From: Candidatus Brevefilum sp.
GTDB taxonomy: Bacteria; Chloroflexota; Anaerolineae; Anaerolineales; Anaerolineaceae
Length of the DNA stretch: 33,781 nucleotides
Assembly: GCA_029210815.1 (NCBI GenBank)
Contig: JARGGB010000033.1
Location: forward strand, 1 to 33,781
Direction: 5' to 3'
Part shown: positions 1 through 33,781 of the stretch, piece by piece
How the letters are laid out: every line of letters begins with the position of its first letter
Position numbering within the stretch: the stretch's first letter is position 1
Position numbers and translations under genes: made by a program
The notes under the pieces: generated by a model
Database searches by the model: none
The model's input: the letters and a program-made list of their open reading frames with translations, nothing else
Told to the model about the DNA's origin: nothing

Positions 1-212
1 TGGTGGATCGCTATGTTACCCATTATAATAACTATCGGTTGCACAGCGCCATTGGTTACATCACGCCTAAAGATAAGCTGGAGGGGCGAGAAGCCAATAT
101 TTTTGCCATGCGAAAGCTGAAGCTTCAAGAGGCTCGTGAAAGGAGGCAGGCTTCAAATAGAATAGTTTCATATGTCGCAATAACTCATGCACCAATCACC
201 TTGGAGGTATGA
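1..212 (+). CDS. IS3-family transposase OrfB, C-terminal fragment (partial at window edge)
   Basis: This is the last 69 or so residues of an IS3-type DDE transposase (rve integrase core), which cuts and joins the ends of its own element. The diagnostic tail motif is visible: HYNNYRLHSAIGYITP, matching the family pattern YN-x2-R-x-H-x2-[IL]-GY-x-[TP]-P just after the catalytic glutamate. A basic Arg/Lys/Glu-rich tail (KLKLQEARERRQ) follows, also usual for the family. The frame is open to the left edge, so the GTG at position 3 is not a real start. The DDE residues are outside the window. Activity cannot be judged. Confidence 0.85.
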   Translation, partial: VDRYVTHYNNYRLHSAIGYITPKDKLEGREANIFAMRKLKLQEARERRQASNRIVSYVAITHAPITLEV

Positions 213-223
213 GAAAGTGTCTA
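1..223 (+). mobile_element. IS3-family insertion sequence, right end only
   Basis: The window opens inside an IS3-family element. It holds the end of the transposase gene (stop at 210-212) and then a short tail to about 223. The outer end, read inward on the minus strand, begins TAGACACTTTCTCATACC. A stop codon about 11 nt from the end is normal for IS3 elements. The boundary is placed where the leftward thioesterase frame at 224-468 loses family-like sequence, so it is good to a few bases. The rest of the element and the second target-site copy lie outside the window. Confidence 0.75.
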
Positions 224-468
224 ATTCCAAATGCCAGTTTTTCCATTTCCGTCTGAAGCAAAACAATATCTCCTGATTTGAGGGGACTTGTAAAGGTGAG
301 ACCATGAATTTTTACGCAGACAATATTGCTGGCAGGTAATACACTGGCAACCGCAATAAAACCAGCCTCGACAAACCATTCGCTGCAGCGGCCGGCAAAT
401 AAAGTGCGGTGGTGATTTAAATCTTCGCTTTTTACCAATCTATCGTAATTAAATATTTTGGGTTTCAT
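224..468 (-). pseudogene. Hotdog acyl-CoA thioesterase, 3' end removed by IS insertion
   Basis: The leftward frame starts at ATG 468 with a good ribosome site (AAGGGA, 6-7 nt upstream). It reads as the N-terminal two thirds of a YciA/acyl-CoA thioesterase-like hotdog protein: KSEDLNHHRTLFAGRCSEWF, then the central strands VCVKIHGLTFTSPLKSGDIV. Full-length family members are about 120-140 residues. Here about 82 native residues are followed by eight codons (RHFLIPPR and stop) supplied by the IS end. The usual Gly after NHH is Arg, which may be further decay or natural variation. It would have hydrolysed an acyl-CoA to free acid and CoA. The truncation removes part of the hotdog sheet, so a working product is unlikely. 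Confidence 0.7.
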
Positions 469-626
469 TTGTCCCTTTTTGATGGTGAACTAAATATAAA
501 TTATTGTAACGGTGATTAATTTGACTGGGGATGAAAGTTTAAGGCATCTCCCATCCAACCTTTATTGGAATACATTTCTTTTTTAGATATCCAGGATTTT
601 GTAAGCAAGTCTTCAACAATAAAAGG

Positions 627-632
627 TATAAT
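627..632 (+). promoter_or_regulatory. Candidate -10 element for the SDR gene
   Basis: A perfect TATAAT lies 35 nt before the SDR start codon. No good -35 hexamer stands at 16-18 nt, so the call rests on the -10 and on position only. Confidence 0.35.
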
Positions 633-667
633 CTACCAGTTCTTGATCGTAAATTAAGGAAAAACAA

Positions 668-1552
668 ATGTGTTGTGAAAAACAAGAGATTGACCTGACA
701 GGGAAAACAATTGTTCTGACAGGTGCGACATCAGGCATAGGCTTTGCCTCTGTAAAGAAATTAGCATCGAGCGGTGCTTATGTTATTGGGGTTGGCCGAT
801 CTGAGACTCGCAACCAAAAGGCGCTGGAGGGAATTCAAAATGCTTTCCCCAATGCTCATGTGGATTATTTATTTGCTGATTTGGCAAGTCAAGACCAGGT
901 AAAAAAACTCGCAGAGGATATCAAAGTTTTACTTCAAGGGCATGAGATAAACGCTGTGGATGTTCTTGTAAACAATGCAGGCATCTACCTGGAGAAGAAG
1001 CAAACAACGAAAGAGGGTATTGAACAGACATTTGCAGTTAACCACCTGGCTGCATTCCTGCTGAGTCATGAATTGATGCCTTTGCTGCAAGCCTCAAACC
1101 AGGGGCGGATCATTACAGTTAGCTCATATTCACATCGTAATACGCCTTTAATTATCAATCGGCTGGATAATCCCTGGCCTTATATCGGTTTACTGGCTTA
1201 TAAACGTTCAAAATTGTGCAATATTTTATTTTCTTACGAATTCAATCGTCGGCATGACAATAAAGTGACTGCCATTGCTCTTGACCCGGGACTGGTGGAC
1301 ACCTCGATTGCATCCAAAGGAAGCAACGGGATATCTGATTGGGTCTGGCGTTTACGTCGAAAAGATGGGGAATCGCCAGATGTCCCCGCAGAGTCTATTG
1401 CCTATCTTGCCGGCGTTGAAAATTTGGATACCTCTCACGGTTACTTTTATCGAAACTGTGATCCGGAAACGCCAAGCATCAAAGCAAGAAGCGAAGACCT
1501 GGCAGAGAAATTGTGGCAGTGCTCATGCGAATTGACCAATATCATTTGGTAA
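668..1552 (+). CDS. Short-chain dehydrogenase/reductase, retinol-dehydrogenase-like
   Basis: A 294-residue classical SDR with an NAD(P)-binding Rossmann fold. Visible motifs: TGATSGIG (residues 18-25) for the cofactor pyrophosphate, the NNAG structural motif (102-105), the catalytic Ser in VSSYS (about 152-153), and the YxxxK pair at Tyr178/Lys182. The 'GVGRSETR' after the second strand carries an Arg at about 44, which hints at NADP(H). The overall layout, with a long C-terminal part and PGLVDT after the active site, resembles retinol-dehydrogenase/WWOX-type reductases acting on lipophilic aldehydes or ketones, but the substrate cannot be read from sequence. The start is the ATG at 668, preceded by AAGGA with short spacing. 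It is monocistronic and ends in a terminator shared with the convergent pepF. Confidence 0.85.
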   Translation: MCCEKQEIDLTGKTIVLTGATSGIGFASVKKLASSGAYVIGVGRSETRNQKALEGIQNAFPNAHVDYLFADLASQDQVKKLAEDIKVLLQGHEINAVDVLVNNAGIYLEKKQTTKEGIEQTFAVNHLAAFLLSHELMPLLQASNQGRIITVSSYSHRNTPLIINRLDNPWPYIGLLAYKRSKLCNILFSYEFNRRHDNKVTAIALDPGLVDTSIASKGSNGISDWVWRLRRKDGESPDVPAESIAYLAGVENLDTSHGYFYRNCDPETPSIKARSEDLAEKLWQCSCELTNIIW

Positions 1553-1560
1553 AACAAAAC

Positions 1561-1598
1561 AAAAAAGCCTGGGGTATGAAGTTCACCCAGGCTTTTTT
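1561..1598. terminator. Bidirectional intrinsic terminator between SDR and pepF
   Basis: A perfect 13-bp inverted repeat, AAAAAAGCCTGGG (1561-1573) against its complement (1586-1598), encloses a 12-nt loop. A T-run follows the GC-rich stem on the plus strand and, by symmetry, on the minus strand. It lies between the stop codons of two convergent genes and can end both transcripts. Confidence 0.9.
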
Positions 1599-1613
1599 GT
1601 TTAGATTTATTGC

Positions 1614-3431
1614 TCAGACCAGATCATTTTCTACCAGTTTCTCGAGTCGATCGACATAATCAGCCATCACTTTAAAGGCAGCATCAACCGGTTCGGAGCT
1701 GGTCATATCAACCCCAGCGGCCTTTAATGCGTCCAGTGGGTAGACAGAACTGCCAGCACCCAGGAATTTTAGATACCTCTCAACAGCTTCTGGATCTCTT
1801 TCTTGAATCTTTTTAGCAAGAGCGTGTGCTGCAGAAATCCCAGTAGCATATTGGTAGACATAGAAATTCATGTACATGTGTTGAAATTGCGCCCAGGTGA
1901 TCCCCACTCGCGATTTGTTAAATTTAACCTCATTTCCGTACCCCTCGGCAAAATAATCGCTGCAGATCTCACTCATGATATCAGCACTGAGCGGCTTGCC
2001 AGCCTCTGCTCGTTCGTGAACTTCCAATTCCCAACGGGCAAGGGTGGGCATGATGAAAAAGTAACGGTGGAAATTTGACATGGCTTCTTCAATCAAAGCC
2101 AGCTGAAAAGCGGGATCCTTTTGTGTATTGAACAAGTGATCCCTGACCATTGCCTGGTTGAAGTTGCTGGCAACTTCTGCGACAAAAAGGGAATAACGCC
2201 CATAGATAAAAGGCTGCGTTTTCCAAGTCAGATAGGAGTGCATGGAATGTCCCAATTCATGTGCTAAAGTGCTGAGGCTGAAAACGTCATTAGCATAGCT
2301 CATCATCACAAAAGGATTGGTGTCGTAAACGCCGCTCGAAAATGCGCCCTGACGTTTCCCTTTGTTACGCGCTCGATCGACCCAGCGGTCTTCTAAGGCA
2401 CCTTTTCTCAAAGTGTTGACATAATCTTCTCCAAGCGGTGCCAAACCTTCACTGATCCAATCCACAGCCTGTTCAAAGGGAATTACAGGGCTTTCATTCG
2501 ATAAAGGGGCTTTGATGTCATAAATATGAAATTTTTTATACCCCAGTGCTTTTTTCCTGACCCGCCAGTAACGATGCCAGGTTGGCAAATTCTTTTTAAA
2601 GGTTTCAATCAAAGCATAAAATACATCCGAAGGAATATTATTTGAGCCAAGAGAAGCTTCAAGGGAAGAACCGTAATTTCTGGTGCGCGCGTTGAAAACA
2701 TCTCGATGAATTGCGCCCATCTGAATGGATGCGAGTGTATTCTTATTTGCTAAATAGGCATCTGCGTAATTATTGAATCCAGATTTGCGCGCCTTTCTGT
2801 CATTATGCGTAATCAGGGAGCCAATGCTGCTTTGGCCAACTTCAATTTTGCTTTTGTCTTTTGTCCTTGCATCTTCAAACTGAAGGTCAGCGTTGGTTAA
2901 GGCGTTGTAGGCTTTGAAAAAATTGCTCATTGGTTCGCCTGAAAGTGCCAGGACCTGTTCAACCTCATTGGAACGTACATGATCTTTTTCACGCTCTAAC
3001 TCATCAAACAAATGTCCCATATCGGATAAACGGTTATCCTTTTTGATCCATTCACGCAGAATGTCAAAACCAATTCCCATCAATTCAGGGTTGATAAAAG
3101 AAGTCGCTGCGTTTAATTTGACAAACACGCTTTGCGCCTGGCCTGCTCGTGCCTGGGCAGCTTGATCGCTGGTATCCGTTGCCATTGATAATGACCCATA
3201 AACCATCACTTTTGAAGCCAGGCGTAATGTATTTTCATAAAGCTCAAAGAAATCCCCAAGGACTTCAGGTCCTTTTGATAAGCTGCCTTTATATTTTGAA
3301 AGCCCAGTAACTGCTGAAAGAACTTCATCTTTCGCTGTTTCCCATTCTTGAACATTTTTAAAGATGTTTTCAAGGTTCCATGTTTCTTCTAAAGGGACCT
3401 CATTTCGTGAGGGTAGGGTTGTCTTTTCCAT
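1614..3431 (-). CDS. pepF: Oligoendopeptidase F (peptidase family M3)
   Basis: A 605-residue cytosolic zinc metallopeptidase that cuts short oligopeptides, typically 7-17 residues long; the size is normal for the family. The zinc site HELGH is at 391-395 within LAHELGHSMHSY, and the third ligand Glu is in FVAEVASNF (about Glu419). The N-terminal half has the helical M3B layout, with LEETWNLENIF near the start as in many PepF proteins. The C-terminal half includes the conserved YATGISAA segment. The start is ATG 3431 with AGGAGA 9-10 nt upstream. A good promoter and a 16-bp palindrome lie just ahead, so its expression looks separately controlled. Its role is probably peptide turnover for nutrition in an organism that ferments protein or biomass debris (inference). 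Confidence 0.93.
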   Translation of the reverse strand: MEKTTLPSRNEVPLEETWNLENIFKNVQEWETAKDEVLSAVTGLSKYKGSLSKGPEVLGDFFELYENTLRLASKVMVYGSLSMATDTSDQAAQARAGQAQSVFVKLNAATSFINPELMGIGFDILREWIKKDNRLSDMGHLFDELEREKDHVRSNEVEQVLALSGEPMSNFFKAYNALTNADLQFEDARTKDKSKIEVGQSSIGSLITHNDRKARKSGFNNYADAYLANKNTLASIQMGAIHRDVFNARTRNYGSSLEASLGSNNIPSDVFYALIETFKKNLPTWHRYWRVRKKALGYKKFHIYDIKAPLSNESPVIPFEQAVDWISEGLAPLGEDYVNTLRKGALEDRWVDRARNKGKRQGAFSSGVYDTNPFVMMSYANDVFSLSTLAHELGHSMHSYLTWKTQPFIYGRYSLFVAEVASNFNQAMVRDHLFNTQKDPAFQLALIEEAMSNFHRYFFIMPTLARWELEVHERAEAGKPLSADIMSEICSDYFAEGYGNEVKFNKSRVGITWAQFQHMYMNFYVYQYATGISAAHALAKKIQERDPEAVERYLKFLGAGSSVYPLDALKAAGVDMTSSEPVDAAFKVMADYVDRLEKLVENDLV

Positions 3432-3460
3432 TTTTGTGATTTCTCCTGATCAACTGGTTT

Positions 3461-3476
3461 TTAGACAAATGTCTAA
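3461..3476. promoter_or_regulatory. Perfect palindrome, candidate operator for pepF
   Basis: TTAGACA-AA-TGTCTAA is a perfect 7+2+7 dyad. It lies about 10-25 nt downstream of the predicted pepF transcription start and 30 nt before the ribosome site, where a bound repressor would block early transcription. The gene for a ribbon-helix-helix regulator ends 53 nt away, which makes that protein a candidate binder (inference). Confidence 0.55.
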
Positions 3477-3490
3477 TTTATTTGCCGATT

Positions 3491-3520
3491 ATCATACCAG
3501 AAATCTTCTCTGAATTTCAA
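3491..3520 (-). promoter_or_regulatory. pepF: Candidate sigma-70-type promoter of pepF
   Basis: On the minus strand TTGAAA (3520-3515) is followed by an 18-nt spacer and TATGAT (3496-3491) with an upstream TG of the extended -10 type. It fills the gap between the RHH gene stop and the pepF leader. Confidence 0.55.
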
Positions 3521-3528
3521 TAAATCCA

Positions 3529-3915
3529 TCAATCGATTCGGTCTGCCAGGGCTTTTTTGACATCTTCAGGCGCTTTGAACACACCCCGCACAGTGACCGA
3601 TTTTATGGTTTCAAGTGCCAGTTGGGGAGGGATATCATCGCTTAAAATGAATAATCCGATCACCTTCACATTGACCATTTCACTTTTTGATTGTAATTTT
3701 TCCAGATCTTTTCGTGTGTAACCCAGGGTTCCGATCACCATTGATTTTCGCGAAGAAATTGAGTCAACGGCTGACTTCTGGCGATCCAGTTGATTACGAA
3801 TAGCTGTTCTTATGAAATCCGCCCGGCTTGAATAAAAACCTTCCTGAACCAGAAGGTCAATTCTTCCGAGATCAACACTTCCAATATTCACTGTAATTTT
3901 TTCAGTTTCTGACAT
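3529..3915 (-). CDS. Ribbon-helix-helix (CopG-type) transcriptional regulator
   Basis: The chosen start is the ATG at 3915, which has GGGAG upstream and gives 128 residues; a longer open frame to 4071 adds a non-family N-terminus and runs into eamA. Residues 6-45 form a typical RHH unit: a beta strand (EKITVNIG), then helix-turn-helix with EGFYSSRADFIRTAIRNQL, where the SRADFIR segment is the family hallmark. Such proteins dimerise and place paired beta strands in the DNA major groove. The C-terminal half (about 55-128, with VNVKVIGLFILSDDIP and VRGVFKAPEDVKKAL) is a second domain that I do not recognise; it could bind a ligand or mediate oligomerisation. The gene follows eamA by 94 nt and precedes the pepF promoter and palindrome, so either neighbour may be its target (inference). 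Confidence 0.8.
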   Translation of the reverse strand: MSETEKITVNIGSVDLGRIDLLVQEGFYSSRADFIRTAIRNQLDRQKSAVDSISSRKSMVIGTLGYTRKDLEKLQSKSEMVNVKVIGLFILSDDIPPQLALETIKSVTVRGVFKAPEDVKKALADRID

Positions 3916-4009
3916 TTCAGGCTCCCAAGTGTATAAAAGCCATCCAAATGGATGGTGAGTGGATGTTTCTATCTTAATCAATTGTTTAAGCCAGGTCAAG
4001 GGAAGTTTT

Positions 4010-4972
4010 TTATGTGCTGTGTGTTCTTCTTGTTGTTTTGTTTCTAAAACGAAGCAAAATGAGTGCCACAATGATCATGCCGCTTCCAATTAACTCAGTG
4101 GTTGTCAAACGCTCACTGAGCAAAAAATAGGCGGTTATTGTCGTCAGAACGGGTTCAAAGGTCAGGATCAAATTGGCAGTACTGGATGCTAATAATCCCA
4201 GACTAATATTATAAAGACCAAAACCTATCAAAGTAGGACCACCGGCTAATAACAAAAGAAGAGCCCAGGCTCGCCATTGTTCTCCTAATTGAAATAAATC
4301 CGAAAAGGAATTAGCAGTTTCGGGAATAATATTGACTGGAAGAAGGTTGATTGCCAATAAAGCCGCAGCAGCGACGAGGAAAGAATAAAAAAGTGTTGTC
4401 CAGGGGTTTAACCCGCGTTGTGTGGCATGGCGTCCAAATAGACTGTAAATTGCATAAAGCAAACCAGAGAAAATGCCGCTGACGATGCCAAGGGTATTTT
4501 GCTGCCAAGCTTCCAGGTTGGTTGCACCTGAAACAAGAACACACCCTGCTAAACAGAGTGTAACCGATGCCATCTTCTTAAGACCCAAGGATTCTTTGAA
4601 AAGAAAATGACCCAGCAGAGCAGTGAATCCCGCCGATGAATAAACCAGTACCGTTGCAATTGATGCGCCGGATAATGTCACAGCCATGGTCCATGCAATA
4701 TTAAAGCATGCCAATGCTATTCCAAAAATAATCAAAAAAACTTTATTGCTCTTTTGGACTATTAATAAACCTGGTTTGAGAAAAAATAAGAAGGGGAAAG
4801 CACACAAAACGACGAAGAAGTCTCGCCAAAAGGCAAGTATGAGTGCTGGAAGATGGTATTCCTCTGACACTAATTTGATGATGATCCCGGTAAATGACAA
4901 GACAACAGCACTTGCCAGTGCGATTAAGAACCCATTATTCGCTTTGTTGACCTCTAATTTCATTGGAGACAT
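4010..4972 (-). CDS. EamA/DMT-superfamily membrane transporter
   Basis: A protein of about 320 residues with ten predicted membrane segments in two EamA repeats. The first begins GFLIALASAVVLSFTGIIIKL and the second follows NTLGIVSGIFSGLLYAIYSL. Members of this drug/metabolite superfamily usually export amino acids, metabolites or toxic compounds; the substrate cannot be told here. The TTG that would open the frame at 5032 has no ribosome site. The ATG at 4972, with AAAAGG about 10 nt upstream, is a better start, and the ATG at 4963 is a close alternative. The C-terminal end is basic (RFRNKTTRRTHST), as expected on the cytosolic side. It lies 110 nt downstream of the tyrosine recombinase and could be read through from it. 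Confidence 0.85.
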   Translation of the reverse strand: MSPMKLEVNKANNGFLIALASAVVLSFTGIIIKLVSEEYHLPALILAFWRDFFVVLCAFPFLFFLKPGLLIVQKSNKVFLIIFGIALACFNIAWTMAVTLSGASIATVLVYSSAGFTALLGHFLFKESLGLKKMASVTLCLAGCVLVSGATNLEAWQQNTLGIVSGIFSGLLYAIYSLFGRHATQRGLNPWTTLFYSFLVAAAALLAINLLPVNIIPETANSFSDLFQLGEQWRAWALLLLLAGGPTLIGFGLYNISLGLLASSTANLILTFEPVLTTITAYFLLSERLTTTELIGSGMIIVALILLRFRNKTTRRTHST

Positions 4973-5082
4973 TGATGAAAACCTTTTAACGTTGAGATTT
5001 TTGCTAGATTTATGGTGAGAAATTTGAGGCAAACAAGAACCGTGGTGGTTAATTAATAATTAAGGCTTCTTGATCAAAAACA

Positions 5083-6135
5083 TTAATCTTCCGGATAGGG
5101 AACATCTAATTTTTCAACCGCCTCCTGCATGACCTTTGATGAGCGTCGATCGTATCTTTTTGTTGTATTTGTATCTTCGTGTCCAGCCATTTTTGATACC
5201 GTCGCGAGATCGACACCGACCTCTAATAAATCACTGACAAATGTTCGGCGCATATCATGAGGTGTGGTTTTTTTGATGAGTCCCGCTTGTTTCGCACGTT
5301 TATTGATAAGATGATATACCGTTTGATCACTGAGACGGGCGACGATCTTTTTGGGCGGTATGCCCTGTTTATTTTCTTCTTTGGACAGACGTTTTTTGCG
5401 ATGCCGGATGATATTGCCGCCCTTATTGACCGAGTAGAAAAGGGGGCCGGGTTCAATTCCGCGCGCTTCAAGCCACTTCTCAATCGCACGAACAGCACCG
5501 TTTGCCAGGAAAGCTTTCCGTTCTTTATTTCTTTTCCCAATGACCCGGAGCTCACCCTTTTTCAAATCAATATCCTCAAGATCAAGGGTGACGACTTCCG
5601 CTCTTCGAAGCCCGGAGGAATACATCAGGCTGATGATGGCTGCGTCACGCAAGCCAAGGGTGGGATTATCCTCATCAGAAAGGGAGGCGTCAATTAATCG
5701 TCGTATTTCATTATTTTCAAGTTCACGTCCTGTGGGCAGTCGTTGGGCTGAAACAGATTGGACGTCCGTCGCGCGCTGATATTCCTCTGCTGAAATCAAT
5801 TGGTGACGCCAGGCTTCTTTGATCACGCGCCTGACAGCGCACAGGTAACGGTTGACAGTTGAGGGAGCGTATTTCGCGTCTAGCCAGGCTTTAATCGCAT
5901 TCACAGTTCCATAATCCAGCTTTTCCCACGGAAAAACAAGGCAATCCGTAATCGCGCCATTTGATAGGGCATTTGCAATTTGGTCCAACGCAGTTTTCTG
6001 TACACGTCGGCTGTCCTTACTGCCCAAGCTGGCCAAATAGGAGACAACAGGGTTTTTGTTATGCGAACGTTGAACCTGCGTTTGCAATTGATTTTGCTTT
6101 TTTCGATCTTCCGGTGAAATAATCTCAAGAGACAT
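5083..6135 (-). CDS. Tyrosine recombinase / integrase (XerC/D-like)
   Basis: A 350-residue site-specific recombinase. Residues about 25-125 form the core-binding SAM-like domain, with PSTVNRYLCAVRRVIKEAW. The catalytic domain follows with the complete set: Arg177 in SSGLRRAEV, a beta-hairpin Lys in VIGKRNKERK (200-207), His293-x-x-Arg296 in TPHDMRRTF, His319 in AGHEDTNTTKRY, and the nucleophile Tyr328. It therefore looks active. An insertion rich in Lys (RHRKKRLSKEENKQG, about 244-258) before the last helices is longer than in XerC or XerD. There is no excisionase, phage or plasmid gene beside it, so it may be a stranded integrase of a lost element or a housekeeping recombinase. An inverted repeat at 6227-6264 lies about 100 nt upstream. 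The start is ATG 6135; no strong ribosome site is visible. Confidence 0.88.
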   Translation of the reverse strand: MSLEIISPEDRKKQNQLQTQVQRSHNKNPVVSYLASLGSKDSRRVQKTALDQIANALSNGAITDCLVFPWEKLDYGTVNAIKAWLDAKYAPSTVNRYLCAVRRVIKEAWRHQLISAEEYQRATDVQSVSAQRLPTGRELENNEIRRLIDASLSDEDNPTLGLRDAAIISLMYSSGLRRAEVVTLDLEDIDLKKGELRVIGKRNKERKAFLANGAVRAIEKWLEARGIEPGPLFYSVNKGGNIIRHRKKRLSKEENKQGIPPKKIVARLSDQTVYHLINKRAKQAGLIKKTTPHDMRRTFVSDLLEVGVDLATVSKMAGHEDTNTTKRYDRRSSKVMQEAVEKLDVPYPED

Positions 6136-6226
6136 AATGGGGTCAAATTTTCTAAAAGTTTTGCACCTGTCTAATTACTATTTGTGCTTACTAGATCGAT
6201 ATACAATAAATCCTTCTGGATTAATC

Positions 6227-6264
6227 ATTGGAATCAAGGTTTTTGCCTGGCACTTGATTCCAAT
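6227..6264. repeat. Perfect 12-bp inverted repeat between integrase and NifX-like genes
   Basis: ATTGGAATCAAG (6227-6238) is matched exactly by its complement at 6253-6264 around a 14-nt centre. No T-run follows on either strand. It may be a non-canonical terminator for the NifX-like gene, whose stop is 16 nt away, or a recombination-site-like element next to the integrase. Confidence 0.6.
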
Positions 6265-6279
6265 TATCAATCCGAGTAA

Positions 6280-6678
6280 TTAATGAAGCATTTCGATATG
6301 GTCTTTAAGATCACCTTTCAGGTAAGCGTCAATCGCCTCATCAATATTTTCAATTTTTGTGACAATGGGTTTTACGCCAACTGTCCCCATACTTTGATAT
6401 GCTCCTCTTCCCATTCCGCCGCAGATCAATGCACTGCAGTCGTTGATTGTCTCAGCCATCCGCATGTGTTTACTGTGAGACGCGGGATCCATACCACTTC
6501 CTTCGATCGAATCCGAGTGATGATGTTCTCGATGGGCAAATTCAGAGTGCCCCACTTTATCTCGCATTTCGCGATCGATAACTTCTCCATTTTTTACTTC
6601 AATAACCTGATAATACCGAGCACGACCGAAATGCTGACTGATCGTTTTTCCGTCATCTGTAATAACTGCAATTTTCAT
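6280..6678 (-). CDS. NifX/NafY/NifB-C-domain protein (dinitrogenase iron-molybdenum cofactor family)
   Basis: A 132-residue single-domain protein of the Nitro_FeMo-Co family (PF02579), which binds iron-sulfur or iron-molybdenum cluster intermediates. Diagnostic parts are the start MKIAVITDDGKTISQHFGRA, with the HFGRA loop at 16-20, and the second half CSALICGGMGRGAYQ (81-95) followed by GVKPIVTK. Between them (44-71) is a His/Met/Asp-rich insertion, GHSEFAHREHHHSD... to HMRM, which looks like an added metal-binding loop. No nif gene is present, so this is one of the free-standing family members common in anaerobes; their function is poorly known. A clear GGAGG ribosome site stands 8-9 nt before ATG 6678. 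It is divergent from ecfS. A tie to the Mo-enzyme encoded at 23297-27021 is possible but is only a guess. Confidence 0.8.
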   Translation of the reverse strand: MKIAVITDDGKTISQHFGRARYYQVIEVKNGEVIDREMRDKVGHSEFAHREHHHSDSIEGSGMDPASHSKHMRMAETINDCSALICGGMGRGAYQSMGTVGVKPIVTKIENIDEAIDAYLKGDLKDHIEMLH

Positions 6679-6749
6679 GCAAATCCTCCAAGAGGTAAAT
6701 TTATTTACGCTCTACCCAACATGTTTATGTATGTTGAACGATTTCAATT

Positions 6750-6772
6750 GTAAAATCCATATGCTATTTTAC
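6750..6772. repeat. Inverted repeat in the divergent NifX-like/ecfS region
   Basis: GTAAAAT (6750-6756) and ATTTTAC (6766-6772) form a perfect 7-bp dyad with a 9-nt centre, in the 206-nt gap between two divergent genes. It is a candidate operator. The AT-rich make-up raises the odds of chance. Confidence 0.3.
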
Positions 6773-6824
6773 CTGATATCTTGTGATCCATTTTATTGAA
6801 TGACAACAAAGTGTCGGGATTTTG

Positions 6825-6853
6825 TGACAAGTTGTTCTGAAGCAAGTATAATC
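6825..6853 (+). promoter_or_regulatory. Candidate promoter for the ECF S-component gene
   Basis: TGACAA (6825-6830), a 17-nt spacer and a perfect TATAAT (6848-6853) lie 32 nt before the ecfS start. TTGTGA at 6822 is an alternative -35 with longer spacing. The -10 is the stronger part of the call. Confidence 0.45.
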
Positions 6854-6884
6854 AAAAACCATCACTATAAATCAACGGAGTATT

Positions 6885-7445
6885 ATGGTACAGGAAAGAA
6901 CACGAAAAATTGTCATTACTGGTGTGCTGAGCGCAATCTCAATCTTTTTAGGTATGACCCGGTTGGGCTTTATTCCCTGGGTGAGTGGTGCATCGCTCAC
7001 CATCATGCAGGTTCCAGTGATTATTGGTGCTGTTCTTGAAGGTCCGATTGTGGGTTTTGTGATTGGATTGGTGTTTGGCGTATTCAGCCTGATACAGGCT
7101 GCAGTCGCGCCGACAGGTCCTGCGGACGTATGGTTCACCAATCCTTTATTATCAATTTTGCCAAGATTGTTCATTGGCCCTGTCGCCTGGTTGATTTATC
7201 GTGGATTGAAACGATGGGAAATCCCAGCTTTAATCGCTGCCGGAGTTGGGGGAAGCCTGACGAATACGGTTCTTGTATTGGGAATGGTTGGTGTCTTAAA
7301 GCTGGTTCCATGGGCGGCAATTCCACCCATTATTTTGGCGAATGGTGCGCCAGAATCCATTGTGTCAGCGGTGCTGGTGGTCGCAGTTGTGGGCATCTGG
7401 AAACAAATTGGGACAAAGGGTGAAAAATCCGGCTCCGAGTTTTAA
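6885..7445 (+). CDS. ECF transporter substrate-binding S component
   Basis: A 186-residue integral membrane protein of the ECF_trnsprt type (PF12822), with about six membrane segments. The N-terminus RTRKIVITGVLSAISIFLG is the usual S-component opening, whose small-residue face docks on EcfT. The segment LTIMQVPVIIGAVLEGPIVG followed by FVIGLVFGVFSLIQA, and the loop with NPLLSILPRLFIGP, are shared with a subgroup that I think is vitamin-related, perhaps pantothenate-like; I am not certain of the substrate. S components bind a vitamin or metal at nanomolar level and work with EcfA, EcfA' and EcfT. Those genes lie head-on next to it and share its 3' end, which is an unusual layout. The ribosome site is weak (ACGGAG, 5 nt before ATG 6885). 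Confidence 0.85.
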   Translation: MVQERTRKIVITGVLSAISIFLGMTRLGFIPWVSGASLTIMQVPVIIGAVLEGPIVGFVIGLVFGVFSLIQAAVAPTGPADVWFTNPLLSILPRLFIGPVAWLIYRGLKRWEIPALIAAGVGGSLTNTVLVLGMVGVLKLVPWAAIPPIILANGAPESIVSAVLVVAVVGIWKQIGTKGEKSGSEF

Positions 7446-8287
7446 AAAATCATACCTGAAAATAGCATCAGACTGCTTAATAAAAGACTAACAAAAATTA
7501 ACAAGCCATCCTGCCATGAATAGCGAAGGCTGTGGAAGCTGCTGCGCTTGTGAGCAGCGTTAAAACCCCGAGACTCCATTGCGACAGCCATTGTTTCGGC
7601 GCGTTTGAGGCTGGTGACAATCAGCGGCACAATTAATGGTATGACCCGTTTCGCCTGTTTAATAGGGTTAAAGCCCTTATGTTCCCAGTCAGCACCCCGC
7701 GCAGCCTGTGCTTTTGCTGTCTTTTCAGCAGTTTGAGCAATTAATGGCAAATAACGCATTGTGACCTGGACCACCATTGTTACATCGTTGACAGGCAAAC
7801 CGATTTTTTCAAAAGGTTTCAACAGGTGAAATAGGGCTGCGGTGAGCTGAGATGTTGAAAGGCTCATGACGAAAGCGTTTAACAGCAATATTAAAGCTAA
7901 GAATCTGAAGATCAAGTTTAATGCGCTGTACACAGCCGCGTTTGTAATAACAAAGTCAAAAACTTCCCACAGAACACTTGCGTTTTCTAACCTTTGATAG
8001 AAAAGGATTTGCAGAATCGCCAGGATTAAAATAAATGGCAGTGCTTTTTTGATCCCTCTCAAAGTTGATTTCACCGGTAATTGTGCAAGTAAGTAAAGCC
8101 CAATGACAAAGACAATCCCTAACAATAATCCCCAAATACCAGGTGTGAAGATGAGGGCAGTGAAGACGATCAAAAAGCTGATCAGACGGGCTCGTGAGTC
8201 CCTGGCGTGAAACCAGGAGTCCCTGGGTATAAATTGACCGAGGCTTGTACTCCCTAAAAATTCAAATCGGCTGCTCATTGCACCCAT
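7442..8287 (-). CDS. ecfT: ECF transporter transmembrane component T
   Basis: A 281-residue EcfT/CbiQ-family membrane protein, the scaffold that links the S component to the two ATPases. It has four to six membrane segments (for example about 35-70, 80-100, 115-150). The two cytosolic coupling motifs are clear: AQAARGADWE, and AMESRGFNA further on, both of the X-R-G type whose Arg residues dock in the ATPase grooves. The start is uncertain. ATG 8287 overlaps ecfA by 13 nt. ATG 8278 makes an ATGA overlap with the ecfA stop, a pattern typical of translational coupling, and gives 278 residues. It ends head-on against ecfS, with stops sharing 7442-7445. It is last in the leftward cluster. Confidence 0.88.
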   Translation of the reverse strand: MGAMSSRFEFLGSTSLGQFIPRDSWFHARDSRARLISFLIVFTALIFTPGIWGLLLGIVFVIGLYLLAQLPVKSTLRGIKKALPFILILAILQILFYQRLENASVLWEVFDFVITNAAVYSALNLIFRFLALILLLNAFVMSLSTSQLTAALFHLLKPFEKIGLPVNDVTMVVQVTMRYLPLIAQTAEKTAKAQAARGADWEHKGFNPIKQAKRVIPLIVPLIVTSLKRAETMAVAMESRGFNAAHKRSSFHSLRYSWQDGLLIFVSLLLSSLMLFSGMIF

Positions 8288-10002
8288 TCTTTCATGGCAT
8301 CGATTAAATGATCAATTCCCAGGCATTCACATTCTTTAATTGGCCAACCGTTCTGTTGTAATCTTTGAACAATTTGAATGATCAAAGGAACGGACAAGCC
8401 TGCATCTTTGATCAATTGATTGTTGAAAAGGAGGTCGTGGGTTGCTTCTGTTCTTACAACGCGACCAGATTTCATTACAGTGAATGCTTGTGTGATTTCA
8501 GCAATCTCATCAAGTCTGTGGCTTGCAATCAAAATTGTTTTGCCCTGCCGCTGCAATTCCTTAAATAAATCTAAAAGTTCGTCACGGGATTTTGGGTCCA
8601 TACCCGCTGTGGGTTCGTCAAATAATAGAATTTCCTGGTCCAGGATTAATGTGGAAGCTAATGCGACTTTTCGCTTTTCGCCACCGCTCAAGGTTTCTAA
8701 ACGCCGGTCTTTGTATTCTTCAAAATCCAGACCAACCAGTGTCATTGCATTCTTTACACGATCCCGAATATTGTCCATCTCAAATTGCTTGGGTCCAAAA
8801 GCAATTTCGTCGCCGACAAAGCTCTCAAAAAATTGTGTTTCAGGACTCTGAAAAACAAGCCCCACTTTCTTAACAATTACCTGCAAAGATGTGTCCGGAT
8901 TATCAACATCAAGGTCTCCCACTCGAACTTTGCCCTTGGATGGGCGTAAAATACCAATGATATGCTGCAAGAGGGTGGATTTCCCCGAACCGTTTGTGCC
9001 TGCAAGGCCTTGAATCACAGTTTGATTGACTCTTAGATCAGCACCCTGGAGGGCTTTTTTTGCAAGGGGTGATCCAGCCAGGTAAGTATAGTGAACGTTC
9101 TCCATATCAATCAGAATTTTTCCTGATGTGCCATTCTCAGACTTTGCTTTGTTACTCTGTTTTTCACCATGGTATTCTGGCAAAGCAGCTAATAATGCTT
9201 CTGAAGAATAAATATTTTCAGGAATTGAAAAGCCAAGATCGCGAAACGAATGTGAATATTTCGCTGCTTCAGGAATATCCAAACCAATTTCGTGTAGTAA
9301 TTTACTTTGTCTGAAGATTTCCTCAGGTTTACCACTTAAGAATATTTTCCCCTGATTAATTACAACAATTTTATCTGCTAGAAAAGCTTCTTCCATGTGG
9401 TGGGTGATGTACAGGATTGTCATTCCAGCGCGGTGAAGTCTGCATATGCGATCCAGGAAAGCATCACGCGTTAGTGGGTCTAACATGGATGTGGGTTCAT
9501 CAAACAATATGATTTTTGGTTGGCGAGCTAATACACCAGCCAGGGCTAAGCGTTGAATCTGTCCCCCTGAAAGAAGGTGGGGTGGTCGTTTTGCTTCTTC
9601 AAGTAGGTCCGCTTTTTCTAATTGTTCGCGAACCCGTTTTTGAATTTCTGCAGATGGTAAATTCAGGTTTTCCAACCCAAATGCAACATCTTCCTCTACT
9701 GTAGAAGCAACAATTTGATCTGCAGGATTTTGAAATACCATACCCACCAAAGAGCGTAACTCAGGAAGATTTTCCAATTTACTGGTATCCAGCTCTGCAA
9801 CATCAACTTTTCCACCAGTTGGAGCCAATAAGCCGTTGATGTGTTTTATAAATGTGGTTTTACCCGAGCCGTTTCGACCAATGATTGCAATAAAGGCACC
9901 ATCCTCTATTTCAAGGTTAATCGTTTGCAGGATGTCCGGTTTTTCCACCGGGTAATGGGTTGGGCGGTAGGATAAATTCTTAATTGAAATCAGTTTTGTC
10001 AC
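8275..10002 (-). CDS. ecfA: Fused EcfA-EcfA' energy-coupling ATPase (two ABC cassettes)
   Basis: 575 residues carry two complete CbiO-type ABC cassettes in one chain, where most Firmicutes have two genes (ecfA1 and ecfA2). First cassette: Walker A GRNGSGKTT (42-50), signature LSGGQIQRLALAG, Walker B IILFDEPTSMLD, and the His switch in YITHH. Second cassette, beginning about residue 295: Walker A GTNGSGKST (about 335-343), signature LSGGEKRKVALAS, Walker B ILLFDEPTAGMD, and ASHRLDE. Both sites look competent. The protein powers uptake through EcfT and one or more S components. The start is GTG 10002 with a poor ribosome site. It follows the cyclic glucan synthase by 54 nt, so it may be cotranscribed with it. 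Confidence 0.9.
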   Translation of the reverse strand: MTKLISIKNLSYRPTHYPVEKPDILQTINLEIEDGAFIAIIGRNGSGKTTFIKHINGLLAPTGGKVDVAELDTSKLENLPELRSLVGMVFQNPADQIVASTVEEDVAFGLENLNLPSAEIQKRVREQLEKADLLEEAKRPPHLLSGGQIQRLALAGVLARQPKIILFDEPTSMLDPLTRDAFLDRICRLHRAGMTILYITHHMEEAFLADKIVVINQGKIFLSGKPEEIFRQSKLLHEIGLDIPEAAKYSHSFRDLGFSIPENIYSSEALLAALPEYHGEKQSNKAKSENGTSGKILIDMENVHYTYLAGSPLAKKALQGADLRVNQTVIQGLAGTNGSGKSTLLQHIIGILRPSKGKVRVGDLDVDNPDTSLQVIVKKVGLVFQSPETQFFESFVGDEIAFGPKQFEMDNIRDRVKNAMTLVGLDFEEYKDRRLETLSGGEKRKVALASTLILDQEILLFDEPTAGMDPKSRDELLDLFKELQRQGKTILIASHRLDEIAEITQAFTVMKSGRVVRTEATHDLLFNNQLIKDAGLSVPLIIQIVQRLQQNGWPIKECECLGIDHLIDAMKEWVQ

Positions 10003-10056
10003 GGGCTAATCTTATCAGGAATGGTGATTTTTGGGCAATATTGAAAAACAATTCAA

Positions 10057-13000
10057 TCAACCCATTCGTACGATGAGATGATGATCTTTAGAGTCCTGCA
10101 TAAGAGGAATTTTATTATCTTGCATCTTCTCACCATCCAATGTCATTTCTTTGACGCCTTTTTCAATGTGGCCAGGATTTTTCACTTCAATATAAAAAAC
10201 AGAATTGCCATTTTTATAAGTTATATTAAAGCCATCCCAATTATCTGGAATACAGGGGTCAATTGTAAAATGATCACCTTTTAGTTTGAATCCCAGAATG
10301 GCTTCCATACCGAGGCGGTACAGCCATCCAGAAGAACCCGTGTACCACGTCCAACCGCCACGGCCTACGTAAGGGGCTTTACTGTAAATGTCCGCAGCGA
10401 CCACATAAGGTTCAACAGCGTACCGGTTAGCATCTTCATTTGTTAGACTGTGAGTTATGGGATTTAATAATTTAAATTGTTCGTAAGCCTGATATCCCAT
10501 ACCAAGTTCAGTCAAAGCCCAGACTGCCCATACCGCTGCATGGGTATATTGTCCGCCATTTTCCCGAATCCCAGGCGGATAACCTTTGATATAGCCCGGG
10601 TCCTTCTCGGTTTTTTCAAAGGGCGGTGTAAATAATTGAATTAACCTATCTTCCTTTTGGACAAGATGTTCATCCACAGCGTCAATAGCCTTGAATTGCC
10701 TTTCTTTAGGTGCGCCGCCTGTGATTATGGACCAGGATTGCGGCAAAGAATCAATCTGGCATTCCTGATTTCGGTGTGAACCTAAGGGTGTTCCATCGTC
10801 ATAATAGGCTCGTAAAAACCAATTACCATCCCAGGCAACCTGGTTAATGGTCGTTTTGAGTTTCTCCGCTCTTTGTTTGTGTTGATTTGAAAGCGCTTGT
10901 TCTCCTTTGATTTCACATAAATCAGCAAATCGTTTGTGATTTTCATACAGGAACCACGCCAGCCAAACACTTTCACCTTTCCCATCAATACCGACCCTGT
11001 TCATGCCGTCGTTCCAATCCCCACTGCCCATCAAAGGCAAGCCATGCGGGCCTTTGGTGTCTGCATGCGCCAGCGCTCGGTGGCAATGTTCAAATAAGCT
11101 GAATTTCTCTTCACCGGTTTGATAATGGTCGTATCTTTCTTCCTCATCCTTGCTTAAAGGTCTCCCTAATTTAAAGGGGATTTGCTCGTCAAGGATGGTT
11201 TTGTCACCAGTTATTTCGATATATTCTGCAATGACATAGACAAGCCAAAGTAAATCATCCGTAATTCGGGTACGAACACCTCGACCGGAAGGTGGATGCC
11301 ACCAGTGAAGTACATCTCCCTCTTCAAATTGATGCGCAGCGGCACGCAATATATGTTCACGGCTTTCCTGGGGGTCAAGCGCCATTACAGAGGTAACATC
11401 CTGCAGTTGATCGCGAAAACCATAAGCACCGCTGGATTGATAGAACGCAGATCGTCCCCAAATTCTACAGCTCAGCGCTTGATAGGGCAGCCATCGATTC
11501 AAAATGACATCCATCATTGGGTCGGGACTTGATACCTGCAATTTGTTCAGCAGGGAATCCCATTTTTTTACTGATGCTTGCCAGCTTTGCTCAATTACTT
11601 TCCTACTGCTGAAACGCTGGATCAAATCCAGTGCCCTGTCTTCTGTTTCTCCCTGTCCCAAAACGAAAGTGATTGTTTGGGATTCACCAGGCGCAAAATT
11701 GAGATGCGACTGCAGTGCAGCGCATGGATCAACGCCCGATTTAACCGTTCCTGATAAACCAATACGTCGTAAACCTGTCGGGTTGGATCTGCTGCCAGGC
11801 ATGCCTAAGAATTCCTGGCGGTCGGTGGTTAATCCGTGAACAGGCTGGTCAGAGAAAAGAAAAGCTGTATTTTCTGAGAATTCAGCGCTGTAAGTATTAC
11901 GGGCAATCAATGCACCACTTTCATTTATAAAACCTGGAACAATAAAATTATTCGATTTTTCTCGATTAGGTCCAAGAACCCATTCTGCAAAATAGGTTGC
12001 AGTTAACCGTCGGCTTTCTTCTGTATAGTTGGTCAATTTGAGTTGAATAAATTTAACCGGTGCTTTCGGATCCACAAACAGCTTCAATTCCTGTTCGAAT
12101 CCATGGTTATATGACTTAAATATGGTATAGCCCTGACCATGCCTTACAAGGTAACTTACGCCATTACCTGATGGGTATGGTGTGGGAGTCCAGACATTTC
12201 CTGTAATTTCATCCCTTAGGTACAAACTTTCACCACTAGGGTCAGTAACCGGATCGTTTGTCCAGGGTGTGAGCCTGTTTTCGCCGCTGTTTTTCGACCA
12301 GGAGTAACCGCCGCCTGCTTCAGTCACAAGGAAGCCAAAGTTTTGATTTGCAATAACATTTATCCAGGGTGCTGGTGTGTGTTGGCCTTTTTCATTAGCT
12401 GATTTTGGATAGTTTTCCAAAAAAATCTGGTATTCTTTTCCGTTTTGGGTAAATCCACCAATACCGTTATCGAAAATCAAATCTTCTGGTCGCTCGACAG
12501 ACTGATCAATTTGAAATTTCTCATCGCTTGTGGTTGACATGAAAAATGGAAGATGAGGTTCGATTTGATCTGCTATTGTCAGGTGGGTTTCAAGATTTGC
12601 TGAATTTAAATCAATCGCAGCACTTGCAGAAGTTTTTAGCAAAATGACAGAATCTTTGTTCATTTGGCTAGCTGTCAGGACAAAAATCCCACCTCGCATA
12701 TTCAGTTTATCTTGCCCGCCCATTTGATTAATCGCCCGATGAATTTTTTCATTTAACTCATGCTCATAACCCGTATCTTTTGTATTTAGCAAAACCAAAT
12801 CAATCAGCAAACCCAATTTCTGCCAGTAGGCATGAGCAAGCAGACTTTCCTGTAGAGCTTCCAATTCTTCCTGGTGATCAATCATTACTAACAAAATTGG
12901 ATAATCACCTGAAATGCTGAAAGGCCATAGTCCAGATTGATCAAGCGTATTGCTATTCAAAATGGCAATATCGGGACGCAATCTTGCATTTGGGTAAATC

Positions 13001-16000
13001 AAATTTGATAGCAGCTTTTGGTACTTTGAAAGCTGATCACTACTGAGATCCATTGCTCTTAATAGTTTTTCAGAGTATGACTCGGATGAAGAAAAGGCGT
13101 TTTCAACCTTGATTGTATTTTGATAGCTTTTCGCCAGATCCCTTGTTTTATTGAGATTTTCTGCAGCAATTGTTAAGAAATAAAGGTGAATTGTTTCGTT
13201 TGGTTTCAACTCAAAACGCTTCCCCATTGAAAATATTGGATCAAGCGTTATCCCGATATTTTTACCAAGATTAGATTGGTTGTTTAAAACAATCGGATCT
13301 GAAATATCATGCCCTCGTCCAATAAATTTTCCACGGTCCGTTTCATACTCTAGGTCACTACTGCTATCATCAAGGAGCAAATGTGCCATGCCCAATGATT
13401 TTTCTTCTGAAGAGCGCTTTCTTCTCTGGAAGTGGAGCATGTTTAAGTCTGCTTGGTAGCTGCTCTTGATAAACATTTTGTTAAATGCTGGATGCTGCTG
13501 GTCTGCCGATTGCGGTGCTAAGACAACTTCGCCATAACTGAGAACGCGAAGACGTCGCCTTTTATTGGATTGATTTGTAATTGAAATTTTTTGAACACAA
13601 ACATCATCTTTTGGTGTAATTGTTGTTTGCAAGATCACTCGGATATCATCTGTCATGCGGCGAATTTCAGTCATGTGCGGACCAAAAATCACACGGTATT
13701 CCTGAGTATTTGTCTTGACAGGCGCTCGTCCTATCGACCAAAAGATGCCTTTTTCCAAATCCTGAATGAAGTACCACAATCCCCAGGGGTCGAGGGCAGC
13801 GTCACTGCGCCAGCGATTAAGTGCCGTTTTTCCCCATTCAAGATAACCGCTTCCTGATTCAGCCATCAGCATTCGGAGATTGCCGTTAGAGATCACATTC
13901 ACGCTTTTATTCTTTGTTTCTGTATTCACTTGCCAGGGAATGACCATCACGCCTGTTGCATCTTTACTGCGGGTCGCGACTTGCAGTTGATCGGTTTTTT
14001 GCACAGGTTTCGTTTGAGGTATCTGTTCCTGTAACAGCAGCTCGGTAGTTTTAATGCGAGGATCTTTGTGGATTCGCTCAACAATGTTGTTAGAAGCAAG
14101 AAAATTAGCCAAAGCCACCATAATCATCCCCTGGTGATGTGCCATGTAGGATTTAATGACAGCTTTATCCTGCCCAACAGGCAGGCGTGATCGAGTGTAA
14201 TCTATTGATTCATAGAAACCAAAGTGCCCCATAGCACCTTGTCCTTCAAGATCGGCAATATTCTCAATAACTGCTTGATGGTCTATGCCTACCGCCATCA
14301 GTGAGGCGTAAGGGGCAATCACGAGATCTTTTTCTAAACCTCGCTTACGCCCCAAGCCTGGTACACCAAACCCCTGGTATTGGTAATTCTGTGCCTGGTC
14401 GAATCGATAATAACTGGATTCTGAAATTCCCCATGGCACGTTCTTTTTCTTTCCGTATTTGATTTGTGCCTTCACGACACCTTTGCTGGTTTGTTCCAGC
14501 AAAGTTTCCGGGTAAATTTTTGTGAAGAGGTTTGGCATCAGGTATTCAAACATACTGCCATTCCAGGATAATAAAGTTGGGATTCCTTCAATTGTTGTGA
14601 AAGGTCTGCCCATATGAAGCCAGTGAGAACGCGGCACTTCATTTAGTGCAATAGCATACAGACTCGCCGTCCGTGCCTCAGATCCTAATAAATCATAGTG
14701 ATTTTTATCAAGACGACCAGATCCAACTTGATATCCCAGATAAAATACTTCTCTGCTCTCATCAAATAAGAAATCAAACTCCATTCTTTCCAGGGAAAAT
14801 GAAATTTTTTCTTGCAAACTTTTGATGAGATCTAATGTTTCCTGTGCGTGTGCTTTTGAATCCTCCAAATTACCAATAAACTTTATCATCCATTTTGAAA
14901 TTCTCTGCCTTTGAATTGAATCAAAATTATTAAAAATCTCATGATCTTCAAGGGACAACAAGCTCGTAAGTGCATCAATTGTTCTTTCGCACAAAGGAGG
15001 AACTTCGGAAATGCTCGATTTCAAAGCTCGATCATTGAGCCAGGGTTGAAAAACATCAAGCCATAATTCATTATTAAAATTTCTCAGGATTTCAGGTCGT
15101 TCTTGCCAGGTTTCCATCCACGGGGCTAATAAATTAATCTGGCTGCGCATATTGACAAGGTGCTGGTAATTAACATTAGACCAATAACGCAGGTCTTTCA
15201 TGATATCTGCATCGATGGTACCCTCCATGCGGGCGATTTTTTCAAGAAGTAAGTTCATCGGCTCTGTCATGAGTTCTTCAAAATTACCAAGAAGTTCCAT
15301 TTGCCGAGAATCTGTCAGTAAACCTTCACGGATATCGTTCTGAATTTTCCGGCAGTGTACCAGCAGAGATTCTGCTGAATGCTTAAGGTCTGGCTCAACA
15401 ATCGAATTTACAACAGAGCAAAAGACATCAAGACCATCAATCGTTCCCTGGAACAGATTCCTGTGGCTGATTTGGTGCCCCGGTAAATCTTCCAAAGTTT
15501 GGTATAGTCCAATCAAACTGGTCGCATAATTTCCACTATCAACAGTTGAGACATATCTTGGTGCGAGGGTTTCAAGCGTCACGGTGTCGTACCAATTAAG
15601 CAGATGGCCGCGGTATTTCTCAATCTCGTCCAGGGTTTCAAATGTGAAAGTCATCCTGTAAACAAAATCAAGAATGGCGATATACCCCATGTCATATGCT
15701 GAGCAGGTTGAGAGCATCATCAACCCAATATTTGTCGGCGAGGTCCTATGAGCAATCATCCCTTTTGGATCTTCTTGGAAATGATCTGGCGGCAGCCAGT
15801 GATCTTCTGGTCCAATAAAGCGTTCGAAATAAAGCCATGTTTTCCGAGCGAGCATCCGGAGTTTCTGGATCTCATCCGTTTTTAGTGGTTCCACATTGTT
15901 TGCAGCCTTTTCCAGGCTTATCCAATAGGCTGCTTGTGGCGAGAAAAACCACAGGAACAAAATTGGAAAGCATGTTAAGAAACATCCGGGTTGGAAGATG

Positions 16001-18564
16001 TAAATAAGCAAACCAACCGCAAGGCTGAGTAATGGTGCGCTCACCATTCGCTGCCAGATGATAGAGATTTTGTGTTGTTTTCCAAACATTTGGATTGTAT
16101 GGGCAGCTGTTTGCCACTGCAGTAATCGTTTATGGCTGATATATACGCGGATGAGCGTTGTGATAATTGCATCCACCATGATAATCGAGTCATACGGCAA
16201 AAAGATAAGCCACAATAACCAACGAGAAAATGCCGTTTTTAGATTCTCGAATAGGTTAACCTTGCCACCAGATATGAATCGAGAGGAGAGAGAAGTAACT
16301 ATGTTATTCAAAAGAGGAAAAGCTGAAATCGCTAAAACAATCAAAGTCCAAACCCAGGCATTTCCTTCAAAAATGAACCATCCAATGGTCAGGAGCAGCA
16401 TCGTCAAAGGAGAAAAAAGGCTTCTTCTCAAATTATCAAATATTTTCCACAGATCAATGATAGAAAAGGAATTTGAGCTAAATTGCCCATCTCGCATTGG
16501 AACTTTTGGAAAAAGCCAGGGCAGCAATTGCCAGTCGCCACGAACCCAACGATGCGTCCTTTGAACCTGGCTGGCGTAATTTGGCGGATACTCTTCAAAG
16601 AAGACAATATCCGTCACTAAAGCCGCCCTGCCTTGAATGCCTTCAAATAAATCATGGCTTAATAAAGCATTGTCCGGCACTTTCCCTTCCAGGCTTCTAT
16701 GGAAAGCTTTGACATCATAAATACCCTTGCCCACATAGATACCTTCAGCAAACAGGTCCATGTAAATATCGGAAACCGCACGGGTATATAAATCCAGACC
16801 TAAATCCCCGGCAAAAATTCGAGTAAATAAAGACCGGTTTACAGAGGTTGGTTTGACCTCTGTTCGAGGCTGCAAAATCGTGTAACCGCTGATAAGCGCT
16901 CCTGTTTCTGCATCAAATTCTGCTCGATTAAGAGGGTGTGAAAGCGTTGCTATCAAGTCTTTTACGCTGTCACGCGGTAATACAGTATCCGCGTCAACGG
17001 TAATCACAAATGCTACATCTATTAAAAATTTGGTATCACCAATGATTGTGTCGAAGCTATCCTTAAAACCTTCCAGCAAATACCTGTTGAAATCAGCCAG
17101 CTTCCCACGCTTTCTTTCCCATCCAATCCATGAATTCTCTTTTTCGTTCCATTGTCTGCGGCGGTGGAACAGGTAAAATGGGCGGTGTCCGTGGTCGCCA
17201 AGATATCGATTATTTAAGCGATTAACGCCCCGAATGGTTTCCTCAAGCAAGGTTTCATCTACGGGCATTGATTCCTCGGGTGCATCGCTGAAATCAGTTA
17301 GCAAAACAAAGGCAATATTTTGTTGTTTATTGGCAAGGTAATGTAATTCAAGTTGCTCAAGTAAAAATTGGATTTCTTCTGAATCCGACAATAGAGCGGG
17401 AATGGTAACCACTGATCGGTACTGGCGTGGTATCTTGTTTTTGTAATCCATTTTAGGCAAGATACGCGGTGGGAGAATCGTCGTAAGAATTGAGTTGACC
17501 AGGTTGGTCGCCACACTCGTGGCGGGCACAAAACTTACCAACAAGATTGTGATCAACAACCACAAACTATTAATCAGATTGCTGCTGAATAAAAGCAAAG
17601 CCCCCATCACAAGAAAAGAAATAAATGTAATCGTGCCTAAATAGAAGCCTGTCCGATGCTTAAAGAAGAATTTATGAATTCTTCCAGCAGTTGTGTGTTT
17701 ATAATTTATTTCTTCTTTAAAATCATCCTCACCGTCACTGATGAGATAATATCCAACGTGTTTGAATTTTTCACGCCCATCATTGGCAGTTTTTGCAAAA
17801 TTTACTGCAGTTTGTGCAATTTCTTCCTCACCATAATTTGATTGTTCTGAAAAATGCTCAACCTTTTTTCGGTAGATGTCCCGCGATTCAAAATCCATCG
17901 AAGAATAGACGCCGCCAGGATCTTCGGCAAGTATCTTTTCAACTAATGAGTGGACCTCAAAAAAAGATTTCCAATCAATTTGATCCAGCAAGATCAGCGT
18001 TCTCAAGGAACGCGCAACGATTTCACTTGAATCGAGTTCAGGGAATTCTAGATTGTTCGTGCTATGAACAACTTTTTGATTTTTAATGAGGTTAAAGATT
18101 GTTCCAGAAATGATTTCTATTAGGCATAATCGGAGCATCAGTGGGAGAGCCCACAATTCACTCATTTTTAAAGGGACTTCTTTTTGATATGCATCTAAAA
18201 ATTCATGGAGATCATTATGAACGAGTTCTATCTCATAATATTCCACCATTCGTCGAGCGATGTCGTAAATTCGTGGGGCATTGGGTTTTCCATCTTTTGA
18301 AGGCAATTTGCTGAAATAAATTTCTGGTAAATCATCTTGAATGAGTTCGATAGCTTCCTGGACCACATGGTAGTTATCAAGGAACCACTCCACGCCGCTT
18401 GAGGCAATTTTTTTTGCCTCTGCTGAGCTGCTCAGTTCAAGAAAAGCTTTTTTTAAGTTTTCATAATAATTTTGTGTGTCTTCGACAACCTTGTAATCAG
18501 TAGATTTTTCTTGAGTAAGCTTAGTTTCGTCAATAACAGAACGAATAAAATCTTCAAATGTCAT
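10057..18564 (-). CDS. cgs: Cyclic beta-1,2-glucan synthase (GT84-GH94)
   Basis: 2835 residues, almost the length of Brucella Cgs and Rhizobium NdvB/ChvB (about 2830-2870), and full length by motif order. After an N-terminal helical part come membrane segments at about 305-360. The GT84 transferase follows with Asp524-Ala-Asp526 (VDADTVLPRD) and the processive QxxRW box (QVQRTHRW, 666-673). More membrane segments lie at about 720-870. Then come a glycoamylase-like region (APYASLMAVGID, about 1415), two GH94 supersandwich units (starting near 1565 and 2085), and the GH94 catalytic barrel with GSGDWNDGMN (DWND at 2516-2519). In the known enzymes UDP-glucose is polymerised on the protein itself, the phosphorylase end sets chain length, and the chain is released as a ring. 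The start is ATG 18564 with AGGAGAAGG upstream. It lies 38 nt after uspA. Confidence 0.92.
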   Translation of the reverse strand: MTFEDFIRSVIDETKLTQEKSTDYKVVEDTQNYYENLKKAFLELSSSAEAKKIASSGVEWFLDNYHVVQEAIELIQDDLPEIYFSKLPSKDGKPNAPRIYDIARRMVEYYEIELVHNDLHEFLDAYQKEVPLKMSELWALPLMLRLCLIEIISGTIFNLIKNQKVVHSTNNLEFPELDSSEIVARSLRTLILLDQIDWKSFFEVHSLVEKILAEDPGGVYSSMDFESRDIYRKKVEHFSEQSNYGEEEIAQTAVNFAKTANDGREKFKHVGYYLISDGEDDFKEEINYKHTTAGRIHKFFFKHRTGFYLGTITFISFLVMGALLLFSSNLINSLWLLITILLVSFVPATSVATNLVNSILTTILPPRILPKMDYKNKIPRQYRSVVTIPALLSDSEEIQFLLEQLELHYLANKQQNIAFVLLTDFSDAPEESMPVDETLLEETIRGVNRLNNRYLGDHGHRPFYLFHRRRQWNEKENSWIGWERKRGKLADFNRYLLEGFKDSFDTIIGDTKFLIDVAFVITVDADTVLPRDSVKDLIATLSHPLNRAEFDAETGALISGYTILQPRTEVKPTSVNRSLFTRIFAGDLGLDLYTRAVSDIYMDLFAEGIYVGKGIYDVKAFHRSLEGKVPDNALLSHDLFEGIQGRAALVTDIVFFEEYPPNYASQVQRTHRWVRGDWQLLPWLFPKVPMRDGQFSSNSFSIIDLWKIFDNLRRSLFSPLTMLLLTIGWFIFEGNAWVWTLIVLAISAFPLLNNIVTSLSSRFISGGKVNLFENLKTAFSRWLLWLIFLPYDSIIMVDAIITTLIRVYISHKRLLQWQTAAHTIQMFGKQHKISIIWQRMVSAPLLSLAVGLLIYIFQPGCFLTCFPILFLWFFSPQAAYWISLEKAANNVEPLKTDEIQKLRMLARKTWLYFERFIGPEDHWLPPDHFQEDPKGMIAHRTSPTNIGLMMLSTCSAYDMGYIAILDFVYRMTFTFETLDEIEKYRGHLLNWYDTVTLETLAPRYVSTVDSGNYATSLIGLYQTLEDLPGHQISHRNLFQGTIDGLDVFCSVVNSIVEPDLKHSAESLLVHCRKIQNDIREGLLTDSRQMELLGNFEELMTEPMNLLLEKIARMEGTIDADIMKDLRYWSNVNYQHLVNMRSQINLLAPWMETWQERPEILRNFNNELWLDVFQPWLNDRALKSSISEVPPLCERTIDALTSLLSLEDHEIFNNFDSIQRQRISKWMIKFIGNLEDSKAHAQETLDLIKSLQEKISFSLERMEFDFLFDESREVFYLGYQVGSGRLDKNHYDLLGSEARTASLYAIALNEVPRSHWLHMGRPFTTIEGIPTLLSWNGSMFEYLMPNLFTKIYPETLLEQTSKGVVKAQIKYGKKKNVPWGISESSYYRFDQAQNYQYQGFGVPGLGRKRGLEKDLVIAPYASLMAVGIDHQAVIENIADLEGQGAMGHFGFYESIDYTRSRLPVGQDKAVIKSYMAHHQGMIMVALANFLASNNIVERIHKDPRIKTTELLLQEQIPQTKPVQKTDQLQVATRSKDATGVMVIPWQVNTETKNKSVNVISNGNLRMLMAESGSGYLEWGKTALNRWRSDAALDPWGLWYFIQDLEKGIFWSIGRAPVKTNTQEYRVIFGPHMTEIRRMTDDIRVILQTTITPKDDVCVQKISITNQSNKRRRLRVLSYGEVVLAPQSADQQHPAFNKMFIKSSYQADLNMLHFQRRKRSSEEKSLGMAHLLLDDSSSDLEYETDRGKFIGRGHDISDPIVLNNQSNLGKNIGITLDPIFSMGKRFELKPNETIHLYFLTIAAENLNKTRDLAKSYQNTIKVENAFSSSESYSEKLLRAMDLSSDQLSKYQKLLSNLIYPNARLRPDIAILNSNTLDQSGLWPFSISGDYPILLVMIDHQEELEALQESLLAHAYWQKLGLLIDLVLLNTKDTGYEHELNEKIHRAINQMGGQDKLNMRGGIFVLTASQMNKDSVILLKTSASAAIDLNSANLETHLTIADQIEPHLPFFMSTTSDEKFQIDQSVERPEDLIFDNGIGGFTQNGKEYQIFLENYPKSANEKGQHTPAPWINVIANQNFGFLVTEAGGGYSWSKNSGENRLTPWTNDPVTDPSGESLYLRDEITGNVWTPTPYPSGNGVSYLVRHGQGYTIFKSYNHGFEQELKLFVDPKAPVKFIQLKLTNYTEESRRLTATYFAEWVLGPNREKSNNFIVPGFINESGALIARNTYSAEFSENTAFLFSDQPVHGLTTDRQEFLGMPGSRSNPTGLRRIGLSGTVKSGVDPCAALQSHLNFAPGESQTITFVLGQGETEDRALDLIQRFSSRKVIEQSWQASVKKWDSLLNKLQVSSPDPMMDVILNRWLPYQALSCRIWGRSAFYQSSGAYGFRDQLQDVTSVMALDPQESREHILRAAAHQFEEGDVLHWWHPPSGRGVRTRITDDLLWLVYVIAEYIEITGDKTILDEQIPFKLGRPLSKDEEERYDHYQTGEEKFSLFEHCHRALAHADTKGPHGLPLMGSGDWNDGMNRVGIDGKGESVWLAWFLYENHKRFADLCEIKGEQALSNQHKQRAEKLKTTINQVAWDGNWFLRAYYDDGTPLGSHRNQECQIDSLPQSWSIITGGAPKERQFKAIDAVDEHLVQKEDRLIQLFTPPFEKTEKDPGYIKGYPPGIRENGGQYTHAAVWAVWALTELGMGYQAYEQFKLLNPITHSLTNEDANRYAVEPYVVAADIYSKAPYVGRGGWTWYTGSSGWLYRLGMEAILGFKLKGDHFTIDPCIPDNWDGFNITYKNGNSVFYIEVKNPGHIEKGVKEMTLDGEKMQDNKIPLMQDSKDHHLIVRMG

Positions 18565-18602
18565 AAGAGAAGCCTTCTCCTGGTTAGAAAGTGACGTGAA
18601 AA

Positions 18603-19562
18603 TTAATGCCCTTTTGATTGCTCTGCAAACTTTTCTGCTAAAGTTATCCCTGCTTCTTCATGGGACAGATCCTGCATAATGATCAATGGTGTCGTACCAT
18701 AGACAATGAAACTCAGCGCAATTTTTCCATATGGCCAACGGCTTTCGCCTGAATAACCGTGTGCACTCAGCATAACCAGGTCGATCTGTTCACGATCGAT
18801 AATGTTATGCATGGTAATTGAAGGTTTTTCAGATGATTCAATGATAGTCTCAACCCTTTCAGGTTCAAATTGTTCTTTTAGTTGTGCGAGATAAGTATTC
18901 GCTTCTTTAAAATTGAGACCTTTTAATTGTTCGATGATACTTTTGACTTCATCACTTACAGGTGTTTGGCGAGGCAGCCTTGGTTCTTCAATGATATGCG
19001 TCAGGAACACCTTTGAGTCCTGTGCACTACAAATGGATTTAGCCATCGGCAATATGCATTCGGCGCGCTTGGAACCGTCTAATGGAAGGAACAGGCGTTG
19101 ATATTTCAATCCAATTAATGTACCAATTTCTTCCTCGTAAGCCCGAATAATCATTACCGGAACAAATGCGCGTAACAAGACTTTTTGAACAGTGCTGTTG
19201 ATGTTCCAGGCAGAAACGCCGCTGCTTCCGTGGCTCGATAGAATTATTAATTCAACGTCCTCGTTTCGAGCAAATTCGATAATTTGCTGCGCTGGATTTC
19301 CTTCCAGAATTTTTATATCGCTATCCAAATCAATCTCTGCCAGGCGATCTTGAACAGATTTCAGATAAGCTTCGGCTTCTGCTTTCTTGATTTGCCATGC
19401 CATTGGATTGATTATATTGTTTTGTTCTTCTTCATTTCCTTTATGAATGACACGAAGCAGCGTTAATTTGGAATTGAATGCTTCAGACAAAGCAACCGCA
19501 TGCGGCAGGACACGCTCCGCCAGTGAAGATCCGTCAAGAGGTAGTAAAATATGTTCGAACAT
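18603..19562 (-). CDS. Tandem-domain universal stress protein (UspA family)
   Basis: 319 residues with two USP folds, about 1-140 and 155-300. Each begins with the usual first strand and Asp: HILLPLDGSSLAERVLP and RLFLPLDGSKRAECILP. The nucleotide loop of ATP-binding Usp proteins (G-x2-G-x9-G-[ST]) is altered in both: the first reads S-SH-G-(9)-N-S and the second S-AH-G-(9)-G-K. ATP binding may therefore be weakened or different. These proteins are cytosolic and linked to stress survival and energy state. The start is ATG 19562 with GAGGAG about 10 nt upstream. Its stop is 38 nt before the cyclic glucan synthase gene, so the pair is probably cotranscribed. That would link the glucan to osmotic or general stress (inference). 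Confidence 0.9.
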   Translation of the reverse strand: MFEHILLPLDGSSLAERVLPHAVALSEAFNSKLTLLRVIHKGNEEEQNNIINPMAWQIKKAEAEAYLKSVQDRLAEIDLDSDIKILEGNPAQQIIEFARNEDVELIILSSHGSSGVSAWNINSTVQKVLLRAFVPVMIIRAYEEEIGTLIGLKYQRLFLPLDGSKRAECILPMAKSICSAQDSKVFLTHIIEEPRLPRQTPVSDEVKSIIEQLKGLNFKEANTYLAQLKEQFEPERVETIIESSEKPSITMHNIIDREQIDLVMLSAHGYSGESRWPYGKIALSFIVYGTTPLIIMQDLSHEEAGITLAEKFAEQSKGH

Positions 19563-19669
19563 AATAAATGCTCCTCAATGATTTGAATTGAACTTTTCAT
19601 TGAAACAAATTGTTGGCTTGATGTCGTTTGACTTGCTTCAAACAGGTACTGATATTACCTTGTATAATT

Positions 19670-19698
19670 ATTATATTGCGAATACACAAAGAAACCAA
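19670..19698 (-). promoter_or_regulatory. Candidate promoter of the uspA-cgs cluster
   Basis: On the minus strand TTGGTT (19698-19693), a 17-nt spacer and a perfect TATAAT (19675-19670) give a predicted leader of about 100 nt before uspA. A second TATAAT faces the other way at 19663-19668, but without a -35 partner. Confidence 0.4.
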
Positions 19699-19789
19699 AA
19701 CAGGAAGAAGGACCATAGCTTTTTTTAAGAATATTTTTGTTTGATAAAGCAGTAATTGGAAACATGGAACAAATAAACAGGAAAAATCA

Positions 19790-20962
19790 ATGAAACCCAC
19801 GCCCGGGAATTTTAGAATCACAAAAGTTGCTCCTGCTTGCATAATTGCAGTTTTTGTTATTTTTCTCAACCAGGGCTGCAATACTGATTTACCTCTCTCA
19901 ACACCTACAGATCAAGTACCATCATTAGAAGTATCACCATCGCCAGACCAGGGCTTAACAATTGCTGCGTATGAAACGCAATTGGCAGACTTAACTCAAA
20001 CTGCAGGATACACACCTGAGCCTTCAGCAACCTCAACATCAACCGTGACACCGATTCCGCCAACAAGCGTACCTACGCCCAGAATCACACCAACACTTCG
20101 TAATTGCAATTGGGCTGAATTCGTCAGAGACATAAGCATTCCGGATGGTACCGAGATAAATGGTGGGGAGACATTCTCGAAAACCTGGCGATTGAGAAAC
20201 ATTGGTGACTGCCCCTGGACGACAGATTATGATATTGTCTTTGTCAGCGGCGAGTCATTTAACGCGCCAAATCGAATTGGCATGCCAACATTTGTGGGTC
20301 CCGGTGAAATGGTTGATATAACAATGCTTATGGAAGCGCCTGTATATCCAGGAAATTACAGGGGCTATTTTATGCTTGCTGATCGACAAGGGGAGCGGTT
20401 TGGCACTGGCGTCGATGCAGACGGGCAATTATGGGTAGATATCATTGTTAGAACGCCTGATGAAATCAGCTATGATTTTGCCCAAAATTATTGCAGGGCG
20501 GATTGGAAAAGCAGCGTTGAGGCAGACTTGCCTTGTCCTGGAGACGTGACTACAGTAGATTCCGGTTTCGTTTCTTATCAAGAAAATCCTATTCGTGAAG
20601 ATGGCTCGGTTGAAAATGAGCCGGCATTGATAACGAGCCCTGACAGCACAAGTTATGGGTTCATCTACGGTATCTATCCCAGCATTACGATCAGGAAGGG
20701 CGATTTGTTCAGAAGTGTTATTGGATGCAGTTTTGACAGCCCGGGTTGTGATGTAACCTTTGAATTACGCTACCTTATTCAGGGTGAAGCAATGCGCACG
20801 ATTAAATCCTGGGAGGAAGATTATGATGGGATTTACCATTCTGTTTCTACAGACCTCTCAGACCTGGCTGGATACACGGTTAACCTCATTCTCTTTGTTG
20901 GGAATAATGGATCCTCAGAAAACAGCCGCGGGGTTTGGATAGCTCCCAGAATAATGCGGTAA
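19790..20962 (+). CDS. Secreted or lipid-anchored protein with NBR1-like Ig domain
   Basis: 390 residues. A basic start (MKPTPGNFRITK) and a hydrophobic stretch (about 13-26) end in LNQGC, with Cys30 as possible lipidation site; Asn at -3 is atypical for a lipobox, so it may be a plain signal peptide. A Thr/Pro/Ser-rich linker runs to about 105. Residues about 108-220 match the 'next to BRCA1' Ig-like domain (PF16158), with NWAEFVRDISIPDGTEINGG, then FSKTWRLRNIGDCPWT and the late Y-x-GYFML strand. Such domains are common in surface proteins of Anaerolineae. The C-terminal part (about 225-390, with paired Cys and Gly/Asp turns) looks like a beta sandwich that I cannot place. The role is probably outside the membrane, perhaps in adhesion or polymer binding (inference). 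The start ATG 19790 has AGGAAAA upstream. Confidence 0.75.
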   Translation: MKPTPGNFRITKVAPACIIAVFVIFLNQGCNTDLPLSTPTDQVPSLEVSPSPDQGLTIAAYETQLADLTQTAGYTPEPSATSTSTVTPIPPTSVPTPRITPTLRNCNWAEFVRDISIPDGTEINGGETFSKTWRLRNIGDCPWTTDYDIVFVSGESFNAPNRIGMPTFVGPGEMVDITMLMEAPVYPGNYRGYFMLADRQGERFGTGVDADGQLWVDIIVRTPDEISYDFAQNYCRADWKSSVEADLPCPGDVTTVDSGFVSYQENPIREDGSVENEPALITSPDSTSYGFIYGIYPSITIRKGDLFRSVIGCSFDSPGCDVTFELRYLIQGEAMRTIKSWEEDYDGIYHSVSTDLSDLAGYTVNLILFVGNNGSSENSRGVWIAPRIMR

Positions 20963-21341
20963 TTTTGGGGATCCATCATCGAAATAATCACTTTTACTAC
21001 TTGGCACTGTTTGCATGTTCAGAAAATGTTAAATGGGTGATCATTAAATTTGCTTATATGTAACCAAATTTAGGGGAAATGCATCAAAAGAATAACAAAT
21101 GGCAACAAATATCACGGCGCTTAAAGAGCAAAACAGCTTCCAGAATGAAAGTTGCATTGTGCTAATTGTCTTAATAGCTTCACAATAAAGGGGATCAAAA
21201 TTTTATTGAGAATTCTTATCAAAATCCTTTTGATGATATTGCTGTCTGTTCTTTAGAAAGGAGAGCAACATTTTAGTCATTGATTAATAAATCAATTTTT
21301 GCAATAATTGTAGAAAAGAACGACAAATAAAGGAGCAAAAA
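20963..21341. other. Intergenic leader region upstream of the sigma-factor gene
   Basis: This stretch of about 380 nt has no convincing gene. It contains the perfect palindrome at 21279-21296 and a purine-rich AAAGGAGAG at about 21257 that resembles a ribosome site but has no start codon after it. No clear terminator for the upstream lipoprotein gene is seen. The sigma-factor ribosome site AAAGGAG lies just before 21342. Confidence 0.5.
21279..21296. promoter_or_regulatory. Perfect palindrome, candidate operator of the sigma-factor gene
   Basis: ATTGATT-AATA-AATCAAT is a perfect 7+4+7 dyad, 45 nt before the sigma-factor start codon. It is AT-rich, so chance cannot be excluded. Its position suits repressor or autoregulatory binding. 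Confidence 0.4.
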
Positions 21342-22319
21342 ATGGTTATCAGAACAAAAACAATCGAAACAAAAGACCTGAAGTATTACGAAAAAATTTC
21401 AGACCAAACCGGCATCATCGCAGATGATACTGTAAGCCTGTATTTGAACGAAATGGACCGGGTACCGCTGCTGACGAAAGAGGATGAAGTTGAATTAGCA
21501 AAACATATGGAGGCAGGGCGGATAGCACGGGAAAAGATGCTGGATTATGACAGTGACAGCATAGAATTCGAAACTTTGAAAAAAGCAGTAGAGAAGGGGC
21601 GAGACGCTAGAGATCACTTGATCAAAGCAAATATCCGTTTGGTAGTGAATATTGCGAAAAAATATCGGCGGTACAGCTCGTCTTTTCTCGATCTGATTCA
21701 AGCCGGCAACGTGGGCTTGATCAGGGCAGTGGACAAATTTGATTACACCCGTGGAAACCGGTTCTCCACCTATGCAACATGGTGGATACGCAGATCTGTT
21801 CTGCGCCATTTGAACCAAAAAGAACGGACCATCAGGCTGCCAAATTACCTTTCAACAAAAATAAGAAAGGTGCATCGTGTGCGAAAGGAATTGACTACAG
21901 TACTCTCACGAACACCTACCAATGAAGAAGTTGCCAAACAACTAGATATGTCCGCAGAAGAAGTGGGGAAATTGCTGGAGTATGCACAAAGAGCGATTTC
22001 ATTGGACCAGCCAGTGGGGGAGGATGGGGAATCCGATTTGCAAAGTTATATTGAAAATAAAGATGCCCCCAATCCATTTGTGGAAGTTCGTCAAAACTTG
22101 CTTGCTGAAGATGTCATCGACGCACTCAATAACTTAACGGAAAGAGAAGCGAAAATACTTATCTTTCGTTATGGTTTGAATGGTTCACGAAAGCACACAT
22201 TAAAGGAACTGGGTGAGATATTTGGAATTACAAGGGAAAGGATCCGGCAGATACAAAAGGGCGCGCTGCGAAAATTGCGTCATCCAAGTGTAAGGCAAAA
22301 ACTGCACAACTATTACTAA
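21342..22319 (+). CDS. Group 2 (RpoD-related) sigma-70 factor
   Basis: 325 residues, without region 1.1. Region 1.2 is at about 29-62 (DDTVSLYLNEMDRVPLLTKEDEVELA). Region 2 includes DLIQAGNVGLIRAVDKFDYTRG (117-138) and FSTYATWWIR (141-150). Region 3 is at about 165-235, and region 4 holds the HTH ITRERIRQIQKGALRKLRHPS (296-316). The -35-contact residues of E. coli RpoD (RERIRQ) are unchanged. In region 2.4, however, E. coli WWIRQAITRSI is here WWIRRSVLRHL, so the -12-contacting Gln437 and Thr440 become Arg151 and Leu154. This looks like an alternative sigma factor with its own -10 preference (inference). The ribosome site AAAGGAG is strong. A membrane protein gene follows by 31 nt in the same operon. 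Confidence 0.9.
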   Translation: MVIRTKTIETKDLKYYEKISDQTGIIADDTVSLYLNEMDRVPLLTKEDEVELAKHMEAGRIAREKMLDYDSDSIEFETLKKAVEKGRDARDHLIKANIRLVVNIAKKYRRYSSSFLDLIQAGNVGLIRAVDKFDYTRGNRFSTYATWWIRRSVLRHLNQKERTIRLPNYLSTKIRKVHRVRKELTTVLSRTPTNEEVAKQLDMSAEEVGKLLEYAQRAISLDQPVGEDGESDLQSYIENKDAPNPFVEVRQNLLAEDVIDALNNLTEREAKILIFRYGLNGSRKHTLKELGEIFGITRERIRQIQKGALRKLRHPSVRQKLHNYY

Positions 22320-22350
22320 ATATTGCAATTCTTCATGAGAGGAGCACTTA

Positions 22351-22854
22351 ATGCCATTCACATATACGTACACAGCAAGAAGTGCACGAAACCCGGAAAA
22401 GGTCATTACCTTTACCATCTATGAGGATTATCTCAAGGTGAACTTAACTGGCCTTTTGGATAAGGTGCCTGATATTATGGAAGAAGATCAGCGGAAGGCG
22501 GCCATAAAATCGTTCCTGGCTAACCAGTCTGGTTCTGCTCTTTACAAAGCAGTTGAGCGTTTATCAGGTCCGGTTCATATCAATGATGTCAGTCCAAATT
22601 TAGAGGATGGGCAATTCAAACTCACGCTCTGGAAACGATTAGCTGGACTGCGATTAGCACCCATCACACTCGCCATGGTCAATGTTGACAATCCGGACGC
22701 AGCAGCTCAATTCATTGAAACCTTACTCGAGCGTCAAAAAAGCGCTGAAGTCCCTGATGTTTTTGCAGGACCTTTGGATTACTGGATAACCTGGATTGGC
22801 ATGTTGATCGGGCTGATCGTGCTGGTCAGGTGGCCGCGCAAGGACAAAACATAG
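22351..22854 (+). CDS. Hypothetical protein with C-terminal membrane anchor
   Basis: 167 residues of no family I recognise. The ATG at 22351 has an excellent ribosome site (GAGAGGAG, 7 nt upstream), and the stop is followed by a terminator, so it is a real gene. Residues 1-140 are soluble and mixed alpha/beta, opening with alternating strands (FTYTYTARSARNPEKVITFTIYED split by a turn). Residues about 142-160 form one membrane span (DYWITWIGMLIGLIVLVRW) followed by a basic RWPRKDKT end. With no signal peptide, the soluble part should face the cytosol. It sits 31 nt after the sigma-factor gene in one operon. A membrane-tied regulator of that sigma factor is one possibility, but there is no anti-sigma motif to support it. 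Confidence 0.75.
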   Translation: MPFTYTYTARSARNPEKVITFTIYEDYLKVNLTGLLDKVPDIMEEDQRKAAIKSFLANQSGSALYKAVERLSGPVHINDVSPNLEDGQFKLTLWKRLAGLRLAPITLAMVNVDNPDAAAQFIETLLERQKSAEVPDVFAGPLDYWITWIGMLIGLIVLVRWPRKDKT

Positions 22855-22884
22855 GCGCGTAGAAAATCGATTTGTTATTAATGT

Positions 22885-22925
22885 CACCACAATCTGAAAA
22901 TTCATGGCAGATTGTGGTGTTTTTT
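22885..22925 (+). terminator. Strong intrinsic terminator of the sigma-factor operon
   Basis: CACCACAATCTG (22885-22896) pairs perfectly with 22908-22919 over 12 bp with an 11-nt loop, followed at once by six T. Confidence 0.95.
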
Positions 22926-23296
22926 GTTTAAATGTGTAGAATAAGGTTTAGGATTGAGGGGGGAATGGTTTTACCGGAATATGTTAATCAAATATATATT
23001 TTAATTTCGCATAGTTTAGGTTTTGTTAAGATTCTTTGTGCGCAAATTGGAATTAGGAAGAAAAAAATTGCCAAGCTTAAAGGGATTTTCGTAGTAGGGG
23101 GGAAACAAATAATGAACTCTAAAAGAATCAGCTTATTACCTTTTCAAAAAAGCATTGGTGCGAAGCCTTCAGGCCGATACTTAAAATAATAGAAAAAACA
23201 TTTCTGGATCAATGAAATGTTCGAAGATTGCAGAATAATTATTAATCCAATGCTATTCGGGCTAAAGCCGTTCGCTCCAGGTTCTGTTTTTATGAT
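22926..23296. other. AT-rich intergenic region with one possible short ORF
   Basis: About 370 nt between the sigma operon terminator and the end of the leftward purine operon. An extended -10 (TGTTAAGAT, 23024-23032), a 25-codon ORF at 23112-23189 and an 8-bp hairpin (AACATTTC/GAAATGTT, 23197-23221) suggest a small rightward transcript, at low confidence. No U-rich terminator for the purine operon is visible. Confidence 0.4.
23112..23189 (+). CDS. Possible 25-residue basic peptide
   Basis: An ATG follows AGGGGGG by about 9 nt, and the frame encodes a short, strongly basic peptide (MNSKRISLLPFQKSIGAKPS and five more residues) before a stop. No family is recognised. A hairpin lies 8 nt downstream. 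It could be a real small protein, the head of a lost gene, or chance; a longer in-frame reading from 22932 has no ribosome site and seems less likely. Confidence 0.25.
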   Translation: MNSKRISLLPFQKSIGAKPSGRYLK

Positions 23297-26089
23297 CTAA
23301 ACAATATTTTCGCGTAGGACCTTTGAAATCACTTCCTGGTCAACCGGTGTTCTGTCAATTCGCACGCCAACAGCATTGTAGATTGCATTTGTGATCGCTG
23401 GCGTCGTTGGGATACTGCTGATTTCACCGACACCCTTTGCGCCATAAGGACCATCTGCTGTGGGTTGTTCAATGATAATTGATGTGATATTTGGTGTCAG
23501 CATAATACCGGGTATGCGATACCGGGCAAGCTGGTCTGTAACCACATTGCCCTCGTCCATAATGAATTCCTCCGTCAAACAATGGCCTAAACCCATCATA
23601 ACGCCGCCCTCAATCTGCCCTTTTAAACCAAGCGGATTAATCGCCATACCGACATCATTGGCTGATATCACGTTCAGAACCCTGACCTCACCGGTGAAGG
23701 TGTTCACTTCGACCTCAGCAGCCTGTACGCTGTATGAATAAGCGAAATGCATGTCTCCACCGGTCCCAAGCGCTTGTGTTTGGGGGGCATTATATTTATA
23801 AACTACCCGGGGTTCCTGTCCTGAGGCTTTCATTTCACTGGCGATTGACGCATATGATAATTGGTGACCGTTTACGTGTGCAGAACCATCCTTAAATTTT
23901 ATCTTGCTCGGCTCAACATCATATTTTTCAGCAAGAAAAGATGATATTGCTGTACGTAAAGTCTTTGCAGCATATCTGGAAGCGTTGCCGGTGATATAGG
24001 TCTGCCTTGAGGCTGTTGTTGGTCCGCCGTCCGGTGATAGATCTGTATCCATAACCAAAACGCGAACCGCATCAGGGGAAACAGACATTTCTTCCGATAC
24101 AATCATTTGCATCACTGCTACTAAACCCTGACCAAGCTCTGCAGCAGAACTGCGGATTTCAAACGACCCATCCTCAAACAGCTCGATATCAGCATTAGAG
24201 AAGTCAGGCGCGCCGCCGCCTAAACCTGTATTTTTATATGCCGCTGCGATCCCCCAGGATCTAACCAGGTGAGGTGAATCAGAATTAACAACCGGCTCAA
24301 AGGGGGTTGGATTGATTTTCTTGATTTCAGCTTCTAAGCGCTCAAAGCATTCAAGCAAACCAACTGATTCATCCAATTCCTGCCCGGTGTTGGTAACACT
24401 GCCGACATGCAAGGCGTTTAGTTCTCGCAGTTTGATCGGGTCCATGTCAAGGTTTTCTGCGAGCATGTCCATCATCGATTCCACTGCAAAGGCAGATTGG
24501 GTCACTCCAAATCCACGAAAGGCGCCAGCAGGTGGGTTATTGGTGTACATGGCATAACAATCATTACGGACCTGCGGTACATCATAGGGTCCTGCAGAAT
24601 GCGTTGTCGCTCGTGTCATCACTTTTTCGCCCAATGATGCATATGCGCCCGTATCGCCATAGAGCTCAGTTTCTACTGCCACAAGTCTGCCATCCTTTTT
24701 TACCCCCATTTTTACACGTATTTGTGTTGCGTGTCGTTTAGGGTGCGCAATCAAGCTCTCATGCCGATCATATAAAAGTTTGACCGGACGCTGGGTTGCA
24801 TCAGCGAGCAATGTCGCGTGGATTTGTCCTGCGATATCCTCTTTGCCGCCAAACCCACCGCCCATTTTCTGGCCAACAATCCGAATGCGTTTTTCATCCC
24901 AGCCCATAACCCGGGCGATTTGACTGCGGTCCTGGTATGGAATCTGGGAGCCAACGTAAACCTCGATTCGACCGTCCGGTAAGGGTACAGCGATACTGCA
25001 CTCTGGTTCCATAAAGGCATGATCGGTGGTTTGTGTATGAAAGGTGTGCTCCAGGATGATGTCTGATTCTTCAAATCCTTGAGTGACATCGCCTTTGCGA
25101 ACCTTGATATGTTTAAGCAAATTCCCGGATTCGTGGATTTGCGGCTGCCCCTCTTCCAGTGCCTGTACAGGATTGGTAATAACAGGTAATAAGTCGAATT
25201 CCGCGTCAATTAATTGGACGGCCTGGGCCGCGATTTCTGGTGTCTCAGCAGCAACGATGGCAATTGCATCGCCAACATAACGGACACGCTGGCTTACGCC
25301 GATAAGTGTTGGCCAATCAAGAATAACAAGCCCGTGGTTTTGTTCACCAGGGATATCATCTGCAGTTAAAACTGCACTTACACCTTCAAGCTGAGTGGCT
25401 TTTGAGATATCCAATTTCGTCAAAATTGCATGTGATACCATGGCTCGACGCACTTTTGCGTAGAGCATATTGTCAAACTTGAGGTCATCTGTAAATATCG
25501 CATCCCCTGTCACCTTGTCAACGGCATCAGGGCGTAAATGTTTGTGACCTACAATTTCTTGCTTGTGAATTGATTCAAAGATTTCGGGCAGGGGTAGGGG
25601 ATCACCTGTGCGTAATGTATGCGCAGCGGCTAATATAGCATTCTCAATCATCGGATAACCAGCACAGCGGCATAGGGTATCTTTTAATGCGTACCTCACT
25701 TCTTCCTGGGTAGGATCAGGATTGCGTTTCAATAATGCAAATGCAGTCATGATTTGACCAGGGATACAAAAACCGCATTGAACTGCACCGTGTTCAACAA
25801 ATGCCTCCTGTATGGGATGTAATTTCATCACATCATGAACCATTTTCGCAAGACCTTCAACCGTGATGATTTTTTTGCCATCAGCCCTGGCTGCAGGATA
25901 AACACAGGATAAAACAGGCTGATCATCTACAAGGACAGTGCAAGCGCCGCATTCAGCCTCATCACAACCAATTTTTGTGCCTGTTAGGTTCAAGCGTTCT
26001 CTAAGTAGGCTGGCAAGCATTTCACCTGGCTTTACGGGTAATGTGTAGGTCTTATCATTGACATTAAGGGTAATTTCTGATTTTCTCAT
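23297..26089 (-). CDS. Xanthine-dehydrogenase-like hydroxylase, fused 2Fe-2S and Mo-cofactor subunits
   Basis: 930 residues join what are usually two subunits. Residues 1-165: plant-type 2Fe-2S (Cys42, 47, 50, 62) and the second 2Fe-2S domain (Cys105, 108, 140, 142; QCGFCIPG, LCRCAGYP). Residues about 180-930: molybdopterin-binding large subunit, with GGGFGGKE (410-417), AGAFRGFG (521-528) and GAKGVGE (ending Glu889). Glu417, Arg525 and Glu889 correspond to bovine XDH Glu802, Arg880 and the catalytic Glu1261, so purine hydroxylation (hypoxanthine to xanthine to urate) is the best guess, though related N-heterocycle hydroxylases are not excluded. The FAD domain, which in eukaryotic XDH lies between these parts, is a separate protein from the gene just upstream. 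The start is ATG 26089 with GGTGA upstream, 57 nt after the FAD subunit gene. No XdhC-type chaperone gene is in view. Confidence 0.9.
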   Translation of the reverse strand: MRKSEITLNVNDKTYTLPVKPGEMLASLLRERLNLTGTKIGCDEAECGACTVLVDDQPVLSCVYPAARADGKKIITVEGLAKMVHDVMKLHPIQEAFVEHGAVQCGFCIPGQIMTAFALLKRNPDPTQEEVRYALKDTLCRCAGYPMIENAILAAAHTLRTGDPLPLPEIFESIHKQEIVGHKHLRPDAVDKVTGDAIFTDDLKFDNMLYAKVRRAMVSHAILTKLDISKATQLEGVSAVLTADDIPGEQNHGLVILDWPTLIGVSQRVRYVGDAIAIVAAETPEIAAQAVQLIDAEFDLLPVITNPVQALEEGQPQIHESGNLLKHIKVRKGDVTQGFEESDIILEHTFHTQTTDHAFMEPECSIAVPLPDGRIEVYVGSQIPYQDRSQIARVMGWDEKRIRIVGQKMGGGFGGKEDIAGQIHATLLADATQRPVKLLYDRHESLIAHPKRHATQIRVKMGVKKDGRLVAVETELYGDTGAYASLGEKVMTRATTHSAGPYDVPQVRNDCYAMYTNNPPAGAFRGFGVTQSAFAVESMMDMLAENLDMDPIKLRELNALHVGSVTNTGQELDESVGLLECFERLEAEIKKINPTPFEPVVNSDSPHLVRSWGIAAAYKNTGLGGGAPDFSNADIELFEDGSFEIRSSAAELGQGLVAVMQMIVSEEMSVSPDAVRVLVMDTDLSPDGGPTTASRQTYITGNASRYAAKTLRTAISSFLAEKYDVEPSKIKFKDGSAHVNGHQLSYASIASEMKASGQEPRVVYKYNAPQTQALGTGGDMHFAYSYSVQAAEVEVNTFTGEVRVLNVISANDVGMAINPLGLKGQIEGGVMMGLGHCLTEEFIMDEGNVVTDQLARYRIPGIMLTPNITSIIIEQPTADGPYGAKGVGEISSIPTTPAITNAIYNAVGVRIDRTPVDQEVISKVLRENIV

Positions 26090-26145
26090 TATTCACCACG
26101 TAATTTCCTATAGGTTAATTGTGTACAGATAATAATTTCACCTTA

Positions 26146-27021
26146 TTATTTTTTCGATCGTTCCCAAGCCTGTGTAAAGGTGTCCGTGAAAAGCCCGGAT
26201 ACGACATGTTTTCGATATTCGGATGTCGCTCTACGGGGACTGGTTCGGAAGCTGCCTTGTTCTAACACCTTCTTTACCGCTTCTTGTATCAATTCATCAT
26301 CCAAAATTTGATTTTGCATCAATGCTTCAGCAGCAGTTGCACGGAAGGGTGTCGGTCCGCCGGGACCGATTGCAATTCGAACTCCTTTAACCGTTCCTTC
26401 TTCACGTTCAAGCCACACAGCACAATTCAATATTGGCAAGGCAACACCTTGCGGACGCATGATTCTCTTGAATGCAGATGCCTGTCCGTGATCGGAAAGT
26501 GGAATATAAAATCCAGCAATCAATTCGGATGTCTTGTCAATTGCAGATTTCCCGGGTCCTAAAAAGAGCTCGAGAAAGGGCAGCTTTCGTAATCCATTTT
26601 GGTTCGCAATCTCAGCACTTGCACCGAGGGCAGCCAAAGCGATGGTGCCATCCGCTGCTGGAAGCGCGTGCGCAACATTCCCTCCTAAAGTTGCGGTATT
26701 GCGTACCTGAGGACCAGCAATCAAATCACATGCTTCGATGAGTGCTTCTGCATTATTCCTAACAAGATTACTTGCGAGTATTTGGCTGACAGGGACGCAT
26801 GCCCCAATGTAAAGAAAATTGCCCCGCTTCTCTATTACATTCATTTCTGGAACGCTTGTAAGGTCAATCAGCGTGTTTGCAGCTTCGTGGCGACCCTGAC
26901 GCATCTCTAATAGAAGGTCTGTGCCGCCTGCTATTGGCACAACTGGGGCGGGAGCATTTAAAAGATCTTCGATTGCTTCTGATATGGAATTGGGTTGTCG
27001 AAATTCTTGCCAAAGGTGCAT
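26146..27021 (-). CDS. FAD-binding subunit of xanthine-dehydrogenase-like hydroxylase (CoxM/XdhB type)
   Basis: 291 residues from the ATG at 27021, which has AAAAGGA upstream; the TTG at 27039 that would lengthen it by six codons overlaps that ribosome site. It has the flavoprotein fold of molybdenum hydroxylase medium subunits. Visible motifs are PIAGGTDLLLEMRQG (about 29-43) and NTATLGGNVAHALPAADG (about 108-125), both of which hold FAD, and the C-terminal CO_deh_flav_C part with VRIAIGPGGPTPFRA and RRATSEYRKH near the end. It passes electrons from the 2Fe-2S centres of the next gene's product to NAD+ or another acceptor. It is cotranscribed between the ABC ATPase gene (136 nt upstream) and the fused subunit gene. 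Confidence 0.9.
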   Translation of the reverse strand: MHLWQEFRQPNSISEAIEDLLNAPAPVVPIAGGTDLLLEMRQGRHEAANTLIDLTSVPEMNVIEKRGNFLYIGACVPVSQILASNLVRNNAEALIEACDLIAGPQVRNTATLGGNVAHALPAADGTIALAALGASAEIANQNGLRKLPFLELFLGPGKSAIDKTSELIAGFYIPLSDHGQASAFKRIMRPQGVALPILNCAVWLEREEGTVKGVRIAIGPGGPTPFRATAAEALMQNQILDDELIQEAVKKVLEQGSFRTSPRRATSEYRKHVVSGLFTDTFTQAWERSKK

Positions 27022-27077
27022 AGGTGGTTTCCTTTTCAACTAAAGTGGCGGTACTTTTCGATGGGATAACCCAACGC

Positions 27078-27098
27078 CGCTGAAGAAAAAATTCAGCG
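27078..27098 (-). repeat. Hairpin in the gap between ABC ATPase and FAD-subunit genes
   Basis: CGCTGAA (27078-27084) and TTCAGCG (27092-27098) form a perfect 7-bp stem with a 7-nt A/T loop, about 57 nt ahead of the FAD-subunit start. No T-run follows on the minus strand. It may be an mRNA processing or stability element in the operon. Confidence 0.4.
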
Positions 27099-27157
27099 AC
27101 CACCTGACCAATGGAATAACTTTATCTTACCAGCAATGAATCCAATAATAAATAGAA

Positions 27158-28714
27158 TTATGCCTGTTCCGCTGGCATTACACCAGCCATTAATAATCCA
27201 ATTTTTTCTTTAGTGGCATCTTCTCTGGATAAGATGCCCATGATTTTTCCTTCGTAGATCACAGCAATTCGATCAGACAACGCAAAAATTTCATCAAGAT
27301 CTTCCGAGATCAACAACACTGCTGTACCGTTATTCCTTTGTATGATCAATTGTTCTCTCACGTATTCTGCAGCACCGATATCAAGACCTCGAGTGGGTTG
27401 GGCAGCAATGATGGTTCGGGGTTTTCGTGACAATTCACGCGCAAGAACAATTTTTTGGATATTTCCTCCAGACAGGCTTTTTGCCATGGTCTTATGGGAT
27501 GGGGTTTTTATTTGAAAACGATTGACCAATTCTTTTGCGTGACCTTCTATTGCTTTCAATTTCAAGAATCCGTTATCGGAAAATTTTGGCTGGTCATGCT
27601 CACGAAGTATCAAGTTTTCTGCCACAGTAAAATCTTTAATCATGCCATCCCGCATTCTTTCTTCGGGAATATACGACAGCATTTTGTTGATCAGCACATC
27701 GACATCAGCGCCGGTGATATCTTCATCTTCAAGGATAATCCTGCCAGATGAAACCTTCCTTAATCCTACAATTACTTCTGCTAAATCTCGCTGTCCGTTG
27801 CCGGAGACACCAGCCAGACCGAGGATTTCGCCAGAACACATTTCAAGATTGATATCCTTCAGTCCCTTTGCGCCCCGATCACTTTCACAAGAAACATTTT
27901 CCAATTTTAAGCGAACCTCACCACATTGAATTTGATCGGTGGTTGTGATGAAATCGATGGCATGTCCAACCATCCACTTAGCAAGTTCACTTTTATCGAC
28001 TTCAGATGTGGGTCGGGTGCCAATTTTCCTTCCATTGCGCAAAACGGTCACGCGATGACTAATTTCAATGACTTCGTGTAGTTTATGTGAAATGAATATC
28101 AATCCAAAGCCATCTTTTACCATTTGGCGCATAATACCAAATAATTCATCCACTTCCTGTGGGGTTAGGACGGCTGTTGGCTCATCCAGGATGAGCAAAT
28201 CAGCACCGCGATACAATGCTTTGATAATTTCAACACGCTGCTGCTGACCGACTGACAACTGCCAAATATAAGCATTTGGATCTATCCTCAGTCCGTAAAG
28301 ATCAGCCAATTCTAAAATCCGTTTAGAAACCCTGTCCAGGTCAGTCAGAGGACCACGAGAGGAGGGCAAACCTAGAGCTACATTTTCAGTGACAGTCAGC
28401 GTGGGGACGAGCATGAAATGCTGGTGGATCATTCCAATGCCCAGGTTTATGGCATCAGTGGGGGAGTTGATTTTTACAAGTTCATCATTGATATAAATTT
28501 CACCGCTGTCTTGATGATAAAGACCATAAAGAATTTTCATCAAGGTGCTTTTGCCAGCGCCATTTTCACCCAATAATGCATGAACCTCAGAAGCCTTGAC
28601 ATCAAAATCCACACGATCATTTGCAAGAACGCCAGGAAAACGCTTTGTAATTCCTTGCATCGTCACTGATTCGATTCGATCTTTCTTTCCTGAATTTAAT
28701 TCAAGATCTGTCAT
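27158..28714 (-). CDS. ABC transporter double ATPase, BMP/purine-nucleoside type
   Basis: 518 residues with two ABC domains of the sugar/nucleoside (MglA/NupO-like) class. The N-terminal cassette is complete: Walker A LLGENGAGKSTLMK (about 48-61), signature LSVGQQQRVEIIKAL, Walker B LLILDEPTAVLTPQE. The C-terminal cassette has the degenerate Walker A usual in this class (GLAGVSGNGQRDLAEV) with signature LSGGNIQKIVLAREL and AAQPTRGLDIGAAEYV. It energises the two permeases encoded upstream, with the BMP lipoprotein as receptor. The start is ATG 28714 with AAGG 8-9 nt upstream. Its gene follows the receptor gene after a strong hairpin, which may lower its level relative to the receptor. Confidence 0.92.
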   Translation of the reverse strand: MTDLELNSGKKDRIESVTMQGITKRFPGVLANDRVDFDVKASEVHALLGENGAGKSTLMKILYGLYHQDSGEIYINDELVKINSPTDAINLGIGMIHQHFMLVPTLTVTENVALGLPSSRGPLTDLDRVSKRILELADLYGLRIDPNAYIWQLSVGQQQRVEIIKALYRGADLLILDEPTAVLTPQEVDELFGIMRQMVKDGFGLIFISHKLHEVIEISHRVTVLRNGRKIGTRPTSEVDKSELAKWMVGHAIDFITTTDQIQCGEVRLKLENVSCESDRGAKGLKDINLEMCSGEILGLAGVSGNGQRDLAEVIVGLRKVSSGRIILEDEDITGADVDVLINKMLSYIPEERMRDGMIKDFTVAENLILREHDQPKFSDNGFLKLKAIEGHAKELVNRFQIKTPSHKTMAKSLSGGNIQKIVLARELSRKPRTIIAAQPTRGLDIGAAEYVREQLIIQRNNGTAVLLISEDLDEIFALSDRIAVIYEGKIMGILSREDATKEKIGLLMAGVMPAEQA

Positions 28715-28748
28715 TTATTTACCTTGCCACTATTAATTGATGAATATT

Positions 28749-28784
28749 GTGATTTCGGAGGTTCAACTGAACCTCCGAAATCAC
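28749..28784 (-). promoter_or_regulatory. Perfect 17-bp hairpin between receptor and ATPase genes
   Basis: GTGATTTCGGAGGTTCA (28749-28765) is followed after two bases by its exact complement (28768-28784), a very stable stem of up to 17 bp. On the minus strand it is followed by AATATTCATC, not a T-run, so it is not a standard terminator. Such hairpins after binding-protein genes usually protect the upstream mRNA from 3' decay and cause partial termination. Confidence 0.8.
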
Positions 28785-28797
28785 GTGAGATCAACTA

Positions 28798-29841
28798 TTA
28801 AGGTAACTCGATTGTAATTGTGCCATCGATTATCCCCTGAATTGCCGCTTGAGCAGCTTCCATCACCTCTTCAGGAATATCGATATTTGGATTGAAGGCC
28901 ATTACCTGACCACCATTGGCTAAATTTGCAACAAAAGATTGTCCACCCAAAGTGCCTTCGGATCTCAATCCAATCATCTCTTTAAGGACGACTTCCCAAT
29001 GATAAACTTGGCTAGCGACAACCGTATCAGGAGCAAAATCTGCCTGGTCTGCTTGAGTTCCAAACCAATAGCCGCCATTTTCCTGGATTTTTCCGATTGC
29101 ACCAACAACCATCTGGGCTGTACCCGTCATTACATCAGCACCTGCAGCGATTTGTGTTTCTGCGGTTTCAGCTGCTAAAGCAACATCCGAAAAATTGTTG
29201 ATATAAGTCACAAGGACTTCAATATCCGGGTCAGTTGCTTTTACGCCGGCAACAAAGCCATCAACATACAGTTTAGCATCACCCGTCTCTACAGGACCAA
29301 CAACACCAATTACTTTACTCTCCGTCAACATGGCAGCCATCACGCCATTGACATAACCACCTTCGTGCGAAGCTGCTTCATAAGCGTAAATGTTATCCTG
29401 TCCAAACGTATCTACAGTTGTTCCCCAGGCAAAGCTAACCTCAGGAAAATCTGGAGCAATTTCTTGCAATGAGGAGCCGTATTGTGAACCATGAGCAATC
29501 ACCATGTTGTATCCACTGGCAGCATAATCTCGAATAGCTGCTGCTGCGTCATCAACGATGAACATATTTTCAGAGTAAACAAAGTCGATCGTATCCTCAC
29601 CATACTCTTCTTGCAATGCTAACATTGCATCATAAATGCTTTGAGTAAAAGCAAAGTCATTGATTGAACTTGGTGAAACAATAGCAATGCTTAATTTTTC
29701 TATCTCTTCAGGTTCTTCAACTGGTTCCTCTGATGATGGTTCTTCAACATCAGGCTCTTCTACAGGCGTTTGTTGTGCGCAGGCTGTAAAAATAAGCATC
29801 AGCATTAATACTAATATTAGGATTATTTTTGTCTTTTTCAT
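28798..29841 (-). CDS. BMP-family substrate-binding lipoprotein
   Basis: 347 residues from ATG 29841, which has GGAG 7-8 nt upstream; a TTG-started extension to 29919 would bury the signal peptide and is rejected. The lipoprotein signal is MKKTKIILILVLMLMLIFTAC with Cys21 as lipidation site. An acidic Glu/Pro linker (about 24-48) tethers the domain. The rest is the Bmp periplasmic-binding fold (PF02608): AIVSPSSINDFAFTQSIYDA, VIAHGSQYGSSLQEIAPDFP, then HEGGYVNGVMAAMLTESKVI with the VVGPVETGDAKLYVDGFVAG segment. Known members (PnrA/TmpC, NupN) bind purine nucleosides through aromatic and Asp residues; the Phe and Asp in SINDFAF fit that site. It lies between the permease genes and the ATPase gene. 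Confidence 0.9.
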   Translation of the reverse strand: MKKTKIILILVLMLMLIFTACAQQTPVEEPDVEEPSSEEPVEEPEEIEKLSIAIVSPSSINDFAFTQSIYDAMLALQEEYGEDTIDFVYSENMFIVDDAAAAIRDYAASGYNMVIAHGSQYGSSLQEIAPDFPEVSFAWGTTVDTFGQDNIYAYEAASHEGGYVNGVMAAMLTESKVIGVVGPVETGDAKLYVDGFVAGVKATDPDIEVLVTYINNFSDVALAAETAETQIAAGADVMTGTAQMVVGAIGKIQENGGYWFGTQADQADFAPDTVVASQVYHWEVVLKEMIGLRSEGTLGGQSFVANLANGGQVMAFNPNIDIPEEVMEAAQAAIQGIIDGTITIELP

Positions 29842-29964
29842 GTTTTCTCCATTTTTGATAAGTTGGTTATTGACGACTTCTCTTCCGTTATAGAACTTGA
29901 CAACAAATTTGAATTTCAAACCTCCTTTAAATTTTTGATCTATTACAAAGAAAAGTTAATTACT

Positions 29965-30897
29965 TTACCCCTCACGTTCAAAGGGCTTTGTAAGAGCGGA
30001 TGGTGCGCCATATTTAGACCTCGATAATGTAAGAACAAATATTGTCAGAATATAAGGCATCATTACTGCGAACTCGGATGGTATATTTATTCCCAAGACT
30101 TGAATCCAAAGCTGAAGGCCGTTGACCAGGCTGAATAGAAGCGCACCCGCCAATACACCCCATGGACGCCAGGCGCCAAAATAAACCAGTGCCACGGCGA
30201 TAAAGCCCTGACCTGCCGTCATACCTAATTGAAACACATTTAATAAGGCGATAGAAAGAGATGCGCCGCTCAAGCCAGACATTGCCCCGCCAAAAATTGT
30301 AGTGAAATAACGAACTTTAGATACACTCACACCGAGAGAATCAGCAGCTTCAGGATTTTCACCAACAGAACGGATTTTTAACCCAAGATTGGTTTTATTT
30401 AATACAAATGAAGCAATTGGAACAAGTAAAAATGCAAGATAGACGAGAATGTTATGATCAAAAAATAGTTTCCCAATAACCGGTATGTCACTTAGAATTG
30501 GAAGGGGTACTTTTGGAAAACCACTAACAGTTTCAACGGTACCAACCAGTAATTGAAACAGCAGATTGCTCATCCCTAAACCAAAGAGATAAAAACCTAT
30601 CCCGCTGATACCCTGTTGAGCCTGTAAAGTGATTGAAACAAATCCCATTGCTAAACCCATTAACGCGCCAACACCCATGGCAGCAAGAACACCTAAGAGT
30701 AAATTCTCAGTGTTCATCACAACGTAAAATGCTGTGAAAGCACCCAGGATCATCTGTCCTTCAACACCTAAATTCAGTACACCGCTGCGTTGGCTAAAGG
30801 CTTCACCAATGGATGCAAAAAGGTAGGGCGTTGCCAGGCGGATACCCGATGAGATAATACCTAAGAGAACTGTGAGGCTGAAAAGATCTGAAATCAT
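29965..30897 (-). CDS. ABC transporter permease, nucleoside-type (second subunit)
   Basis: 310 residues of the BPD_transp_2 permease family (NupQ/YufQ-like), with eight or so membrane segments. The family signature VLNLGVEGQMILGAF near residues 40-54 is clear, and KIRSVGENPEAADSLGVSV marks the cytosolic coupling loop that contacts the ATPase. The start codon overlaps the stop of the upstream permease gene as ATGA, so translation is coupled. It pairs with that permease as a heterodimeric pore. Confidence 0.92.
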   Translation of the reverse strand: MISDLFSLTVLLGIISSGIRLATPYLFASIGEAFSQRSGVLNLGVEGQMILGAFTAFYVVMNTENLLLGVLAAMGVGALMGLAMGFVSITLQAQQGISGIGFYLFGLGMSNLLFQLLVGTVETVSGFPKVPLPILSDIPVIGKLFFDHNILVYLAFLLVPIASFVLNKTNLGLKIRSVGENPEAADSLGVSVSKVRYFTTIFGGAMSGLSGASLSIALLNVFQLGMTAGQGFIAVALVYFGAWRPWGVLAGALLFSLVNGLQLWIQVLGINIPSEFAVMMPYILTIFVLTLSRSKYGAPSALTKPFEREG

Positions 30898-32033
30898 GAT
30901 GCTTCCTCCACAGAATGACCTGGTATTTCATTGGAAAATTCATCAAATACTTGATCTTCAATGGCAACTGTGAGCCGTTTTTGTTGCCTTTTCTTCCGCC
31001 AAATTTCACTGCTGACAACGAAAACCACCACAAGCCCATTGAGTGCTGTAATCAACGCAGAAGGTACTTGTGTAACCCTTTGCATGGTGTTTGCTCCAAC
31101 CAGCAAAGCACCAAAGAGAATTGATGCGGGTATGGTTAAAATTGGGTGCAGTGACCCGAATAAAGCTGCAACAATGCCGTTGTAGCCAGCCCTCCCTGTA
31201 AATCCGGATGTCGAACCATCTGTGATCATTCGAAAATTAACCCCGTATACCTGGGTAACGCCTGCCAAGCCAGCTAGCGCACCGCTCAGCATCAAAGCAA
31301 TAATAACGTATCGTTCAACCTTGATACCTGCATAGCGGGACGCAAATTTATTTTGCCCAACCGATCGGATTCGATAACCCAGAGTCGTACGCCACAACAA
31401 GAAGTAAACGAGGATTGCCAAGCCTACAGCTATAAGCGCTCCCAGGTGCAAACGTGTGGGTACCAGACGTGGTAAACGATACGCTTCTTCAAGGCGGGCT
31501 GTTTGAGGTATCTGTGAGGCTTTCTCCGATTGAATGGGATCAATCATTGGTCCTGTGAGTACAAAATTTAGCAGCTGCACAGCGATAGCGTTCATCATCA
31601 CAGTACTCAATATTTCATTAACGTTAAAATACGCCTTTAACACACCGGGGATACCGCCCCAAACGGCGCCAGCTAATGCACCCAGCAGCATTGCCAGGGT
31701 AATCATCAACCAGCCGGGCATATTTGTGTACCTGAGGCCAAACCAGGTAGCCACAATTGCCCCCACAATCATCTGCCCCTCGCCGCCAATATTGATCACG
31801 TTACCCCGATATGCAATACATATACCTAAACCTACCAACAAGAGGGGGGTCGCTTTTACCAGGGTTTCAGCTAATGCATTCGAACTGCCAAATGCGCCAT
31901 TAAGTAGGGCGCTATATGCCACAATTGGGTTGACATCCAAAATGATTAACATGATGGCGCCAACTAACAGTGCCGCTATAGTCGCTAAAAGGGGGAGTAA
32001 TGCATCGAGTATGGCGTTTAATCTGGATTTCAT
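30894..32033 (-). CDS. ABC transporter permease, nucleoside-type (first subunit)
   Basis: About 379 residues of the BPD_transp_2 family (NupP/YufP-like), longer than its partner through an extra external loop (about residues 170-190). Signatures: RGNVINIGGEGQMIVGAIV, and YRIRSVGQNKFASRYAGIKV for the coupling loop. I prefer ATG 32033, which has GGAG 12 nt upstream, over GTG 32051, which lacks a ribosome site; a TTG just before it is also possible. It is the first gene of the purine import and oxidation operon. The C-terminus ends in a polar, charged tail that overlaps the next gene by 4 nt. Confidence 0.92.
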   Translation of the reverse strand: MKSRLNAILDALLPLLATIAALLVGAIMLIILDVNPIVAYSALLNGAFGSSNALAETLVKATPLLLVGLGICIAYRGNVINIGGEGQMIVGAIVATWFGLRYTNMPGWLMITLAMLLGALAGAVWGGIPGVLKAYFNVNEILSTVMMNAIAVQLLNFVLTGPMIDPIQSEKASQIPQTARLEEAYRLPRLVPTRLHLGALIAVGLAILVYFLLWRTTLGYRIRSVGQNKFASRYAGIKVERYVIIALMLSGALAGLAGVTQVYGVNFRMITDGSTSGFTGRAGYNGIVAALFGSLHPILTIPASILFGALLVGANTMQRVTQVPSALITALNGLVVVFVVSSEIWRKKRQQKRLTVAIEDQVFDEFSNEIPGHSVEEAS

Positions 32034-32089
32034 CAAATAACTAATCTCCACTCACTAATAAATGGGTTGCAATCAAACGTCAGTTTATA

Positions 32090-32098
32090 ATCATAACA
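32090..32098 (-). promoter_or_regulatory. Candidate extended -10 of the purine operon
   Basis: On the minus strand TGTTATGAT (TG-n-TATGAT) lies about 57 nt before the preferred start of the first permease gene. No -35 match is seen at the right distance, as is common for extended -10 promoters. Confidence 0.3.
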
Positions 32099-32203
32099 GA
32101 AATAATAAACTTTTTAAAATGCAATAATGAACCAATTTTACTATAAACCGAGATTCTATCAGCCGCCTATTGAATAACAATTGAAGTTTCGCAATACTTA
32201 ATA

Positions 32204-32238
32204 ATTGAATCTTTATTGATTATATCAATAAGTTCAAT
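32204..32238. promoter_or_regulatory. Nested palindrome upstream of the purine operon
   Basis: ATTGAA-(3)-TTATTGAT-TAT-ATCAATAA-(1)-TTCAAT: an inner perfect 8-bp dyad with a 3-nt centre, flanked by a second 6-bp dyad. In all, 28 of 35 positions pair. It lies about 170 nt ahead of the first permease gene and suits a dimeric or tetrameric regulator. Confidence 0.5.
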
Positions 32239-32301
32239 ATATTTGATTATTATACATAATTTTTATTTGCCATTATTTAGCTATTATAAGAATTTTCTTA
32301 A

Positions 32302-32577
32302 GAACCTAGGTGGAATAGGGCAAGATGTGGAAATGAAGTACAACGAGTAAGCCAATCACGCGATCTGAAACATAAAAGCCAATTCACTCTGAAAACCTTG
32401 GACGATGACAACTATGTGATTAGCTCAAGGGAAGATATCGAGAACAATTCAAAGATCAAAGAAGATTTAATTCTATGATTGTTTTATGAAAGACCAACAG
32501 GTAAGATTTCTGTAGAAATGGCTTGTAGAATCATAAATTCACTCATAGTATTTGAAAATATGCATTCTCATAAACTA
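32302..32577 (+). pseudogene. Unrecognised degraded reading frame
   Basis: One frame is open for 58 codons up to a TGA at 32476-32478. It then continues in the same frame for 33 codons to a TAA just past 32577. The composition looks protein-like (QFTLKTLDDDNYVISSREDI, then LFYERPTGKISVEMACRIIN), but there is no start codon with a ribosome site and no family match I can name. A decayed gene is more likely than a working one. Confidence 0.2.
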
Positions 32578-32581
32578 TTAT

Positions 32582-32878
32582 TTACCTAAAAATATGATCG
32601 GCTTTTTCTCTTGTTTCCCTGGCCGCCATCGAAATTTTACCAGCGTTTAAATAGTACGCACACTTCTTAGCGTTCGATGCAAATGTAATCACAACTCGAT
32701 CCGCTTGATTCATTACCGCAATCCCACTAACGATCTTTCTAGTATTTGGAAATTCCTCAGCTTGCCAAAACAGCACAATCCTACCAGGGACTATAAATTC
32801 CGATCCCAGCCGCAGGACATCACCCGCAAAGAGAAGCCGCTCGGCTCTTGCAGATTCGATTATCTCAACAGCATACAC
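32582..32878 (-). CDS. Hypothetical 98-residue ORF of doubtful status
   Basis: An open frame from GTG 32878 with no ribosome site. The product has alternating hydrophobic and charged stretches (SEFIVPGRIVLFWQAEEFP, RKIVSGIAVMNQADRVVITF) that could be beta strands, ending in a charged helix (SMAARETREKADHIF). I recognise no family. It lies in a region with decayed frames next to an IS, so it may be a remnant whose true start has been lost. Confidence 0.25.
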   Translation of the reverse strand: MYAVEIIESARAERLLFAGDVLRLGSEFIVPGRIVLFWQAEEFPNTRKIVSGIAVMNQADRVVITFASNAKKCAYYLNAGKISMAARETREKADHIFR

Positions 32879-33215
32879 ATTTGATTATGATATCGGCCAC
32901 TAAGGAAAAGCAATATTTCTCTTTTACCCTGCAGCACGGCAAACCTGTCCACTCCACCTCTAAAGCAAACGCAACCAACAGTTTACATCATTCGCCTTTT
33001 AGGCTGAAAATAGATAATGGGATCTCATCCTAAGCTACGCGAAACCTATAGATAATTTCGCAGTTGATTACTAACATTATATAGAAATACTATGCGAATT
33101 GGGTAAATATATTTGACCAAAAGCGAAGTATTTCAATATAATAGTATTAATTTATACAATATAGTCTTGATTGCGGTCGATTGTTAGGAGACTAAATTCG
33201 GATTAACAGAATGAT
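32879..33215. other. AT-rich intergenic stretch with an isolated promoter-like motif
   Basis: I see no convincing gene. A short plus-strand frame (to 33033) lacks a ribosome site and family features. A 6-bp hairpin GCGAAA/TTTCGC lies near 33040-33062. A good promoter-like pair stands at 33113-33142. Confidence 0.4.
33113..33142 (+). promoter_or_regulatory. Promoter-like motif with no gene behind it
   Basis: TTGACC (33113-33118), an 18-nt spacer and TATAAT (33137-33142). The next 85 nt hold no start codon with a usable ribosome site and end in a hairpin with six T at 33208-33234. Confidence 0.4.
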
Positions 33216-33234
33216 TTATGGCTCATTCTTTTTT
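33208..33234 (+). terminator. Terminator-like hairpin overlapping the livM 3' end
   Basis: AGAATGA (33208-33214) pairs with TCATTCT (33223-33229), then a T-run to 33234. The same bases encode the last codons of the leftward livM remnant (two Lys codons give the T-run), so the match may be partly accidental. Confidence 0.35.
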
Positions 33235-33337
33235 GAAAGCATCCCTGTAATTCTCTTCCATCCATTCTTCACATCAAGCCTTTTTAGACGCCATGTGCCG
33301 ACAATTCCATAAGGCAGGAACATCACGATCAAAATGA
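33216..33337 (-). pseudogene. Branched-chain amino acid ABC permease (LivM-like), last 40 codons only
   Basis: This minus-strand frame has no start codon of its own and enters directly from the IS end. It encodes LILIVMFLPYGIVGTWRLKR and then 20 more residues to a TAA at 33218-33216. The first part is the classic C-terminal membrane segment of LivM-type permeases (pattern L-I-L-x-V-x-F-x-P-x-G-[IL]-V-G-T-[WL]). The match begins within a few bases of the IS terminus, so the IS interrupts the gene; the other 300 or so codons should lie beyond the window. No livG or livF gene follows on the left, so the transport operon either ended here or had its genes upstream. Confidence 0.7.
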
Positions 33338-33399
33338 GGTGGACCCCAAAAACTAGACCACAAGCTAAGGTAAAATTTTAAAAGCTTGTGGAGACAAAA

Positions 33400-33681
33400 A
33401 TGACAAAAATACGCAAACAATATAGTGATCAGTTCAAGTTCAAAGTGGCTTTGGAGGCAATCAAAGGTCTGGCCACAATTAACGAAATCGCCAGCCGATT
33501 TCAGGTGCACCCAAACCAGGTCCGAAATTGGAAAAAGCAATTAACAGATGATGGACCAATGGTTTTTGAAAGAAAATCAGGAAAACATCATCAAACGTTA
33601 AGCACACAAGAAGCAGAACTATATGAACAAATTGGGCGACTCAAAATGGAACTTGAGTGGCTGAAAAAAAAAGTTACCTGA
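33400..33681 (+). CDS. IS3-family transposase OrfA
   Basis: 93 residues from ATG 33400 (GTGGAG upstream). The N-terminal helix-turn-helix that binds the IS ends is clear: RKQYSDQFKFKVALEAIKG, TINEIASRFQVHPNQVRNWK (about 21-40). A leucine-zipper-like coiled coil follows at about 66-90 (EAELYEQIGRLKMELEWLKKK), used for dimerisation and OrfAB assembly. The frame ends just after a run of nine A at 33664-33672. With eight A the frame would run straight into OrfB, so this run decides whether a fused product is made. Confidence 0.9.
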   Translation: MTKIRKQYSDQFKFKVALEAIKGLATINEIASRFQVHPNQVRNWKKQLTDDGPMVFERKSGKHHQTLSTQEAELYEQIGRLKMELEWLKKKVT

Positions 33682-33781
33682 ATCAATTGAGGCTAAACGC
33701 AAGATGATTGAAACCAACAACCCCAAGATTAGCCTTCGTCAACAATGTTCTCTGGTAGGGCTGAGCCGCGCTACGTACTAT
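33674..33781 (+). CDS. IS3-family transposase OrfB, N-terminal fragment (partial at window edge)
   Basis: This frame, +1 relative to OrfA, reads LPESIEAKRKMIETNNPKIS and then LRQQCSLVGLSRATYY to the window edge. It is the typical start of IS3 OrfB: the HTH_21-type region with SLRQQC and LGLSRSTYY-like ending that precedes the DDE core. A free start would be ATG 33704, without a good ribosome site. Fusion with OrfA by slippage at the A run is more likely. The catalytic core lies outside the window. Confidence 0.8.

Follow-up and report, generated by a model that had tools for sequence, protein, structure and literature searches.

A group 2 sigma-70 factor of Brevefilum-like Anaerolineaceae with arginine and leucine at the two positions facing the −12 base pair

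INTRODUCTION

Group 2 sigma-70 factors such as mycobacterial SigB, the cyanobacterial group 2 sigmas and Escherichia coli RpoS keep the Gln437 of the primary sigma, RpoS with Glu at position 440. The Bacillus subtilis SigA substitution Q196R is reportedly a suppressor at −12 and was not used as evidence here. In E. coli sigma-70, the helix face turned towards −12 carries residues 437 and 440, and a T:A to C:G change at that position is suppressed by either Q437H or T440I (PMC2613000; PMC8321222); His455 and Glu458 act at the extended −10 element (PMC2613000). Q437, T440 and R441 are described as conserved sigma-70 residues in the phyla covered by another study (PMC8407463), and His437 is reported in Hodgkinia RpoD and Leu or Ile at 440 in Carsonella RpoD, both being eroded endosymbiont sigmas (PMC8321222).

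Here we describe a sigma-70 gene in a contig of Candidatus Brevefilum sp. (JARGGB010000033.1; the whole stretch of 33,781 nucleotides is referred to as the window), from a genome of 2.66 Mb that is 96% complete. The encoded protein resembles SigB, the cyanobacterial group 2 sigmas and RpoS in having regions 1.2 to 4 without region 1.1, in its RpoD-like region 4.2 and in being extra to a primary sigma, and SigB and RpoS chains are among its PDB sequence matches. Unlike these proteins, it carries Arg at 437 and Leu at 440 (R/L in the shorthand used below), and so departs from the primary-like −10 contacts of region 2.4 by which the group is recognized; among the NCBIfam matches listed (25 of 51), the general superfamily model is the one model to score above its cut-off. 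The two changed positions are those of the E. coli Q437H and T440I suppressors, and in both cases 440 becomes aliphatic; those are laboratory single mutants of a primary sigma, whereas here a paralog naturally carries both changes, Arg rather than His being the new residue at 437. Natural changes at the same positions also link it to the RpoD proteins of Hodgkinia and Carsonella, which are described as altered at one position in a reduced endosymbiont, in contrast to a retained paralog with both changes that stands beside four Gln437 sigmas. Our search of the open-licence literature found no report of a natural R/L sigma.

MATERIALS AND METHODS

The search for relatives covered 61 genomes (the host and 60 relatives), 16 of which belong to the genus (Brevefilum-like Anaerolineaceae). 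Two peptide patterns from the alignment of the paralogs A and B described below were scanned against 84,980 species genomes, a procedure that detects only proteins containing those peptides. Residues 437 and 440 were read in distinct bacterial RpoD-like ORFs from the fetched loci, keeping blastp matches with E of 1e-8 or better and leaving out ORFs of <100 aa, identical ORFs, aligned segments without the WW pair, viral loci (which were counted separately) and the 20-kb stretches L182–L241. The class search covered 396 genomes, the phylum search 151 and two family searches 11 and 6, and residues were taken from the best matches of each search, at most 30 loci per search. E. coli numbering was transferred via the Trp433-Trp434 pair, and it is consistent with the residue numbers in the published papers.

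RESULTS

The sigma gene and its altered region 2.4

The gene and its relevant segments are as follows.

21342 to 22319, plus strand: group 2 sigma-70 factor, paralog A, 325 aa (ORF, Pfam, orthologs)
21330 to 21336, plus strand: ribosome-binding-like AAGGAGC, preceding the start at 21342 (sequence)
21780 to 21815, plus strand: region 2.3/2.4 helix WWIRRSVLRHLN (translation and alignment)
21792 to 21794, plus strand: codon of Arg151, E. coli Q437 (translation and alignment)
21801 to 21803, plus strand: codon of Leu154, E. coli T440 (translation and alignment)
22230 to 22253, plus strand: region 4.2 TRERIRQI, primary-sigma-like (alignment to SigA/HrdB chains)

Pfam Sigma70_r1_2, r2, r3 and r4 all score above cut-off in the 325-aa protein, with region 1.2 at residues 29–59, and the Pfam search gave no match for region 1.1. 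The first-pass annotation had placed the start at 21480, which is 138 bases late: the ORF with the ribosome-binding-like AAGGAGC begins at 21342, and a start at 21480 would remove 46 codons, part of region 1.2 included. The residue numbers 151 and 154 given there match the start at 21342. Its observation that Gln437 and Thr440 are replaced by Arg151 and Leu154 within WWIRRSVLRHL holds in both the translation and the alignment, as does that of an RpoD-like RERIRQI in region 4.2 (alignment to SigA/HrdB chains and clade alignment). The segment Trp147-Trp148-Ile-Arg-Arg151-Ser-Val-Leu154 aligns without gaps to WWIRQAIT of actinobacterial SigA/HrdB chains, and likewise aligns with WWIRQ(S/A)(I/V)(T/S) of the other RpoD-like sigmas of the host genome. 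The aromatic residues usually associated with −10 melting (W147, W148 and Y144) are conserved in the sequence, and at the extended −10 positions the alignment places Tyr169 at His455 and, at Glu458, Thr172 in paralog A and Asn in paralog B. The replacement of Y425 by Asn was considered as a distinctive mark and dropped, being widespread in Chloroflexota sigmas.

Two paralogs confined to one genus

Paralog A (the window type) and a second type, paralog B, each occur in 6 of the 16 genus genomes, several of which are incomplete. The paralog A orthologs in five other genus genomes are 71–94% identical to the window protein and the paralog B proteins 62–65%. Among the eight genus members that are at least 90% complete, A is present in five, B in six and neither in one (G008, 96% complete, in which no match to A or B was found), as would be compatible with a sigma dispensable for growth. 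Full-length matches in the 45 non-genus genomes do not exceed 50% identity, with short stretches up to 54%. The pattern scan returned 11 loci, nine of them A or B of the same genus, together with an incomplete relative (63%) that lacks region 2.4 and lies at an Anaerolineaceae contig end, and a distant Flavobacteriales sigma with Q/L; among the genomes searched, A and B were seen in one genus only, the Brevefilum-like Anaerolineaceae. All 12 clade members (6 A and 6 B) have R/L, and a sequencing slip can therefore be discounted. Besides paralog B, the host genome encodes four other RpoD-like sigmas, presumably including the primary sigma, and all four keep Gln437, with T or S at 440; the R/L pair, which the first-pass annotation named as counter-evidence if present in the primary RpoD, occurs in none of these four.

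A maximum-likelihood tree (42 rows) recovers A (support 100/98), B (100/99) and A+B (100/99) each as a clade, and A+B stands apart from the other four RpoD-like sigmas of the host, so that the earlier question whether R/L marks a distinct clade is answered positively. The nearest outgroups are L066 with Q/I (fork 97/96) and L062 with Q/L (fork 85/53, on a long branch flagged as unsure by the program), and their close family members have Q/T, Q/A or Q/V. Because Gln437 with Leu or Ile at 440 also occurs in these nearest outgroups, the tree hints at an order in which 440 turned hydrophobic before 437 became Arg on the genus stem; this would be the simplest reading, its first step being weakly supported. 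Across A and B, 32 of the 34 columns from 138 to 171 (region 2.3–3.0) are invariant although the B proteins have an overall identity of 61–63% to the window protein in this alignment, and are therefore considered to be kept by selection. At the level of the alignment this shows constraint on the new residues, and by itself it is no proof of a new function, since regions 2.3–2.4 are conserved in sigmas generally.

Residues 437 and 440 in other sigma factors

In the 139 distinct bacterial RpoD-like ORFs that were read, a sample that is not a census and that, being drawn from nearest matches, favours recovery of R/L, the 437/440 pairs are Q/T (100), Q/S (14), R/L (12), Q/L (7) and Q/A (2), with one case each of Q/I, Q/V, Q/G and H/G. 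Position 437 is thus Gln in 126, Arg in 12 and His in 1, and Arg437 is limited to paralogs A and B, the other 127 ORFs being without R/L. Position 440 is looser than 437, as Leu or Ile together with Gln437 recurs, the nearest outgroups of the clade included. Arg437 is absent from the viral sigmas (27 distinct WW rows from 34 loci; Gln 26, His 1).

Two further variants were noted in the sample. A sigma of the same class (L306, genome G092) has a natural His437 with Gly440 (WWIRHAVGRAI), its Gln-to-His change being the one known from the E. coli suppressor. In another class of the same phylum, three sigmas (L301, L302 and L304) combine Gln437 and Leu440 with PEY replacing PVH at 453–455, which resembles the PNYL of the A/B clade and possibly represents a parallel change.

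The downstream gene and the neighbourhood

Downstream of the sigma gene, the window contains two further features.

22351 to 22854, plus strand: protein of 167 aa, a single hydrophobic segment at its C-terminal end (Pfam and PDB searches without significant match)
22885 to 22925, plus strand: intrinsic terminator after the pair of genes, 12-bp stem and six T (fold −18.2 kcal/mol, z −4.4)

The gap between the sigma and the 167-aa gene is 31 bases, and the two are probably co-transcribed. The terminator does not appear in the terminator scan because its 11-base loop is larger than the loop limit of 8 used there. Searches of Pfam and PDB gave no significant match for the 167-aa protein (best E 0.05 and 0.99, respectively) and no known anti-sigma domain. 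Among 37 genomes searched, the protein is present in five of the six paralog A genomes and missing in the sixth (G010, 97% complete), a contig-edge fragment is found in G002 and the remaining 30 have none; this co-occurrence with paralog A agrees with the earlier view that the downstream protein belongs with the sigma. The protein may be a membrane-tethered regulator of the sigma, possibly a new kind of anti-sigma. A required anti-sigma role is unsupported, given the low quality of the structure model (pLDDT 47) and the absence of the protein from G010, a genome with paralog A.

Near the sigma gene the window encodes a universal stress protein, and the surroundings of paralog A contain, in differing subsets, a PAS histidine kinase, a response regulator, a receiver-like protein, GAPDH, an M50 protease, BON and baeRF. 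This neighbourhood points to a stress role, short of proof. The stretch 19563–19789, from which the genes of the universal stress protein and an N_BRCA1_IG-domain protein diverge, contains the palindrome AGGTAnTGATAnTACCT and TATAAT-like boxes, both of which are kept in G012. Elsewhere in the window, positions 10057–18564 form a single ORF of 2835 aa that by eye is like cyclic glucan synthases/glycoside phosphorylases.

Upstream regions of the two paralogs

Two overlapping elements precede the ribosome-binding-like sequence.

21280 to 21308, plus strand: putative promoter TTGATT-17-AATAAT, its second hexamer preceded by TG (weak in the consensus scan; alignment)
21279 to 21296, plus strand: palindrome ATTGATT-AATA-AATCAAT (sequence; fold not significant)

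The putative promoter, which has A at −12, is identical in the 94% relative; the consensus scan found 2 sites in the sigma upstream region versus a mean of 5.3 in shuffles. The left arm of the palindrome overlaps the putative −35 hexamer. The palindrome had been taken as part of a dedicated control unit, a role that is unsupported here: its folding energy is equalled in 15 of 200 shuffles, it is imperfect in the nearest (94%) relative and no counterpart is visible upstream of the other four orthologs. Nothing clear emerged beyond the two closest relatives when the upstream regions of the six paralog A genes were aligned. Judged by eye, positions 21000–21280 weakly resemble a small gene. This gene precedes the sigma in intact form in G012 and G003, and in the window it seems to be eroded.

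The paralog B leaders (L039–L044, e.g. G000:C43) have a conserved TATAAT in all six genomes, followed 51–56 bases later by a terminator-like repeat, CCCATTGACG ... GTCAATGG with a T-run, that starts 87–116 bases before the sigma start. This conserved inverted repeat is a possible attenuator. A conserved TTGTT...AACA block lies further upstream.

Promoter patterns in the genus

The pattern TTGACA-N16-18-TATAAT occurs at 15 sites in the host genome versus 1 for the reversed pattern and stands out in the genus. Exact TTGACA-N16-18-CATAAT has 1 site in the host genome (reversed control 0) and 0–3 in each of nine further members of the genus, whether or not these have the paralogs; the host site looks like shared coding sequence because its string resembles, by eye, sites in four other genus members. 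With the shorter −35 pattern, TTGA-N18-20-CATAAT and -GATAAT occur 32 and 59 times, respectively, in the host, 56 and 68 in G012, 61 and 58 in G013, and 19 and 22 in G008, which has neither paralog, and in each of the 16 genomes both are more frequent than the reversed controls. The C:G ratio ranges from 0.54 to 1.15 where A or B is present (eight genomes) and from 0.64 to 1.27 in the other eight, in which neither paralog was found and several of which are incomplete; the ratio shows no clear tie to the sigma. Both patterns have densities of about 17–21 per Mb in G012 and G013 versus about 8–10 in G008 (rounded genome sizes, uncorrected for base composition and coding sites), a difference that is uninterpretable because most sites are probably coding.

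Hexamer enrichment behind TTGAC or TTGA, in upstream regions drawn from 800 kb of the G012 genome and 400 kb of that of G013, recovered the standard promoter only. Exact xATAAT behind a TTG-type −35 in the same regions has T at 31 sites, A at 14, G at 7 and C at 6 (reversed sequences: T 4, A 4, C 1), and C at −12 is therefore no commoner than G. A small excess of TTGA...CCATAA (7 versus 1.4), most sites of which precede genes without a visible link to the sigma, was treated as chance, given the 4096 hexamers and the C and G counts. Two sites with C at −12 in G012 lie before receiver-like and universal stress protein genes of the paralog A neighbourhood, and are not kept in the orthologous regions. 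Footprints in 138 reciprocal-best gene pairs yielded four conserved promoter-like sites, with T at −12 in three and G in one. The pattern searches thus gave no clear sigma-linked excess of C at −12 in the genus, a result that a small regulon could escape; inference of the regulon by hexamer enrichment, ortholog comparison and footprints is underpowered, and the regulon may be too small for these promoter tests.

DISCUSSION

We favour, with moderate confidence, the interpretation that the gene encodes a functional, non-primary group 2 sigma-70 that would have arisen by duplication inside one Anaerolineaceae genus. With core polymerase, the unchanged region 4.2 would read an ordinary −35 element and the usual aromatics W147, W148 and Y144 would melt the −10 element, whereas the readout of the −12 pair and the adjacent extended −10 bases is predicted to differ from that of the primary sigma, a specificity change that the residue pattern makes plausible. 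In the simplest form, a base other than T would be accepted or preferred at −12, with C as the best guess by analogy with E. coli Q437H and T440I, each of which favours C. The regulon would be a stress or starvation set, as the orthologs lie near stress-type genes. Against an altered −12 readout stand the promoter searches in the genus, which gave no evidence of a changed base there, the A at −12 of the sigma's own putative promoter and the conserved TATAAT box upstream of paralog B.

A quite possible alternative, in our view less probable, is that the factor has the same TTGACA/TATAAT preference as the primary sigma, with R/L tuning affinity or activator dependence and the regulon set by the timing of expression. 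Conservation of region 4.2 and of the melting aromatics would fit, as would the prominence of TTGACA/TATAAT sites in the genus, the TATAAT found both upstream of the universal stress protein gene in the window and in the upstream box of paralog B, and the natural looseness of 440 in the RpoD-like sigmas of the phylum. This sits poorly, however, with the retention of both changes in every clade member and with position 437 itself, where Gln is otherwise nearly invariant (126/139) because it reads the −12 base pair. It is rather improbable that −12 is simply ignored, the factor relying on −35 and −11/−7 and using a broader set of weak promoters; the replacements extend to H455 and E458 of the extended −10 contact, its own putative promoter has A at −12, and CATAAT and GATAAT patterns are both denser in G012 and G013 than in G008 (uncorrected for composition and coding), but new residues fixed across A and B fit a specific contact better than the loss of one. 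That the paralogs are decaying duplicates with drifted contacts, as their patchy occurrence in genomes several of which are incomplete might suggest, can practically be dismissed, as none of the 12 ORFs has an internal stop and few parts of the protein are as well conserved as the changed region.

The interpretation of an altered −12 readout can be extended to a more specific and somewhat unlikely scenario, in which duplication and the ordered changes T440 to Leu/Ile and Q437 to Arg would have given a paralog pair with a normal −35, a new first −10 base (probably C) and a stress regulon insulated from the primary sigma. If true, the ordered substitutions would repeat in nature what the suppressor experiments did in E. 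coli. The R/L sigma is also a candidate orthogonal sigma for promoter engineering, and its fixed natural double change, together with relatives that carry the single change at 440, would provide an evolutionary series on shifts in −10 specificity.
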